From: Enterobacter cloacae
GTDB taxonomy: Bacteria; Pseudomonadota; Gammaproteobacteria; Enterobacterales; Enterobacteriaceae
NCBI RefSeq assembly: GCF_013375935.1
Contig: NZ_CP056117.1
Location: forward strand, 3,410,001-3,474,000
DNA length: 64,000 bases
Direction of reading: 5' to 3'
Below, in pieces: positions 1-64,000 of the stretch. The notes beneath the pieces were generated by a model. It searched no databases. It was given only the letters and a program-made list of their open reading frames with translations, and was not told where the DNA came from. The position numbers and the translations under genes were made by a program. Position 1 is the first letter of the stretch. Every line of letters begins with the position of its first letter.

Positions 1-1895
1 CGGACTTCCTGAAAGTGTGTGAAGTTCTGGCCTCCACCAGTGCCGCCGACAGAACCACCACGTTCCTGTACGCGCTGGGCTGGACGCAGCACACCGTCGG
101 CGCGCAGAACATCCGCACCATGGCAATGATCCAGCTGCTGCTCGGCAACATGGGGATGGCCGGCGGCGGCGTGAACGCGTTGCGCGGCCACTCCAACATT
201 CAGGGCTTAACCGACCTCGGCCTGCTGTCCACCAGCCTGCCAGGCTACCTGACGCTGCCGTCCGAAAAGCAGAGCGACTGGCAAAGCTGGCTTGACGCCA
301 ACACGCCAAAAGCAACGCGACCGGACCAGGTGAACTACTGGAGCAACTATCCGAAGTTTGCCGTGAGCCTGATGAAATCTTTCTACGGCGACGCGGCGCA
401 GAAAGAGAATGACTGGGGCTTCGACTGGTTGCCAAAATGGGACCAGGCATACGACGTCATCAAGTATTTCAACATGATGGATAAGGGCGACGTCACCGGC
501 TATATCTGCCAGGGCTTTAACCCGGTTGCCTCATTCCCGGATAAAAACAAAGTCGTCCGCAGCCTGAGCAAGCTGAAGTACATGGTGGTTATCGATCCGC
601 TGGTCACCGAAACGTCAACCTTCTGGCAGAACCACGGTGAATCAAACGATGTCGATCCGGCAGCGATTCAGACCGAAGTGTTCCGCCTGCCGTCCACCTG
701 CTTTGCGGAAGAAGATGGCTCCATCGCTAACTCTGGCCGCTGGCTTCAGTGGCACTGGAAAGGCCAGGATGCGCCGGGCGAGGCGCGTAATGACGGTGAA
801 ATTCTGGCCGGCATTTACCATCGCCTGCGCGAGCTGTACCGCACCGAAGGCGGTAAAGGCGCTGAACCGCTGCTGAAGATGAGCTGGAACTATAAGCAGC
901 CGGATCGTCCCGAGTCCGAAGAGGTGGCCAAAGAGAATAACGGCGTGGCGCTGGCGGATCTGTACGACGCCAGCGGCAACCTGGTGGCGAAGAAAGGCCA
1001 ACTGCTGAACAGCTTTGCGCTGCTGCGTGACGACGGTACCACCGCCTCTTCCTGCTGGATCTACACCGGCAGCTGGACGGAGCAGGGTAACCAGATGGCG
1101 AATCGCGATAACGCCGATCCGTCAGGCCTGGGCAACACGCTGGGCTGGGCATGGGCGTGGCCGCTGAACCGTCGCGTTCTGTACAACCGTGCATCCGCAG
1201 ACGTGAACGGCAAGCCGTGGGATCCGAAGCGCATGCTGATCGAGTGGAACGGCACGAAGTGGACGGGGAACGATATCCCGGACTTCAACACCGCCGCACC
1301 GGGCAGCAACACCGGGCCGTTTATCATGCAGCCGGAAGGGCTGGGACGCCTGTTCGCCATCGACAAGCTGGCGGAAGGGCCGTTCCCGGAACACTACGAG
1401 CCGATGGAAACGCCGCTCGGCACCAACCCGCTGCACCCGAACGTGGTGTCGAGTCCGGTGGTGCGCATCTATGAAGACGACGTGCTGCGCCTGGGCAAAA
1501 AGGACAAGTTCCCGTATGTCGGAACGACCTACCGCCTGACCGAGCATTTCCACACCTGGACCAAGCACGCGCGGCTCAACGCCATCGCGCAGCCGGAACA
1601 GTTCGTGGAGATCAGCGAAACGCTGGCGAAAGCGAAAGGGATCGCCAATGGCGATCGCGTGAAGGTGAGCAGCAAGCGCGGCTTTATTCGTGCCGTCGCG
1701 GTGGTTACCCGTCGTTTGCAGTCCCTGAGCGTTCACGGTCAGCAGGTGGAAACGGTCGGTATTCCGCTGCACTGGGGCTTTGAGGGCGTGGCGCAGAAAG
1801 GCTATATCGCCAATACCCTGACGCCAAACGTCGGCGATTCCAACTCGCAAACGCCGGAGTACAAAGCGTTTCTGGTCAACATCGAGAAAGCGTAA
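1..1895 (+). CDS. fdnG: Formate dehydrogenase-N alpha subunit, C-terminal part (5' end outside window)
   Basis: Catalytic molybdopterin subunit of the periplasm-facing, nitrate-inducible formate dehydrogenase, which oxidises formate to CO2 and passes electrons to FdnH. The open frame enters from the left edge (first full codon at base 3) and gives about 630 residues of the roughly 1015 expected. The twin-arginine signal, the [4Fe-4S] site and the selenocysteine UGA would lie upstream and cannot be seen. The visible part matches FdnG rather than its paralogue FdoG from memory, for example WTQHTVGAQNIRTMAMIQLL near its start and the C-terminal end FLVNIEKA. It contains the molybdopterin-dinucleotide-binding C-terminal domain (for example YRLTEHFHTWTKHARLN). 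The gene is followed 11 bp later by fdnH, so it is the first gene of fdnGHI. Confidence in identity is high; only the partial state limits the entry. Confidence 0.95.
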   Translation, partial: DFLKVCEVLASTSAADRTTTFLYALGWTQHTVGAQNIRTMAMIQLLLGNMGMAGGGVNALRGHSNIQGLTDLGLLSTSLPGYLTLPSEKQSDWQSWLDANTPKATRPDQVNYWSNYPKFAVSLMKSFYGDAAQKENDWGFDWLPKWDQAYDVIKYFNMMDKGDVTGYICQGFNPVASFPDKNKVVRSLSKLKYMVVIDPLVTETSTFWQNHGESNDVDPAAIQTEVFRLPSTCFAEEDGSIANSGRWLQWHWKGQDAPGEARNDGEILAGIYHRLRELYRTEGGKGAEPLLKMSWNYKQPDRPESEEVAKENNGVALADLYDASGNLVAKKGQLLNSFALLRDDGTTASSCWIYTGSWTEQGNQMANRDNADPSGLGNTLGWAWAWPLNRRVLYNRASADVNGKPWDPKRMLIEWNGTKWTGNDIPDFNTAAPGSNTGPFIMQPEGLGRLFAIDKLAEGPFPEHYEPMETPLGTNPLHPNVVSSPVVRIYEDDVLRLGKKDKFPYVGTTYRLTEHFHTWTKHARLNAIAQPEQFVEISETLAKAKGIANGDRVKVSSKRGFIRAVAVVTRRLQSLSVHGQQVETVGIPLHWGFEGVAQKGYIANTLTPNVGDSNSQTPEYKAFLVNIEKA

Positions 1896-1906
1896 GGAGC
1901 GATTAA

Positions 1907-2791
1907 ATGGCGATGGAAACACAAGACATTATTAAACGCTCCGCGACCAACCCGATAACCCCCGCGCCTCGCGCGCGGGATTACAAGGCTGAAGTCGCCA
2001 AGCTTATCGATGTCTCATCCTGCGTGGGCTGTAAGGCCTGTCAGGTGGCCTGCTCGGAGTGGAACGATATTCGCGACGAGGTGGGGCACTGCGTTGGGGT
2101 TTACGATAACCCGGCGGATCTGAGCGCCAAATCCTGGACGGTGATGCGCTTTAGCGAAACCGAACAGAACGGCAAGCTGGAGTGGCTCATCCGTAAAGAC
2201 GGCTGCATGCACTGTGAAGATCCGGGCTGCCTGAAGGCATGTCCGTCGGCGGGTGCAATTATTCAGTATGCTAACGGGATCGTCGACTTCCAGCAGGATA
2301 ACTGCATCGGCTGCGGGTACTGCATTGCGGGCTGTCCGTTTAATATCCCGCGCCTCAATAAAGAGGATAACCGGGTATACAAATGCACGCTGTGCGTGGA
2401 CCGCGTTAGCGTGGGTCAGGAGCCTGCCTGTGTCAAGACCTGTCCAACCGGCGCGATCCACTTCGGCACCAAAAAAGAGATGCTCGAGGTGGCGCAGCAG
2501 CGGGTGGACAAGCTGAAAGCGCGCGGCTATGACAAGGCGGGTATTTACAACCCGCAGGGCGTGGGCGGAACCCACGTGATGTATGTCCTGCATCACAATG
2601 ACCAGCCGGAGCTGTATCACAACCTGCCGAAGGACCCGGCCATCGATACCTCCATCAACCTGTGGAAAGGGGCGCTTAAGCCGCTCTCGGCGGCGGGCTT
2701 TATCGCCACCTTTGCCGGGCTGATTTATCACTATATCGGTATTGGGCCGAATAAAGAGGTGGATGACGACGAGGAGGAGCATCATGAGTAA
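1907..2791 (+). CDS. fdnH: Formate dehydrogenase-N beta (iron-sulfur) subunit
   Basis: Electron-transfer subunit carrying four [4Fe-4S] clusters from FdnG to the cytochrome b subunit FdnI. The 294-residue product shows the four cysteine clusters in order: [11 protein letters not shown] near residue 39, [13 protein letters not shown] near 101, [12 protein letters not shown] near 133 and [21 protein letters not shown] near 160. A C-terminal membrane helix (about residues 252-276) anchors it on the periplasmic face, and it ends in an acidic tail. The start ATG follows AGGAGC at a good distance. Its stop overlaps the start of fdnI by 8 bases, indicating translational coupling. Length equals the E. 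coli protein. Confidence 0.96.
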
Positions 2792-3440
2792 GTCGAAAAT
2801 GATAGTGCGCACCAAATTTGTCGATCGCGCCTGTCACTGGACGGTGGTCATCTGCTTCTTCCTGGTGGCGGTCTCCGGCATCTCGTTCTTCTTCCCGACG
2901 CTGCAGTGGCTGACGGAAACCTTCGGGACACCGCAGATGGGGCGTATTCTTCACCCGTTCTTCGGCGTGCTGATTTTCGTGGTGCTGATGTTTATGTTCG
3001 TGCGTTTCGTCCATCACAATATCCCGGATAAGCAGGATATTCCGTGGGTGAAAGGCATCGTTGAAGTTCTGAAAGGCAACGAGCATAAAGTCGCGAAGGT
3101 AGGCAAATATAACGCCGGGCAGAAAATGATGTTCTGGACCATCATGAGCATGATTTTTGTGCTGCTGGTAACCGGGGTCATCATCTGGCGACCGTATTTC
3201 GCCCACTACTTCCCGATTCAGGTAGTGCGCTACGCGCTGCTGATCCACGCAACGTCGGCCATTATTCTGATCCACGCCATCCTGATCCATATGTATATGG
3301 CATTCTGGGTGAAAGGGTCGATTAAGGGCATGATTGAAGGGAAGGTGAGCCGCCGCTGGGCGCAGAAACACCATCCTCGCTGGTATCGGGACGTTGAGCG
3401 TCTTGAAGCGCAAAAAGAGAGTTCGGAAGGGTTGAAGTAA
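2784..3440 (+). CDS. fdnI: Formate dehydrogenase-N gamma subunit, cytochrome b556
   Basis: Membrane subunit that takes electrons from FdnH through two b haems and reduces menaquinone. The 218-residue product has four hydrophobic segments (about 16-36, 52-72, 111-131 and 148-170) with histidines in haem-ligand positions (CHW near residue 18, LHPFFG near 57, two spaced histidines in helix IV). The ATG at 2784 was chosen over an in-frame upstream codon at 2742. It gives the family length (E. coli 217), starts with the typical MSKSKMI, and follows GGAGG inside the end of fdnH. It ends the fdnGHI operon. Confidence 0.95.
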
Positions 3441-3445
3441 GCCTT

Positions 3446-3492
3446 GCGCCGTCGGCTTTGTCCGGCGGCGCTGCGCTTGCGCGGGCCTGAAC
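3446..3492. repeat. REP-like palindromic sequence after fdnI
   Basis: Directly after fdnI the sequence carries CGCCG...CGGCG arms and then a GGCGCTGCGCTTGCGC-type block ending in GGCCTGA. It resembles the repetitive extragenic palindromes found after enteric operons. It probably stabilises the fdn mRNA 3' end or marks termination. No U-tract follows, so it is not called a terminator. Confidence 0.5.
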
Positions 3493-3509
3493 ATTGAATT
3501 GTCCCAGCA

Positions 3510-3698
3510 TTAAAGCACCCTGAAAAACTCATCATCAGTTATTGTTCCGCACTTTTCTACAAGCTCATTCATTATTCGAATAAATGCACGATCCGCTTCC
3601 GATACCTGGCGTTTTGCCGTCCTGTCTGGCGCCGAATGTCTCAGGGGCTTAGTTGGTGTCATACTTCTTGATGAACCGTACTCTGGTGTTTGTTTCAT
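3510..3698 (-). CDS. Small unrecognised ORF, 62 residues
   Basis: Not recognised. The ATG at 3698 is preceded by GGGGA six bases upstream; an in-frame ATG at 3710 lacks this and would add four residues (MGNK). The product is basic at the start (EYGSSRS, PLRHSAPDRTAKRQ) and ends in an acidic helix-like stretch (EKCGTITDDEFFRVL). It looks like a small cytoplasmic protein with a disordered N-terminus. It sits alone between fdnI and araJ, opposite in direction to both. Having a real ribosome site and a compact reading frame supports expression, but there is no family evidence. Confidence 0.45.
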   Translation of the reverse strand: MKQTPEYGSSRSMTPTKPLRHSAPDRTAKRQVSEADRAFIRIMNELVEKCGTITDDEFFRVL

Positions 3699-3710
3699 TT
3701 TATTCCCCAT

Positions 3711-4099
3711 TGGTTGGTGCGGCCATTATCGGCCGAAGGCAATAAAAAACAATACCGTTTCCCCTGGTAATATAAATTATGCGAGCCGCCTTCCAGTATA
3801 ATTAGCCTCGATCTGCAAGATGCCTGAAGGAAGATTTTCGATTTATTTTGTCAGCTCTGCGTTTCGATAATTCAACCTTATCTGCATGCCGTCCTTTATA
3901 TGTACTCTGTGAAATCGTTCGAGAAAGCGGAGCTACCCTCTGCGGAACGGCCCGTATCCGGTCGCGGAATCGAGGCCGTGGCCTGGGTGTAATCGACCTG
4001 AATAAATGGATTAATGTGTCAGAAAGCTGGTTTGAGCTGGCTCACCATACAAGTTTAATCAATAATGCACCCTGCATATTTTTCAAACGTGGCTGTAGT
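3711..4099. other. Intergenic region upstream of araJ, nothing recognised
   Basis: About 390 bases between the small ORF and araJ. The araJ frame stays open through part of it, but that extension has no ribosome site and no recognisable protein. No clear promoter, tRNA or repeat was seen. Confidence 0.4.
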
Positions 4100-5275
4100 A
4101 TGAAAAAGACAATTTTTTCGTTGGCGCTTGGCACCTTTGGCCTGGGGATGGCTGAATTTGGCATCATGGGCGTGCTGACAGAGCTTGCGCATGACACGGG
4201 AATTTCTATTCCCTCCGCCGGGAATATGATTTCGTTTTACGCCTTTGGCGTAGTCATCGGCGCGCCGATTGTGGCGCTGTTCTCCGGCAAATTCTCCCTT
4301 AAAACAACGCTGCTGTTTCTGATGGCGATGTGCGTCGTCGGTAATGCTCTGTTTACTTTCTCAACGTCCTATGTCGGGCTGGCGGCGGGGCGGTTAATCT
4401 CTGGCTTCCCTCATGGCGCGATTTTCGGCGTGGGGGCGATCGTCCTGTCGAAGATCGCACCGCCGGGAAAGGTGACGGTTGCCGTCGCCGGGATGATTGC
4501 CGGGATGACCGTAGCCAATCTGCTGGGCGTACCGCTGGGAACCTGGCTTGGGCACGAGTTTAGCTGGCGTTACACCTTCTTTTTAATTGCGGTGTTTGAC
4601 GCGCTGGTGATCCTGTCGGTCCTGCTGTGGGTGCCAGATATACGCGACACATCAGCCACCCGGCTGACGGAACAATTTCGCTTCCTGAAGAAACCGGAGC
4701 CGTGGCTCATTTTTGCCGCCACGATGTTCGGCAACGCCGGCGTGTTTGCCTGGTTTAGCTTCGTAAAGCCGTTTATGGTCAACGTGTCAGGCTTCTCTGA
4801 GGGGGTAATGACCGCGATCATGATGCTGATGGGGCTGGGCATGGTGCTGGGTAATATGCTCAGCGGAAAATTATCCGCGCGCTTTAGCCCCTTGCGCATT
4901 GCGGCCACCACCGACCTGGTGATTGTGGCGTCGCTGCTAGCGCTGTTCGCTTTTGGCGAACTGAAAACCGCTTCGCTGGTGATGGGATTCGTCTGCTGCG
5001 CCGGGCTGTTTGCGCTCTCTGCGCCGCTGCAAATTCTGCTGCTGCAAAATGCGAAAGGTGGCGAGATGCTGGGGGCGGCAGGCGGGCAGATGGCGTTTAA
5101 TCTCGGCAGTGCAATTGGCGCATATTTTGGCGGAATGACGATCGTTCTCGGCTTCAGCTGGAGCTACGTCACGCTTCCGGCCGCGATCTTGTCTTTCTCG
5201 GCGATGACCTCGCTGCTATTGTATGGACATTTATGTGCCAAAAAGCGCCAGGCCAACGCCCGGGCGCTGGCCTGA
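4100..5275 (+). CDS. araJ: AraJ-like major facilitator transporter
   Basis: Twelve-helix drug:H+ antiporter family (DHA1) protein of 391 residues, closely matching E. coli AraJ (394) along its whole length. Examples are the N-terminus MKKTIFSLALGTFGLGMAEF, FPHGAIFGVGAIVLSK in helix IV and QILLLQNAKGGEMLGAAGGQ late in the protein. AraJ is arabinose-induced in E. coli, where its substrate is uncertain. No AraC site was identified here and the gene is at a different locus from E. coli araJ, so regulation by arabinose is unproven. The start at 4100 was chosen by alignment with the family over a longer frame from 3848. The preceding ribosome site is weak. Confidence 0.88.
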   Translation: MKKTIFSLALGTFGLGMAEFGIMGVLTELAHDTGISIPSAGNMISFYAFGVVIGAPIVALFSGKFSLKTTLLFLMAMCVVGNALFTFSTSYVGLAAGRLISGFPHGAIFGVGAIVLSKIAPPGKVTVAVAGMIAGMTVANLLGVPLGTWLGHEFSWRYTFFLIAVFDALVILSVLLWVPDIRDTSATRLTEQFRFLKKPEPWLIFAATMFGNAGVFAWFSFVKPFMVNVSGFSEGVMTAIMMLMGLGMVLGNMLSGKLSARFSPLRIAATTDLVIVASLLALFAFGELKTASLVMGFVCCAGLFALSAPLQILLLQNAKGGEMLGAAGGQMAFNLGSAIGAYFGGMTIVLGFSWSYVTLPAAILSFSAMTSLLLYGHLCAKKRQANARALA

Positions 5276-5280
5276 TTTTA
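5251..5280 (+). terminator. Hairpin over the araJ stop codon
   Basis: GGCCAACGC and GCGCTGGCC pair with one mismatch around a CCGG loop, and TGATTTTA follows. The last codons and stop of araJ lie in the stem. The short T-run makes it a plausible but weak intrinsic terminator. Confidence 0.5.
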
Positions 5281-5326
5281 CTCAGTTGAGATCCCCTCAC
5301 CCTAGGGTGGGGAGACCAACCCTGAT

Positions 5327-6337
5327 TTACGAGCGTAAATCAATTACCATGCGGCCACGGATTTGGCCCTGTTCCATCTCTTTGAAGATGGCGTTGATAT
5401 CTTCAAGCGGACGCATCGTGACCTTCGGCACGACCTTGCCTTCCGCCGCAAACTGGAAGGCTTCGAGCAGATCCTGACGGGTACCCACCAATGATCCCAC
5501 CACCTGAATGCCGTCCAGTACCAGACGGGGAATATTCAGGCTCATCGCTTCCGGCGGCAGGCCAACGGCCACCACGCGGCCCCCTGCACGCACCGCCTCA
5601 ACGGCGGAGTTGAAGGCCGCTTTCGCCACTGCCGTCACCACGGCTGCGTGTGCGCCGCCCGTTTTCTCCTGAATCACTTTTGCCGCATCTTCGCTGCGGG
5701 AGTTCACGGTTAAATCTGCGCCCATGCTGGCGGCGAGCTTCAGCTGTTCGTCGTTCACATCGATTGCGATGACTTTTGCATTAAAGACGTTTTTAGCGTA
5801 CTGCAGCGCGAGGTTGCCCAGGCCACCCAGTCCGTAAATCGCAATCCACTGTCCGGGTTTGATCTCAGAGACCTTCACCGCCTTGTAGGTGGTCACGCCG
5901 GCGCAGGTAATGCTGCTCGCCGCCGCGGAGTCCAGCCCGTCCGGGACTTTTACGGCGTAATCAGCGGTAACGATACACTCTTCAGCCATGCCGCCGTCAA
6001 CGGAATAACCCGCGTTTTTCACGTCGCGGCACAGGGTTTCGTTGCCGGTATTACAATATTCACAGTGACCGCAGCCTTCGAAGAACCACGCCACGCTCGC
6101 ACGGTCGCCCACTTTTAACGACGTTACGCCCGGGCCGATCTCTTTGACGATACCAATCCCTTCGTGGCCGAGGATCACCCCGGTTTTGTCGCCAAAATCG
6201 CCGTTCTTAACATGAAGATCGGTGTGACAAACCCCGCAGCACTCCATTTTCAGCAGCGCTTCACCGTGCCTGAGCGAGCGTAAGGTTTTATCCGTGACGT
6301 TAACCTGATGATCCTGAGTGACAACAGCAGCCTTCAT
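5327..6337 (-). CDS. adhP: Alcohol dehydrogenase, propanol-preferring (class III zinc type)
   Basis: NAD-dependent medium-chain alcohol dehydrogenase that oxidises ethanol and propanol. The 336-residue product matches E. coli AdhP in length and sequence. It shows catalytic zinc ligands CGVCHTDLH (Cys37) and GHEGIG, the structural zinc loop [15 protein letters not shown], and the Rossmann motif GLGGLGNL. The start at 6337 was chosen because AAAGGAG precedes it and it gives the family length. The frame remains open for 27 more codons upstream without homology. In E. coli adhP also lies between fdn and maeA, so the locus is conserved. A short palindrome (TGATTTACG/CGTAAATCA) covers the stop codon. 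Confidence 0.95.
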
Positions 6338-6515
6338 GTGTTTCTCCTTTTCATGATGAGTATCTGCATAGCAGGTGTAATACCTCCTAAGGATTAATAC
6401 GTTGGCGCTGTAATGCAAGGCATCCGCAACATAATGTCATTATTTAGTGCAATTTCAGATTAAGAATACGGCGATCCTCTAATAATCGGTAGGGGAAAAC
6501 GCCGTCTGGAAAAGG

Positions 6516-6547
6516 GTAAAAATGACCCGGCGTAACGACCGCCGGGT
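6516..6547 (-). terminator. Intrinsic terminator of the ABC-F gene
   Basis: On the minus strand ACCCGGCG and CGCCGGGT form an 8-bp perfect stem with a 7-base loop, followed by CATTTTTACC, just after the ABC-F stop codon. Confidence 0.7.
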
Positions 6548-6553
6548 ACTGAG

Positions 6554-8263
6554 TTACAGCCGGGCTTCTATCTCCTCAATCTCTTTTCGCCACTGCGCCT
6601 GCAGCTGCGGCTTCTGATGTTTTGGCTTTCGCGCCAGGTCCTCTTCCAGCAGCGCTTCAAGCGCGACCAGGCGTTCGAGCAGATCGTCAGGCTGAAAAGG
6701 TTGCGCCCTGGACGCGGCCGTCGACGCCGCTTGTGCAACCGGCTCAGTGCCTTCACGCAGCCGGTCGAACACCGCCTCCGCGTCGTGCCATTCGCTCAGC
6801 CTGCCGTCCTCAATCAGCCAGAAACGGTTACAGCTTCGGCTAATCAGATGACGGTCGTGGCTTACCAGCAGAATGCCGCCTTCAAACCGTTGCAGGGTTT
6901 CGGCCAGAGCGTCTTTGCCTTCCATATCCAGATGGTTTGTTGGCTCATCCAGCATCAGCAGGCTATAGCGGGCAAGCGTCAGGCCGACAAACAGCAGGCG
7001 CGAACGCTCGCCACCGCTCAGCGTACTGACTTTCTGCCCGTGACGCGCCCACGGGAAACCGGCGCTGATAAGCGCCATTTTGCGGGTCTGCGGATCGGGC
7101 GAGAAAGGTTCCAGCGCATCAAGCAGCGCCGCATCGTCCGGCAGCTGGTGCAGCGTCTGGTCGTAGTAGCCGGGCGAGACGCGCGGATGACGCTTAAGCC
7201 CGTCATCTGAGATATCGTCACGAAAATGTCGCCAGATAAGCTTCATCAGCGACGATTTACCGCAGCCGTTACGACCCACAACTGCAACGCGGTCGCCGCT
7301 TTTTAGCCGCGCGCTGTCAATCGTAAACAGATCCGGCAGGCCCGGCGCAGGGGGCACGCCGAGGTTGGTGATTTCAAGCAGGCGGTCGGCCCGCAGCGCG
7401 TCCCCGCGCAGGGTTAAGGTCCACTGGCTGCCCTCCGTCAGTTCCGTCTGATTATCCTTCAGCCGTTCGACCTGTTTTTCCATCTGCTTCGCCTTACGGG
7501 CGAGATCTTCGTTGTCGTAGACCTTGCCCCAGGTCGCCAGCCGCTTCGCGCTGGCCGTTACGCGGTCGATCTCCTTTTGCTCCGCCTTATGGCGCTGCGC
7601 GTCGCTTTCATCCTTCGCATCCAGCGCCTTGCGTGCCGCCGTGCAGGGAAGGGCAAAGTAGTGCAGCGTCTTATCGCGCAGGATCCAGCTGCCGTTGGTC
7701 ACCGCGTCCAGCAGCTGCCGGTCGTGTGAGACAAGAACAAAGCTGCCGGACCAGTTCTGTAAAAACTGCTCCAGCCAGAGCAGGGTTGGCAGGTCAAGGT
7801 GGTTGCTCGGTTCGTCCAGCAGCAGCAGATCCGGATCGCCAATCAGCGCTCGCGCCAGCAGTAAACGCGTGTGCTGGCCGCCGCTCAGCGTAGCGGATTG
7901 CAGCGCCGTTTCCTGCGGCGTGAAGCCCATGCCTGCCAGCAGCGTTTCCGCTTTCCAGCGCAGGCTGTCGCGCTCGCCGGCCGGCAGCTGAGCCAGCACA
8001 GCATCCAGCATGGTCAGGGGATAAACAGCCTCCGGCAGGTGCTGTTCCACGCGCGCCATCAGACAATGACCCGCAAGAGAAACCGTTCCGGCCGCAGGAA
8101 GTTGCGTTCCGTCGATAACTTTGAGCAGCGTGCTTTTGCCGCAGCCGTTATCGCCCAGCAGACCAAGGCGGTCGCCTTTTTTCAGCGTAAAGGAGAGAGA
8201 GTCGAAGAGCGTGCCAAACGCTGTATCAACGCGTAGTGAATGTGCAGTGAGTAAAGTGCTCAT
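6554..8263 (-). CDS. ABC-F family ATPase
   Basis: Soluble twin-ATPase of the ABC-F family. Such proteins bind the ribosomal E site and act in translation control or antibiotic resistance; they are not transporters. The 569-residue product has two ABC cassettes. The first has Walker A GDNGCGKST (residues 37-45), signature LSGGQHTRL and Walker B LLLLDEPSNHLD. The second has GRNGCGKSS, LSGGERSRL and LLMLDEPTNHLD. A charged linker rich in Lys/Glu lies between them (about residues 205-290), and the C-terminus is coiled-coil-like. Length and termini do not fit the four standard enteric members as I remember them (EttA 555, Uup 635, YbiT 530, YheS 637), so it appears to be an additional lineage. It is monocistronic, has a terminator, and is preceded by a leader-peptide attenuator. 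That arrangement recalls inducible ribosome-protection genes, but antibiotic resistance is inference only. Confidence 0.85.
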   Translation of the reverse strand: MSTLLTAHSLRVDTAFGTLFDSLSFTLKKGDRLGLLGDNGCGKSTLLKVIDGTQLPAAGTVSLAGHCLMARVEQHLPEAVYPLTMLDAVLAQLPAGERDSLRWKAETLLAGMGFTPQETALQSATLSGGQHTRLLLARALIGDPDLLLLDEPSNHLDLPTLLWLEQFLQNWSGSFVLVSHDRQLLDAVTNGSWILRDKTLHYFALPCTAARKALDAKDESDAQRHKAEQKEIDRVTASAKRLATWGKVYDNEDLARKAKQMEKQVERLKDNQTELTEGSQWTLTLRGDALRADRLLEITNLGVPPAPGLPDLFTIDSARLKSGDRVAVVGRNGCGKSSLMKLIWRHFRDDISDDGLKRHPRVSPGYYDQTLHQLPDDAALLDALEPFSPDPQTRKMALISAGFPWARHGQKVSTLSGGERSRLLFVGLTLARYSLLMLDEPTNHLDMEGKDALAETLQRFEGGILLVSHDRHLISRSCNRFWLIEDGRLSEWHDAEAVFDRLREGTEPVAQAASTAASRAQPFQPDDLLERLVALEALLEEDLARKPKHQKPQLQAQWRKEIEEIEARL

Positions 8264-8285
8264 TGTTGCTTACCCAAGAGTTACA

Positions 8286-8410
8286 GGCATGGTTATGCCT
8301 CGTCAAACATCGCTGACGATAACTCAGTAAGCCCGAGAGAAGGGATTTAAGGGGGTGGTGGCTTCGCTCAAGCAGAAGTTATCGCAGCACGATACCGATA
8401 ACGCTTGAGC
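8286..8410 (-). promoter_or_regulatory. Leader RNA with mutually exclusive hairpins (putative attenuator) upstream of the ABC-F gene
   Basis: Read on the minus strand. GCTCAAGC (8410-8403) pairs with GCTTGAGC (8373-8366), enclosing an inner stem TTATCG (8401-8396)/CGATAA (8384-8379) with an 11-base loop. The leader-peptide stop codon lies in the inner stem. An alternative pairing joins GCTGCGATAACT (8388-8377) to AGTTATCG-T-CAGC (8324-8312), 12 pairs with one bulged base, and would open the first hairpin. A third small hairpin, GGCAT-AACC-ATGCC (8299-8286), precedes the ABC-F start. A ribosome stalled on the leader ORF would select between these folds, the logic of translational or transcriptional attenuation. 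The folds are visible in the sequence; the regulation is inferred. Confidence 0.6.
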
Positions 8411-8462
8411 TGATGCGATCGCCAAGAGTATGTGAAAAATTAAAAATTTCACAATACAGCAT
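8379..8462 (-). CDS. Leader peptide of the ABC-F gene, 27 residues
   Basis: A short ORF read directly from the sequence. ATG at 8462 is preceded by AAGGAGG at an ideal seven bases, one of the strongest ribosome sites in this region, and the frame ends with TAA at 8381-8379. The peptide begins MLYCEIFNFSHTLGDRIS and ends SVIGIVLR. Its last third is encoded by the 5' arm and loop of the hairpin at 8366-8410. It lies about 35 bases downstream of a near-consensus promoter and 115 bases upstream of the ABC-F start. It is most simply a stalling or leader peptide that regulates the ATPase gene, not a functional protein in itself. I do not recognise the sequence. Confidence 0.65.
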   Translation of the reverse strand: MLYCEIFNFSHTLGDRISSSVIGIVLR

Positions 8463-8503
8463 AATTGGCCTCCTTATATGTTATGAGTTTGTTGGTAACT
8501 TTC

Positions 8504-8532
8504 ACTATACAACTTTTTTAAGTGTATACCAA
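8504..8532 (-). promoter_or_regulatory. Sigma-70 promoter for leader peptide and ABC-F gene
   Basis: On the minus strand TTGGTA (8532-8527) and TATAGT (8509-8504) are separated by exactly 17 bases. The predicted start of transcription is near 8497, about 35 bases before the leader ATG. Confidence 0.65.
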
Positions 8533-8538
8533 GCAGAG

Positions 8539-8555
8539 GGGCAGCATTGCTGCCC
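8539..8555. repeat. Short perfect hairpin GGGCAGC-ATT-GCTGCCC
   Basis: A 7-bp perfect inverted repeat with a 3-base loop between hcp and the ABC-F promoter. It may end hcp transcription, but no T-tract follows on the minus strand. Confidence 0.35.
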
Positions 8556-8670
8556 AGGATTATCTTTTCCGTATAAGAAAATACAGGGCTAGTGTGGGAT
8601 CTGACTCAATACAAGGAGTACCACTTTCATTAATGGGCAATCATACATTTTCATTTTCGCCCCTTCGTCA

Positions 8671-9150
8671 TCATGCACAACAACGATCGTTCCATGAGTC
8701 ACGATAAATAATATTACCTTCCGTATACTTCCAGGTAATCGCTTCATAACGCAGTTCGAGCGTTTCAAGGTGAGTACTGCTTATACCTTTTGGAGACAGG
8801 TACGGTGCAACTGTTGTGAACTTGACGTTTTCCAGAATGATATTGAAATACTCTGCCTCAATGCCTGATTCCAGAATACGGTACATTTTAATCGTCGCCT
8901 TCTTCATGGTTCGGCCTTCACAGACAGCGCGGTACAAAAGTGGTGTTGTTTGATCAAACTCCTTCACTATTGTGATAGGGCGATGGACACGCGTGCCTGT
9001 CAGTTTTCCCCAGCTTGGATCTACTGGGATAGTGACGCCGTGAGAGAACGATTTTAACTCGATAGACCCCAGTCGAAGTGGCATAAGGCAACTGCCAACA
9101 ATCGGCGAACCATTTTCATCTTCAAGCCATAAGTGTGCGGGTGTAGACAT
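8671..9150 (-). CDS. hcp: Hcp family type VI secretion tube protein (orphan)
   Basis: Forms the hexameric inner tube that is expelled by the type VI secretion system and can carry effectors in its lumen. The 159-residue product matches the Hcp1 family. It starts MSTPAHLWLEDENGSPIVGS, has KLTGTRVHRPITIVKEFD (about residue 50), MKKATIKMYRI, EAEYFNIILENVKF and the C-terminal block ETLELRYEAITWKYTEGNII. The start has AAGGA upstream. No other T6SS core gene is in the window, so this is an orphan hcp. It is the last gene of a small AT-rich unit whose first element is a second, truncated hcp. Confidence 0.9.
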   Translation of the reverse strand: MSTPAHLWLEDENGSPIVGSCLMPLRLGSIELKSFSHGVTIPVDPSWGKLTGTRVHRPITIVKEFDQTTPLLYRAVCEGRTMKKATIKMYRILESGIEAEYFNIILENVKFTTVAPYLSPKGISSTHLETLELRYEAITWKYTEGNIIYRDSWNDRCCA

Positions 9151-9184
9151 AATATTTCCTTATAAATAAGATAGCCTTTGATGG

Positions 9185-9379
9185 CTACCATTTGACATAT
9201 CGATAAAAGACAACGATCACGAAAATGCAGAATATGGGAACAGGCCATATCGGTCCATCTGGGAAAAATTGGAAAAATACAACTGCAAATGCAAGTGTCA
9301 ATAAGGCAGGGCCGTACATCGATATCAATGACCTGAATATCCGCCTGAAAACCCGTTTAATAAGAATCATCATGTTCAT
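9185..9379 (-). CDS. Small membrane protein, candidate immunity protein
   Basis: A 64-residue protein with basic N-terminus (ILIKRVFRRIFRS) and two hydrophobic segments (about residues 20-37 and 43-60) split by a Pro-rich turn (FFPDGPIWPVP). The start ATG at 9379 overlaps the stop of the preceding cargo gene in a TGATG arrangement, so the two are translationally coupled. hcp follows 34 bases later. I do not recognise the family. Tight coupling to a putative effector and membrane location fit an immunity protein against a membrane-active toxin, but this is inference from context. Confidence 0.5.
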   Translation of the reverse strand: MNMMILIKRVFRRIFRSLISMYGPALLTLAFAVVFFQFFPDGPIWPVPIFCIFVIVVFYRYVKW

Positions 9380-10068
9380 CAAATCAGCCTTCTGATGATA
9401 TCTGCAATTTCATCTTCCGACCCCCATTGTGCTTTAAACGCCCCAGCTCGTTCAAACAATGGTTCTATCAGGAAGTACATCATTTCCAATTCTTGTGCAT
9501 ATAACGCCGAGTAGTAGTCTGGGTAGGTTATATGAAGGCGACTGGCGCTATCTGCCGCTTTCTGCACAACGCCATTTATGCCAATAATCCCAACAAATCC
9601 GCCTGCACTTCGTCCTGTCAGTACACTAAGTTCAAGACTTAAACTCATGCCCGCGGCAACAAATGAAGCTGTTGCTAAAGCAAATCCTGCGTTTGTAAGT
9701 GAACTTGCGGCAATATGAATATTTACTGCCATTAGCAAATGTTTGATATGCTCTAGCTGATCGGAAGTTTTGTGCCGGAATACTTCTTCAAAATAGATTT
9801 TGAGCATTTCATACACAACATCTGTATGCCATATAATATGATAAACCCCTTTGGTAAATCGGATGTCTTCGGACTTTTGTTTCTGGCATACGTCCTGATA
9901 TTCATCTGTAAAGCATGACGTATAATAGAGTGCGCGCGTTGCACCGGCGCCGATCGTTTCAATCTGATTTGTTAAGGCTTTTCCTACGCCTGTAAATGCA
10001 TGGTCGAGTTTTAATGCAAGGATGTTATTCGCCTGCAAATAACGTATTACTTCATTGCTGTAGTACAT
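9379..10068 (-). CDS. Unknown protein in an hcp-linked cargo position, candidate type VI effector
   Basis: A 229-residue protein that I do not recognise. The N-terminal half is mixed alpha-helical. Residues about 108-170 form a long, glycine/alanine-rich hydrophobic stretch (for example AASSLTNAGFALATASFVAA and GRSAGGFVGIIGINGVV) that could form two membrane-inserting hairpins. The C-terminus is amphipathic and acidic. AAGGAG precedes the ATG. It lies between an hcp fragment and an intact hcp and is coupled to a tiny membrane protein. In T6SS biology such a position usually holds an effector with its immunity gene, and the hydrophobic core would fit a membrane-depolarising toxin. No catalytic motif was seen. 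Confidence 0.5.
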   Translation of the reverse strand: MYYSNEVIRYLQANNILALKLDHAFTGVGKALTNQIETIGAGATRALYYTSCFTDEYQDVCQKQKSEDIRFTKGVYHIIWHTDVVYEMLKIYFEEVFRHKTSDQLEHIKHLLMAVNIHIAASSLTNAGFALATASFVAAGMSLSLELSVLTGRSAGGFVGIIGINGVVQKAADSASRLHITYPDYYSALYAQELEMMYFLIEPLFERAGAFKAQWGSEDEIADIIRRLI

Positions 10069-10166
10069 AACAACTCCTTGCTTCCCTCGCGATTTTGCAC
10101 ATAAAGAGTGCTTTTTATGTCTGCGCTTCCTTCACCTTTCAGCCAACAGTATCCCTTGATTGTCAT
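10047..10166 (-). pseudogene. N-terminal hcp fragment upstream of the cargo gene
   Basis: A 39-codon ORF from ATG 10166 to TAA 10047. Its first 33 residues align with the Hcp N-terminus: WLKGEGSADIK and VQNREGSKELL correspond to WLKDDGGADIK and VQDREGSIEVV of typical enteric Hcp. Homology ends about where the ribosome site of the cargo gene begins, and the frame overlaps that gene by 22 bases. It is the remains of a second hcp copy whose body has been lost, and it differs in sequence from the intact hcp at 8671-9150. Confidence 0.7.
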
Positions 10167-10363
10167 TTCAAAACGCCTTTTATGCGTATTGCAAAACGTT
10201 ACTAAACGCTTAAAAAAAACAGTTTATTAGGCAAAAAGTGTTATGCGTAATTTTTATATTTCACTGGGGTATGAATTATTGCTGGAGTATTAATTTTTTA
10301 AATAAAGGGGGAGGGGAAATGCCGAAGTAGCGGGAAGAGAATTAAGGGTAGACGGTGTTCGCT
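10167..10363. other. AT-rich upstream region of the hcp islet
   Basis: About 200 AT-rich bases containing an A8-type run and TTATGCGTAATTTTTATA. It probably holds the islet promoter, but no single convincing -35/-10 pair could be fixed. Confidence 0.35.
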
Positions 10364-10390
10364 TTCCCTCTCCCTTTTGAGGAGAGGGAA
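10364..10390 (-). terminator. Perfect hairpin downstream of maeA
   Basis: TTCCCTCTCC and GGAGAGGGAA form a 10-bp perfect stem with a 7-base loop, 16 bases after the maeA stop. There is no U-run, so it may be a Rho-assisted end or a small mobile palindrome. Confidence 0.5.
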
Positions 10391-10406
10391 CGGTCGGAAC
10401 GCAGAG

Positions 10407-12104
10407 TTAAATCGAAGTACGACGATAGCTGCGGTATTCCGGCATCCAGAAGTTATCGTCGATGGCCTGCTGCAGCGCGTCGGCCGAGGTTTTCACCGCA
10501 ACTCCCTGCTGCTGCGCCATTTTGCCCACCGCGAACGCGATGGCGCGGGACACCTTGTGAATGTCCTTAAGCTCAGGCAGCACCAGTCCTTCACCGTTGT
10601 TCACCAGCGGAGAGTGGCCAGCCAGCGTTTCGCTTGCTGACATCAGCATTTCGTCGGTGATGCGGGACGCGCCGGAAGCGATAACCCCCAGACCAATTCC
10701 CGGGAAGATGTAGGAGTTGTTGCACTGGGCGATAGGGTACAGCTTGTCCTTCCACACTACCGGATCAAACGGACTGCCGGTGGCGACCAGCGCGTTGCCT
10801 TCGGTCCAGGCGATGATGTCCTGCGGCGTGGCTTCCACGCGTGACGTCGGGTTCGACAGCGGCATCACGATTGGTCGCTCGCAGTGCTTGTGCATCTCGC
10901 GAATGATCTCTTCCGTGAAGAGACCGGTCTGCCCGGATACGCCGATCAAAATATCCGGCTTCACGTTGCGCACCACGTCCAGCAGTGAGAGCACTTCGTT
11001 ATCGGTATCCCAGTTCTTCAGGTTCTCGCGCTTCTGCACCAGCTTGGTCTGGAACGGCAGCAGGTTCGGCATACCGTCGGTCAGCAGGCCGAAACGGTCA
11101 ACCATAAAGACGCGGGAGCGGGCCAGCTCTTCACTCAGCCCTTCGCGCTGGGTCTGGGCAATAATTTGTTCGGCGATGCCGCACCCGGCGGAGCCGGCGC
11201 CAAGGAAGACAATTTTCTGATAGCTGAGCTGGCTGCCTGCCGCGCGGCTCGCGGCGATCAGCGTACCGACGGTTACCGCCGCAGTGCCCTGAATATCGTC
11301 GTTGAACGAGCAAATCTCATCGCGGTAGCGGTTCAACAGCGGCATGGCGTTTTTCTGCGCGAAGTCTTCAAACTGGAGCAGCACGTCCGGCCAGCGGTGC
11401 TTCACGGCCTGAATAAAATCATCAACAAACTGATAGTACTCGTCGTCGGTAACGCGCGGATGGCGCCAGCCCATGTACAGCGGATCGTTCAGCAGCTGCT
11501 GGTTGTTGGTTCCCACGTCCAGCACCACCGGCAGGGTGTATGCCGGGCTGATGCCGCCGCAGGCGGTGTACAGGGAGAGCTTACCGATAGGAATACCCAT
11601 CCCGCCAATGCCCTGGTCGCCGAGGCCCAGAATACGTTCGCCGTCGGTCACCACGATCACCTTGATGTTGTGGTTAGGCACGTTTTGCAGGATGTCGTCC
11701 ATGTTGTGACGGTTCTGGTAAGAGATGAACACGCCGCGGGAGCGGCGGTAGATTTCAGAGAAACGTTCACACGCCGCGCCGACCGTTGGGGTGTAAATGA
11801 CGGGCATCATCTCTTCGAGATGGTTCTGCACCAGGCGGTAGAAGAGGGTTTCGTTGGTGTCCTGGATATTTCGCAGGTAGATGTGCTTATCAATTTCGGT
11901 TTTGAAGCCCTGATACTGGATCCAGGCACGTTCTGCCTGTTCTTCGATGGTTTCAACCACTTCTGGCAGCAGGCCCAGCAGGTTAAAGCTGCTGCGCTCT
12001 TCCATGCTGAAGGCGCTGCCTTTGTTCAGAAGCGGAAACTCCAGTAAAACCGGACCGGCGTAAGGAATATAAAGGGAACGATGTTTTTTCAGTTTGTTGT
12101 CCAT
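10407..12104 (-). CDS. maeA: NAD-dependent malic enzyme
   Basis: Oxidatively decarboxylates malate to pyruvate with NAD+, linking the TCA cycle to pyruvate in the cytoplasm. The 565-residue product is nearly identical to E. coli MaeA (SfcA), with conserved blocks such as [20 protein letters not shown], the metal/malate site around [16 protein letters not shown] and DDIQGTAAV, and the NAD site [13 protein letters not shown]. The ATG at 12104 was preferred over a GTG at 12113, because it gives the family length and leaves AAAGAG as ribosome site. The gene order adhP - maeA - sra - bdm is that of E. coli. Confidence 0.96.
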
Positions 12105-12227
12105 GTCACTCACTCTTTTTAAGAAGAACCGTCCCTGACACTGCTGTTTGTCATCTTTCTGGCGTGCGCTGCGGGCTGCGGTCGGGGGGTATTATAAAGG
12201 AGCTAAATGTTAATTACCGCAACACAT

Positions 12228-12260
12228 AAACAAAAACACCACCGGGATTACCGATGGTGT
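12228..12260 (-). terminator. Intrinsic terminator after sra
   Basis: On the minus strand ACACCATCGG and CCGGTGGTGT form a 10-bp stem (one G-T pair) with a 5-base loop, followed by TTTTTGTTT. It separates the bdm-sra transcript from maeA. Confidence 0.85.
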
Positions 12261-12280
12261 CGTGAATGTCGTGCCGGAAC

Positions 12281-12418
12281 TTACTTGCCGGTCTGGCGTT
12301 TCCTGCCGGTGGTGTGGGTCACCTGCGTTTCGCTACCCCCTTCAATAACCACCTTGCGCTGGTTAGAGAGTTTGTAGTTCAGTCCCAGAAGATGGCGTGC
12401 CTGACGGTTCGATTTCAT
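12281..12418 (-). CDS. sra: Stationary-phase ribosome-associated protein S22 (Sra)
   Basis: Small basic protein bound to the 30S subunit, abundant in stationary phase. The 45-codon ORF starts [20 protein letters not shown] and ends TGRKRQTGK. It matches E. coli Sra/RpsV, which also has 45 residues. AGGAG lies just upstream of the ATG. It was found by reading the bdm-maeA gap. It lies downstream of bdm on the same strand, as in E. coli, where the two are cotranscribed, and a strong terminator follows. Confidence 0.92.
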
Positions 12419-12513
12419 GTTAACTCCTCAATCCTGTTGATAGTTTTAAGGACAAGTTTGCTTCCGCAAACGAAATGTAACCCCTTAGGTTGCAGATCCA
12501 GCTTAGCAGGTTT

Positions 12514-12729
12514 TTACAAAGGTGCCCTTTGCCCGCTGACAACGTAGTTAATGGTTTGCTGGTAGATGTCACTGAGGATGTCATTGTCCGTGGCTTCCAC
12601 CCACCTGGTCAGTTCCATCAAAATGTCATCTTCAGTTACAACACCGTGCTCGGCGTGAAGACCCTGTGCAATCGCGTTAACGAGTTCAGGTTGTGCTGCT
12701 GTGGTATGTGCCGGGTAATAAGTAAACAT
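12514..12729 (-). CDS. bdm: Biofilm-dependent modulation protein
   Basis: A 71-residue regulatory protein linked in E. coli to flagellar and osmotic-stress (Rcs) control; its mRNA is an RNase III target there. The product MFTYYPAHTTAAQPELV... with VVTEDDILMELTRWVEA and SDIYQQTINYVVSGQ matches E. coli Bdm almost throughout. The ATG at 12729 was chosen because GGAGG precedes it and length equals E. coli Bdm; the frame extends 14 codons further without homology. Confidence 0.93.
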   Translation of the reverse strand: MFTYYPAHTTAAQPELVNAIAQGLHAEHGVVTEDDILMELTRWVEATDNDILSDIYQQTINYVVSGQRAPL

Positions 12730-12870
12730 GCTGCCTCCGTGTCGTTCTCTGTTTAATGTTACGGCGTGCAAAATCTTAATTCACATTCAGAGTGACAAAT
12801 ATTTTTGCCGTTGTGGCTCAGATTCGTCCTGGAAATAAAAATATCACATCCCGTAGCACAGAAATAAAAT

Positions 12871-13392
12871 TTAGGGTTTCCAGCGGCGTAAATTAGTTGT
12901 TTTTTCATAAGGCATTGGGGAAGGCCATGAGATCAATTCCACAATGCTGCCCCATGGCGTTTGACCATAGCAGAAAGCATTCCCTTCACCCTGTTCATCC
13001 GGAAAAGAGAGCGGCTTCGGCTTAGTAAACATCTCACCACCGGCAGCGGTAAATGCCGCTATGGCGTGTTCAAAATCATCAACATAAACAGCAAAATGCT
13101 GCAAGCCGAAGTCGCTGGCGCGGGCGGGCATGCCCTGTTCTGGGCCGTGCATTTCAAAGAGTTCTATACCGGGCCCGTGGGGCATGGCGAGCATGCGGAT
13201 GGCGCGGATTTTTGTGCCGGGGAAGAGCCTTAAGGTGTGTTGCTGGGCAGACTGGTCAATATTATCGGTTTCAGCATCGACAGAGTGATATAAAACCCGC
13301 GCGCCGAAAGCTTGTTCAAAAAATAAGGTGGCTTTTTCAATGTCGGGCACCGTAATACCAATATGGTCGATGCCCCTTACTGACGAATGCAT
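12871..13392 (-). CDS. VOC family (glyoxalase/bleomycin-resistance fold) protein
   Basis: A 173-residue protein with two beta-alpha-beta-beta-beta modules of the vicinal-oxygen-chelate superfamily. These enzymes bind a divalent metal and act on small electrophiles or aromatic diols. Metal-ligand positions are visible as GIDHIGITVPD (His10) and GLQHFAVYVDD (about residue 98), with acidic residues at GPGIELFEMHG and WGSIVELISWP. GGAGA precedes the ATG. The exact substrate cannot be read. Relatives include lactoylglutathione lyases and dioxygenases. Confidence 0.75.
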   Translation of the reverse strand: MHSSVRGIDHIGITVPDIEKATLFFEQAFGARVLYHSVDAETDNIDQSAQQHTLRLFPGTKIRAIRMLAMPHGPGIELFEMHGPEQGMPARASDFGLQHFAVYVDDFEHAIAAFTAAGGEMFTKPKPLSFPDEQGEGNAFCYGQTPWGSIVELISWPSPMPYEKTTNLRRWKP

Positions 13393-13442
13393 ATATATCT
13401 CCTGCTATAAAAAAGTAAATATAGCAGGAGATAATCAGGTTA

Positions 13443-14294
13443 TTACCACTTCATTTCGCCGGTGTTTACTTTGGCGCTCAGCTCCAGCGAGCTCGCTTCA
13501 GCCAGCTCCGGCCACTGTTTTTTCATCGTGCTGATTACGCCAGCTGAATCCTTATGTGAGGTGAGGGCCTGTTCAAACTGCTGAAGATAGCGGCGGGTAA
13601 AGTCGATAGCGCCCGTTCCCGCAGGCGGTGTCCCCAGGTAGTGGCCCGGGATCACGCGCTCTGGCTTAAGCGCCGCCATGTTATCCAGCGTCTGCTGCCA
13701 CTGCTGGCGGCTCGCTTTGGTCTGGGTGTCTGCCGTCCAGACGTGAATGCCCCACGAAACGCCGGTACCGCCAAGGATAGTTTTCGCGGACGGGATCCAG
13801 ACGTACGCCGCGTAGCTTTCAGGCTCTTCAATGTTGACCCGCTCACCGTCAATCATGAAGGTGGTGGACGCAATCACCTGCGGCACGACAAGCCGGGTCG
13901 GCGCGCCGTCTTTCATCTGCGGTCCCCAGAAGGCGAGCTTGGCGTCCTTAGTGGCCCTGATGTGGTCCACCACCTGCTGCGTGGCCACCACTTTGGCGTT
14001 CGGGAAGGCTTTCACCAGCGGCTGCAGGCCGAAGTAGAAATCCGGATCGCCGGAAGTGATAACGATTTTGTTCAGCGTTTTTCCGCTGCGGCGAATTTTC
14101 TCCACCAGCGCCTCGCCGTCCTTTACGCTGAACTGCGCGTCAAACAGTACCGCCTCTTTCGGGCCGGAAACGAGCGTGGAGGAGACGGCAAAAATGCCCT
14201 TTTCCTGCGGGTTATAGGTATCGATGGTTAACGGCGCGGCAAACGCAGCCGGAGCGAAAAGGGTACACAGCATAGCAAGGCGGGCGATCTTCAT
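13443..14294 (-). CDS. Secreted metallo-beta-lactamase-fold protein lacking the HxHxDH motif
   Basis: A 283-residue protein with a clear signal peptide (MKIARLAMLCTLFAPAAFA, cleavage before APLT) and the overall order of an MBL hydrolase (VLFDAQFS, NKIVIT, LGGTGVSWGIHVW, RVIPGHYLG). The position that should read THxHxDHxxG reads TSGDPDFYFG (residues 80-89), so the main zinc-ligand histidines are absent. It is therefore probably not a normal zinc hydrolase; it may bind ligand or use other residues. It is divergent from a LysR gene 111 bases away, which may control it. Confidence 0.75.
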   Translation of the reverse strand: MKIARLAMLCTLFAPAAFAAPLTIDTYNPQEKGIFAVSSTLVSGPKEAVLFDAQFSVKDGEALVEKIRRSGKTLNKIVITSGDPDFYFGLQPLVKAFPNAKVVATQQVVDHIRATKDAKLAFWGPQMKDGAPTRLVVPQVIASTTFMIDGERVNIEEPESYAAYVWIPSAKTILGGTGVSWGIHVWTADTQTKASRQQWQQTLDNMAALKPERVIPGHYLGTPPAGTGAIDFTRRYLQQFEQALTSHKDSAGVISTMKKQWPELAEASSLELSAKVNTGEMKW

Positions 14295-14405
14295 AGTCTT
14301 ATCTCTGTTCTTCAGGAAAGTCTCTATTGTACGGATCTCTGCATTTGCCAGAATTCCTGAAACAGGAGATGCTTAGTTTCATAAATCGAGCAAATGGAGG
14401 TCAGA

Positions 14406-15293
14406 ATGGATCGCGTCATTGCCGCCCAGGTGTACAACCGCATCTGCGAGCTGGGAAGTTTGAGCGCGGCGGCACGGGCTTTGGGGATCTCCCGCCCGAT
14501 GGTTAGCCGCTACCTTGAACAGATGGAAAAGTGGGCCGGCGCGCGGCTGGTAAACCGCTCCACCCGCAAGCTGACGCTGACGGCGGCGGGGGAAAAGGTG
14601 CTCCAGAAAACGCGCACGCTCTCGCAAATTTCCCAGGAAATTGAAGGTCAGTCGGTGAAGGATTCGCCTTCCGGCACGCTGCGTGTCGCCTGCGCGCACT
14701 TCACCGCCATCCAGCTGATCGCCCCGATTCTGCCTGACCTGCTGCAGCGCTATCCGCAGCTGCGCGTTGAGCTGGACGTGAATAATCATCCCGTGAGCCT
14801 GGTGGGGGAGCGGATCGACGTGGCGATCCGCATCACCGATAGCCCCGAGCCGGGCATGATTGCCCGCAGGCTGGGGGAGTGTCGGTCCGTGCTGTGCGCC
14901 TCGCCGCGCTACCTTGCAGCCCGGGGCGTCCCCGGGCGGCTGGAGGATCTGGCGCAGCACAACTGCCTGCACTACAGCTTTTTTGCCGGGCAGTCGTGGC
15001 GTTTTATTTCGCCTGAAGGCGAGACGATTTCGACGGCCGTCAGCGGCAACCTCAGCGCCAGCATCTCGTCCCTGCTGATGGAGGCGGCGATAAACCACTG
15101 CGGCATCGCCATGCTGCCCGAACGTGAGGCCGACGCGGCGCTACGGCAGGGTAGCCTGGTGCCGGTGCTTAGCGCCTATACGCCAAAACCGATCGCTATT
15201 TTTGGCATTTATCAGTCGCGTGACTACCAGCCTGCGGCGCAGCGGGTGTTTCTTGACGCGCTGGCGAACGGCCTTGCGTCGCGATCGGACTAG
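14406..15293 (+). CDS. LysR family transcriptional regulator
   Basis: A 295-residue regulator with an N-terminal winged helix-turn-helix (SLSAAARALGISRPMVSRYL, about residues 18-37) and a periplasmic-binding-like effector domain (from about residue 90: GTLRVACAHFTAIQLIAPIL). The ATG at 14406 follows GGAGG by five bases and was chosen over an ATG at 14394 that overlaps this site. It is divergent from the MBL-fold gene, and a small dyad CCTG-AAA-CAGG sits in the shared region, so local control of that gene is likely. Effector unknown. Confidence 0.85.
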   Translation: MDRVIAAQVYNRICELGSLSAAARALGISRPMVSRYLEQMEKWAGARLVNRSTRKLTLTAAGEKVLQKTRTLSQISQEIEGQSVKDSPSGTLRVACAHFTAIQLIAPILPDLLQRYPQLRVELDVNNHPVSLVGERIDVAIRITDSPEPGMIARRLGECRSVLCASPRYLAARGVPGRLEDLAQHNCLHYSFFAGQSWRFISPEGETISTAVSGNLSASISSLLMEAAINHCGIAMLPEREADAALRQGSLVPVLSAYTPKPIAIFGIYQSRDYQPAAQRVFLDALANGLASRSD

Positions 15294-15312
15294 TCTGTCT
15301 TCCCTGCAAAAC

Positions 15313-15334
15313 GGATTAGGCGTCCTATACTTAA
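15313..15334 (+). promoter_or_regulatory. osmC promoter (RpoS-type -10 and possible RcsB box)
   Basis: CTATACTTAA (15325-15334) is a near-perfect sigma-S -10 region, 29 bases before the osmC ATG. The preceding GATTAGGCGTCCTA has the dyad character of an RcsB box. E. coli osmC is controlled by both RpoS and RcsB, which supports the reading. Confidence 0.6.
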
Positions 15335-15362
15335 CCCTTTGTAAGCCAAAAGGAGAGCAATA

Positions 15363-15791
15363 ATGACGATTCATAAGCACGGTTCAGCACACTGGTCTGG
15401 CGACATTAAGCGCGGGAAAGGCACGGTATCGACGGAAAGCGGCGTCCTTAACCAGCAACCTTACGGCTTTAACACCCGTTTTGAGGGCGAAAAAGGGACA
15501 AACCCGGAAGAGCTGATTGGCGCGGCGCACGCGGCCTGTTTCTCAATGGCGCTATCGCTGATGCTGGGCGAAGCGGGCTATACCGCAGACTCCATTGATA
15601 CCACGGCGGATGTCTCCCTGGATAAAACCGACGGCGGTTTTGCCATCAGCAAGGTCGCGCTACAGAGCAAGGTGACGGTACCGGGTATCGATCCGCAGCA
15701 GTTTGACGGCATCATCCAGAAAGCGAAGACGGGCTGTCCGGTTTCGCAGCTGCTCAAGGCTGAAATCACCCTGGACTATAAGCTCAACTGA
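15363..15791 (+). CDS. osmC: Organic hydroperoxide reductase, osmotically induced
   Basis: Thiol peroxidase that reduces organic hydroperoxides; osmotically and stationary-phase induced in E. coli. The 142-residue product is nearly identical to E. coli OsmC, with redox cysteines Cys59 (GAAHAACFSMAL) and a second Cys in KTGCPVSQ. AGGAGAG precedes the ATG. It is followed by a bidirectional terminator and then the convergent ddp operon, exactly as in E. coli. Confidence 0.96.
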   Translation: MTIHKHGSAHWSGDIKRGKGTVSTESGVLNQQPYGFNTRFEGEKGTNPEELIGAAHAACFSMALSLMLGEAGYTADSIDTTADVSLDKTDGGFAISKVALQSKVTVPGIDPQQFDGIIQKAKTGCPVSQLLKAEITLDYKLN

Positions 15792-15796
15792 CTCGC

Positions 15797-15822
15797 AGCC
15801 GGGCATCCGCCCGGCTCATTTT
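15797..15822. terminator. Bidirectional terminator between osmC and ddpF
   Basis: AGCCGGGC-ATCC-GCCCGGCT forms an 8-bp perfect stem with a 4-base loop, followed by CATTTTA. It lies between two convergent genes. Confidence 0.8.
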
Positions 15823-16747
15823 AACCGTTACGCCAGCAGCGCACGCGCGTGCTCCCCGATGAGGCCAGCAGCGCCTGCGGCTGCTCACATCCCTTCGCCG
15901 CCAGCGGGCAGCGGTCCCGGAAATAGCACCCGACGGGCAGATGACGATTGCCGGGCAGATCGGTCTTTCTGAGCGCCAGCGCTTCATCGAGCGGTTCACC
16001 GGTGCGGGGAACGGAGTCAAGCAGCAGTTGCGTATAGGGATGACGGGGATGGTTCAGCACCCGATCCGCCGTACCCAGCTCCACGATTTGCCCCAGATAC
16101 ATCACCGCCACGCGGTCGCTCATGTGCCGGACCACCGAAACGTTATGCGAGATCAGCACAAACGTCAGGTTTCGCTGCCGTTGCAGGGTGACCAGCAAGT
16201 TGAGGATCTGCGCCTGAACGGAGATATCCAGCGCGCTGGTGGGTTCATCCAGCACGATAATGTCCGGGTTCGAAGAGAGGGCTCGGGCAATGGCGATGCG
16301 CTGGCGCTGTCCGCCGGAAAAGGCGTGCGGGAGGCGGTCAAGGTATTCCGGGCGGATCCCCACCTGCTGCGCCAGCTCCGCGGCCAGCTGGCGACGTTCC
16401 CGCTCGCTGCGCCGCTGCTGGATCCACACCGGTTCGGTGATGATGCGCCAGACGGGAAGCCGCGGATCGAGAGACGAAAGGGGATCCTGAAATACCATCT
16501 GCATGCCGCCCGCCCCGTTCGCGCGCTGGCAGGCCCCGGCGCTCGGTTTGAGCATGCCCATCAGCAGCTGTGCCAGGGTGCTCTTGCCGCAGCCAGATTC
16601 CCCCACAATGCCCAGCGTTTCGCCGCGATGGATCTGCAAATCGAGGCCGTTCAGGGCGTGCACACGTTCCGTCACGCGCCCCAGCCAGTTTTTACGCGCC
16701 GGAAAGTTCACGTGCACGTCATCCAGTTCAAGCAGTATTTCAGACAT
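15821..16747 (-). CDS. ddpF: D-Ala-D-Ala dipeptide ABC transporter, ATPase DdpF
   Basis: Second ATPase of the dipeptide importer of the Opp/Dpp class that takes up D-Ala-D-Ala. The 308-residue product shows Walker A GESGCGKST (about residue 48), signature FSGGQRQRIAIARAL, Walker B IIVLDEPTSALD and the C-terminal oligopeptide-transporter region with its cysteine cluster (VGCYFRDRCPLAAKGCEQP), a probable iron-sulfur site. Its start overlaps the end of ddpD by 8 bases. It ends the ddp operon. Confidence 0.93.
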   Translation of the reverse strand: MSEILLELDDVHVNFPARKNWLGRVTERVHALNGLDLQIHRGETLGIVGESGCGKSTLAQLLMGMLKPSAGACQRANGAGGMQMVFQDPLSSLDPRLPVWRIITEPVWIQQRRSERERRQLAAELAQQVGIRPEYLDRLPHAFSGGQRQRIAIARALSSNPDIIVLDEPTSALDISVQAQILNLLVTLQRQRNLTFVLISHNVSVVRHMSDRVAVMYLGQIVELGTADRVLNHPRHPYTQLLLDSVPRTGEPLDEALALRKTDLPGNRHLPVGCYFRDRCPLAAKGCEQPQALLASSGSTRVRCWRNG

Positions 16748-17726
16748 GGCGCGACTCCTGTTGTGGATACCAGCAGGCGGCCTGCTGACCCTCCGCGCCC
16801 GTCGTCAGCAGGGGCGGCGTTTCGCCACACTTCGCACCGGCCGCAAAGCAGCGCTCGCGGAAGGCACATCCGCGCGGCAGGTGGCTGAGGTTCGGCACCG
16901 TGCCGGGAATGGCCGGAAGTATTTCACGCGGCTCGCCGTTTTCCGGGGCGCAGCGCAGCAGGCCAATCGAGTAAGGGTGAACCGGACGCTGAATCAGGGC
17001 CCGGGTGCTGCCGCTTTCGATAACGCTGCCCGCGTACATGACGTACATACGATCGCAAAGCTGAGACACCACCGCCATGTCGTGGCTGATAAACAGCACC
17101 GACGTCCCGCTGGCGCGGGCCTTATGCTTCAGCAGGCGCAGCACCTGGAGCTGCACGGTCACGTCCAGCGCGGTGGTCGGTTCATCGGCGATGATAAGCT
17201 CCGGCTCGCAGGAAAAGGCGAGGGCGATCATCACCCGCTGGCGCATGCCGCCGGATAGCTCAAACGGATAGCGCTCCATCACCTGCGCCGCATCCGGGAT
17301 TTGCATCTCGCCCAGCAGGGAGATTGCCTTCTGCTGCGCCTCGCGGCGGGAAAGCGGCTGATGCTGGCTGATAACCTCCACCATCTGCTTCCCGATTCGC
17401 CGCGTGGGATTGAGCGCCGTCATCGGCTCCTGGAATATCATCGCCACCTTTGCGCCGCGCCACTGGCGGAGCTGTTTTTCCGACGCGTTCAGCACGTCTT
17501 CACCGAGAAGCGTGATGCGTCCGTGGTGTACGCGATAGCTGCCTTCCGGCAGCAGACGCATCGCCAGCATCGCGGTGACCGATTTCCCCGAGCCGGATTC
17601 GCCCACCACGCCGACAATTTCGCCCCGGCCAATCTCCAGCGAGACGTGGTTAAGCGCGTGAACCTCACCGCGAAAAATGGGGAAGCTCAGGTGCAAATCT
17701 TCAATCGATAATACGGCATCACTCAT
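16740..17726 (-). CDS. ddpD: D-Ala-D-Ala dipeptide ABC transporter, ATPase DdpD
   Basis: First ATPase of the same importer. The 328-residue product shows Walker A GESGSGKSV, Q-loop MIFQEPMTALNP, signature LSGGMRQRVMIALAF, Walker B LIIADEPTTALD and the C-terminal cysteine cluster (GCAFRERCFAAGAKC). It overlaps ddpC by 4 bases and ddpF by 8, so the permease and ATPase genes are translationally coupled. Confidence 0.93.
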   Translation of the reverse strand: MSDAVLSIEDLHLSFPIFRGEVHALNHVSLEIGRGEIVGVVGESGSGKSVTAMLAMRLLPEGSYRVHHGRITLLGEDVLNASEKQLRQWRGAKVAMIFQEPMTALNPTRRIGKQMVEVISQHQPLSRREAQQKAISLLGEMQIPDAAQVMERYPFELSGGMRQRVMIALAFSCEPELIIADEPTTALDVTVQLQVLRLLKHKARASGTSVLFISHDMAVVSQLCDRMYVMYAGSVIESGSTRALIQRPVHPYSIGLLRCAPENGEPREILPAIPGTVPNLSHLPRGCAFRERCFAAGAKCGETPPLLTTGAEGQQAACWYPQQESRHV

Positions 17727-18619
17727 GACTGCCTCCCTCCTGATTTAGGATCCAGCAGGTCGCGCAGACCGTCGCCGAACAGATTAAACCCGACCGCCGT
17801 GATCAGGATTGCCGCTCCCGGAAACGCGCAGTACCACCACTGGTCGAGCACGTAGTTGCGGCCCACGGCCACCATCGCCCCCCATTCGGCGGTAGGTTGC
17901 TGCGCGCCCAGTCCAATAAAGCCCAGCGTGGCGGCCATCAGGATCGCGCTGCCGATATCCAGCGAGGCCTGCACGATCAGCGGCGGCAGGGCGTTACGCA
18001 GGATATGCCAGGCGATCAGGTGCCAGCGCGATGCGCCAAAGGTGCGTGCGGCCTGCACGTAGGTAAACTGGCGCACCACCAGCGTCTGCCCGCGCGCCAG
18101 CCGCACGTAAAACGGAATGCGCACGATCGCAATCGCCAGCATGGTGTTAAACAGGCTTGGGCCGAGCGCGGCGGCCAGCGCCATCGTCAGCACCAGCGAG
18201 GGGATCGAGAGCATAACGTCCATTATGCGCATAATAACGGCGTCGCCGCGCCCGCCGAGCACGCCGGACAGGCAGCCGAGCAGGGAGCCAATACCGCCCG
18301 CTATCGCCACCACCGCCAGACCCGCCGTGATGGACTGCTGGCTGCCCACCAGCACGCGGCTGAACAGATCCCGGCCCACCTCATCGGTGCCAAACCAGTG
18401 CTGTGCCGACGGGGCCTGCAGGCGCGCGGTCAGATCCAGCGCGTTCGGATCGTGCGGCACAATCCAGGGCGAGACGACCATCAGCAGCAGCATCAGGATC
18501 ATAATTACGCCGCCGGCCAGCGTGAGCGGGCTTTTTCGCAATGTCCAGAACAGCTTTGCCCAGCTGACGCGCCGTTTTGCGGTGCTGACGGGCGCGGGCG
18601 TTTCCTGAGTTAACATCAT
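17723..18619 (-). CDS. ddpC: D-Ala-D-Ala dipeptide ABC transporter, permease DdpC
   Basis: Inner-membrane permease of the DppC class, 298 residues. It has one N-terminal membrane helix (about residues 29-49) and a five-helix transport domain carrying the EAA-type loop (AARTFGASRWHLIAWHILRN). The start at 18619 was chosen over an in-frame codon 36 bases upstream. GGAGG lies six bases before it, the length equals E. coli DdpC, and the ATG overlaps the ddpB stop in an ATGA pattern. Confidence 0.93.
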   Translation of the reverse strand: MMLTQETPAPVSTAKRRVSWAKLFWTLRKSPLTLAGGVIMILMLLLMVVSPWIVPHDPNALDLTARLQAPSAQHWFGTDEVGRDLFSRVLVGSQQSITAGLAVVAIAGGIGSLLGCLSGVLGGRGDAVIMRIMDVMLSIPSLVLTMALAAALGPSLFNTMLAIAIVRIPFYVRLARGQTLVVRQFTYVQAARTFGASRWHLIAWHILRNALPPLIVQASLDIGSAILMAATLGFIGLGAQQPTAEWGAMVAVGRNYVLDQWWYCAFPGAAILITAVGFNLFGDGLRDLLDPKSGGRQS

Positions 18620-19638
18620 TCGGCACCTCCGCGCCCGATTCGCGGGTCGATCCACAGGTACAGCAGATCCACCACCAGATTAACGAAGACATACGCCAGC
18701 GATACCACGACCGCGAAGCCCATGACGGCGGGGAAGTCCAGCGCCTGAATGGAGGTCACTACCCAGGCACCCATTCCCGGCCAGGCAAACACGGTTTCGG
18801 TAAGCACCGCCCCGTACAGCAGATCGCCCAGCGCCAGGCCAAGCACGGTTATGGAGGGGATCATGGCGTTGGGTAAGGCATAGCGCAGCACGATGTACCA
18901 GCCCGGCAGCCCGCTGGCGCGGGCGGTACGAATGTAATCCTCGCTCAGCTGCTCCAGCATCGCGGAGCGCACCTGACGCGCCACAATCCCCAGGTGCACG
19001 AAAGCCAGGGTCAGGGAGGGTAAAATCAGGTGCTGAAGGGCGTCGAAAAACACCTCGCCGTTGCCTTCCAGCAGGGCGTCCAGCAGATAAAAGCCGGTAA
19101 CGTGGGCGGGCGGATCGAGCCAGTCGTCCAGCCTGCCGCCGCCGGGCAGGATCTGCAGCTGACCGTAGAACAGTACGATAACCCCCAGCCCCAGCCAGAA
19201 GGCGGGGGTCGAGATGCCGGTCATCGCCATCAGCCGCACCAGATGATCCAGCCAGCGGTTACGGTATACCGCCGATAAAATGCCCAGCGGCACGCCGGCC
19301 ATCAGCGCCAGCAGGAGGGAGCAGAAGGCCAGCTCCAGCGTGGCGGGAAAGAAGGCCTTCAAATCTTCCGCAACGGGGCGTCCGGTGCGTATGGACGTGC
19401 CTAAATCGCCGTGCGCCAGCGCCTCAACATAGCGGCCGAACTGGATATAGAGCGGCCTGTCCAGCCCCAGCTGCTGGCGGATGCCCTGCACGATGTCGTC
19501 GCTGGCGCGATCGCCGGCCAGCAGGCGGGCCGGATCGCCGGGGATCAGGTGTGAAATAATAAAGGTAATAATGCAGACACCAGCCACCACCAGGATTAAT
19601 CCCCAGCAGCGCTGGCGCACGATGCTCCAGAACGTCAT
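18616..19638 (-). CDS. ddpB: D-Ala-D-Ala dipeptide ABC transporter, permease DdpB
   Basis: Inner-membrane permease of the DppB class, 340 residues and six predicted helices. It carries the characteristic N-terminus (ITFIISHLIPGDPARLLAG), the loop LGLDRPLYIQFGRYVEAL and the EAA-type motif ARASGLPGWYIVLRYALPNA. It pairs with DdpC. It starts 23 bases after ddpA ends. Confidence 0.93.
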   Translation of the reverse strand: MTFWSIVRQRCWGLILVVAGVCIITFIISHLIPGDPARLLAGDRASDDIVQGIRQQLGLDRPLYIQFGRYVEALAHGDLGTSIRTGRPVAEDLKAFFPATLELAFCSLLLALMAGVPLGILSAVYRNRWLDHLVRLMAMTGISTPAFWLGLGVIVLFYGQLQILPGGGRLDDWLDPPAHVTGFYLLDALLEGNGEVFFDALQHLILPSLTLAFVHLGIVARQVRSAMLEQLSEDYIRTARASGLPGWYIVLRYALPNAMIPSITVLGLALGDLLYGAVLTETVFAWPGMGAWVVTSIQALDFPAVMGFAVVVSLAYVFVNLVVDLLYLWIDPRIGRGGAE

Positions 19639-19661
19639 ACGCTTCCCCCCGGCGTGGGCCG

Positions 19662-21194
19662 TTACTTACTCATGGTGGCGATGTTAAAGACCTGCTCAAG
19701 CATCGGATTAAAGGTGAAGCCTTTGACCTCTTTGTTCATCGCCAGCTGGTAGTTCTTCTGGAACAGATAAACGTAAGCCGCCTCGTCAATGACCACCTTT
19801 TGCGCCTGCTGGTAGCTGCGGGCGCGCTCCGCCTGGTCCGTGGTTTTCAGCGCCGCCTGCAGTAGCGCGTCAACTTCCCTGTTCTCATAGAACGAGCGGT
19901 TGCCCGGCAGCCCCTTTTTGTCCGACTCGAACCAGTAGTTCATAAACATGTACGGGTCGGCGAAGTCCGGGCTCCAGTTGCCGATGGCAATGTCATAGTC
20001 GCCTTTGCCCACGCGGTCGCGCATGGTGGCGTTGGCCAGTTTCTCCAGCCTGACGTTAATGCCCAGCTTGCCGAGGCTCGCCTGGGTGGAGAGGGCGATG
20101 GGCTCCCAGTTCGGGTCGTTATCCGAGTAAAGGAACGTCAGGCTGGCCGGTTTGTCTTTCACCTTTTCCAGCGCCGCCCTGGCTTTGGCTTCGTCAAAGC
20201 TGTACTGCATGGCGTTCGCATCGAAGCCCCACATGCCGTCCGGGATCGGGCCGCGCATCTGCTTGCCGTTCCCGCTGAGAATGCCTTTCACCATCCCCTG
20301 ATAATCGGTCGCCCAGGAGACCGCGCGGCGCAATTCCACCTGATTCATCGGGGCCTTACCGTTGTTAAGATAGAGATAGGTCACGCGCAGGGACGGATAC
20401 TCCGCCACGGCCACTTTGCCTTCCTGCTTCAGGGCGGCAAGCTGATCCACCGGCAGCGCGTCGGCTATGTCCAGATCGCCACGGGAAAGCTGAAGGCGAC
20501 GCGACGCGCTTTCGCCAATAATTTTCACCGCTACGCGCTTAAAGTGCGGCTTTTCGCCCGGCCAGTGCGGGTTAGGCACCATTACCAGCTGCTGACCCTT
20601 GCGCCAGCTTTTCAGCATAAACGGGCCGGAACCGGCGGTGTTTTGCGCCAGGAAACCGCGAGCATCGTCGGCGGCATTGGCCTTCAGCACCGCCGGGTTG
20701 ACGATCGACGCGCCGTCGTTGGCCAGCGTATACAGGAACGGGGCAAACGGCTGGCTGAGGGTGAACTTCACGGTGTGCTCATCCACCGCTTCCACCTTTA
20801 AATCTTTCGGAAACGCCTCGGACGGCCCCTGGCCGATTTTCAGTAGGCGCTCAAACGACAGCTTGACCGCTTCGGCGGTTACCGGCGTGCCGTCGGAAAA
20901 CCTTGCGTTATCCGCCAGGGTGAACGTCCACGCCTTCCGATCCTCCGAGGCGTTCCAGCCCGTCGCCAGATCGCCTTCCACCTCCGTGGTGCCCGGCTTG
21001 TATTTCACCAGCCTCTGGTAGGAGGGATAGGTCACCGTCCAGTCGTTATTGTCGATAGTTACCGCCGGATCGAGCGTTTGCGGGTCGGCGGCCTTGCCAA
21101 TCACCAGCATATCTTTTGGCACAGCCGCCAGCGCGAGCGGGGCGCTCAGGGCGAGCGTAGCGGCAATCAGGGTCGTAAGCAGCGTTGTTTTCAT
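19662..21194 (-). CDS. ddpA: D-Ala-D-Ala dipeptide periplasmic binding protein DdpA
   Basis: Extracytoplasmic solute-binding protein (SBP family 5) that delivers D-Ala-D-Ala to DdpBC. The 510-residue product has a signal peptide (MKTTLLTTLIAATLALSAPLALA, cleaved before AVPKD) and family blocks such as RPSFERLLK-like VKLSFERLLK, YNGKAPMNQVELRRAVSWA and GNWSPDFADPYMFMNYWF. It lies between ddpX and ddpB with short gaps, consistent with one transcript. Confidence 0.92.
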   Translation of the reverse strand: MKTTLLTTLIAATLALSAPLALAAVPKDMLVIGKAADPQTLDPAVTIDNNDWTVTYPSYQRLVKYKPGTTEVEGDLATGWNASEDRKAWTFTLADNARFSDGTPVTAEAVKLSFERLLKIGQGPSEAFPKDLKVEAVDEHTVKFTLSQPFAPFLYTLANDGASIVNPAVLKANAADDARGFLAQNTAGSGPFMLKSWRKGQQLVMVPNPHWPGEKPHFKRVAVKIIGESASRRLQLSRGDLDIADALPVDQLAALKQEGKVAVAEYPSLRVTYLYLNNGKAPMNQVELRRAVSWATDYQGMVKGILSGNGKQMRGPIPDGMWGFDANAMQYSFDEAKARAALEKVKDKPASLTFLYSDNDPNWEPIALSTQASLGKLGINVRLEKLANATMRDRVGKGDYDIAIGNWSPDFADPYMFMNYWFESDKKGLPGNRSFYENREVDALLQAALKTTDQAERARSYQQAQKVVIDEAAYVYLFQKNYQLAMNKEVKGFTFNPMLEQVFNIATMSK

Positions 21195-21209
21195 GGCCGG
21201 GCTCCAGAA

Positions 21210-21782
21210 TTAGAGTGAGTGTGTGGTCGTAAAACAGGCGAACTGGTCATCCAGCAGCGGATAGCCTGCGGCGTTCGGCAGTTCGAAATGCCACCACTCG
21301 CTGCTGATGCCCACAAAACCGCCGCCGGACATCACGGCGTTAAGAAGCAGCCGGTTGCGCTGCGCCTCGGGCGGTACGGAAGGGTGCCAGGCGTGGGAAC
21401 GCTCGTGCATGTCGTCAAAGCCGGCCCCCATATCCAGCACGTTGTCGTGTTCGTCCATGAGCGTGACGTCAACGGCGGTGCCCCGGCTGTGGTTAGATCC
21501 AACCGCCACGTCCACGACGTATTCCGGATTCGGGCAGGCATCCCAGAGCTGCGCCTGCGCCTGCTGGGGGCGGTAGGCGTCGTAGACCACCAGCTTCAGT
21601 CCGGCCAGCGCGGCGATGCTGATGGCCTTTGCCAGCGCGGTGGCGGCATCCGTATGCAGCAGACACGTAGCCTGCTGGTAGATCGGGCGGCCGGTGATGT
21701 TGTCGGCGGTCGCGTATTTCAGATCGATATGCAGCGTGGGAAAGGTTTTCGCCACGTCAATCAGCTGATTCTCTTCGGGCAT
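21210..21782 (-). CDS. ddpX: D-alanyl-D-alanine dipeptidase, VanX family
   Basis: Zinc dipeptidase that splits D-Ala-D-Ala in the cytoplasm so it can be used as a carbon and nitrogen source. The 190-residue product shows all expected residues: Arg71 (DAYRPQQAQ), the zinc motif SNHSRGTAVD (His98, Asp105) and the catalytic/zinc pair in SSEWWHFEL (Glu162, His165). It is the first enzyme gene after the RpiR regulator and heads the transporter genes, as in E. coli. Confidence 0.94.
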   Translation of the reverse strand: MPEENQLIDVAKTFPTLHIDLKYATADNITGRPIYQQATCLLHTDAATALAKAISIAALAGLKLVVYDAYRPQQAQAQLWDACPNPEYVVDVAVGSNHSRGTAVDVTLMDEHDNVLDMGAGFDDMHERSHAWHPSVPPEAQRNRLLLNAVMSGGGFVGISSEWWHFELPNAAGYPLLDDQFACFTTTHSL

Positions 21783-21794
21783 AGCTCCGCTCCT

Positions 21795-22649
21795 TTAGCG
21801 TTCGAATTGACCAAACTCTTGTTGTAACTGTCGGTTGATTGCCAGACGCTCCGGCAGCGCATCCCCCAGCGCCTCCACCACGCCCGACAGCAGCAGGTTG
21901 AACAGGCAGCTCACGGGCGCCAGCGAATCCCAGAAATGGCCGGTATCGGTCTTCACCTGGAGTAAATCAATCGGGTAATCCCGCGCCCACGGGCACCAGA
22001 TATCGGTGATCAGCGCCATCGGCAGCCCTTTTTCACTCGCCACGCGGCAGTACTGACGGGCAATGGCGGAGTAGGCGCGGGTATCCGTCAGCACGATATA
22101 CGGGTGCGCAAAGCCGGAGTTAAGCGACTCCACCCAGCTGCCGGAGAGCCCTTCGGAATAGCTCACGCGCGGGCGCAGATATTCAAGATGGCTGAAGAAC
22201 GCGTTGGCGATCCCGCGCGTGGACTGGATCCCCAGCACGAAGACGGCGTCAGCATGGGTAAGCCGCTGAACGACCTGTCTGAACGTCTCGCTTTGCGCCA
22301 GCTGATAGACGTGGGCAATAGCATCCACCTCCAGCGAGAGGGAGCGCTGAACGCGATCCGACAGCGGCTGCTGCTGCTTCCAGGAGTCGAGGCGCTCGTT
22401 AATGCCCCAGGGCTGGCGGGGATCGCGCAGGCTTTTTTTGGCATCGTCCAGGTTGCGGTAGCCCAGCTTGCGCAGAAAGCGTCCGACGGTGATGCCGCTG
22501 GTAGCGGTTGCCAGCGCCACGCTCTCTGCCGTTTCAAACGGGATCTGCTCGACGTGCGCCAGCATCCAGCTCGCCACCCGCTTTTCGCTCGGGGTGAGCT
22601 GGCTGAAGGTTCCCTCGATACGGCTCAGCACCTCAGGTTTTGTCGTCAT
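21795..22649 (-). CDS. MurR/RpiR family transcriptional regulator of the ddp operon
   Basis: A 284-residue regulator with an N-terminal helix-turn-helix of the RpiR type (about residues 1-77: LTPSEKRVASWMLAH, SGITVGRFLRKLGY) and a C-terminal SIS domain for sugar-phosphate-like ligands (about 125-260: ADAVFVLGIQSTRGIANAFF, HPYIVLTDTRAYSA). It ends only 12 bases before ddpX and is therefore first gene of the operon. RpiR proteins often sense cell-wall sugars (MurR), so sensing of a peptidoglycan turnover product is a reasonable inference. AGGCGGT precedes the ATG. From memory E. coli has no regulator gene at this position. Confidence 0.85.
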   Translation of the reverse strand: MTTKPEVLSRIEGTFSQLTPSEKRVASWMLAHVEQIPFETAESVALATATSGITVGRFLRKLGYRNLDDAKKSLRDPRQPWGINERLDSWKQQQPLSDRVQRSLSLEVDAIAHVYQLAQSETFRQVVQRLTHADAVFVLGIQSTRGIANAFFSHLEYLRPRVSYSEGLSGSWVESLNSGFAHPYIVLTDTRAYSAIARQYCRVASEKGLPMALITDIWCPWARDYPIDLLQVKTDTGHFWDSLAPVSCLFNLLLSGVVEALGDALPERLAINRQLQQEFGQFER

Positions 22650-22916
22650 ACCGCCTCGCTGTTAACCGGCTGTCAAAGTCCCGATGTTTGTTACCTGATT
22701 AACAATGCAGGATGCGTGCCATACTCACACTGCGGCGAAAGCGCGCTGTGCTGCAAAGTTAATGCAATATTTAATTAACGAATGAACAACATTTGTGCAG
22801 CGTAGTTCACTTTTGGTGCAGCGCAGGATCTGACGGCTATCTATTTAGTGAATACGTCAGTCTCTTCACATTTTTTGGTAAGATGGCGGCACTATGCACA
22901 AGAGAGGGAGCCTCAC
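22650..22916. other. Divergent promoter region between the ddp regulator and the hydrolase
   Basis: About 270 bases that must hold the promoters of both directions. Several short A/T-rich -10-like boxes are present (for example TTAATGCAATATTTAATTAAC near 22760) but none could be assigned with confidence. Confidence 0.3.
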
Positions 22917-24390
22917 ATGGCGAATTTGCCCTGGCGGGTCAGCGTGCGCCTGATGGCTCTCGCAAAAAAACTGGCGATCGTCGTCGGGATCGTTCTGATC
23001 GTGCTGCTTTCGGTGCGCGTATATCTTTCACAGCAGGGGCCGGCGCTGCATTCGTGGCACACCTGGCGGGCAGACGAGATGTCTATGCGCGAGATGGACA
23101 ACGCGAGCTTTGCGCAGTACCTCACGCGTGAAAATGCCATCTTCAGCGATCTCGATAGCGAGGTGACGGCGAAAGCAACGGCGGAGGAGCGCACGCCGCT
23201 TAACCGCTACTACCGCCAGAGCCTGGTGTGGCCCGGCCAGTTTTCCCCGGATGCCAACCGATCCTTTGTCCTGAAGCCTGACGGAAAACCGCGCGGGGCG
23301 GTGGTGCTGCTGCACGGGCTGACGGATTCGCCCTACAGCGTCAGGCATCTGGCCCTGCATTATCAAACGCGCGGCTTCGTGGCCGTGGTCCCTCGCTTGC
23401 CCGGTCACGGCACCGCGCCCGGCGCGCTGACGGACGTTGACTGGGAGGCGTGGCTGGCGGCAACGCGTCTGGCGGTGCGCGAGGCGACGCGCCTGGCGGG
23501 TAACGATGTTCCCCTGCACCTGGTGGGCTACTCCAACGGCGGGGCGCTGGCGATGAAATATGCCCTCGACTCGCTTGATGCGCCTGAACTGCGCAAGCCT
23601 CAGCAGATCGTTTTGCTGTCGCCAATGATTGGCGTCACGGCATTTGCCCGCTTTGCCGGGTTCGCCGGGCTGCCGGCCATGCTGCCGGCGTTTGCCAAAG
23701 CCGCGTGGCTCAACGTTTCGCCCGAATACAATCCTTACAAATACAACTCGTTCCCGGTGAACGCGGCGCGCCAGTCGTGGCTGTTGACCCAGGCGCTGCA
23801 TGAGCAGATCGGCCGCGCCGCCCGGGAACACCGGCTGGCGCAGCTGCCACCGGTTCTCGCGTTCCAGTCGATCATGGATTCAACGGTCAGTACCCGCGCG
23901 GTGGTCACCGGGCTGTTTGACCAGCTCCCGGCTAACGGCAGCGAGCTGGTGGTTATTGACATCAACCAGGCCGGGAGCTTTCGCCCGCTGTTTAAGCCCG
24001 CTTCCTGGGCCGCGCTGGCCGACCTGCTGCCCGAGGCTCAAAGGCGTTACAGTGTCACGATTATTACCAACGCCAGCGCCGACAGTTACCAGACGGTCGC
24101 GAAAACGACGCCCGCGGGAAGCACGCGGGAGACGGCAATCCCGCTGCCGGTTACCTATCCGCGCGAGGTCTACTCTCTGTCGCACGTTGCCATTCCGTTC
24201 CCTCCCGATGACGATCTTTATGGCCGCCAGCCTGCGATAAAAAATCACTATGGTATTAGCCTCGGGACCATTGCCCTGCGGGGGGGAGACCTCGGTGCTG
24301 AGCGTCGGCAAAGATGCGCTGATGCGCGTGACGTCAAACCCGTTCTACGACTATATGCAGGCGCGTATCGACAGCCGTATCGGGGATTAG
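22917..24390 (+). pseudogene. Membrane-anchored alpha/beta hydrolase, frameshifted near the 3' end
   Basis: Serine hydrolase of the alpha/beta fold with an N-terminal membrane anchor (about residues 18-38, AIVVGIVLIVLLSVRVYLS). Catalytic elements are visible: the oxyanion turn VVLLHGLTDSPYS, nucleophile elbow GYSNGGAL, acid QSIMDSTVS and histidine SLSHVAIPFPPDD. The ATG at 22917 follows GAGGGAG. The frame is lost in a run of seven Gs at 24280-24286. With six Gs the protein ends LRGETSVLSVGKDALMRV... and stops at TAG 24388-24390 (about 490 residues). As written it runs in a wrong frame to 24437. All catalytic residues lie before the shift. The cause may be a homopolymer sequencing error. Substrate unknown; esterase or lipase-like. 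Confidence 0.75.
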
Positions 24391-24480
24391 TAGTACCGGC
24401 GCGGAATAGATTAGGTCACGCCGTGGAACTGTGTTAAACAGTACGGTCCAGGCGTATACCTCATATCGGACCCCGTTTCT

Positions 24481-25692
24481 GTGCTGACAACTCTCATTTA
24501 TCGAAGCCAGCTGAGCTTAACCTGCACCGTTGCAGAGTTAAGCGCGCTGGTTGAACGGGCCAGGATCCGCAACACGGAGCAGGGCATCTCCGGCATTCTT
24601 CTCTCCAGCGGCCGGGACGTTTTGCAAATTCTCGAAGGGACAGAAGAGAACGTGGTCGCGCTTTTTAAGACCATTCGCGAAGACAGCCGCCATCACGGCG
24701 TGGTCGAGCTGATGCGCGATTACGGTCCGCGCAGGCGTTTCGACAATGTCGGAATGCTGCTGTTTGACATTCAGGCCCGAACCCGGAAGGCGGTTCTGGA
24801 GTCGGTACTGCACTACAGCAAGCTGGAAAGCTATCTCACGTCTGACGATCGGGTGTTTAAATTCATCCAGACGTTTATCGTCGGCAAATCCTCTCCTCAA
24901 CCGACGGCACAGTATGAACCCGAAAAATGGACGCTCTCGCGGGAAGGTACGCCGTTCGGCAACGGGTTAGGCCTGTTGGCGGGTCAGACCTGCCAGTTTG
25001 CGCTGCAGCCGATTATCGAGCCGTCCGAGGGCAAAATTAGCTCTCTTGAGGCCCTCATTCGCGGCAACGACGGCGGCAGCCCGGAGCAGTTCTTTCGTAC
25101 GCTCGACCCCTCGCGGATCTACGAAACCGACCTGCAAACCAAGGCCTGGACCTTCGCGCTGGCAGAAAAGCTGGGCATTGGCAGCCACAAGCTGGCCGTC
25201 AACCTGCTGCCGATGTCGCTGGTTAACGTCCCCGGTGCGGTAGCGTTTCTGGTGGCGCAGATCAAAAAGCACGGCCTTCAGCCCGAGCAGGTGGTCATCG
25301 AAGTGACCGAAAGCGAAATGATTTCCGGGTTCAACCAGTTTAACAGCGCCATTAAGCAGCTCCGTGCGGAGGGGGTCGGGCTGGCCATAGATGATTTCGG
25401 TTCCGGCTATGCCGGGCTGTCGCTGCTTACCCGGTTCCAGCCGGACAAGCTCAAAATCGACAGGGAGATCGTCAGCGATATCCACCTGAGCGGGCCAAAG
25501 CAGGCGATTGTTAAGTCGATAGTCAGCTGCTGTACCGATCTGGAAATTACCCTGGTGGCGGAAGGCATCGAGAAGATTGAAGAGTGGTGCTGGCTTGAAT
25601 CCGCCGGCATTCGCCGCTTTCAGGGCTTTTTGTTCTCACGTCCGCAGCTGAATGGCGTGGGCGACATTTACTGGCCTCACCTGAAGCGATAA
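24481..25692 (+). CDS. bluF: BLUF-EAL photoreceptor, blue-light-regulated cyclic-di-GMP phosphodiesterase
   Basis: 403-residue fusion of a flavin-binding BLUF domain (residues 1-95) and an EAL domain (about 165-400). BLUF residues are present: Tyr7 (LIYRS) and Gln49 (VLQILEG). The EAL domain keeps the metal and catalytic set: E190-A191-L192, Asn241 (AVNLLP), Glu274 (VIEVTESE), Asp304-Asp305 (IDDFGSG), Lys325 (KLKID) and Glu361 (VAEGIE). This resembles the active Klebsiella BlrP1 rather than E. coli BluF, whose EAL is degenerate and works by binding the repressor BluR. It starts with GTG at 24481. No bluR-like gene is adjacent. A role in light-dependent c-di-GMP breakdown is a strong inference. 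Confidence 0.9.
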   Translation: MLTTLIYRSQLSLTCTVAELSALVERARIRNTEQGISGILLSSGRDVLQILEGTEENVVALFKTIREDSRHHGVVELMRDYGPRRRFDNVGMLLFDIQARTRKAVLESVLHYSKLESYLTSDDRVFKFIQTFIVGKSSPQPTAQYEPEKWTLSREGTPFGNGLGLLAGQTCQFALQPIIEPSEGKISSLEALIRGNDGGSPEQFFRTLDPSRIYETDLQTKAWTFALAEKLGIGSHKLAVNLLPMSLVNVPGAVAFLVAQIKKHGLQPEQVVIEVTESEMISGFNQFNSAIKQLRAEGVGLAIDDFGSGYAGLSLLTRFQPDKLKIDREIVSDIHLSGPKQAIVKSIVSCCTDLEITLVAEGIEKIEEWCWLESAGIRRFQGFLFSRPQLNGVGDIYWPHLKR

Positions 25693-25742
25693 GCAAAATT
25701 TCCCCACGCTTATTTCCCGGACCTGTCACCTGTGCTTAAATA

Positions 25743-25758
25743 GCTAAACCGGTTTAAC
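25743..25758 (+). promoter_or_regulatory. ScrR operator upstream of scrK
   Basis: GCTAAACCGGTTTAAC is a near-perfect palindrome centred 30 bases before the scrK start. Two related sites lie before scrY, as expected for the LacI-type repressor ScrR. Confidence 0.8.
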
Positions 25759-25780
25759 AAAATTTAGCTAAGAAGGTGAT

Positions 25781-26677
25781 ATGGATACAATCTGGGTACT
25801 TGGCGATGCGGTAGTGGATCTTCTGCCGGACGGCGAGGGTAAACTGCTGCAGTGTCCGGGCGGGGCACCGGCCAACGTCGCGGTGGGCGTCGCCCGTCTG
25901 GGCGGGAGGAGCGCATTTATCGGCCGGGTGGGCGACGATCCCTTCGGACGCTTTATGCAGAAGACGCTGGCGGACGAGAAGGTTAATACGCATTGGATGC
26001 GTCTCGATCCGCAGCATCGCACCTCCACGGTGGTGGTTGACCTCGACGACCGCGGCGAGCGCTCCTTTACCTTTATGGTTCGCCCGAGCGCTGATTTATT
26101 CCTTGAACCCGCCGATCTCCCGGCCTTTCGCGCCGGGGAGTGGCTACACGTCTGCTCCATCGCGCTCAGCGCGGAACCCAGCCGTTCTGCCGCGTTTCAG
26201 GCGATGGCGGCCATCAGACAGGCCGGCGGGTTTGTCAGCTTCGATCCCAATATTCGCGCCGATCTGTGGCACGATGAAGTAGACCTGCGCGCGTGTCTTG
26301 AGCGGGCACTGGCCTGTGCCGACGTGGTGAAGCTCTCGGTTGAAGAACTGGCGTTTTTAACCGGAAACGCGCAGGTGGACGAGGGGCTGGCGGCGCTGAT
26401 GCGCGGCTGTCGGGCCCGGCTGGTGCTGGTGACGCAGGGGAAAGAGGGGGTTACCGCCTGGCAGAAAGGCGCGTTGAGGCACTATCCCGCCACCTCCGTT
26501 GAATGCGTTGATGCCACCGGCGCGGGGGATGCCTTCGTGGCCGGGCTGCTGTTCGGGCTGGCGCGCGAGGGAGACGCCGACCTCCCGGCCGTTATCGCGA
26601 TCGCGCAGCGCTGCGGCGCGCTGGCGACCACCGCAAAGGGGGCAATGACCGCGCTGCCGTACCGTCACGAGCTGTAA
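25781..26677 (+). CDS. scrK: Fructokinase of the sucrose operon
   Basis: Phosphorylates the fructose released by ScrB to fructose 6-phosphate. The 298-residue PfkB-family kinase shows signature 1 (GGAPANVAVGVARLGGRSAF) and signature 2 with the catalytic base (DATGAGDAFVAGLL). AAGGTG precedes the ATG. It is the first gene of scrKYABR, with its own operator. A GC-rich hairpin (GGCCGCC/GGCGGCC, 26689-26706) follows. Confidence 0.92.
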   Translation: MDTIWVLGDAVVDLLPDGEGKLLQCPGGAPANVAVGVARLGGRSAFIGRVGDDPFGRFMQKTLADEKVNTHWMRLDPQHRTSTVVVDLDDRGERSFTFMVRPSADLFLEPADLPAFRAGEWLHVCSIALSAEPSRSAAFQAMAAIRQAGGFVSFDPNIRADLWHDEVDLRACLERALACADVVKLSVEELAFLTGNAQVDEGLAALMRGCRARLVLVTQGKEGVTAWQKGALRHYPATSVECVDATGAGDAFVAGLLFGLAREGDADLPAVIAIAQRCGALATTAKGAMTALPYRHEL

Positions 26678-26711
26678 TTTTCTCACCTGGCCGCCGCCCG
26701 GCGGCCTGAAC

Positions 26712-26727
26712 TGTCGCCTCGATCACA
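26712..26727 (+). promoter_or_regulatory. Possible CRP site upstream of scrY
   Basis: TGTCGCCTCGATCACA fits the CRP consensus (TGTGA-N6-TCACA) with a perfect right half. It lies just before the first scrY operator. scr regulons are catabolite-controlled in related bacteria. Confidence 0.5.
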
Positions 26728-26731
26728 CTTA

Positions 26732-26745
26732 CTAAATCGGTTTAG
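26732..26745 (+). promoter_or_regulatory. ScrR operator upstream of scrY, distal
   Basis: CTAAATCGGTTTAG, a palindrome with one changed pair relative to the other scr operators, about 100 bases before scrY. Confidence 0.75.
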
Positions 26746-26791
26746 CAAAAAACATTGCCGATCCAAAATTGCGCGGTTTAGTATCATCAGC

Positions 26792-26805
26792 CTAAACCGG
26801 TTTAG
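26792..26805 (+). promoter_or_regulatory. ScrR operator upstream of scrY, proximal
   Basis: CTAAACCGGTTTAG, a perfect 14-bp palindrome about 41 bases before scrY, 60 bases (centre to centre) from the distal copy, so both could lie on the same side of the helix. Confidence 0.85.
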
Positions 26806-26813
26806 CAATTTAG

Positions 26814-28364
<1,551 letters not shown>

Positions 28365-28370
28365 CCCTGT

Positions 28371-28397
28371 ACGCTCCCGCACCGCGGGGGCGTTTTG
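28371..28397 (+). terminator. Intercistronic hairpin between scrY and scrA
   Basis: ACGCTCCCGC and GCGGGGGCGT form a 10-bp stem (one G-T) around a 3-base loop, followed by TTTG. Position and short U-run suggest a partial terminator or mRNA stabiliser that gives more porin than permease. Confidence 0.65.
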
Positions 28398-28430
28398 AAC
28401 ATCATAAAAAGACGTCAGGAAGAGGTATCT

Positions 28431-29801
28431 ATGGATTTTTATCAAATTGCCCGCGAGCTTATTCCGCTGCTCGGCGGCAAAGAGAACATCGCCAGCGCGG
28501 CGCACTGCGCGACGCGTCTTCGTCTGGTCCTGGTCGATGATGCGCTTGCCGACCAGCAGGCCATCGGCAAGGTTGAAGGCGTAAAGGGCTGTTTTCGTAA
28601 CGCCGGACAGATGCAGGTGATCTTCGGTACGGGGGTGGTGAATAAAGTTTACGCGGCGTTTATTCAGGCGGCAGGGATTAGCGAATCCAGCAAGTCGGAG
28701 GCGGCGGATATAGCGGCACGCAAGCTGAATCCGTTCCAGCGCATCGCCCGTTTGCTCTCCAATATCTTCGTGCCGATTATTCCGGCGATTGTGGCCTCCG
28801 GCCTGCTGATGGGCCTGCTCGGGATGGTGAAAACCTACGGCTGGGTGGATCCGGACAACGCGCTTTATATCATGCTGGACATGTGCAGCTCGGCGGCGTT
28901 TATCATTCTGCCGATCCTGATTGGCTTCACCGCCGCGCGCGAGTTTGGCGGCAACCCGTATCTGGGGGCAACGCTGGGGGGCATTCTGACGCACCCGGCG
29001 CTGACCAACGCCTGGGGCGTGGCGTCCGGCTTCCAGACCATGAACTTTTTCGGCCTTGAAATTGCCATGATTGGCTATCAGGGTACCGTGTTCCCGGTGC
29101 TGCTGGCGGTGTGGTTTATGAGCATCGTGGAAAAGCAGCTGCGCCGGGCGATCCCGGACGCGTTAGATCTGATCCTGACGCCGTTCCTGACCGTCATTAT
29201 CTCCGGCTTTATCGCGCTGTTGATTATCGGCCCGGCGGGACGCGCGCTGGGCGACGGCATCTCCTTCATCCTCAGCACCCTGATTGCGCACGCGGGCTGG
29301 CTGGCGGGACTGCTGTTTGGCGGCCTGTATTCGGTCATCGTCATCACCGGTATTCACCACAGCTTCCACGCCATCGAGGCCGGGCTGCTGGGTAACCCGT
29401 CGATAGGCGTTAACTTCCTGCTGCCGATCTGGGCGATGGCGAACGTGGCGCAGGGCGGGGCGTGTCTGGCGGTGTGGTTCAAAACCCGCGATGCCAAAAT
29501 CAAAGCCATCACGCTACCGTCGGCGTTCTCGGCGATGCTGGGCATTACCGAGGCGGCGATTTTCGGTATCAACCTGCGCTTCGTGAAGCCGTTTATCGCG
29601 GCGCTGATCGGCGGCGCGGCGGGCGGCGCCTGGGTGGTGTCGGTGCACGTTTACATGACCGCCGTCGGGCTCACCGCCATTCCCGGCATGGCGATCGTAC
29701 AGGGCAGCTCGCTGCTCAACTATATTATCGGCATGGTGATAGCCTTTGGCGTGGCGTTTACCGTCTCCCTGCTGCTGAAGTATAAAACGGACTCTGAATA
29801 A
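28431..29801 (+). CDS. scrA: Sucrose-specific PTS enzyme IIBC
   Basis: Imports and phosphorylates sucrose to sucrose 6-phosphate. The 456-residue product has an N-terminal IIB domain with phospho-Cys26 (SAAHCATRLRL) and a ten-helix IIC domain with the GITE-type motif (LGITEAAIFGINLRFVKP). It has no IIA domain, which must be supplied by the glucose system. The ATG at 28431 was chosen because AGGAAGAGG precedes it and it gives the family length. The frame is open for 12 codons upstream. It overlaps scrB by one base. Confidence 0.94.
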   Translation: MDFYQIARELIPLLGGKENIASAAHCATRLRLVLVDDALADQQAIGKVEGVKGCFRNAGQMQVIFGTGVVNKVYAAFIQAAGISESSKSEAADIAARKLNPFQRIARLLSNIFVPIIPAIVASGLLMGLLGMVKTYGWVDPDNALYIMLDMCSSAAFIILPILIGFTAAREFGGNPYLGATLGGILTHPALTNAWGVASGFQTMNFFGLEIAMIGYQGTVFPVLLAVWFMSIVEKQLRRAIPDALDLILTPFLTVIISGFIALLIIGPAGRALGDGISFILSTLIAHAGWLAGLLFGGLYSVIVITGIHHSFHAIEAGLLGNPSIGVNFLLPIWAMANVAQGGACLAVWFKTRDAKIKAITLPSAFSAMLGITEAAIFGINLRFVKPFIAALIGGAAGGAWVVSVHVYMTAVGLTAIPGMAIVQGSSLLNYIIGMVIAFGVAFTVSLLLKYKTDSE

Positions 29802-31207
29802 TGACCTCTGCTTCCCGCTGGCCTGCCGTGCTGCAGGCCGTAATGAAAGGCCAGCCGCGCGCGCTGGCGGACAGCCACTATCCCCAGTGGCATCCTGCGC
29901 CGGTGACGGGGCTGATGAACGATCCGAACGGCTTTATCTGGTTTGCCGGACGTTACCACCTGTTCTATCAGTGGAACCCGCTGGAAAGCGATCATCGCTA
30001 CAAGTGCTGGGGCCACTGGAGTTCAGCGGATATGGTGCACTGGCGGCATGAGCCCATGGCGCTGATGCCCGACGAAGACTATGACCGTAACGGCTGTTAC
30101 TCCGGCAGCGCCGTGGATGATAACGGCGCGCTGACCCTGTGCTATACCGGCAACGTCAAGTTTGACGATGGCGGCCGCACCGCCTGGCAGTGTCTGGCGG
30201 TGCAAAATGACGATGGCACTTTTAGCAAGCTGGGGCCGGTGCTGCCGCTGCCGGAAGGGTATACCGGACACGTCCGGGATCCGAAGGTGTGGCGCCAGAA
30301 CGGGCTGTGGTACATGGTGCTCGGCGCGCAGGATCTACAGAAGCGGGGCAAGGTGCTGCTGTACAGATCCGGGGATTTACGCTGCTGGCAGCCCTGCGGT
30401 GAAATTGCCGGACACGGGGTGAACGGGCTTACGGATGCCGGGTATATGTGGGAGTGCCCGGATCTGTTTGCGCTCGACGGCACGCACGTCCTGATCTGCT
30501 GCCCGCAGGGGCTGGCGCGCGAGCCGCACCGCTATCTCAACACCTATCTGGCCGTCTGGATGAGCGGGGCGTTTGATGAGGAAACGGCTGCCTTTGCGCA
30601 CGGCGAGCTGCACGAGCTTGATGCCGGTTTCGAATTTTACGCGCCGCAAACCGCGGTGGCAGAGGACGGCCGACGTATTCTTATCGGCTGGATGGGCGTG
30701 CCGGACGGGGAGGAGATGCTCCAGCCGACCCGCGCGCACGGCTGGATCCATCAGATGAGCTGTCCACGAGAGCTACGCTTTCGCGACGGTAAGCTCCTGC
30801 AAACTCCGGTGCGCGAGCTGGAAACGCTGCGCGAGGAGGAAAATTACTGGCAGGGTCGCGCCGACGATGCGCCGGAACTGGACGGAACGCGCCTGGAGTT
30901 CGAGCTGAGCGCCTCGCGCGTGAACGTGGATTTTGCCGGGACGTTGCGGCTCGCTGTCGATGACGAGGGTATACGCCTGGAGCGGGCCAGCCTGAAAACC
31001 GGAGAAACGTTAACCCGCTACTGGCGGGGAGAGGTGCACCATCTGCGCGTGCTGTGCGACCGTTCCAGCGTTGAAATTTTCATCAATCACGGTGAAGGGG
31101 TCATGAGCAGCCGCTATTTTCCCGACCATCCGGCACGGGTGCGCGTCGAAGGTGCGTCCGACATCACATTACGCTACTGGTCGCTGCGCAGCTGCATGAT
31201 AGAATAG
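29801..31207 (+). CDS. scrB: Sucrose-6-phosphate hydrolase
   Basis: Glycoside hydrolase family 32 invertase that splits sucrose 6-phosphate into glucose 6-phosphate and fructose. The 468-residue product shows the nucleophile in GLMNDPNGF (Asp41), the RDP motif (VRDPKVW) and the acid/base in MWECPDLF, then the C-terminal beta-sandwich ([19 protein letters not shown]). It overlaps scrA by one base (TAATG), so it is coupled. Confidence 0.95.
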
Positions 31208-31235
31208 CGGTTTTGGCAGCCGGAACCAGGTCGTT

Positions 31236-32252
31236 GTGAGAAAAACAAAACGCGTTACCATTAAAGACATTGCGGAGCTGGCGGGGGTGTCAAAAGCCAC
31301 CGCCAGCCTGGTGCTGAACGGCCGCAGCAAAGAGCTTCGGGTGGCGGAGGAGACGCGCGAGCGCGTGCTGGCGATTGCCAAAGAGCACCATTACCAGCCC
31401 AGCATTCACGCCCGTTCGCTGCGGGATAACCGCAGCCACACCATTGGTCTGGTGGTGCCGGAGATCACCAACTACGGTTTTGCCGTCTTTTCTCACGAAC
31501 TGGAGACCCTGTGCCGCGAGGCGGGCGTTCAGCTGCTGATCTCGTGTAGCGATGAAAATCCGGGCCAGGAGACGGTGGTGGTCAATAACATGGTGGCGCG
31601 CCAGGTGGACGGGCTGATCGTCGCCTCCAGCATGCTTAACGACGCGGACTATCAGAAGCTGAGCGAACAGCTGCCGGTGGTGCTCTTTGACCGCCATATG
31701 AACGACAGCTCTCTGCCGCCGGTCATCACCGATTCGATTACCCCTACCGCTGAACTGGTGGCCGAAATTGCTCGCCAGCATCCAGATGAGTTCTATTTCC
31801 TCGGCGGACAGCCGCGGTTATCCCCGACGCGAGACCGCCTGGAAGGGTTTAAGCAGGGGCTGCGCGACGCCGGCGTTGAGCTACGCCCGGAGTGGATCGT
31901 TCATGGCAATTACCACCCAAGCTCCGGCTACGAAATGTTTGCTGAACTGTGCGCGCGCCTTGGCCGCCCGCCTGAAGCCCTCTTTACCGCCGCCTGCGGT
32001 CTGCTGGAAGGGGTGTTACGCTACATGGGCCAGCATAACCTGCTGCAAAGCGAAATACGCCTGGCCAGCTTTGACGACCACTATCTGTATGATTCTTTAA
32101 CCCTTCCCGTTGATACCATCCGTCAGGACAATCGCCAGCTCGCCTGGCACTGCTTCGATCTGATTGGCAAACTGATTGAAGGAGAAACGCCGGAGCCGAT
32201 CCAGCGGAAGCTGGACGCCACGCTGCGGCGGCGATACAGCGGCACGAAATAA
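31236..32252 (+). CDS. scrR: Sucrose operon repressor, LacI family
   Basis: A 338-residue LacI-type repressor. The DNA-binding domain is at the start ([20 protein letters not shown]), the hinge follows ([14 protein letters not shown]), and a periplasmic-binding-like domain senses fructose or fructose phosphate in the family. It starts with GTG at 31236. It is the last gene of scrKYABR, and its likely targets are the three TAAACCGGTTTA palindromes found upstream of scrK and scrY. Confidence 0.92.
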
Positions 32253-32284
32253 AAACGACTTACGGATACATCAATAACTTTAAT

Positions 32285-32311
32285 TAATTAAAGATCTGAT
32301 TCAGCCGATAA
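32285..32311 (+). promoter_or_regulatory. FliA (sigma-28) promoter of the chemoreceptor gene
   Basis: A perfect GCCGATAA -10 element (32304-32311) with TAAT exactly 15 bases upstream, against the consensus TAAA-N15-GCCGATAA. It lies 32 bases before the receptor ATG. Confidence 0.75.
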
Positions 32312-32342
32312 CCAAAGGGAAATTATATCTCTGAGGTGTGTT

Positions 32343-33893
32343 ATGTCGTTGAAAAAATCATCACTGATTGTCCTGTTTTCCCTGCTTTTCTTCTTTGTGG
32401 CCAGCACCATTACCAGCGTTGGGCTCATCATAAAAAGTAATAATTCGCTGGATAACGTGAACAAAGAAATTCAGGTCGTGCTGTCCATCATCGACCCCAT
32501 CAACCACAGCCGGACCCTGCGCGTCAGGGTTATGGAGTATGTGAAAATGGTGGAGGCAGGGGATACCTCGGATCGGTCTGCGAAGCTGGCATCGGTGAAA
32601 GAGGCGCTGACCAAAGCCGACGGCGCCTTTTCGGCATTTATGGCCGCGCCGCGTTTGCAGGATGAAGCCTCACTGATTACCGCCTACCGGGACGCGTGGC
32701 AAAACTACCGTAACCAGGGGCTGGAGCCGCTGATCGCCGCAGCCGCTTCCCAGGACGTGGCGCGATTCAACGCGCTTATTCCGGTGGTGTCTCAGCTCGA
32801 TCGCCAGTATGAGATTGTGCTCGACCAGATCCTCTCCGTTCACCAGACGTACGCCAAAAGCCTGAACGAGGATGCGAGCAGCAATTTCGTGTCAGGGCTG
32901 GTTATCATCGCCAGCATTGCCCTGCTGTTTGTGGTGGTGATTATCGCCGTCAGCGTCCTGATGAAACGGGTCGTCTTCGCGCCGGTCAACCTGGCGCGCG
33001 AGCACTGTAGCCAGATTGCAGCCGGGAAGCTGGACGTTCCGGTACCCGTTAAGCCTCACTCAGGCAATGAAATCGATCGCCTGATGGGATCGATGGAGCA
33101 GATGCGCCAGGCGCTGCTCGCGACCATTTCTCAGGTGCGCGATGCCAGCCATACCGTAACGCACGCGGCGCAGGAAATTGCCTCCGGCAATATCGACCTG
33201 GCCTCGCGCACTGAACAGCAGGCTTCCGCCTTAACCCAGACGGCCGCCAGCATGGAAGAGCTGAGCGCGACGGTGGCGAACAATACTGAAAACGTATTCC
33301 AGGCGGGTAAGCTGGTGCAGGACGCGGTGAAAAATGCCCGTACCGGAGAAGCGGTAACCCGCGACGTTATCGAAACGATGAATACCATCGCCTCTAACTC
33401 GAAGCGCATTGAGGATATCACCAGCGTGATTAACAGCATTGCGTTCCAGACCAACATTCTGGCGCTGAACGCGGCAGTTGAAGCAGCGCGTGCCGGCACG
33501 CAGGGGCGTGGCTTCGCGGTGGTGGCAAGCGAAGTCCGCACCCTGGCGCAGAAAAGCGCGGTGGCAGCGAAGGATATCGAAAATCTCATCGCCCAGTCCG
33601 TTTCCAGCGTGAAGAACGGCGCGGAGCTGGTTAACCGCTCGGGAGAGGTGATCGATTCTATTATTACATCGGTGAATAAGGTTAATAGCCTGATGGAGCA
33701 GATCTCGGTTGCCTCCGAGGAGCAGAGCCGCGGGATTGGTCAGGTCGGGCAGGCCGTGACCGAGATGGATGGCGTAACTCAGCAGAACGCGGCGCTGGTG
33801 CAGCAGTCCGCCGCCGCCGCGGCCTCGCTGGAGGAGCAGGCGCAGCAGCTGTCGCAGAGTATTTCGAGTTTCAGCCTGCCCAGGACGGCATGA
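32343..33893 (+). CDS. Methyl-accepting chemotaxis protein
   Basis: Transmembrane chemoreceptor of 516 residues. It has TM1 (about 7-29), a periplasmic four-helix-bundle sensor (about 30-185), TM2 (about 187-210), HAMP (about 211-265) and a cytoplasmic signalling coiled coil with the invariant tip ([19 protein letters not shown]). It ends SFSLPRTA and lacks the NWETF-type pentapeptide that binds the methylation enzymes, so it is a low-abundance type receptor relying on others for methylation. GAGGTG precedes the ATG, and a FliA promoter couples it to flagellar gene expression. Ligand unknown. Confidence 0.92.
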
Positions 33894-33958
33894 CGGACAG
33901 GCGTTGACAGGGCAATAAACTTCGACCACTCTAAAAACAATATCTTAGAGAGGTCGTT

Positions 33959-34735
33959 ATGCTTCAACGGTTTGCAAAGAAAAAGGCGCTGTTACTTTCT
34001 GCTCTGCTGGTTTCCGGGCTGGTCAGGGCAGAAGAGTCGCTTCCTGACGTGGTGAAGACATTCAGCGAGCAGCAGGACATCAAAATCATCAAGAAAATTG
34101 ACGCCCCCGGCGGCGCGCCAGCGTGGCTGGGGCAATATCAGGATATGGGCGTCACCCTCTTTTTGACCCCTGACGGGAAGCATGTGGTGTCGGGCTATCT
34201 GTATGATGAGAAGGGAACAAACCTTAGCGAGGCCCTGTTCCAGAAAGAAATCTACGCGCCGTTGGGCCGCGAAATGTGGAAAAAGCTTAACGCGGCGCAC
34301 CCGCTGAAAGAGGGCGCAGATACGGCGCCGCGTAAGGTCTTTGTCTTTGCCGACCCGTTCTGCCCGTACTGCAAGCAGTTCTGGGCTGAAGCGCAGCCGT
34401 GGGTGAAGGCCGGCAAGGTCCAGCTCAACACGCTCCTGGTCGCGTTCCTTAACCCGAAAAGCGGGCGTAACGCCTCTGCGATCCTGAATGCCAAAGATCC
34501 GGTATCGGCATGGAAAGAGTACGAACTGTCCGGCGGCAAAAAATTGCCTAAACCTGACGGGGCGGCATCCCGGGAAACCGTTGAGATCCTGCAAAACCAC
34601 CAGACGCTAATGGACAGCCTCGGTGCGAACGCGACGCCGGCAATTTATTACCTGAACGAGCAAAACGAACTGCAGCAGGTCGTGGGGATGCCGGACGCAA
34701 AACAGCTTGAGGCGATGTTCGGGCCGAAGCCGTAG
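33959..34735 (+). CDS. dsbG: Periplasmic disulfide isomerase/thiol-disulfide oxidase DsbG
   Basis: Homodimeric periplasmic chaperone that protects single cysteines from oxidation and shuffles disulfides, kept reduced by DsbD. The 258-residue product has a signal peptide (cleaved after VRA), a dimerisation domain (YQDMGVTLFLTPDGKHVVSG), a thioredoxin domain with active site C135-P-Y-C138 (FADPFCPYCKQFW) and cis-proline loop NATPAIYY. GAGAGG precedes the ATG. It is at a different locus from E. coli dsbG. Confidence 0.9.
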   Translation: MLQRFAKKKALLLSALLVSGLVRAEESLPDVVKTFSEQQDIKIIKKIDAPGGAPAWLGQYQDMGVTLFLTPDGKHVVSGYLYDEKGTNLSEALFQKEIYAPLGREMWKKLNAAHPLKEGADTAPRKVFVFADPFCPYCKQFWAEAQPWVKAGKVQLNTLLVAFLNPKSGRNASAILNAKDPVSAWKEYELSGGKKLPKPDGAASRETVEILQNHQTLMDSLGANATPAIYYLNEQNELQQVVGMPDAKQLEAMFGPKP

Positions 34736-34748
34736 GCGCGCAAAAGAG

Positions 34749-34780
34749 AGGCAGAAACGGGGCGTTTCTGCCTGTTCTCC
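34749..34780. terminator. Bidirectional hairpin between dsbG and digH
   Basis: AGGCAGAAAC-GGGGC-GTTTCTGCCT is a perfect 10-bp stem between two convergent genes. The T-run on either side is weak. Confidence 0.65.
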
Positions 34781-34781
34781 T

Positions 34782-36074
34782 TCAGCTTCCCCAGCGCCCG
34801 CGAAGGTAATTCACCGCCTCCTGGGTCTGGGGCTGATTAAGATAGTCTTCGCGGAACAGGATCGTGCCCTTTACGTCCGGCAGTGAATCATTCAGATCCA
34901 GCTGTTTTTTCAGCTCCGGCACGCCGCCGTTCACCGTCCAGTCCGGTTCATTTCGGGAAGGCGCGCCGACTTTATAAAATGCGATCCCGATATAGAGGCG
35001 GGTATGGGTCGGCTTCACCACGTCGGCCCACCATTTTGTCAGCACATCGTAGCGCGCGGCATCCCGGGCGAACGGCCAGTAGATCTGCGGCGCGATGTAG
35101 TCCAGTAAGCCCTGCTGTACCCACTTGCGGGTGTCCGCGTAGGATTCATCATAGGCTGCCGCGCCGCGCGTGTCCGAGCCCGCCGGGTCGAACGAGCGGT
35201 TGCGCCAGACGCCTGCCGGGCTGACGCCAAATTCAACCTCAGGTTTAGCCTGCTTAATCGCCCGCGAAACCTGCACAATCAGCTCCTGCGTGTTGTGCCG
35301 CCGCCAGTCCGCTTTTGACGCAAACCCCTCGCCGTAGCGCCTGAAGGTGTAAGCATCGTTCAGGGTGGAGCCGGGCGTCTCCGTGTAGAAATAATCATCG
35401 AACTGTACGCCTTCAATGGCGTAGCGATCCACTACCTCCATCACTACACGGGTTATCCAGTCCCGCACTTCCGGAATGCCCGGATCGAGGACAAAGCGAT
35501 CCCCTGAGGTGCGTATCCATTCGGGATGCTGCACGTAGACGCTGGAAGGGCGAAGCGACGAGGTCCGGTTAAGCGCGGCGATGGTCGAGGGCTTAGTGTT
35601 AGTGGAAACGCGATACGGGTTAAACCAGGCGTGAACCTTCATGCCACGCCGGTGGGCCTCATCCAGCATAAACTGGAGCGGATCGTAGCCCGGGTATTCC
35701 CCGATAGTCCCCGTCAGGGTATCTGACCACGGCAGTATGTCGGAGGACCACAGCGCCGTACTGTCCGGTTTAACCTGGAAGAAGACGGTGTTGATCCCCA
35801 GGCTTTTTAGCTTGTCCAGTTTGTCCGTCAGCGCACGCTGCTGTTGGGCGATACGCTGCTCCGCGCTGCGGCCATTTACCGACGACACCGGCGGCCAGTC
35901 GAGGCGGGAGACGGTCGCCAGCCAGATCCCGCGCATGGGCTGGTTTGCCTGCGGTAGAGGTTTATTTGCCTGCGGCAGTGGCGTAACGAGCGACTTCGGC
36001 GGCGTGGAGGTGCAGCTTACAAGTAAAAGCGCGCAGCCAAGCAGCGCGCCGGTCCGTTTTACAGGTCGCATCAT
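34782..36074 (-). CDS. digH: Outer-membrane lipoprotein glycosidase DigH (YddW), acting on denuded peptidoglycan
   Basis: Glycosyl hydrolase-like lipoprotein of the DUF187 (GHL10) family; the E. coli orthologue cuts peptidoglycan strands lacking stem peptides. The 430-residue product has a lipoprotein signal ending LLLVSCTST (lipobox Cys) and the family blocks MRGIWLATVSRLDWPP, FFQVKPDSTALW, VHAWFNPYRVS, GVQFDDYFY and DYIAPQIYWPF. The start at 36074 gives a normal signal peptide and lies 7 bases after the upstream gene's stop. The frame is open for 36 codons more without homology. Confidence 0.9.
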   Translation of the reverse strand: MMRPVKRTGALLGCALLLVSCTSTPPKSLVTPLPQANKPLPQANQPMRGIWLATVSRLDWPPVSSVNGRSAEQRIAQQQRALTDKLDKLKSLGINTVFFQVKPDSTALWSSDILPWSDTLTGTIGEYPGYDPLQFMLDEAHRRGMKVHAWFNPYRVSTNTKPSTIAALNRTSSLRPSSVYVQHPEWIRTSGDRFVLDPGIPEVRDWITRVVMEVVDRYAIEGVQFDDYFYTETPGSTLNDAYTFRRYGEGFASKADWRRHNTQELIVQVSRAIKQAKPEVEFGVSPAGVWRNRSFDPAGSDTRGAAAYDESYADTRKWVQQGLLDYIAPQIYWPFARDAARYDVLTKWWADVVKPTHTRLYIGIAFYKVGAPSRNEPDWTVNGGVPELKKQLDLNDSLPDVKGTILFREDYLNQPQTQEAVNYLRGRWGS

Positions 36075-36081
36075 TGGCGTA

Positions 36082-36369
36082 TCAGCTCCTGGGTGTCCGG
36101 CTTTCCGTCCAGGGATTAAAGGCCGGTTCGTCCTGTTCTGCGGGACCGTCATCATGAAGGGAGTCAAGATAGAGGGCTTCAACTTCCGCGCGCGCCCACG
36201 GGGTGCGGCGCAGGAACTTCAGGCTCGACTTAACGCTCGGGTCTTTTCGAAAACAGTTAATTTTGATGCGGTTGCCCAGCTCGTTCCAGCCGTAGCGCGC
36301 AACAAGCGCGTTAACCTGCATCTCGAGCGTTACGCCATGCAAAGGATCGTTGGAAACAGGTGCAGTCAT
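36082..36369 (-). CDS. VF530 family DNA-binding protein
   Basis: A 95-residue protein of the VF530/DUF2132 family, a small helical fold described as DNA-binding. The typical core is present: [48 protein letters not shown]. It is followed at once by digH on the same strand, so the two are probably cotranscribed. The acidic C-terminal tail ([15 protein letters not shown]) is variable in the family. Role unknown. Confidence 0.85.
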
Positions 36370-36460
36370 AGGCGTCCGGTAGTCTCATTTATTATGGGGA
36401 ATGGAATAAACGATGAAAGGTTACAAGAAAGCAGGGGAAGCGGCAATTTAAGCGTAAGGT

Positions 36461-36920
36461 TCTTCACCCCGCAGGGCTGAGGGTTCCCCACAAATTAATG
36501 CGAGCACTAAGCAATCCCCTCGCCCCTCCGGGGAGAGGGTTAGGGTGAGGGGAACATACGGCGGTGGTGGTCATTCCGTTCACGTTATGTTCCTTGCTAC
36601 TCTGTAACGACATGACCGGTGAACGTGCCAGGGTGGCTCAGTCGCCACCACCCTGGCGACCCGGGCTCCCGGCGGTAAATCGCCGCTTCGCGGTGCCCTC
36701 GGCTTATTCCTTCCGGCTTATCGGGTACGGGCGGATGTAACGTCCCTGTAAAGCCGCCCTCTCGGCGCATCCCTGCGCCTCGCCCCGGCCTGCAGGAAAC
36801 GCCTCAGCGATTTACAGCCGGACCAGGGCATCGCTGACAGCCCTCAGTCATTCAGAAAGCAACATTATTGCTACTGCTTAAAAATAACTGGGGAACCCTC
36901 AGCCCCGCAGGGGGTGAAGA
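36461..36920. repeat. Structured non-coding element bounded by terminal inverted repeats
   Basis: Left arm 36461-36490 (TCTTCACCCC-GCAGGGCTGA-GGGTTCCCCA) and right arm 36889-36920 are inverted copies. They differ only by a two-base gap and one change in the CCCC/GCAGGG stretch. The 400 bases between them have no ORF and are rich in dyads: a CCCCTC...GAGGGG palindrome near 36515-36552, GGAACATA/TATGTTCC near 36550-36593, a perfect 10-bp stem GCCAGGGTGG/CCACCCTGGC (36627-36657), and TCAGCGA/TCGCTGA near 36810-36840. This layout fits a MITE-like or REPIN-like non-autonomous element, or an inserted structured RNA. No target duplication was established. Confidence 0.55.
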
Positions 36921-36941
36921 GAGGAGATTGCAGGGATAACC

Positions 36942-38423
36942 TTATTTTTTAAATAGCTCTGGGGCCCATGGCGTAGGATCTACCTCCATAAATGGCGCGC
37001 GTTCGAAGCGGGACTTCAGCGCCCAGGGCACCGTACAGTCAAAGATGGTTTTGCAGGTGATGCCGTTTCCACGAATGGAGGTGCTGTAGTCCGGGGCCTG
37101 AGACGGATCCAGCTGGTGGCCGCGGATCCCCGGCAGGTTGGTGATGCTGACATCTCCCTGCATGCGGGTGGTCATGGCCCACAGGATGTCATCGCTGTCG
37201 AAAATATCCACATCCTCGTCTACGAGAATAATGTTCTTAAGCTCGGAGTAGGTGGCTAACGCGATCAGTGCCGCCTGGCCCTGGCGTCCTTCGTCTGAGG
37301 GCTGACGTTTTTTCACCTGCAGCACGCCAAGGAATTTGCCGCCGCCTGCGGTATGCGCATAGACGTTTTGCAGAAAACCGGGGATGGCTTCCTCCACCGC
37401 GTTGCGGATGCTGGCTTCGGTCGGTAAACCCGCGAGCGTGGTATGCTCTTCGCCCGGCCCGACCAGCGTTTGCAGGATCGCCCGATGGCGCATGGTCACG
37501 GCTTTAACCTTAATCACCGGTAAGGAAGGGTTGGCCTCGCCGCAGTAGCCGGGGAACTCCGGCATCGCATGGCCGGTATGGGTGTGCTGGTCCTCTTTTA
37601 CGCGCACGCCCGGCAGTAGCTCGCCTTCAATAACGATCTCCGCGCGGGCAATCGCTTTTTCCCGCACGGCCACGCCCTGAACCAGCTCAACCGGGGACTG
37701 ACGCAGCGCGCCGGCGACGCCCAGCTCGTTATAGCCGAAGGGCGTGGTAGGGGCCTCAAAGCACGCGCCAATGTAGATAGCCGGATCCAGACCCATATTG
37801 ATGGTGACCGGCAGCGGTTTCCCGGCCTCTTCAGCTTTTTTGCGGAACACTTCGATATGGCGGCCCGCGGCAAGGAACATGGAGAGTTCGTCGCGCTCCT
37901 GAACGCAGAGGCGGTGAATGGTGACGTCGGTGAGCGACGCGTCTTCCGGATCGCTTGCCAGCACCAGGCCCAGGCAGAAGAACGGGCCCGCGTCTATCGG
38001 GGTGTTCGTCGGTGCCGGCAGCAGCCTGCGCAGATCGAAGTCAGGGTCGTCGGCATAAAACACCTGCTCCTGACACGGGGCCTGCGCCGCCGGAACGACA
38101 ACCGGCGCTACCGGATTTTTTACCGCATGACCGACGTGCTTCGCCAGCTCAGAAGGTTCGCAGCCCAGCAGCAGCGCCGCACGTTCACGGCTGGCGTGCA
38201 TCCCCACCAGGATCCGGGAGCCGGGATAGCCTTTCACGCTATTAAACATCATGGCGGGCCCGGTGCGGGTTGGGCGTTTGACCGTGCCGCCGGCGCCGAT
38301 ATGCCGGTATACCCCCGCCAGCTCCGCGTTGGGATCGACCGGATGGTTAGTTTCGATGTACTGGCCGTCGTGGCGCTGGAGCAGTTCGATGGCGCTTCTG
38401 AGATCGTTGATTGGGTTTTCCAT
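36942..38423 (-). CDS. aroY: Protocatechuate (hydroxybenzoate) decarboxylase, UbiD family
   Basis: prenyl-FMN-dependent decarboxylase that converts protocatechuate to catechol. The 493-residue product is very close, from memory, to Klebsiella/Enterobacter AroY: HPVDPNAELAGVYRHIGAGG, RILVGMHASRERAALLLGCE, TPFGYNELGVAGALRQ, GPGEEHTTLAGLPTEASIRN, DEDVDIFDSDDILWAMTTR. The ATG at 38423 follows GGGAGGAAA and was chosen over a frame open 23 codons further. The small partner subunits (UbiX-like flavin prenyltransferase and the D protein) found beside this gene in some enterics are not in the window. A LysR gene is divergent 112 bases away. Confidence 0.88.
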   Translation of the reverse strand: MENPINDLRSAIELLQRHDGQYIETNHPVDPNAELAGVYRHIGAGGTVKRPTRTGPAMMFNSVKGYPGSRILVGMHASRERAALLLGCEPSELAKHVGHAVKNPVAPVVVPAAQAPCQEQVFYADDPDFDLRRLLPAPTNTPIDAGPFFCLGLVLASDPEDASLTDVTIHRLCVQERDELSMFLAAGRHIEVFRKKAEEAGKPLPVTINMGLDPAIYIGACFEAPTTPFGYNELGVAGALRQSPVELVQGVAVREKAIARAEIVIEGELLPGVRVKEDQHTHTGHAMPEFPGYCGEANPSLPVIKVKAVTMRHRAILQTLVGPGEEHTTLAGLPTEASIRNAVEEAIPGFLQNVYAHTAGGGKFLGVLQVKKRQPSDEGRQGQAALIALATYSELKNIILVDEDVDIFDSDDILWAMTTRMQGDVSITNLPGIRGHQLDPSQAPDYSTSIRGNGITCKTIFDCTVPWALKSRFERAPFMEVDPTPWAPELFKK

Positions 38424-38498
38424 ATTTTCCTCCCTCGGATGAATGCGTCCATTGTCGGTGGAAGCAAATTCACCATCAATTGCATCATTCATGCTATT

Positions 38499-38520
38499 TT
38501 GATACGTATTTTCATATCAA
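38499..38520. promoter_or_regulatory. Probable LysR binding site between aroY and its divergent regulator
   Basis: TTGATA-N10-TATCAA, a perfect 6-bp inverted repeat containing a T-N11-A core, in the 112-base divergent region 16 bases from the regulator start. It is positioned for both autorepression and aroY activation. Confidence 0.65.
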
Positions 38521-38535
38521 TTATTGGGGCACGTT

Positions 38536-39435
38536 ATGCAGTTTCGCCTGATGCGCAATTTTATTGTGGTGGCCGAGGAGCTTCACATGCACCGGGCGGC
38601 GGAGCGTCTGAATATGGCGCAGCCTGCGCTGAGCCAGCAGATCAAAACCCTGGAAGAACGTCTGGGCGTGACGCTCTTCAGCCGGGCAAACCGTCGTCTG
38701 ACCCTGACGCCCGCCGGTGAGGCTTTTCTTAACAAAGCCCGGGTCGCGATAATGATGACCGAGCAGGCCATCCTGGACGCCAGGCAAACCGCCAGAGGCG
38801 AGCAGGGGGTATTACACCTTGGCTGCGTTTCGAGCGCGATGTTCGACAGCAAACTGCCCGCGGCCCTTCGCCAGCTTCACGCGAAATGGCCGGACATCAC
38901 GCTGTCGGTCATGACCGGGAATGTGCAAACCCTCTACGGCGCCGTACAAAGCAACCAGCTGGATATCGCCATCATCCGCTCGCCGCTTCCGCCGCTGCCT
39001 GAGGATCTGCAAAGCCGTCCGTTTACCACAGAGAAAACGGTGCTGGCGCTGCCGGGCCAGCACCCGCTGGCGGGTTCGGCAGCGCTTACGCTTTCGTCGC
39101 TGAAGGAGGAAAAATGGATTGCCCTGCGCGATCCGGAAGGCATGGGGCTGGAGCAGTACTTCTATGACGCCTGCCGCGGCGCGGGCATCCGGCCCAGCGT
39201 CGTGCAAAGCGCCACTGACGTTCCCACGGTGATAAGCCTTGTCTCCGCGGGGTTTGGCATTGCCATGCTGCCCGCCTCGGCAAAGGCTATCCGCATCGAG
39301 AACGTGGTCTGTGTGGAGATCCTCGACCGGCTCCGGGAGAGCGAGTTGACGCTGGTATGCCACCGGATCATACGCTCCGAGGTGCTGAAAAAGTTTCTCA
39401 GCCTCCTCGATCACACCGGCCGTCCGGCAGCCTGA
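38536..39435 (+). CDS. LysR family regulator, likely activator of aroY
   Basis: A 299-residue LysR protein. It has a helix-turn-helix at residues about 17-36 (HMHRAAERLNMAQPALSQQI) and an effector domain of the BenM/CatM type (GVLHLGCVSSAMFDSKLPAAL, then the second lobe PLAGSAALTLSSLKEEKWIA). The ATG at 38536 was preferred over an upstream TTG, with GGGG in ribosome-site position. Divergent transcription from aroY and the shared TTGATA/TATCAA site suggest it responds to an aromatic acid. It overlaps the next gene (convergent) by 25 bases. Confidence 0.85.
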   Translation: MQFRLMRNFIVVAEELHMHRAAERLNMAQPALSQQIKTLEERLGVTLFSRANRRLTLTPAGEAFLNKARVAIMMTEQAILDARQTARGEQGVLHLGCVSSAMFDSKLPAALRQLHAKWPDITLSVMTGNVQTLYGAVQSNQLDIAIIRSPLPPLPEDLQSRPFTTEKTVLALPGQHPLAGSAALTLSSLKEEKWIALRDPEGMGLEQYFYDACRGAGIRPSVVQSATDVPTVISLVSAGFGIAMLPASAKAIRIENVVCVEILDRLRESELTLVCHRIIRSEVLKKFLSLLDHTGRPAA

Positions 39436-40331
39436 AGGATCTGTTCGCGCAGCCAGACGTTAGCCGTATCCTGGCCGTTTTTCGGGTGCCAGTACATGCC
39501 TATGACGATCGGCTGGAGAGGCAGCGGCGGCGGAAACAGATCGAGCGTTTGCGTGAAGCGTTGCAGCATGCGCTTTGGCAGGGTACAGAGCAAATCAGTC
39601 CCGGCCACAATCGCAGGCGCCACGGCGTAGCTTTGCGTGGACATTACCACGCTTCGCTGGCGTCCAAGCCCGGCCAGATTCTGGTCGACAAAGCCTGCGA
39701 AAGGATCGCCTTCGGATGACACCACCAGGTGGGAAAGGGCGCAATAGCTATCCAGATCCAGCTCCCCCGTTCCGCGCGGATGGCCCTTGCGCTGTGCCGT
39801 GGCGTACTCATCGTCAAACAGCCTGCGCCTGACCCACGCATCGTGCGCCCCCGCGTCAACGCCAACGTAAATATCCACCTCTCCGCTTTCCATTTGCGCG
39901 GGCAGTTTCTGGATTTCAGGCAGCGCAAAACGCAGGCGAATGCCCGGCGCCAGCGTGCCGATCTGATTCTGTAGCTCAGCCCCAAGCATCAGCGCCGGGT
40001 TTTCGTGCAGGGCGATAACGAAGGTGCGGCTGCTGTTTTGCGCATCGAAGGTCGTGGGCTCAAGCATCGCCGAAATGCCCTGCAGCACCGCTGCAACCTG
40101 CGGCCTTAACGCCTCGGCGCGCGGCGTAGGCAGCACCCCGCGTCCGTGCGGGGAAGGGACAAACAGCGGCTCACCGAAGAGGGCGCGCAGCCGCGCAAGC
40201 CGGGCCGATAACGCCGGCTGGCTGATGCCCAGCCGCGCGGCCGCATGGGTAATGTTCCTGTCCCGGAGTAAGGCATCCAGCGCCAGGATCAGGTCCATAT
40301 CCATATCGGAGGAGGTCAGCTTACTTTGCAT
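39411..40331 (-). CDS. LysR family transcriptional regulator
   Basis: A LysR/NodD-type regulator of 306 residues with helix-turn-helix ITHAAARLGISQPALSARLA and a C-terminal effector domain (RTFVIALHENPALMLGAELQ onward). The start at 40331 lies inside the end of the preceding MBL gene (11-base overlap). No strong ribosome site is visible, and ATG codons at 40304 and 40298 are alternatives. Being immediately downstream of the MBL-fold hydrolase on the same strand suggests cotranscription and control of it. Confidence 0.8.
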   Translation of the reverse strand: MQSKLTSSDMDMDLILALDALLRDRNITHAAARLGISQPALSARLARLRALFGEPLFVPSPHGRGVLPTPRAEALRPQVAAVLQGISAMLEPTTFDAQNSSRTFVIALHENPALMLGAELQNQIGTLAPGIRLRFALPEIQKLPAQMESGEVDIYVGVDAGAHDAWVRRRLFDDEYATAQRKGHPRGTGELDLDSYCALSHLVVSSEGDPFAGFVDQNLAGLGRQRSVVMSTQSYAVAPAIVAGTDLLCTLPKRMLQRFTQTLDLFPPPLPLQPIVIGMYWHPKNGQDTANVWLREQILQAAGRPV

Positions 40332-41301
40332 CACGGTTGGTATAGGTAACGGGAACCCACGCGTAGCCTTCACGCTCGCCCCTGGTGACGTAACCGATGC
40401 CCGGGAAAGGCAGATGCGGAGCCGCAATCAGCGCGCGATTTTTGACAAACTCCGCGAACGCAGCGTTGCGAACCCGGGAGGCGCCGTCCTGATCTTCATC
40501 GTAGGCGATGGTGACATCAGGCTGAGGAAACTGAACCGCGGCGACGTGAATGATATCGCCGACAAAGGTTATTTTTTCGCCCTGGCGCTCAAGCGTATAG
40601 AACGCGGAGCCGGGAGTGTGGCCCGGGTGAACCGTGCCGCTGATGCCCGGCAGAAGCTGCTCCGTTCCGGAGAATGGCGTCACCTTTCCGGCGTCCAGAT
40701 AGGGCTTCAGGGTCTTCTGTGCAATATCAAAGTAGTTCTGGTCATAGCCTGATTTTTTCTGATTCTCGTCGTTAAAGAAAAAATCGATGTCCGGCTTACC
40801 GACGTACACCTGCGCATTGGCAAATACGCGCTGGCCGTCCTTCACCAGGCCGCCGGCATGGTCGGAGTGCGCATGCGTGATCAGGATGTCGGTAATATCC
40901 TGCGGCCTGATGCCCTGCGTCGCCAGGCTCTCAATCAGCCGTCCGCCGTTCCCGGGGCCAAAGAGCTGGCCTGAGCCGGTGTCCACCAGGATCCGGTGGC
41001 CGGGCAGGGCGATATAGAACGCGTTGATGGACGCTTCAACCGGATTGGCCTGGAAGTTTTTCGCCAGTAGCGCATCGGTATTTTCCGCCGTCGTCCGGCG
41101 CAGCAGGGTATGCAGATCCTGCGGAACGCTGCCGTCCGTAAAGGCGGTGACGATCGTGTCGCCAACCTGCACGCTGTAGCCGCCAGCCTGCTGTTTAACC
41201 ACATGCTGCGGGACATTCGCCGCCGCCGCGTGGAACGCCGGAAAGAAAAGCGCAGAACCGGTCAACAGGGTTGATAAAGCAAGTTTTTTCACAGTAAACA
41301 T
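40321..41301 (-). CDS. Secreted metallo-beta-lactamase-fold hydrolase
   Basis: A 326-residue hydrolase with a signal peptide (MFTVKKLALSTLLTGSALFF..., cleavage near AAAA) and an intact zinc motif THAHSDHAGG, plus later ligands in VHPGHTPGS, FVGDIIH and the final APHLPFPGIG. It resembles quorum-quenching lactonase-like or methyl-parathion-hydrolase-like MBL proteins, but the substrate cannot be read. The ATG at 41301 follows GAGGAG and begins the signal peptide; the open frame extends 47 codons further. Confidence 0.85.
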   Translation of the reverse strand: MFTVKKLALSTLLTGSALFFPAFHAAAANVPQHVVKQQAGGYSVQVGDTIVTAFTDGSVPQDLHTLLRRTTAENTDALLAKNFQANPVEASINAFYIALPGHRILVDTGSGQLFGPGNGGRLIESLATQGIRPQDITDILITHAHSDHAGGLVKDGQRVFANAQVYVGKPDIDFFFNDENQKKSGYDQNYFDIAQKTLKPYLDAGKVTPFSGTEQLLPGISGTVHPGHTPGSAFYTLERQGEKITFVGDIIHVAAVQFPQPDVTIAYDEDQDGASRVRNAAFAEFVKNRALIAAPHLPFPGIGYVTRGEREGYAWVPVTYTNRDAK

Positions 41302-41408
41302 GATGGGCTCCTCAATAGTAAGTTCATCATAGTTCAACTGCGATTTTTGAGAACGGTCGGGAAGTGAATGTGACCTATCCATGGAATGGATAGGTCTGGG
41401 GAAGGGAA

Positions 41409-42293
41409 TTACAGCACGCCCGTACCGCCGTCGGAACACCATACCTGACCGGAAGCGTATGAGCAGGTATCGGAGGCAAAGAGCACGTACAGCGGTGCGA
41501 TTTCAACCGGCTGGCCCGGTCTGCCCAGCGGCGTATCTCCGCCGAACTGCTGAACCTTGGACTGAGGCTGACCGCCGCTGGACTGTAGCGGTGTCCAGTA
41601 CGGCCCCGGTGCGACAGCGTTCACCCGAATGCCGCGCGGCCCCAGCTGCTTGGCCAGAGACTTGGTAAAGGCCACGTTACAGGCTTTGGTCTGGGCGTAG
41701 TCCACGAGGATCCCGCTCGGTTTGTACGCCTGAACGGAAGAGGTATTGATGATTACCGCCCCTTCCTGCGGGTGGCGCAGCGCCGCTTTGGTGATCCAGA
41801 AAGGCGCATACACGTTGGTTTTAAACGTCGCGTCAAAATCGGCCGTGGTGAGGTTATCGATCGACTCGCAGTACTGCTGGCGACCGGCGTTATTCACCAG
41901 GATATCCAGGCCGCCCAGTTCGGCAACGGCTTTTTCCACCAGCGTATCGCAGAACGATTCCACGCGAATGTCGCCGGGAATGGCGACCGCTTTACGGCCT
42001 TCGGCCTGAATCAGCGCGATAACCGATGCGGCATCGGACTCTTCTTCCGGCAGATAGCCGATGGCAACATCCGCACCTTCGCGGGCGTAGGCGATGGCCA
42101 CCGCGCGGCCAATACCGGAATCACCGCCGGTAATAAGCGCTTTTTTTCCTGCCAGCTTTCCCGACCCGATATAGCTTGTTTCACCATGATCCGGTAATGG
42201 CTTCATTTCCGATGCCAGCCCGGGGGCCATTTGCGGTTGTTCTGCAAACGGCGGACGAGGGTAATGCAGCGTGTGATTATTTCCTGTAGACAT
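41409..42293 (-). CDS. Short-chain dehydrogenase/reductase (YghA-like)
   Basis: NAD(P)-dependent oxidoreductase of 294 residues with a 45-residue N-terminal extension (HTLHYPRPPFAEQPQM...) typical of the YghA/general-stress group. It has the cofactor motif TGGDSGIGRA (about residue 56), NNAG, and catalytic Ser with YAQTK (SSVQAYKPSGILVDYAQTK). It resembles stress-induced aldehyde reductases of E. coli YghA type. It stands alone between the MBL gene and the GNAT gene. Substrate unknown. Confidence 0.85.
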   Translation of the reverse strand: MSTGNNHTLHYPRPPFAEQPQMAPGLASEMKPLPDHGETSYIGSGKLAGKKALITGGDSGIGRAVAIAYAREGADVAIGYLPEEESDAASVIALIQAEGRKAVAIPGDIRVESFCDTLVEKAVAELGGLDILVNNAGRQQYCESIDNLTTADFDATFKTNVYAPFWITKAALRHPQEGAVIINTSSVQAYKPSGILVDYAQTKACNVAFTKSLAKQLGPRGIRVNAVAPGPYWTPLQSSGGQPQSKVQQFGGDTPLGRPGQPVEIAPLYVLFASDTCSYASGQVWCSDGGTGVL

Positions 42294-42404
42294 ACCGGCC
42301 TCCTTAAATAGTGAATTCCAAGATTAGTCGCTAATTAAGCGCAAGCGGGCAAAACTGACAAATTCAGACAAATCTATATTCCATTACCTGCGGTAAATAA
42401 TTCT

Positions 42405-42932
42405 TCAGGCCAGCATGTAATACCAGAAAAGCGCGACCTCATCTTTTTCCGGCAGCGCGTTGTAAAGATAGCGATCGTAACCGCCCAGAATAAAACCGTA
42501 TTGCCGGTAAAACAGGCAGGCTGAAACGTTGACGTTCTGCGTCTCCAGCCGTAACCCGGGCGCGTTGATGCTGCGTGCCCACACGTGCGTGGCGGCCATC
42601 AGCTTGTGCGCCGCGCCCGTTCTGCGCTTTGAACGTTCTACCGCAACGTAATCCACGGAAATAAATTTATTCCAGTTGCAGGATGCGGTAATAAATCCGG
42701 CTATTTCTCCGTCATCCGTTTCGGCAATCAGAAATATGGCATCGGGATTAACGCAATGATTTTCCAGCGTCTGGAGATCGAGCTCATAGATTTTAAGATA
42801 AGGCTCGGCAAGCGCTTCGATATGCAAATCGCCATGGATAAACGGCTCTCTGGCAATGCGATCGACCGTGAAGGAAAAATCACAACATTCAAGACGGGGG
42901 AGGTCCGTACTTAATCCTTTTCGAATCTGCAT
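42405..42932 (-). CDS. GNAT family N-acetyltransferase
   Basis: A 175-residue acetyl-CoA-dependent acetyltransferase. The fold motifs are visible: ISVDYVAVERSKRRTGAAHKL (acetyl-CoA loop, an R-x-x-G-x-A/G variant), LRLETQNVNVSACLFYRQYGF near the C-terminus. The latter order resembles streptothricin acetyltransferases, so an antibiotic or small amine substrate is possible but not shown. AAGGA precedes the ATG at 42932; the frame extends 25 codons further without a ribosome site. It is divergent from treZ. Confidence 0.75.
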   Translation of the reverse strand: MQIRKGLSTDLPRLECCDFSFTVDRIAREPFIHGDLHIEALAEPYLKIYELDLQTLENHCVNPDAIFLIAETDDGEIAGFITASCNWNKFISVDYVAVERSKRRTGAAHKLMAATHVWARSINAPGLRLETQNVNVSACLFYRQYGFILGGYDRYLYNALPEKDEVALFWYYMLA

Positions 42933-43063
42933 GGTATTCCTTAAGTAAGAGTTATAAACAGATAATAGACGAAGCGGCATAACCTGCTGGCATAACACTC
43001 TGTTCATCCTGGTCTAAGCTTGTATCTCGTTCCGCGTAAAATGTGGTCATTCGAGGACAGTGA

Positions 43064-44851
43064 ATGGAATTCAGAACATGTCGCAGGCACTGGGGTGCTG
43101 AATATATTTCCGATGACGTTGTACGTTTTCGCGTCTGGGCTGAAGGGCAAAGAGATCTCACGTTGCGTTTAACCGACACCGACATTCCGATGGCGGCGGT
43201 GGGCGACGGCTGGTTTCAGGTTGACGTGCCCGGCGTCACGCACGGTACGACGTATCAGTTTGTTTTACAGGACGGTATGGCGGTGCCGGATCCCGCCTCA
43301 CGCGCGCAGCAGGGCGATGTCAACGGCCCGTCGGTCGTGATCGACCCGCGTCGCTACACCCCCGCTCAGGGCGAATGGAAAGGGCGCCCGTGGGAAGAGA
43401 CGGTGATCTACGAGCTGCATATCGGCACCTTTACGGAGGAAGGGACGTTCAGGGCGGCCATCGAAAAACTGCCGTATCTGGCTGAACTCGGCATTACGCA
43501 GCTGGAGGTGATGCCCGTGTCCCAGTTCGGCGGATCGCGCGGCTGGGGCTATGACGGGGTGCTGCTGTATGCCCCGCACTCCGCCTACGGCACGCCGGAT
43601 GACTTTCACGCCTTCATCGATGCCGCCCACGCGCTCGGGCTTTCGGTGGTGCTGGATATTGTGCTCAACCACTTCGGCCCCGAGGGCAACTATCTGCCGC
43701 TACTCTCGCCGGCGTTTTTCCATCAGGATCGTATGACTCCGTGGGGCAACGGGATTGCCTACGAGGTTGACGCCGTCCGGCAATACATTACCGAGGCGCC
43801 GCTGTACTGGCTGTCGGAGTACCATCTTGACGGCCTGCGCTTTGACGCCATCGACCAGATTAACGACGACGCTGAACCCCATATTCTTCCCTACATTGCG
43901 CAGCGGATCCGCGACGCGTTCCCGGATCGCCATATCCATCTCACCACCGAGGACAGCCGCAACGTGATTTTCCTTCATCCGCGCGATGCAAAGGGCAATA
44001 CGCCGCTGTTTACCGCCGAATGGAATGATGATTTTCACAATGCCGCGCACGTTTTCGCGACCGGGGAATCGCACGCCTATTACCAGGACTTTGCCTTTGA
44101 GCCGGAGAAAAAGCTGGCGCGGGCGCTGGCCGAGGGGTTTGTCTATCAGGGGGAGATTTCGCTTCAGACCGGCAGGTCGCGCGGGGTTGAGTGTCGCGAG
44201 CAGCCTCCGCAGTTTTTTGTCGATTTTATTCAAAATCACGATCAGATCGGCAACCGTGCTCAGGGAGAAAGGCTCATTACCCTGGCGGGAGAGGATAAAA
44301 CGCGCGTCCTGTTCGCCGCGCTGCTGCTCTCCCCGCATATTCCGCTGCTGTTTATGGGCGAAGAGTATGGCGAAACCCGTCCGTTCCTCTTTTTCACCGA
44401 CTTCCACGGGGACCTTGCGAAGGCCGTGCGGGAAGGGCGCGCGAAGGAGTTTACGGGCCATACCGGCCACGATGAAGCCGTTCCGGATCCCAACGACGTC
44501 GATACGTTTATCCGCTCGAAGCCCGGCTGGGATAAGGCGCAAACCGGGGAAGGCAGAGCGTGGCTGCAGCTAACGCGCGAGCTGATAGCGCTGCGTCAGC
44601 GCCATGTCGTCCCGTTACTGAAACAGCCGGGCGCCGCAGAGGGTAACGTCCTGCAAACGGCGCTCGGCATGGTCGCGGTGAGCTGGCGTTTTCCAGCCGG
44701 GACGCTGTCGCTGGCGCTGAATATCGGTAAAAAGCCGCTCGCCTTACCGGACCTGCCGGGAAAAACGATCTTTAGCTGGCCGGAGGCAGAGGAAAGCCTG
44801 CCGCCGAACAGCATTGTTGTTCGCTTTGCTGATGGAGAAGCAGCGCTATGA
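43064..44851 (+). CDS. treZ: Malto-oligosyltrehalose trehalohydrolase
   Basis: Releases trehalose from the malto-oligosyl-trehalose made by TreY. The 595-residue family GH13 enzyme has an N-terminal carbohydrate-binding beta domain (about 1-95), the barrel starting VIYELHIGTFTEEGTFRAA, nucleophile in LDGLRFDAIDQI, acid/base in HLTTEDSRN and the conserved FIQNHDQIGNRAQGER. GAGGA precedes the ATG. It overlaps treY by 4 bases (ATGA), so the two are translationally coupled. Confidence 0.93.
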   Translation: MEFRTCRRHWGAEYISDDVVRFRVWAEGQRDLTLRLTDTDIPMAAVGDGWFQVDVPGVTHGTTYQFVLQDGMAVPDPASRAQQGDVNGPSVVIDPRRYTPAQGEWKGRPWEETVIYELHIGTFTEEGTFRAAIEKLPYLAELGITQLEVMPVSQFGGSRGWGYDGVLLYAPHSAYGTPDDFHAFIDAAHALGLSVVLDIVLNHFGPEGNYLPLLSPAFFHQDRMTPWGNGIAYEVDAVRQYITEAPLYWLSEYHLDGLRFDAIDQINDDAEPHILPYIAQRIRDAFPDRHIHLTTEDSRNVIFLHPRDAKGNTPLFTAEWNDDFHNAAHVFATGESHAYYQDFAFEPEKKLARALAEGFVYQGEISLQTGRSRGVECREQPPQFFVDFIQNHDQIGNRAQGERLITLAGEDKTRVLFAALLLSPHIPLLFMGEEYGETRPFLFFTDFHGDLAKAVREGRAKEFTGHTGHDEAVPDPNDVDTFIRSKPGWDKAQTGEGRAWLQLTRELIALRQRHVVPLLKQPGAAEGNVLQTALGMVAVSWRFPAGTLSLALNIGKKPLALPDLPGKTIFSWPEAEESLPPNSIVVRFADGEAAL

Positions 44852-47316
44852 TCCCGTCCTCAACCTATCGCATTCAGTTTCGCAACGGCATGACCTTCGA
44901 TCGCGTAGTGGACCTGATACCGTACATGAAAGATCTCGGTATCAGCCATCTCTATGCGTCGCCGGTTTTCACGGCCACCACGGACTCCACTCACGGCTAT
45001 GACGTGACCGACCCTAATGAAATCGACCCGGCAATTGGCGGGCGCGCAGGGTTCGACCGCATGGCGGCAGCCCTCCGGCAGGCGGGCATGGGGCTGATTC
45101 TGGATATCGTTCCTAACCATATGTCCACCTCGCTGGAAAACCGCTGGTGGCGCGACGTTATTGAAAACGGCAAACAGAGCCGCTACGCCGCCTTCTTTGA
45201 CATCGACTGGTCCCGACCGCTAACGCTGCCTTTTCTTGGCGACACCTTTGAAGCGGAGCTGGAGCGGGGCGCTATCACACTAAAACGTGACAGTGTCACC
45301 GAAAAGGCGGCGCTGGTGTATTACGACACCGCCTATCCGCTCAATCCCGGCACGTATAGTGAGGATAAGAGCATCGCTGAGATCCACGAGGCGCAAAGCT
45401 GGCGCCTGATGTCCTGGCGTGAAGCGCCGAAGCAGCTGTCGTGGCGACGCTTTTTTGAAATCACCGGGCTGGTGGGCGTGCGGGTTGAGGATGAAGCGGT
45501 CTTCGCGGATACCCACCGCCTGATCCTGGAGCTTGTTCACGCCGGGGTGGTGGACGGCCTGCGCATCGACCACGTGGACGGGCTTGCCGATCCGCTGGCG
45601 TATCTGCAGCGCCTGCGCGCGGCGACCGGGCCGGACTGCTATATCACGGTCGAGAAGATCCTCGCCAAAGGGGAGCAGCTTCCCCCCGAGTGGCCCGTGT
45701 CGGGCACGACGGGCTATGAGTTTATCGCCTCCCTTGCCGAAGTGCTGGTGGACGATAACAACCTCTCGCGGCTGGAGGCCATCCACGCCGAAACGCTGGG
45801 CGCGCCCGTGGACACGCATGAAGAGCTGCGCAAGGCCAAAGGCCTGATGACCGATCGTAATTTCGAAGGCGAATTTACCACGCTGCTTGCTATTGCCTGC
45901 GAGCTGGCCCGGCACAACGGCGTCGAGGTGCAGCGCGACGATATCCGGCATGCCCTGCGCGAGCTGCTTATCGCCTTTCCGGTGTACCGCACCTACGGCA
46001 CCGGCGAGGGGCTGACGCCTGCGGACGTGGCGCTGCTCGGCCGCGTGGTCGCCAGCGTTAACGCGTCGGAGCCCGCCCTGAGCCTGATCGTGCGTATTCT
46101 CACCGGCGACCTGCCGGAGCAGTATCGCGCGCTGGCCTCGCTTTTCCGCACCCGTTTTCAGCAGCTGACCGGGCCGCTGATGGCGAAATCGGTAGAGGAT
46201 ACGCTGTTCTTCCGCCACAACCTGGAGCTGGCCCTGAACGAGGTCGGGGCTGACCCCGCGCCGCGCGCGTTTTCACTCTCCCGCTTTCATCAGGAGATGC
46301 GCATTCGGCTCGCCCGTCAGCCCGACGCGCTGCTGGGCACCTCGACCCACGACACCAAACGCGGCGAGGATGCGCGGGCGCGGCTGTACACGCTGACGGA
46401 AGCGCCGGATCTGTGGGGGGAGAGCCTGGCGCGCTGGCGGCAGATGAACCAGACCCAGGTTCGGTTCCTGAATGACGGCACCGCGCCGAACGCCGCCGAT
46501 ACCTGGATGATCTTCCAGGCGCTGGCGGGCGTCTGGCCGGCATCGCTGTCGCCTGACGATCGCGACGGGCTTCAGTCGCTGGAGACGCGCTTCCTCGGCT
46601 TTCTTGAGAAAGCGCTGCGCGAGGCCAAGCAGCGCACCGACTGGATCGACAGTAACGAAAGCTACGAGAGCGTGGTGCTGGACTATGCGCGCCATCTGCT
46701 CTCCCCGGATAACACCCTGTTCCTGCACGATTTCAGCCAGGCGCTCCAGCCGTTTATTCGCGCCGGACTGATGAACAGCCTGAGTCAGACGGTCATCAAG
46801 CTGACCGCGCCCGGCGTGCCGGATATTTACCAGGGCAGCGAAGCGCTGAACTTTAGCCTGGTTGACCCGGACAACCGCCGGGAACCGGATTTCACCGCGC
46901 TGGCGGAGAACCTCAGCGCGGCGGATGGACACATCTTTAACGACGAGCAGCGCTGGCGAGACGGCAGCGTGAAGCAGTACGTCACCGCCACGCTGTTACG
47001 GCTTCGCCCGCATTACCCCGAGCTTTTCCGCTACGGCGACTGGCTGCCGCTGAAGGTAACCGGCGAGCGCGAGGAGAATATGATCGCTTATGCCCGCCTG
47101 AAAGACGGCGAGGCGCTCATCGTCGCCGTTCCGCGCCTGGCGTTTGGCGTTAACGACAACGAGAAGCTGTGGGTTAATACCACATTGGCCATACCTCAGG
47201 AGCTGGCCGGAAAGCGCTACCGGGATCTGTTTACCGGTGAGAGTCGCGTACTGCACGAGACGCTGGATTTAACGTCTGAAAAGGGATGTTTGTTGGTTCT
47301 GCTTACCTGCGAATAA
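44848..47316 (+). CDS. treY: Malto-oligosyltrehalose synthase
   Basis: Converts the reducing-end alpha-1,4 bond of malto-oligosaccharides or glycogen into the alpha,alpha-1,1 bond of trehalose. The 822-residue GH13 protein begins PSSTYRIQFRNGMTFDRVVD, typical of TreY, and has LILDIVPNHMS, nucleophile region VDGLRIDHVDGLADP, ITVEKIL and LLGTSTHDTKRGEDARARL. It is between treZ and treX; the operon does not include otsAB. Together with TreX it makes trehalose from glycogen as an osmoprotectant. Confidence 0.94.
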   Translation: MIPSSTYRIQFRNGMTFDRVVDLIPYMKDLGISHLYASPVFTATTDSTHGYDVTDPNEIDPAIGGRAGFDRMAAALRQAGMGLILDIVPNHMSTSLENRWWRDVIENGKQSRYAAFFDIDWSRPLTLPFLGDTFEAELERGAITLKRDSVTEKAALVYYDTAYPLNPGTYSEDKSIAEIHEAQSWRLMSWREAPKQLSWRRFFEITGLVGVRVEDEAVFADTHRLILELVHAGVVDGLRIDHVDGLADPLAYLQRLRAATGPDCYITVEKILAKGEQLPPEWPVSGTTGYEFIASLAEVLVDDNNLSRLEAIHAETLGAPVDTHEELRKAKGLMTDRNFEGEFTTLLAIACELARHNGVEVQRDDIRHALRELLIAFPVYRTYGTGEGLTPADVALLGRVVASVNASEPALSLIVRILTGDLPEQYRALASLFRTRFQQLTGPLMAKSVEDTLFFRHNLELALNEVGADPAPRAFSLSRFHQEMRIRLARQPDALLGTSTHDTKRGEDARARLYTLTEAPDLWGESLARWRQMNQTQVRFLNDGTAPNAADTWMIFQALAGVWPASLSPDDRDGLQSLETRFLGFLEKALREAKQRTDWIDSNESYESVVLDYARHLLSPDNTLFLHDFSQALQPFIRAGLMNSLSQTVIKLTAPGVPDIYQGSEALNFSLVDPDNRREPDFTALAENLSAADGHIFNDEQRWRDGSVKQYVTATLLRLRPHYPELFRYGDWLPLKVTGEREENMIAYARLKDGEALIVAVPRLAFGVNDNEKLWVNTTLAIPQELAGKRYRDLFTGESRVLHETLDLTSEKGCLLVLLTCE

Positions 47317-47331
47317 TCGAGGAGAACAAAA

Positions 47332-49409
47332 ATGCCAAAGGATACAACGTTTGAAATTCGGGCCGGTCACGGCCAGCAGCTGGGCGCAAACTATGACGGC
47401 AAGGGGGTCAACTTTGCGCTGTTTTCCGCGCACGCGGAGCGGGTGGAGCTGTGCCTGTTTGACCCTTCCGGGAAAACAGAAATCGCCCGCCTGGAGCTGC
47501 CGGAATATACCCATGAGGTGTGGCACGGCTATGTGCCCGACCTGAAGCCGGGGACGCTGTACGGTTACCGCGTTTACGGGCCATACGATCCGGAGAACGG
47601 TCACCGCTTTAACCCGCATAAGCTGCTCATCGACCCGTATGCCCGCGAGCTGGTAGGGGATATCGAGTGGAACGACGCCCACTTCGGCTATGAGCTGGGG
47701 CACGACGAGCTCGATCTCAGCTTCGATACGCGAGACAGCGCGCCGTTTACGCCGAAATGCAAGGTCATCGACCCGAACGCCGTCGACTGGCAGGACTCGC
47801 GCCGGCCTGACGTTCCGTGGCCGCGTACCGTCGTCTACGAAAGCCACGTCAAGGGCTTTACCCAGCTTAACCCGGCCATTCCGCCCGAGCTGCGCGGTAC
47901 GTTTGAGGGGATGGGTCATAAAGCCTCCGTGGACTACATCAAAAGCCTGGGCATCACCTCGGTGGAGCTGCTGCCGGTCCACTGGTTCCCGGACGATCGG
48001 CACCTGCTCGATCGCGGTCTTAAAAACTTCTGGGGCTATAACTCGCTCGCCTTCTTTGCGCCAGCGTCCCGCTATTACGGCCCGGCGGGGATCCAGGGCT
48101 TTCGCGATATGGTGCGCGCGTACCACGACGCGGGCATCGAGGTGATCCTCGACGTGGTCTATAACCACACGGCGGAGGGTAACGAGCTGGGGCCAACCCT
48201 GTCGTTTAAGGGGATTGATAACTTCTGCTATTACCGCACCATGCCGGATCAGCACCGGTACTACATCAACGACACCGGCACCGGCAATACCGTCAATACC
48301 TCGCATCCGCGCGTGTTGCAGATGGTCATGGACTCGCTGCGCTACTGGGCGGAATCGATGCAGATTGACGGCTTCCGCTTCGATCTCGGCACGATTCTCG
48401 GGCGCGAGCCGGAAGGGTTCGATCCGCGCGGCGGATTTTTCGATGCAGTCACCCAGGATCCGGTGCTGTCGAAGCTGAAGCTCATCGGTGAGCCGTGGGA
48501 TATTGGCCCCGGCGGGTATCAGGTGGGCGGCTTCCCGCCGGGCTGGGGGGAGTGGAACGACAAATACCGCGATACGGTCCGGGAATACTGGAAGGGCGAT
48601 AACGTCTCCACCGATTTTGCCGCACGCCTGCTTGGCTCCGGTGATTTGTACGATCTGCGCGGGCGTCGCCCGTGGGCCAGCGTCAACTTCATCACCGCGC
48701 ATGACGGCTTCACGCTCAACGACCTGGTGTCGTACAACGAGAAGCACAATGCCGATAACGGGGAGGATAATAACGACGGCCATAACGATAACCGGTCATA
48801 TAACTACGGTGAAGAAGGCCCGACGGAAAACCCGGACATCATCGCGACCCGCGAGCGGCAAAAGCGCAACTTCCTCACCACGCTCTTGTTCTCCCACGGC
48901 ACGCCGATGCTGCTGGCGGGAGATGAGTTTGGCCGCTCGCAGAAGGGCAATAATAACGGATACTGTCAGGACAGCGAGATCTCCTGGATAAACTGGGAAG
49001 GGCTCTCTGAAAACGACGAGAAGCTGCGCGAATTTACCCGTGGCCTGATTGCCCTGCGCGTGGAGCAGCCGCTGCTGCGGCGTGAAAACTGGCGCGACGG
49101 GCTGGAGATCCGCTGGTTTAACGCCGGCGGGGGGGGCTGCAGCAGTCGGAACAGTGGGACGAAGGCTCCACCCTTGGCCTTGCCATCAGCCGGCCGGATC
49201 TCGAAAAGGAAGAGGGCGTCTGGCACGACGTGCTGATGCTGTTTAACCCGTTTGAAGGCACGGTCCCGTTCCAGATCCCGCAGTTCGGGGAAGGCGGCTG
49301 GGTGCTGGAGCTGTCAACGGCGGATGATACCCCCACCGGGGAGATCATCACGGAATCCGTCGATTATGAGCTGGCCGGGCGGAGTATCACCCTGTTCCGC
49401 CGTCCTTAA
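47332..49409 (+). pseudogene. treX: Glycogen debranching enzyme TreX/GlgX, frameshifted near the 3' end
   Basis: Isoamylase-type GH13 debranching enzyme that supplies linear maltodextrins to TreY. It has an N-terminal CBM48-like domain (about 10-110), VILDVVYNHTAEG, nucleophile IDGFRFDLGTILG, acid/base LIGEPWD and INFITAHDGF-like VNFITAHDGFTLNDL. The frame breaks in a run of eight Gs at 49129-49136. As written, translation goes wrong after FNAGG and stops at 49236. With six or nine Gs it continues LQQSEQWDEGSTLGLAIS... and ends GRSITLFRRP at TAA 49407-49409, the normal C-terminal domain (about 690 residues). All catalytic residues are before the break. A sequencing error is likely. The restored stop overlaps the end of the convergent regulator gene. 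Confidence 0.85.
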
Positions 49410-49954
49410 AGCGAGGCCGCCGCGCGTGCGGCGGTATCATACAGGGACGAGATCGCGCGAAGCAGCTGCGCGGTCTCGCCAATCGACGTTCCCGGAATGC
49501 CGCTCTCCGCATGAATGGCGATCAGGCAGGCCTCCCGCACGTCCCGGTACTTCATGCACAGCGCTTTGCCTTCCTCCGTCGTCGAGAAAAAGAGCTCTTT
49601 CCCCGCTTTTTCACTGGTGACGTAACCCGCCTTTACCAGCTTTTTCAGCGCATACGTCACCACGTGGGTATCTTCCACGTTCAGCACAAAGCAGATGTCC
49701 GCCAGCTTTTTCTTGCGGTTGCGGTGGTTTACGTGGTGCAGAAGCGAGACGTCAAAGGCGCCCATATCCGGCTCGCCCGCCGCCGTCATGCAGCGCACCA
49801 TCCACTTGTTGAACGCATTGCTGGTCATGATCAGCGCGTATTCCAGCTCCGAAAGTTCGGCACACCGCTCTGAGACCAGATGACGGGAGGAGACGATACG
49901 CCCGTCTGCAATATCGTCGTGGCCTGGCGCCGTCTTCGTTTTGTCTTTTGTCAT
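49406..49954 (-). CDS. Winged-helix transcriptional regulator (MarR-like)
   Basis: A 182-residue protein with a winged helix at about residues 60-130 (FDVSLLHHVNHRNRKKKLAD, EDTHVVTYALKKLVKAGYV, wing TSEKAGKELFFSTTEEGKAL). Helices flank it and may dimerise. The arrangement fits the MarR/HTH_27 group. It is divergent from the DUF969-DUF979-DUF2891 operon, and a widely spaced ATGTAAAC/GTTTACAT inverted repeat lies between them. It is likely the local regulator of that operon. Ligand unknown. Confidence 0.75.
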   Translation of the reverse strand: MTKDKTKTAPGHDDIADGRIVSSRHLVSERCAELSELEYALIMTSNAFNKWMVRCMTAAGEPDMGAFDVSLLHHVNHRNRKKKLADICFVLNVEDTHVVTYALKKLVKAGYVTSEKAGKELFFSTTEEGKALCMKYRDVREACLIAIHAESGIPGTSIGETAQLLRAISSLYDTAARAAASL

Positions 49955-49972
49955 ACCGCTCCTTCTCCCGAA

Positions 49973-50023
49973 ATGTAAACCCGTCGATAAAATAAGAACA
50001 TTTTATTGATAAATTGTTTACAT
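49973..50023. promoter_or_regulatory. Inverted repeat ATGTAAAC...GTTTACAT in the divergent region
   Basis: Perfect 8-bp arms at 49973-49980 and 50016-50023, separated by 35 AT-rich bases. The left arm is 19 bases from the regulator start. It looks like a two-site operator allowing looping or a pair of half-operators. Confidence 0.5.
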
Positions 50024-50178
50024 GTTTTTGACGTTCAGGTATAGCTTTTTAGTGCAGGTTCTGCGGAGCCTCACGCAAAACACAACATCGCGCGCCGTAA
50101 TGCACCGGCTTCGCTCTGCTGCGAAGTATAAAAAATAGCCGTCGGCGCGCAACGCTCACTTTGGATAGGGTAACGTTT

Positions 50179-50901
50179 ATGGACAGTTCTACACTGTTGC
50201 CGCTTATCGGGATACCGGTAGTGGTTATTGGTTTTGCACTGCGCTTCAACCCGCTGCTGGTTGTCGTGGTGGCGGGGCTGGCGACGGGCCTGCTGGTTGG
50301 CATGGATTTCGGTATGCTGCTGGAAACCTTTGGCGAAAAGTTCGTGAATAGCCGATCGCTTGCCACCTTCATTCTGATCCTGCCGGTCATCGGCCTGCTG
50401 GAGTATTACGGGCTGAAGGAGCGGGCGCAGGCCTGGGTGGCGAAGATCGCCAGCGCGACCTCGGCGCGTATCCTGATGCTCTACTTTGTCGCCCGTGAGG
50501 GAACGGCGGCGCTGGGGCTGATGTCGCTGGGCGGCCACGCGCAGACGGTGCGCCCGCTGCTGGCGCCGATGGCGGAAGGGGCGGCGCTGAACGAATACGG
50601 CGAGCTGCCGCAGACTATCCGCGACAAAATTAAGGCGCACGCCGCCGCCTGCGACAATATCGCGGTGTTCTTTGGGGAAGATATCTTTATCGCCTTCGGC
50701 GCGGTGCTGCTGATTGACGCGTTTCTTAAAGAGAACGGGATCGAGGGGATCGAGCCGCTGCACATCGGCCTGTGGGCCATTCCGACCGCCATCGCTGCCC
50801 TGATTATTCACATGACGCGCCTGCTGCGCCTCGACGCCAGCATTCGTCGCGACGTGATGGCCTGGAAAGCAGAGCAGGGCACGCAGGAGATCGCATCATG
50901 A
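50179..50901 (+). CDS. DUF969 family membrane protein
   Basis: A 240-residue integral membrane protein with hydrophobic segments at about 8-45, 65-85, 105-120, 172-190 and 195-215, matching the DUF969 family. Conserved blocks are FGEKFVNSRSLATFILILPV and FVAREGTAALGLMSLGGHAQ. It is always found with DUF979, and the pair is thought to form a transporter. Some relatives sit next to pyrrolidone-carboxylate peptidase. The ATG at 50179 was chosen over an upstream TTG. It overlaps the next gene by 4 bases (ATGA). Confidence 0.8.
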   Translation: MDSSTLLPLIGIPVVVIGFALRFNPLLVVVVAGLATGLLVGMDFGMLLETFGEKFVNSRSLATFILILPVIGLLEYYGLKERAQAWVAKIASATSARILMLYFVAREGTAALGLMSLGGHAQTVRPLLAPMAEGAALNEYGELPQTIRDKIKAHAAACDNIAVFFGEDIFIAFGAVLLIDAFLKENGIEGIEPLHIGLWAIPTAIAALIIHMTRLLRLDASIRRDVMAWKAEQGTQEIAS

Positions 50902-51884
50902 TGACGCTCATCACCATTAACCGCGTGTACTACCTGATTGGCTTTGTTGTGATGCTGCTGGTCGTTATGACCCTTCGCGACCGCGCCAACCCGAAACGTT
51001 TTACCACCGCGCTGTTCTGGTTCCTGTTTGGCGGGATCTTCCTGTTTGGCGATCTGATGGTGCAGGAGCTGGGCAAGTCGCTGGCGTATCGCATCATTGG
51101 CGGCGCCGTTATCGTGATTGCGCTGCTGGCGGGTTTCGGGCTGGTCGGGAAGGGGCATTATAAAATGTCCACCGAGGAGGAGCGCGTCGCCTCGTCGAAC
51201 CGGCTGAAAAACTGGCTGTTCCTGCCAGCGCTGATGATCCCCGTGGTGACGGTCATCGGGACGCTGTTCCTGAAGGGCGTGTCGATTGGCGGCGTTTATC
51301 TGCTCGACCAGAAGCAGCTTACCCTGGCGGCGCTGTGCGTGGCCTGCGTGGCGGCAATCCTCACCGGCTGGTGGCTGACGAAAGGCACGCCGCTGCATGC
51401 GGTCCGTCAGTCTCGTCGGCTGGTGGATACCATCGGCTGGGCGGTGATCCTGCCGCAGATGCTCGCCATGCTCGGCGGTGTATTTGTGGTGGCCAATACC
51501 GGCGAATCGGTCCAGAAGGTGGTCAGCCTGTTCGTCAACCCGGACAGCCGCTTTATGCTGGTGGTGATTTACTGCGTGGGGATGGCGCTGTTTACCATGA
51601 TCATGGGCAACGCCTTCGCCGCGTTCCCGGTGCTGAGTGCCGGTATCGCCCTGCCGTTCCTGATTAACGTTCATCACGGCAACCCGGCGCCGCTGCTGGC
51701 TATCGGGATGTACGCGGGCTATTGCGGCACGCTGATGACGCCCATGGCCGCCAACTTCAACATCGTGCCCGCCGCGCTGCTGGAGCTGAAGGACAAATAT
51801 CAGGTCATCAAGATCCAGATCCCGACCGCGTTAACCCTGCTGGTGGTAAACGTGTTCTTAATGTATTTCCTCGTGTTTCGCTAA
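50898..51884 (+). CDS. DUF979 family membrane protein
   Basis: A 328-residue polytopic membrane protein, partner of DUF969. Ten or so hydrophobic segments are visible. Conserved polar blocks include FGDLMVQELGKSLAYRIIGG, GWAVILPQMLAMLGGVF, MGNAFAAFPVLSAGIALP and AGYCGTLMTPMAANFNIVPA. The arrangement recalls two-subunit secondary transporters. It begins inside the DUF969 stop codon, so the two subunits are coupled one to one. The frame is open further upstream but 50898 gives the family start MMTLITINRVYYLIGF. Confidence 0.8.
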   Translation: MMTLITINRVYYLIGFVVMLLVVMTLRDRANPKRFTTALFWFLFGGIFLFGDLMVQELGKSLAYRIIGGAVIVIALLAGFGLVGKGHYKMSTEEERVASSNRLKNWLFLPALMIPVVTVIGTLFLKGVSIGGVYLLDQKQLTLAALCVACVAAILTGWWLTKGTPLHAVRQSRRLVDTIGWAVILPQMLAMLGGVFVVANTGESVQKVVSLFVNPDSRFMLVVIYCVGMALFTMIMGNAFAAFPVLSAGIALPFLINVHHGNPAPLLAIGMYAGYCGTLMTPMAANFNIVPAALLELKDKYQVIKIQIPTALTLLVVNVFLMYFLVFR

Positions 51885-51893
51885 GGAGCCGCT

Positions 51894-52889
51894 ATGGAAT
51901 TAACGCAACAACAGGCCGACGCGTTCGCCAGAATGCCGTTGACCTATTTACGTCAGGAATACCCGAACCACATCATGCATCTGCTGAACGATGACGGCGA
52001 CGTTCTGCCGCCCCGCGAGCTGCACCCGATTTTTTACGGCTGCTTTGACTGGCACTCGGCGGTGCACGGCTACTGGCTCCTGCTGCGCTGCCTGCGCCTG
52101 TATCCCGGGCTGCCGTGCCGGGAAGAGATCGTCGCCCTGTTTGAGGAACACCTGACCGACGAGAAGGTGGCGAAAGAGCTGGCCTATTTCAACGCGCCGT
52201 TCCGCGCGTCGTTTGAGCGACCTTACGGCTACGGCTGGCTGCTGGCGCTGGCGCAGGAGCTGCAACAGTCCTCGCTGCCGCAGGCGGCGCGCTGGTACCA
52301 GACGCTGCAACCGCTCACGCTGGATATTCGTCAGCGGCTGGTGGATTACCTCAGCAAGTTAACCTACCCAATCCGCGTCGGGACGCATTACAACACCGCG
52401 TTTGCGCTCGCGCTGGGGCTGGATTACGCCCGGGCGGTGAACGATAACGTGCTTGAGCAGGCTATCCTGGACGCGGCAACGCGGTTTTATCTCGCGGACA
52501 CCCGTTATCCCGCGCACTATGAGCCGGGCGGCGACGAGTATATTTCCGGGGCGCTTACCGAAGCCCTGCTGATGAGCAAGGTGACGGACAATTTCCCGGC
52601 CTGGTTCGATGCGTTTCTGCCGGACGCGGGCGCCGTTTCGGCGCTGATGTATCCGGCAGAGGTGAGCGATCGCACCGATCCGAAGATTGCGCACCTGGAC
52701 GGGCTCAACCTAAGCCGCGCCTGGTGCATGAAGCACATTGCGCGCGCCCTGCCGGAAAGCCATCCGGCGCAGCAGGCACTGCGCGATGCCGCCGCGCGCC
52801 ATCTGGCGGCAAGCGTGGAGCATGTTGTCGGCAGCCACTACAGCGGCGGGCACTGGCTGGCGAGCTTTGCGCTGCTGGCGCTGGAGTAG
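51894..52889 (+). CDS. DUF2891 family protein
   Basis: A 331-residue soluble protein matching DUF2891. It is alpha-helical, probably an (alpha/alpha)6-type toroid, with conserved His/Trp/Glu-rich blocks: HPIFYGCFDWHSAVHGYWLL, RPYGYGWLLALAQEL, RVGTHYNTAFAL, YPAHYEPGGDEYISG and the C-terminal SHYSGGHWLASFALLALE. Such toroids often process carbohydrates or modified amino acids. It lies 9 bases after DUF979 in the same operon, so it probably acts on the substrate imported by the DUF969-DUF979 pair. No biochemical role is known to me. Confidence 0.8.
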   Translation: MELTQQQADAFARMPLTYLRQEYPNHIMHLLNDDGDVLPPRELHPIFYGCFDWHSAVHGYWLLLRCLRLYPGLPCREEIVALFEEHLTDEKVAKELAYFNAPFRASFERPYGYGWLLALAQELQQSSLPQAARWYQTLQPLTLDIRQRLVDYLSKLTYPIRVGTHYNTAFALALGLDYARAVNDNVLEQAILDAATRFYLADTRYPAHYEPGGDEYISGALTEALLMSKVTDNFPAWFDAFLPDAGAVSALMYPAEVSDRTDPKIAHLDGLNLSRAWCMKHIARALPESHPAQQALRDAAARHLAASVEHVVGSHYSGGHWLASFALLALE

Positions 52890-52902
52890 CCCAGGCTAGC
52901 GC

Positions 52903-54282
52903 TTATTTTATCAGCCTCAGCGACCGTAACCGGCTTACGCTAACGAATACGGATCCCGCTGAGGCTGCCGTGGCGATCCACAGCGCAGCATGAACCGGTC
53001 TTCCATCTGCCGTCAGCATAACCCCCACAACCGCTGCACCGAGACACTGCCCGAACGTCCGCATGATGGACAAAACGCCTGAAGCGAAGCTCGCATGGTC
53101 ACGGGCAACGTTTGAGAGCATCTCCCGGTTATTGGGGCTCTGGAAGCAGCCAAACCCAATACCGCACACCAGGCACCGCAGGCAGATATCCCACATGGCT
53201 GGGCTGGCAGGCAGCGTCGCCAGCAGCCCCAGCCCCAGAGCGAAAATCATCAGCCCGAGAGTTGAGATCGGCGGAGCCGAAATCGTGTCCGCCCACCGGC
53301 CGGCATGGGGAGCAATGAGCACGATCCCCAACGGCCACGGCGTAAACAGCAGGGCAGAGACGAGCGGGCTATAGCCATAGACGCTCTGAAACAGGAACGG
53401 CAGGGCAATGAAGGCGATCCCCTGGCTGACGAACGCAGTCATCGACGTAAGGGCCGCGAGGGTAAAACGCGCATTTTTAAACATTGCTGGCGGCAGCAGC
53501 GGGTTTTCCGTACGGCGGATCTGCCAGATAAAGGCGATGCCGCTCGTCGCAGCGATCGCCGCCCAGCAAAGGCTGATTGTGTGATGTGCTGCGCTCTGGA
53601 AACTGTTCGTCGCCACGATCGTTGAGCCCAACATCAGCGCCGATAAAATGGCCCCGAGCGAATCGAAGGGCACCCGAACGCTTACAGCCTGGCGCGGCAG
53701 CGCTCCGGTTGCCAGCAGCAGGGCCACCGCACCGGGAATAACGTTTACGGCAAACAGCCATTGCCAGCTCAGGGTGTGTAGAAGGACGCCGCCCAATACC
53801 GGCCCAAGCGCCGAGCTGGAGGCGATGAGCAGGGCGTGTAAACCCAGAACGCGGCCAAGCAATCGGCCGGGAAACACGGACCGCAATATCGCGGGCGCGA
53901 TGCTCAGCGTCGCCGCGCCGCCGATCCCCTGCAGGATGCGCATCACGATAAGCATTCCGGGCCCCGTTGCCAGCGCGCAGCCCAGCGATGTCAGGGTAAA
54001 GGTCATAAGGCCTGCCAGAAATACGGGGCGGTAACCCAGACGTGCCGCCAGCGCCGCGAATAGCGCCAGCGTCATGGCCGCCGCCAGCAGATACCCGTTG
54101 GCAAACCAGACGGCGGTACTGGCGGGGACCTGCATCGCCTGCGCCATGGACGGCAGGGCGACGTTAATCATGGTGCCGTCAAACACGCCCATTAGCGTGG
54201 TGGTCATTACCGCGGCCAACACCCGGGCGCGCGCCGGTCCCGGCAGGCCGTCATCGCCGGGTTGGCTGGAAAAGAGCGTCAT
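52903..54282 (-). CDS. MFS multidrug efflux transporter, DHA2 (14-helix) family
   Basis: A 459-residue drug:H+ antiporter of the EmrB/QacA group. It has motif A-type LAARLGYRPVF between helices II and III, ILQGIGGAATLSIAPAIL (motif B region), and motif C-like SSSALGPVLGGVLLHTLSWQ in helix V. The N-terminus is short and charged. It is divergent from a LysR gene 126 bases away that probably regulates it. Substrate unknown. Confidence 0.85.
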   Translation of the reverse strand: MTLFSSQPGDDGLPGPARARVLAAVMTTTLMGVFDGTMINVALPSMAQAMQVPASTAVWFANGYLLAAAMTLALFAALAARLGYRPVFLAGLMTFTLTSLGCALATGPGMLIVMRILQGIGGAATLSIAPAILRSVFPGRLLGRVLGLHALLIASSSALGPVLGGVLLHTLSWQWLFAVNVIPGAVALLLATGALPRQAVSVRVPFDSLGAILSALMLGSTIVATNSFQSAAHHTISLCWAAIAATSGIAFIWQIRRTENPLLPPAMFKNARFTLAALTSMTAFVSQGIAFIALPFLFQSVYGYSPLVSALLFTPWPLGIVLIAPHAGRWADTISAPPISTLGLMIFALGLGLLATLPASPAMWDICLRCLVCGIGFGCFQSPNNREMLSNVARDHASFASGVLSIMRTFGQCLGAAVVGVMLTADGRPVHAALWIATAASAGSVFVSVSRLRSLRLIK

Positions 54283-54408
54283 CTTGCTGTCTCCTGAAAA
54301 GGATGGTGGATGACGGAACTATAAAGATGGCTTTTACGTGGCGGAAGGCGCACCATTTGCACTTTATCGTTGCATGAAACGCCTTATCTGAATCCTGGGA
54401 GAGTAGTC

Positions 54409-55347
54409 ATGTCCGATCCCGATTTCAATCTGCTGGTTGCCCTTGACGTATTGCTGAGCGAAGCCAGCGTTGCGGGCGCGGCCCGCCGTTTACGCCTGAG
54501 CACCTCGGCCATGAGCCGCACCCTGAGCAGGTTGCGCGACGTAACGGGAGATCCAATCCTGGTGCGCGCCGGACGCAATATGGTACTGACGCCCTGGGCA
54601 GAGGCTACCAGGGAGCGCGCCCGGCGCGCGGTGCACGAGGCGAAGGCGGTTTTGCAGCCATCCACCGAAACGTTCAACGTTGAACATCTTTCGCGCCTTT
54701 TTACCATTCGGGCGAACGACGGTTTTGTGGTGGCGTTTGGCCCGGCGCTTATTGCGGCTGTGGCCGATGCCGCACCGGACGTCTGCATACGCTTTGCGCC
54801 AAAGCCTGAAAAAACGTCGCGCTACCTGCGGGAAGGTCTGGTCGATCTGGAGATTGGCGTGCAGAGCAATATGGGGCCTGAAATACGTCTGCAAAGACTG
54901 TTTGAGGATCGGTTTGTGGGCGTGGTGCGTAAAGGGCATCCGCTGGCTTCCCTGGCAGAAAAAAGTCTGGAAGACTATGTCTCCTGGGGCCACGTGGTGG
55001 CGTCCCCCGAAGGCACGCTGCACGGCTTCGTCGATGATGTGCTGGCAGAGCAGGGAATGTCGCGAAAAATCGCGAGCGTAGTGCCGGGATTTCCGACGGC
55101 ACTGTCCGTGGCGCTGGCGTCCGACCTTATCGCCATGATACCCGCACTCTATTTAGCTAATCAGCAGGTTACGGAACAGGTTCACATTTTTGAGCTGCCG
55201 TTCAAAAGCCGGCGCATTACGGTGTCGCAGATGTGGCACCCAAGGATGGAGCGCGACCCGGGCCACCGCTGGCTGAGAGAGAAAATACTTGCGATATGTG
55301 GCGTGCAGACAATAAAGCTTATAGAAGAAAATAAATCCCGCCGGTAG
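54409..55347 (+). CDS. LysR family regulator divergent from the efflux pump
   Basis: A 312-residue LysR protein of the NodD/LinR-like group. It has DNA-binding region FNLLVALDVLLSEASVAGAA and RLRLSTSAMSRTLSRLRDV, then effector domain (RLFTIRANDGFVVAFGPALI...). The ATG at 54409 follows GGGAGAG; the frame opens 13 codons earlier without a site. The stop codon lies in the loop of an intrinsic terminator. Likely controls the divergent MFS gene. Confidence 0.85.
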   Translation: MSDPDFNLLVALDVLLSEASVAGAARRLRLSTSAMSRTLSRLRDVTGDPILVRAGRNMVLTPWAEATRERARRAVHEAKAVLQPSTETFNVEHLSRLFTIRANDGFVVAFGPALIAAVADAAPDVCIRFAPKPEKTSRYLREGLVDLEIGVQSNMGPEIRLQRLFEDRFVGVVRKGHPLASLAEKSLEDYVSWGHVVASPEGTLHGFVDDVLAEQGMSRKIASVVPGFPTALSVALASDLIAMIPALYLANQQVTEQVHIFELPFKSRRITVSQMWHPRMERDPGHRWLREKILAICGVQTIKLIEENKSRR

Positions 55348-55360
55348 AGGCGGGATTTTT
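55333..55360 (+). terminator. Intrinsic terminator of the LysR gene
   Basis: AAATCCCGCC and GGCGGGATTT form a 10-bp perfect stem with the stop codon TAG in the 6-base loop, followed by TT. A textbook intrinsic terminator. Confidence 0.9.
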
Positions 55361-55373
55361 ATGGCATGAATGT

Positions 55374-55734
55374 TTAGCGCGTCTGGCTGATAAGCTTGCG
55401 CCAGACTCTGTTATGCAAAGTAAATAGCAGTATCTTATAGAAAGCGGTAGAGAGGATGCAGCTGCCGCTAAGCCCCAGCATGACAATACTCACCAGCGCC
55501 GCGGTCAGGCTGACGCCCGGAGAAGAACTACCGCTCAGCGCGGCCAGCAGATAGGCTGCCGTTAATACCAGGCTTAGCACCGCCAGCGTAAGATGTAACC
55601 GCACGGCGCGCACGCTGCTATGTGCAGTCAAGCTGCGCGCCCAGTTTTTTAAGTTCGATACCAGTGCTAATCCTGCGCGAGAGATCGTTAGAGGGAAGGG
55701 TGCTGTCAGGCGACTGCTGACCGGGTAAATTCAT
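55374..55734 (-). pseudogene. Small inner-membrane protein, apparently frameshifted in an A-run
   Basis: As written there are two overlapping frames. A 38-codon ORF from ATG 55734 (AAGGAG eight bases upstream) stops at 55618. An 85-residue membrane frame without a proper start begins at a TTG at 55631. If the run of six Ts at 55645-55650 (As on the coding strand) had five, they fuse into one 119-residue protein: a polar N-terminus, ELKNWARSLTAHSSVRAV across the join, two membrane segments (LTLAVLSLVLTAAYLLAAL and a second near ALVSIVMLGLSGSCILS) and a basic tail. The fused form is convincing, so this is either a sequencing error or a mutated gene. Family not recognised. Confidence 0.65.
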
Positions 55735-56050
55735 CTGAGAGCTCCTTCATTCCGTGAAGATTGTTGATTAGCAGGGTAATTTATTGAAAAATTAATGATT
55801 CCAACTTTGAGACTTAGTTAATAGCAGCGTTAACTCAGCGATCAAAACACAAACGTTTTCCTTGAATGTCCATGTCAGAGTCCGGTTTAGGCTCGTTATG
55901 TTCTACGCATGGTTATCATCCAGACACAGCTTTTGCAGAATGATGGTATTGTCCAGCTTCATGTGTTTCGTGACCACCAGAATACCTGTCACGGCCTTAA
56001 CCCCGAAGGATAATGACTTGAACGGTGAAGGATGGCCGTACACGCAAGTT
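55735..56050. other. Non-coding region, nothing recognised
   Basis: About 315 AT-rich bases between the small membrane protein and the SDR terminator. Short frames occur on both strands but none has a ribosome site or family resemblance. Confidence 0.4.
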
Positions 56051-56074
56051 AAAAAAAGCCCTGTTAAACAGGGC
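56051..56074 (-). terminator. Intrinsic terminator of the SDR gene
   Basis: On the minus strand GCCCTGT-TTA-ACAGGGC is followed by TTTTTTT, about 50 bases after the SDR stop codon. Confidence 0.85.
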
Positions 56075-56122
56075 GATGTTTCAATGAGCGAAAACAAAGG
56101 GTAATAATAAGGGCAGCCATGC

Positions 56123-56887
56123 TTAGCGCATGGTCAGGCCGCCATCAATCGAAATTGACTGACCTGTAATATAGGATGATGCATCACTCGATAACCAGAG
56201 GACGGCATCGGCGATTTCTTCCGGATTACCATGTCGCTGCAACGGAACGGCTTTCACCATGGCTTCCAGTGCTTCTTTCTGGCCTGCTGCGACCATAGCA
56301 TCGACCATTGGCGTCCAGATAAGCCCCGGACAAACGGCATTCACCCGGATGTTCCGGCCTGCATATTCAAGAGCTGCACTCTTGGTCAGGCCCAGCACAC
56401 CGTGCTTCGCGGCGTGGTAGTTCGCACGTTCTGCACCGCCCACAATTCCGCCGATAGAAGAACAGTTAACGATGACACCGCTTTCCTGCTTGCGCATCTG
56501 CTGAAGTTCATACTTCATACATCCCCAGACGCCCCGGAGGTTCACGGCATTAACGTGATCGAAGTCCTCCACGGTAGCGTCCGCGATTTCGACGAGTTTG
56601 TTCTGTACACCTGCATTATTAAATGCGATATCCAGACGGCCGTAAGTAGAAACAGTGAATTTAACCATCGCTTCAACTTCATCAAGATTTGCCGCATTGC
56701 AGGTGAACGATTTAGCTTCGAAACCACGGGAAATCAGATCGTTTGCGGCCTTTTCTACCCGTTCAGAATTAATATCCGCTAACACGACGGCAGCGCCCGC
56801 TTCGGCATAAGCACGTGCAGTTGCAAAGCCAATACCGGACGCGGCACCGGTGACCAGCGCAACTTTATTTTTCAATGATAGATTCAT
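56123..56887 (-). CDS. Short-chain dehydrogenase/reductase
   Basis: Classical NAD(P)-dependent SDR of 254 residues. It has cofactor motif TGAASGIG (about residue 14), an acidic NAD-type residue in VVLADINSE (suggesting NAD preference), NNAG, catalytic Ser in CSSIGGIVGGAERA, YHAAK and the C-terminal GQSISIDGGLTMR. A terminator follows. The substrate is unknown. The upstream gene on the same strand is a hydrolase fragment, so the pair was probably once a small catabolic operon. Confidence 0.87.
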   Translation of the reverse strand: MNLSLKNKVALVTGAASGIGFATARAYAEAGAAVVLADINSERVEKAANDLISRGFEAKSFTCNAANLDEVEAMVKFTVSTYGRLDIAFNNAGVQNKLVEIADATVEDFDHVNAVNLRGVWGCMKYELQQMRKQESGVIVNCSSIGGIVGGAERANYHAAKHGVLGLTKSAALEYAGRNIRVNAVCPGLIWTPMVDAMVAAGQKEALEAMVKAVPLQRHGNPEEIADAVLWLSSDASSYITGQSISIDGGLTMR

Positions 56888-56992
56888 AATTATTTCCTCT
56901 TAATATTTCATCAGCAGAAGATCCCTCAGCGTACTTCTGGACTTTCTGCTGCTTATTCACATACACCTGCGTACGGTTATGATTGGTTATGA

Positions 56993-57393
56993 TTAAAGGT
57001 TTTTGCTAAAGAACTCTGCCAGCTTATTCAGGGCAGGGTTAACAAACTGTGGTTTGTCATATAAATCAAAATGTGATGCACCAGGAATAATAACCAGCTC
57101 CTTCGGTTCTTTCGCTTTGTCATAAGCCTGCTGGCTGAATTTTCTTGTTTCAGCTTTTTCACCGGCAATGAGCAGCACGGGGCGGGGCGAAATCAAATCC
57201 ATATGCTCAAGTGGATAGTAGGCCATATGGAGCCCTGGACTGGTGACGACATAACGGTTACGTGCATTCGGATGCGCACCTCTGGGAGTCAGGTAATAAT
57301 CAGTCGCCTCCCGGACAAAGTTAGGCGTACTGGTATTTACCGTATCATTCATTGCCGGAAATGATTCACGGTTCTGGTTATCAAACTCAAAAT
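56993..57393 (-). pseudogene. Alpha/beta hydrolase, C-terminal fragment
   Basis: The C-terminal third of an alpha/beta hydrolase. The Asp-side strand (PRPVLLIAGEKAETRKFSQQ) and catalytic histidine (GASHFDLYDKPQF) are present, but the oxyanion turn and nucleophile elbow that should lie before them are missing. The homologous frame reads back past the ATG at 57352 (NQNRESFPAMNDTVN) to about 57393, then gives way to AT-rich sequence. This is where the ancestral backbone was broken by later insertion or deletion. Confidence 0.75.
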
Positions 57394-57822
57394 TATGAAT
57401 CAGGATTGATGACAGCTTTCACTTTATCATTACTTCAAGTATTAAATGGTCGTAATGTTCCTAATCCAATAGGATGCTTACAAAGTGAAAAATTATTTCG
57501 TAGTAATGGGCTTTATAAACCAGTCAGTTCGCCTAGATATTTACGTGCTGACTTATTTGCTGATTTTAGTCGCCTATATGTGGCAAACAAGAGGCTTAGT
57601 CAATATGGTTGGCGCCATCATTCTTGGTTAGAGTGTAAATTTATGCGCGGACAAGCAGGGCTTAACGGTGATGTCCATGCCTCTAATAAATCACCAGTGA
57701 CCGGAGCAGTTTTAGCTGATTTACTAAGATTATCACTTCTTGTTCCTGAAGATGAAAATCACAGTCGACAATCTATTCCTCGTCAAGATGAAGACAAGAA
57801 AAAAACTAGAAGTAGCCGATAG
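57352..57822 (+). CDS. Unrecognised ORF at the left end of the AT-rich region, possibly a gene fragment
   Basis: A 156-residue frame, AT-rich, overlapping the hydrolase fragment at its start. ATG 57352 has no ribosome site; an internal start at about 57409 is as likely. The middle reads like genuine protein (FADFSRLYVANKRLSQYGWR, HHSWLECKFMRGQAG) and includes an E-x-K pair preceded by conserved-looking aromatic residues, as seen in some nucleases. It ends in a charged tail (PRQDEDKKKTRSSR). I do not recognise it. It could be the remnant of a larger defence or nuclease gene. Confidence 0.4.
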   Translation: MPEMIHGSGYQTQNYESGLMTAFTLSLLQVLNGRNVPNPIGCLQSEKLFRSNGLYKPVSSPRYLRADLFADFSRLYVANKRLSQYGWRHHSWLECKFMRGQAGLNGDVHASNKSPVTGAVLADLLRLSLLVPEDENHSRQSIPRQDEDKKKTRSSR

Positions 57823-58258
57823 ATAGGGGGATAGGTAAGTGTATGATTAATCGCATTCTGTGGGCGGTTATGAACTAAATGAACGACGGACTAAATTTAA
57901 CTATTCTGGGTTTGAGGAATATACATAATTTACTTCAGCACCGAAAAAAGTATAACAAACTGTTTTAAATGGATATTAATCAAATGGCGATTCAAACTCA
58001 CAGTTATGAACTCAGTTTTGGTTCATAACTGTGTTAAACGCTGTCCATAAATCACTCGATGTTACGCTTGTTGGTTCATGAACTGTTCTTTCTATTTTTG
58101 TGATGTGCGTCAGGTTTTAGTGTTCAGAAATATTACCTTTTACTCGATGAGCGATTGTTTAGCACCTCTCCGACAACCGGAGCAGCGGTAAATGCGTTTG
58201 GCCAGCCAGCGTAAAACGCGGCTTGGGTACCCGGAGGACTAAACTTTACCGATTATAT
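57823..58258. other. Gap with repeated GTTCATAA motifs and a coding remnant
   Basis: No intact gene. It holds four of the GTTCATAA-type motifs, a perfect 13-bp palindrome, and on the minus strand (about 58135-58250) a coding-like remnant reading PPGTQAAFYAGWPNAFTAAP, which I cannot assign. Confidence 0.45.
57999..58033. repeat. Perfect 13-bp inverted repeat
   Basis: CACAGTTATGAAC (57999-58011) and GTTCATAACTGTG (58021-58033) with a 9-base loop. It lacks a T-tract, so is more likely a protein site or recombination core than a terminator. Confidence 0.7.
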
Positions 58259-59152
58259 TCAAATGAATCTGTCCTTACCGGCGTGCCATGCAAAATAGGC
58301 TTGTACCAGCGTAACGACAAGTATGCAGAGCAACACAGAGTTCCAGTTAAGTGAGTGGCCGCGAATAATGCCCGCAAGGTAGGGGCCGAGAGCACCAATC
58401 AAATAGCCGATACATTGCGCTTTGCCGGATAGCTGACCTGCCTGGCTGTGTTCACGAGTCCGCAGCCCAAAGAGCGTGAGGCAGGTGACCATAGACATTC
58501 CCGCACCTACACCTGCGAACAGCAGCCACACAGCAGAAAAAGCCGGTTTGAAAAGAATCCCTGCCACTCCGATTGTAATGAACAGTGAACAAATGAGGCC
58601 AAGGAGGCGTTGATCCTTAAGGCGTGAAATAAACGCGGCAGTTGTCAAATTAGCAATGACGGCAATGGCCTGATACAGAAACAGGTGATAGCCTGCTGTC
58701 GACGCGCTGACCCCATGCTCAACTGCCATTGATGGATACCAGTCAATGAGCGTATAGAACACCATGGTGTGCAGAGCCATAAACATCGAAACCTGCCATG
58801 CAACAGAGCTACGCCATACTGACCGCTTAACGGGAGTCTGTGCCTGAACGACAGTGACAGACTCCTGAGTCGCACCGGCACAAACTCTGAGCCATACAAC
58901 TAAGCCCAGAAGGGCGGTGATAACCCAAATACCCGTAGACAGTCGCCATCCGGCATTGCTGAGCGCGGAAAGTGGGGCAGCAACGCCGCTGGAAAATGCT
59001 GCTGTAAGCGCCATCGTTGCCGCATAGAGCCCGACACAGCGTGCAGTATGTGACGGGAAATCTCTTTTAACGAGCGGAACGACAAGAACGTTAGCAATGG
59101 CTATACCCAGGCCTATCACAAATGTCCCGACCCAGGAAACGAGATGGCTATC
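58259..59152 (-). pseudogene. CynX/NimT-like MFS transporter, N-terminally truncated
   Basis: The C-terminal 70% of a CynX-type major facilitator (about 298 of some 390-400 residues). It has DSHLVSWVGTFVIGLGIAIA, then helices IV-XII with the family loop RDFPSHTARCVGLYAATMAL and the second-half motif AAFISRLKDQRLLGL. The frame runs into a TAG at 59155-59153, immediately followed by unrelated AT-rich sequence, so the first helices have been lost. The listed GTG start at 59119 lies inside a membrane helix and is not a true start. Confidence 0.75.
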
Positions 59153-59619
59153 CTAAATCATAACGTATTGATTTATCAGTTAGTGTGAGTGTCTTATGAA
59201 CTTAAGAACAAACCTACCATATTTAACTTATGTTGTGTGGAAATCTAGTTCATAAGAAAAATTCGCAACATCTAATTGTTTTAACTTTCTATTTTTAATA
59301 GAAAGATTTATAACCACATTCAAAGTGCTTCATGAACTTACTAAGAATGCGCTTCTTATGTGTATTTTCTGACAGCTTGGTCTAGTAGAGTTCATAAACC
59401 ATGTCACATCGCAATCGCATAACCAAGCATATAAATCTTCAAGAGCTATCTGATTGTTTTCTTGAATAACTTAAGAATCTTGGTAACATTTGGACACATC
59501 AATGCTTAATCAGGACTGACGTCTCTGATGGCGGTAGCGTTGCTAAGGTATCGTGGTTTAATGAACTTGGACACCTGTTAAGAGGTTGATATTCTTACCT
59601 CATAAATGCAGATGACACA
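59153..59619. other. AT-rich junction region
   Basis: About 470 bases with no gene. It carries four GTTCATAA-type motifs and leads into the IS3 remnant. The join with the truncated transporter is at about 59153-59160. Confidence 0.45.
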
Positions 59620-60185
59620 ATGCGAAGAATTTTTAGCCCCGAGTTTAAACAGGAATCTGCTCAGTTAATTCTCGACCAAAACCATACCCTCTTGGACGGC
59701 GCTGTCGGCATTTCTACAATGACTGGCAGGGTGGGACAGTTGCGAGAAAAACGGCAAAGTTGATCGCCAAAAGCTTCTCCCATAACACCTGAGCAGATTG
59801 AAATACGTGAATTTAAGGGAAATTGCAACGCATTGAAATATAGTATGAAATTTTAAAAATGATGTTAAGTTGACAGACTAAAACTACAACCATGATCTTG
59901 ATGTCAGACTTCCTGAACAGTTCTCGTTAATCGAGAAACTCAGGGCGCGTTATTCCATGAAAACGCCTTGCCACGTGTTCGGAGTTCGACGCAGTAGTTA
60001 TAAGTACTGGAATAATTGCCCTGTTGAACCAATATCAGGCATGTACAACTCCGCAGCCTTGTTCAAAAATCCCACAACGTCAGTCACAGTTCAGTTGATG
60101 CGCGAATGACATCACCCAAAGGTTACAAGATGGGGCGCTGGCTTGCTCGGGAATTGATGGTAGGCGCCAGTTTAAAATCATCCAA
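59620..60185 (+). mobile_element. Decayed IS3-family insertion sequence (orfA and orfB remnants)
   Basis: orfA starts at ATG 59620 with [20 protein letters not shown] and [15 protein letters not shown], typical of IS3 OrfA, and stops early. Further pieces follow in other frames (ITPEQIEIREF near 59787; LMSDFLNSSR ending near 59930). orfB is recognised from LIEKLRARYSMKTPCHVFGV and RRSSYKYWNN (about 59929-60030) and GYKMGRWLARELM (about 60123-60161). The catalytic DDE part is gone and no terminal repeats were found. The element is dead; it marks the border of the defence-like island. Confidence 0.75.
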
Positions 60186-60198
60186 ATAAAGGAATGTG

Positions 60199-61458
60199 AT
60201 GAACATATCACTGCAGCCGAATAACCCGTTTAATCATCCAACAAAAAAAATAAAAATTGACATTAATTATTACAATAATGAACAGAAAAAATTATTTAAC
60301 AGAAGACGAGGTAACCCTTATCCGAAGATTGTAAGAAATAACATTAGATTATCTGTGATGAGTGGAATTGAAATCGATATCGAGGAGTTTTTTATTTACT
60401 ATCTTTTTCATTTAAAAACATCTAGACCTCTTGATTTCCCTGACAGAAACATGATTTCTCAGCATATAAGCAGAGCTGTTTATGAAATTGATGGATACAT
60501 TGAATATATTTCCGATAGTTTACATGTTTGTAATAGTGTCGATTCTTTAACTACTTCTATAACGGAAAGGATAGGCGAATCAATTGGAATGCTCGTTATT
60601 GCACATGTGAATAACATGACTTCGGCCGATTGGATACCGATCCCCGTATTACAGGTCAAAGCTTTTGACTATTTCGTGGCGATTTCCCCTCATGGTGCAT
60701 TGCAAATTGAGACGAAAGGATCTTATGTTGAAAACAACAGCACGATACAGAAGTTAAGAACTCATAAGAAAAGTATTGTTGATAAAAAAGAACAAACTAA
60801 AAATAATCCAATTTCAGATTACCCAGGTGATTATCTTTTTGGAACAATTACAGCCATTGACAAAGAGTTCTCAAGAAAAATAAAATGTTGGTTGGTTGAC
60901 CCAAACATTGAAGATATAGAATTTGATTATAGAAGAGAGAGAATCCTTTCTAGACTATATGACATTTATTTTTTAATGAAAGTCATATCTCCATCTTCTA
61001 GATTAACTAAAGCATTAGATAAAAGGATCGCTGTTCTTATAGAGAATGAAAATATCACGCAATTTGATGGTATTCCACTAATTGAATGGGTTAGGGATGA
61101 TGATGACGCAGAAAAAGTAATAAGACAATTTTTTTATAATAAAACATACATAAATGACTCCAGTGATGCAGGGATTTGGGGGAGTGTTAATGACCAAACA
61201 ATTTACTATGTTGGTATGAAAGCGGACCTTTTAAAACTCGCGTTATGGCAAAATTTCGACGATATAATTGATTATAGATTTGTAGCTGAGCATTCCGAGA
61301 CACGCTTAGAATGTCGTCTAGTAACCGAAGCGGATAAAATTGAATTCAGTAAAATGTTTAAAAGTAGTGGTTTGGTGAAGCATTTCGAATCATTCGGCAG
61401 TGTTTACACAAGCTCGAGTGGGATGCTTTTTGGAATGTTAACTATGTCGTTTACCTAA
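60199..61458 (+). CDS. Unknown protein with a PD-(D/E)XK-like nuclease signature
   Basis: A 419-residue AT-rich gene that I do not recognise by family. The start ATG at 60199 (a GTG at 60196 is possible) follows AAAGGA. A plausible nuclease core is visible: helix ITERIGESIGMLV (Glu124/Glu127), Asp157 (KAFDYFVAIS) and ALQIETKGS (Glu171, Lys173), which fits the E...D-x(n)-E-x-K pattern of restriction-like enzymes. The C-terminal half (from about 230) is helical and may recognise target or partner. It sits just after an IS remnant and before an AbiGi-like gene, as expected for an anti-phage or anti-plasmid gene. The function is inferred. Confidence 0.5.
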   Translation: MNISLQPNNPFNHPTKKIKIDINYYNNEQKKLFNRRRGNPYPKIVRNNIRLSVMSGIEIDIEEFFIYYLFHLKTSRPLDFPDRNMISQHISRAVYEIDGYIEYISDSLHVCNSVDSLTTSITERIGESIGMLVIAHVNNMTSADWIPIPVLQVKAFDYFVAISPHGALQIETKGSYVENNSTIQKLRTHKKSIVDKKEQTKNNPISDYPGDYLFGTITAIDKEFSRKIKCWLVDPNIEDIEFDYRRERILSRLYDIYFLMKVISPSSRLTKALDKRIAVLIENENITQFDGIPLIEWVRDDDDAEKVIRQFFYNKTYINDSSDAGIWGSVNDQTIYYVGMKADLLKLALWQNFDDIIDYRFVAEHSETRLECRLVTEADKIEFSKMFKSSGLVKHFESFGSVYTSSSGMLFGMLTMSFT

Positions 61459-61672
61459 TAGCTATGCCCACATAATGACTATGGCACTTATGTAGATTAA
61501 GGGGGGCGGGGCATGAATATTAAACAAAATAAGGATTTATGGTTTAATTCCGTAGTTGCGAATGTAATTTATTTTTATATGAGTCTGTAATTTATTTTAT
61601 GGTTTTTGTGATTAAAATTAAAAGATAAAATCTTAGTTATATGATTTTAGTAAACTAATACTACATTGCAAA
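61459..61672. other. AT-rich spacer between the nuclease-like gene and the AbiGi-like gene
   Basis: 214 bases, about three-quarters A+T, with no ORF. It probably carries the promoter of the next gene. TTATAATGG at about 61695 inside the next frame could also be a -10. Confidence 0.35.
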
Positions 61673-62518
61673 ATGTTTACCTGTATTGGACACGTTATAA
61701 TGGAAAAAGTAGCAAAGAAAACCAAGCAGAAAAGGTCTAAGAGTCTGCACCCTTCCACTATTTTTCATTTCACAAACAATGAAGAAGCATTTTATAGTAT
61801 ACTTACAGAGCGGCGCTTCAAACCCTTTTTAGCTCGAGAACGTATTACAGGAATTGGTTCAAGGAGACAATTTGCTGTTCCTATGGTTTCTTTTTGTGAT
61901 ATAAGATTATCGCAAATTGATGATCATACATTCAAATATGGTGAATTTGGTTTTGGTCTCACAAAAACTTGGGCGGTAAAAAAGAAATTGCATCCTGTTT
62001 TGTATATGGAGCAAGGAGGGGGGTTGTTTTCCAATTACAACAAAAGGGTCAGAATAATAAAAAATGAATTGTTGCCACTTTGGAATAAAAGAAAAAAATT
62101 AAACCCTACAGAATCAAAGTTATTTAACGCACTTAAAGATGAATATTCAGACCTTTACAATTTACTTCGTTACATGAAAAACTACAAAGGAAAACTAGTA
62201 AGGCCAGGGGAAAAGGATGACGATAACTATATTTTTGCTGATGAAAAAGAATGGAGATATGTACCGGAACCTTTTGTCGGTGATATGTGGCCGAGTTTAA
62301 ATCTCGAGAGAGTCATATCATACGAAGATAAGAAAAAGTTTAGTGAAGGATTTTTTGATTTCAGCATCAACTTTACACTGGATGATATCAAATATATACT
62401 TGTGCCAGACGACTCTTACATGCTCAAGGTAATAAATTGTTTATCAAGTTCTGATAGTTTTGATAACGAATTCATTAGTAAAATATTGACAATGGATAAA
62501 GTAATTAACGACTTCTGA
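61673..62518 (+). CDS. AbiGi-like abortive infection protein
   Basis: A 281-residue protein (272 if it starts at the second ATG, 61700). It resembles the AbiGi family of phage abortive-infection systems from the order STIFHFTNNEEAFYSILTER, then QFAVPMVSFCDIRLSQI, YGEFGFGLTKTWAVKKKLHPVLY, then FADEKEWRYVPEP. In Lactococcus AbiGi works with the AbiGii protein; no AbiGii-like nucleotidyltransferase is visible here, so this is an orphan or has a different partner. Neither candidate start has a strong ribosome site. It is strongly AT-rich, as are its neighbours. Assignment from motif order, without a search. Confidence 0.6.
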   Translation: MFTCIGHVIMEKVAKKTKQKRSKSLHPSTIFHFTNNEEAFYSILTERRFKPFLARERITGIGSRRQFAVPMVSFCDIRLSQIDDHTFKYGEFGFGLTKTWAVKKKLHPVLYMEQGGGLFSNYNKRVRIIKNELLPLWNKRKKLNPTESKLFNALKDEYSDLYNLLRYMKNYKGKLVRPGEKDDDNYIFADEKEWRYVPEPFVGDMWPSLNLERVISYEDKKKFSEGFFDFSINFTLDDIKYILVPDDSYMLKVINCLSSSDSFDNEFISKILTMDKVINDF

Positions 62519-62860
62519 ATAAGCCATTTCGTTACTAAAAACTTTATTGAGGAGTCGCTATAGATTAAAAGAAATTTGATTGTTGCAATCAGATGTCGCC
62601 TAATGAATATTAACAACATTATTATTAACGGCTCGAAAGTGAATAGCCATTTTGAAAGAGGGATACATCGCTTGCATTTTTTTTCGCAGCTTTCACTGAA
62701 TCTTATGACTTTACAACGGTTGGTTGAAATGGATTATCTCGTTGTGCATTCTGGTGATGCGAATGGCTCTGATAGCCTGCACGCACCACAACCAATGCGG
62801 GCGGATGAATTACTGATACGTTGATTACTTTAAGTATTTGACTTTATAAAGAGGTATGGA
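62519..62860. other. Gap between the AbiGi-like gene and the DUF3800 gene
   Basis: About 340 bases. A possible 73-82 residue frame (TTG 62576 or ATG 62603 to 62824, containing INNIIINGSKVNSHFERGIH) has no ribosome site or family. It may be a gene remnant. Otherwise nothing recognised. Confidence 0.35.
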
Positions 62861-64000
62861 TTGAAAATTTACATTGATGAATCGGGGATCTTTAGCGCAA
62901 ATAATAATTTAACCCGGATTGATAAAGCATGGGGTACAGTTGGGGCGATCACAATACCGCATAAAAATATAAAAAAAGCTAGTGCTGCACTATGTGTTCT
63001 AAAATCGAAACTGAAGATCCCTGTTTCCCTTGAAATAAAAAACGAATTCAGACCGGAACCTTCATCTGAGTATTTTGCAGAATTCCTGACTGAATTGTTG
63101 AAGTTGGATTGTACGTTCCATGCTATGACTGTAAACCGTACATCACTAAATGATGATGCTACGCGCATGCATATGAAAGCGCAGATCGACGGCAGAGCTA
63201 ATTACATTAAAAAAATTGAAAGTGAGTTAAATCAAGAAGAGTTTGAGGAGTATGTTAATGAGTTTGAGGTGACCAAGGAACTCATTAATTCATCAAGCAT
63301 ACAGGAATACAACCAAGTTGTAATTCAGTCTTACCTGATATCGTTCATGCTTGATAAAACCATTACCTATTATTTACGTAATAACCCTAGGGAATTATCT
63401 CGCTTTGAATGGGTTTTTGACCTAAAAAACTCCGCACCTGCTAGATTTGAATTTCTATATTCTAAATTTATGCCTGAGACCGTTGAGTCACATTATTACA
63501 GCGAACCAAGAGGTATACCATATATACCAGAAGCAATAAAATATTTTTATAGAAACTACGGAGCAGAGGAAGTTGGATTAGGAATGCCACTCGAGGAAAT
63601 AGAACGTCGTAAAAGGCTATTTAACGTAGACCATTCCACTGTAGCTGGTTGTTCTATGCCAATCCTATTTGGGAAAATACTTAATAATTATAGTGTTTTC
63701 CTGGACTCAAATAAATCTGACGGGCTACAAATAGCTGACTTAGTTGTATCTGCTGTTAACCGCTTTTTAAAGGGGAATGTTGATGATGTTGTCAAGACAT
63801 CTAAACTACTTGGTCCGTTGTTTGTTAACTCGCCGAGAATAGATGTTCCTGCAATTCCACATGTTAATTTTGGTGAATCAAGCGAATCAATCAAAAATAT
63901 CAATTTTGATAATCTTGAATTGCTTAACTTTGAAGCAAGAGAATTGTATACGAAGGTTTATAGGAGCGGTTTCACAAAGAACATCCGTAAGTTATTAGAG
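62861..64000 (+). CDS. DUF3800 family protein, 3' end outside window
   Basis: Starts with TTG at 62861 (AGAGG six bases upstream); the only nearby ATG (62856) hits a stop at once. The frame is open for 380 codons to the window edge, checked codon by codon. It begins MKIYIDESG (Asp6, Glu7), has Asp187 in FEWVFDL and the late motif SDGLQIADLVV (Asp287, Asp293), the pattern of DUF3800, an RNase H-like fold family often found in defence and mobile regions. At over 380 residues it is longer than most DUF3800 proteins. It lies 342 bases after the AbiGi-like gene on the same strand. A nuclease role is inference from fold. Confidence 0.65.
   Translation, partial: MKIYIDESGIFSANNNLTRIDKAWGTVGAITIPHKNIKKASAALCVLKSKLKIPVSLEIKNEFRPEPSSEYFAEFLTELLKLDCTFHAMTVNRTSLNDDATRMHMKAQIDGRANYIKKIESELNQEEFEEYVNEFEVTKELINSSSIQEYNQVVIQSYLISFMLDKTITYYLRNNPRELSRFEWVFDLKNSAPARFEFLYSKFMPETVESHYYSEPRGIPYIPEAIKYFYRNYGAEEVGLGMPLEEIERRKRLFNVDHSTVAGCSMPILFGKILNNYSVFLDSNKSDGLQIADLVVSAVNRFLKGNVDDVVKTSKLLGPLFVNSPRIDVPAIPHVNFGESSESIKNINFDNLELLNFEARELYTKVYRSGFTKNIRKLLE

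Follow-up and report, generated by a model that had tools for sequence, protein, structure and literature searches.

A conserved leader ORF with mutually exclusive RNA folds upstream of an ABC-F ATPase gene in Enterobacter cloacae points to ribosome-controlled attenuation

What does a short ORF set within foldable RNA do upstream of an ABC-F ATPase gene, and what might it sense? This question is raised by a locus of Enterobacter cloacae (contig NZ_CP056117.1) in the stretch of 64,000 nucleotides analyzed here (the window, to whose positions all coordinates refer). The initial annotation had read the arrangement as a stalling attenuator of the kind that precedes erm and ABC-F genes, and this reading is supported, with the frame conserved and the stems covarying; its further suggestion of a drug- or stress-inducible translation factor is more tentative. 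The leader and its RNA folds are real and go beyond chance. That the leader is a ribosome-controlled attenuator we regard as very likely. The best explanation as a whole, a ribosome-controlled translational attenuator in which a drug triggers a halt dictated by the nascent peptide, appears probable to us; the identity of the trigger as a ribosome-targeting antibiotic or a natural ribosome toxin is a part of it that we hold with moderate confidence.

The leader ORF with its AAGGAGG sequence, as initially annotated, was found on the reverse strand (Table 1). ABC-F orthologues with 55-100% identity occur in 79 of 295 sampled genomes of the family, and all 79 loci have an upstream leader ORF with a Shine-Dalgarno sequence. 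Two further family genomes with relatives at 42-45% were left out of this count and of the leader set (L078 is without a match to the protein start, and L079 has a different upstream sequence). Deviations from the common leader length are found in L050, with 28 codons, and in L030, where a 1-nt deletion in codon 24 shifts the frame; conservation of the frame, set beforehand as a test, holds in the other 78 loci. Vibrionaceae-type genomes have a leader ORF of 26-29 codons. The two natural frameshifts observed in the leader (L030/L168 and L206) both lie after codon 20, downstream of the stall position predicted below. The promoter that was initially called good exists as a TTGGTA-17-TATAGT site, but a scan finds one such site compared to 1.1 on average in shuffles, and taken alone it would be weak evidence. 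In 60 or more of 77 loci, a TAYANT motif starts 45-50 nt upstream of the leader ATG. Two other frames were considered and rejected. One of them, a further upstream ORF that reads MPVTLG in the window and is closed by the TAA of GTAAGC, has an in-frame ATG in no more than 29 of 77 loci (6 codons long in 26 of these) and is not conserved; a 42-aa GTG frame across the leader region is open over the 27 codons in only 46 of 70 loci.

Table 1. Features of the leader region and the ABC-F gene, with positions in the window.
Feature	Position	Strand	Support
-35-like hexamer TTGGTA	8527-8532	-	scan no better than shuffles
-10-like hexamer TATAGT, 17 nt from -35	8504-8509	-	TAYANT motif in relatives
Shine-Dalgarno AAGGAGG of leader ORF	8469-8475	-	AGGAG-type site in 77/77 loci, GGAGG in two further loci
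Leader ORF MLYCEIFNFSHTLGDRISSSVIGIVLR, 27 codons + TAA	8379-8462	-	exactly 27 codons in 77/79 family loci
P0, hairpin within leader ORF, codons 4-11	8432-8452	-	90.2% of cells paired, 23 cells changed on both sides
Predicted stall position, codons 16-18	8409-8417	-	thermodynamic model; induction window codons 14-22 = 8397-8423
Segment 1, 5' arm; partner segment 2 or segment 4	8396-8410	-	pairing analysis
Segment 2, 3' arm, contains leader stop codon; partner segment 1 or segment 3	8362-8388	-	pairing analysis
Segment 3; partner segment 2, or (via 8320-8332) segment 4	8312-8342	-	pairing analysis
Hairpin C1 (CGTCA/TGACG) within 3:4 structure	8301-8318	-	fold I alignment
Hairpin C2 (AGGCAT/ATGCCT) within 3:4 structure	8285-8300	-	strongly covarying
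Segment 4 TAACTCTTGGGTAAGC, ribosome-binding region of ABC-F gene	8268-8283	-	pairing analysis
ABC-F ATPase gene, 569 aa; fits subfamily PAF1 by distribution	6554-8263	-	profile and structure matches

Conservation of the frame goes along with a constraint on the peptide. For 116 close pairs among 70 sequences, and without a significance test on the ratios, the leader frame gives a pN/pS of 0.54 over codons 2-17, where the other frames give 0.89 and 1.35; its values are 0.48 over codons 13-17 and 4.04 over codons 18-27. The leader ORF thus appears to be conserved and under coding constraint, and the amino-acid constraint seems to cover codons 2-17 and to end about at the predicted halt, with RNA conserved beyond it. 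Frame +1 over codons 18-27 (8379-8411) has a low pN/pS of 0.33, though it is not open in all loci; this is perhaps a side effect of RNA pairing. Among 69 distinct leaders, 43 have F at position 13, 21 have L, 4 have Y and 1 has I; at position 14, 60 have G and 9 have S. R16 of the family leaders is not retained in vibrios. A change of E5 to K coincides with a change of S10 to L in the same four sequences (L020, L043, L044 and L047) and the P0 pair is preserved, so part of the apparent peptide conservation is driven by RNA.

Such a pattern might also be expected of an amino-acid or metabolite attenuator, in which ribosomes halt at certain codons in starvation or a small molecule acts together with the nascent peptide, and the peptide constraint would suit it, as would residue 19, a serine in all 69 distinct leaders (encoded by TCA in 74 of 75), with further serines frequent at positions 18 and 20. 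However, codons 18-27 are under RNA constraint, so the serine codons are explained by segment 1. Furthermore, no single regulatory codon run was seen ahead of the induction window, and a translation factor would, in our judgement, be an unusual target of amino-acid control; we consider this explanation improbable. Even less credit is due to the idea that the RNA binds a ligand or protein, as a riboswitch or regulator site, and that the ORF is incidental. The strong secondary structure with its branched 3' domain would fit, but ORF length, start, Shine-Dalgarno sequence and frame are conserved, and the amino-acid constraint lies ahead of the predicted stall site. No Rfam family, and hence no known Rfam riboswitch or leader, matches the window at the gathering threshold, and a lax search of 8240-8600 returned a single hit, a weak one (E 4.5) to a snoRNA on the opposite strand. 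We regard this possibility as very improbable.

The RNA can adopt folds that exclude each other, one of which closes the ABC-F start; this is a computational result and is weak in 11 of 76 loci. The two-part hairpin initially placed at 8366-8410 was located in the window, with its 5' arm at 8396-8410 and its 3' arm at 8366-8384 (1:2). A competing pairing of 12 pairs had been claimed between 8312-8324 and the 3' arm of this hairpin; competition is indeed present, but 8312-8323 makes 11 pairs and leaves one base bulged, and the 2:3 helix that competes (fold II) is longer than claimed, a hairpin of 24 pairs between 8362-8388 and 8312-8342. Two features were absent from the initial annotation and are both conserved in relatives, namely the enclosure of the ABC-F start in a branched structure (8268-8332) with two hairpins, and the pairing of segment 1 with this start.

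Covariation in the stems, likewise set beforehand as a test, is seen as changes on both sides of pairs in 1:2, 3:4, 2:3 and 1:4, but not all measures exceed shuffles. Fold I (1:2 with the branched 3:4 structure) has 92.6% of cells paired and 9 pairs changed on both sides in 32 sequences, compared to 26.5-37.0% paired in slid controls; further pair types are not above shuffles (418 of 500 reach the value). For the inner half of 1:2, pairing falls from 84% in the family set to 73% in the wider set. Fold II has 94.4% paired and 4 pairs changed on both sides in 75 sequences, with a covariation score in the family set not above shuffles (124 of 500 reach it). In 21 sequences from several families, 7 of its 24 pairs are changed on both sides, which none of 500 shuffles reach. 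Slid-register controls for fold I and both 2:3 sets are 26-50% paired. The 1:4 pairing has 93.8% paired, with changes on both sides in 4 pairs and in 11 cells; it is weaker in the wider set (87.4%), where the changed pairs are not above shuffles (113 of 500 reach). The changed pairs in P0 are not above shuffles either (234 of 500 reach), and Vibrio-type leaders are predicted to have a hairpin of different sequence in its place. All alignments are plain MAFFT alignments, in which some unpaired cells may reflect misalignment. Removal of identical sequences reduced 77 loci to 75 in alignment A1, and model R1 comprises 32 sequences chosen from 73. Minimum-energy folds of the 12 single sequences listed give 2:3 with 1:4 in five (L004, L010, L020, L044 and L061) and 3:4 in the others, including the window. 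RNAalifold unaided did not return the whole 3:4 helix, and its consensus is partly different. It pairs GGAGG of the leader Shine-Dalgarno sequence with CCTTC of segment 3, a pairing that would allow segment 3 to damp leader translation too.

Where would a ribosome have to halt in order to open the ABC-F start? The opening cost was computed for each leader codon by folding only the RNA past the front edge of the ribosome, which lies at +16 from the P site, in 76 loci (77 less L030, excluded from the folding table and the models for its 1-nt deletion). In the median, opening costs 7.1-7.5 kcal/mol when no ribosome is present or one stands at codons 1-13, and 3.8-4.9 kcal/mol at codons 14-22, with the minimum at codons 17-18; the window itself has a value of 5.4 at codons 16-17. 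After codon 22 the cost rises again, to 8.8-10.7 and thus fully in the window, but only to 5.0-6.3 and thus partially in the median. From codon 10 to codon 17 the cost drops by 3.45 on average (lowest 0.19) in the 19 of the 76 folding-table loci taken for the shuffle control, compared to 0.10 in 95 dinucleotide shuffles. This drop exceeds 1 kcal/mol in 65 loci of the 76 and is 1 or less in the remaining 11, mostly more distant lineages. Thus, the model predicts that the ABC-F start is opened most easily by stalls at codons 14-22.

According to the folding predictions, segment 3 would close segment 4 in a resting or normally read leader and the ABC-F gene would be OFF, with segment 1 as a possible alternative closer of segment 4. 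A ribosome halted near codons 16-18 would mask segment 1 and leave segment 2 free to pair with segment 3, and the resulting 2:3 helix would open the ABC-F start (ON). It seems plausible that the nascent peptide (codons 2-17) halts a ribosome carrying a drug at its peptidyl-transferase centre or exit tunnel; the ABC-F protein would thereby be made when protection is needed, and may relieve the drug-bound ribosome. The end of P0 presumably coincides with the rear of a ribosome halted near codons 16-18, judged by footprint sizes. One may speculate that P0 re-forms behind the halted ribosome and steadies it or holds back the next one. No intrinsic terminator, or terminator-like site, was found in 8100-8700 of the window, and control of the ABC-F gene is therefore probably translational. 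Transcription attenuation is reported for other, Gram-positive ABC-F genes (PMC10314930; PMC10201436), and premature Rho-dependent termination would be a related option. However, besides the missing terminator-like site, a T run between the 3:4 structure and the start codon was not seen in the sequences listed, and we consider either form of transcriptional control unlikely here.

The downstream gene encodes an ABC-F ATPase, as judged by two ABC domains, a long helical linker and similarity to solved ABC-F structures. Its predicted structure has a mean pLDDT of 88, with helices 207-248 and 252-270 between the two ABC domains, and its best structural matches are VmlR2, human ABCF1, PoxtA, YbiT and YheS. 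The best NCBIfam model is that of ribosomal-protection ABC-F proteins (NF000355), whose score of 313.4 bits is below the cut-off of 380, so that this cut-off would not assign the protein to the antibiotic-resistance ABC-Fs. By species distribution (Vibrio, Enterobacter, Klebsiella, Serratia and Citrobacter, not Escherichia) the gene fits PAF1, which is listed as a predicted resistance ABCF (Murina et al., 2019; PMC6723617). When E. coli was searched at the DNA level, no match spanned 80% of the ABC-F gene, the 10 matches listed being yheS or ybiT, and the leader gave no match. The survey by Murina et al. was the only literature found on PAF1 together with ABCF and Vibrio; it flagged the gene as a possible resistance factor in several pathogens, and its main text uses neither 'leader' nor 'attenuation' (PMC6723617). 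A paper on this leader was not found in the open-access literature, a search that covered no preprints and few subscription papers. The remark in the initial annotation that the leader is undescribed in enterics holds within this literature, where the 2019 prediction concerns the gene only.

A stall-sensing switch in all 79 family carriers suggests that the ABC-F gene serves ribosomes in trouble, yet the trouble need not be a drug. The leader peptide could be hard to translate and the ABC-F protein could help ribosomes through it, so that scarcity of ABC-F would cause a halt and more of it would be made. SecM and SecA are an example of autoregulation of like logic. The joint presence of leader and gene in 79 of 79 carriers among 295 genomes is what a dedicated housekeeping pair would show. 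Moreover, an action of ABC-F proteins on ribosome pausing has been reported (EttA paper, PMC11282234), and MsrD is reported to repress its own leader-mediated induction (PMC10314930). Against such drug-free homeostasis stand the place of PAF1 among the predicted resistance ABCFs in the 2019 survey (PMC6723617) and the leaders listed, in which no proline run was seen. We judge autoregulation to be a serious rival, though rather unlikely, and drug induction to be likelier, with stall, trigger and resistance all being steps that we infer; the two are not exclusive and autoregulation is compatible with drug sensing. The leader itself offers a simple reporter for identifying the inducing drug or condition.

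The translational attenuator of ermC is the type to which the locus comes closest in design, in that a leader ORF, exclusive 1:2/3:4 and 2:3 folds, a masked ribosome-binding site and opening by a stalled ribosome are found in both. Different from the erm type are the ABC-F target, which is kept across several families of a Gram-negative order, the leader of 27 codons, the halt window in the middle of the ORF, the possible 1:4 lock and P0 inside the ORF. Several ABC-F genes of Gram-positive hosts, CplR, VmlR, VmlR2 and LsaA (PMC10201436) as well as MsrD (PMC10314930), are described as being expressed when a ribosome stalls on an upstream ORF, and for CplR translational and transcriptional attenuation are combined (PMC10201436). 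Their upstream ORFs are tiny, with the consensus MR[I/M], MIN, MK[L/Q] or MAGN (PMC10201436) and, for MsrDL of MsrD, the sequence MYLIFM (PMC10314930), and several of them are reported to gate a transcription terminator (PMC10201436; PMC10314930). The present locus shares with these systems an ABC-F gene downstream of a regulatory upstream ORF, but has a long ORF, no terminator-like site found, and Gram-negative hosts. A Gram-negative precedent is ToiL of E. coli topAI, an upstream ORF by which ribosome-targeting antibiotics are sensed and translation is controlled (PMC12121999); here too an upstream ORF would govern translation, although the target of ToiL is a toxin-antitoxin operon.

How far does the arrangement extend? 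A covariance model spanning leader codon 17 to the ABC-F start matched the same 79 family genomes, 32 of which had gone into building it, and none of the other 216. Model R2 matched 30 of 394 genomes across the order, and 12 of the 30 lie outside the family, in three families (3 of these 12 are part of model R2); all five of the 12 that were inspected have leader ORF and ABC-F gene. In a class-wide search 2 of 369 genomes matched, the window's own and L242, the latter marginal (27 bits, E 8.8e-4) and, on its score and on visual inspection, rejected as chance. Scanning named genomes for a pattern yielded at least 117 stretches; among the 117 listed, 107 have both leader ORF and ABC-F start by the pattern rules, two end before the gene, one before the leader, and four (L109, L119, L168 and L206) have the gene but no leader ORF by rule. 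L140, L159 and L187 have neither by rule and were discarded as chance. Carriers among the matches listed include Klebsiella pneumoniae ATCC 13883, Enterobacter, Citrobacter, Serratia, Pantoea, Providencia, Photorhabdus, Vibrio and Photobacterium. We tentatively propose a wider picture, which we hold as a serious possibility short of probable, of an antibiotic sensor built into Gram-negatives across the order. PAF1 would be an intrinsic inducible ribosome protection in Klebsiella, Enterobacter, Serratia and Vibrio, governed by an arrest peptide of 26-29 residues unlike those of known attenuators, with a halt just past the F-G motif aided by P0 and a double lock (3:4 or 1:4). If drugs induce it, clinically important Gram-negatives would have an uncharted inducible ribosome-protection system that is apparently missing from the usual model E. 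coli.

Some records deserve separate mention. In Rahnella, Pantoea and Ewingella, the ABC-F orthologue is found at 61-63% identity in records of large plasmids, and the gene is thus not always chromosomal. In L109 ('Pseudomonas sp. T1-3-2 plasmid p1', about 4282-4400) an extra T leads to an early stop of the leader upstream of the ABC-F gene, whose start is kept; the sequence looks Pantoea-like and the record name may be wrong. L118, a record named Chryseobacterium sp. 18061, has an Enterobacteriaceae-type leader and ABC-F gene and is probably misnamed or contaminated. In L092 (291-4706) a 45%-identical ABC-F relative without leader lies beside what by eye are an MFS-like transporter and two oxygenase-like ORFs, possibly a biosynthetic cluster with self-protection. 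In the window, 8671-10068 on the reverse strand, between the ABC-F gene and an ORF that is malic-enzyme-like by eye, contains an Hcp/TssD gene (8671-9150), a 65-aa ORF of membrane type by eye (9185-9382) and a 229-aa protein without NCBIfam match (9379-10068), and has the look of a small island for type VI secretion cargo.
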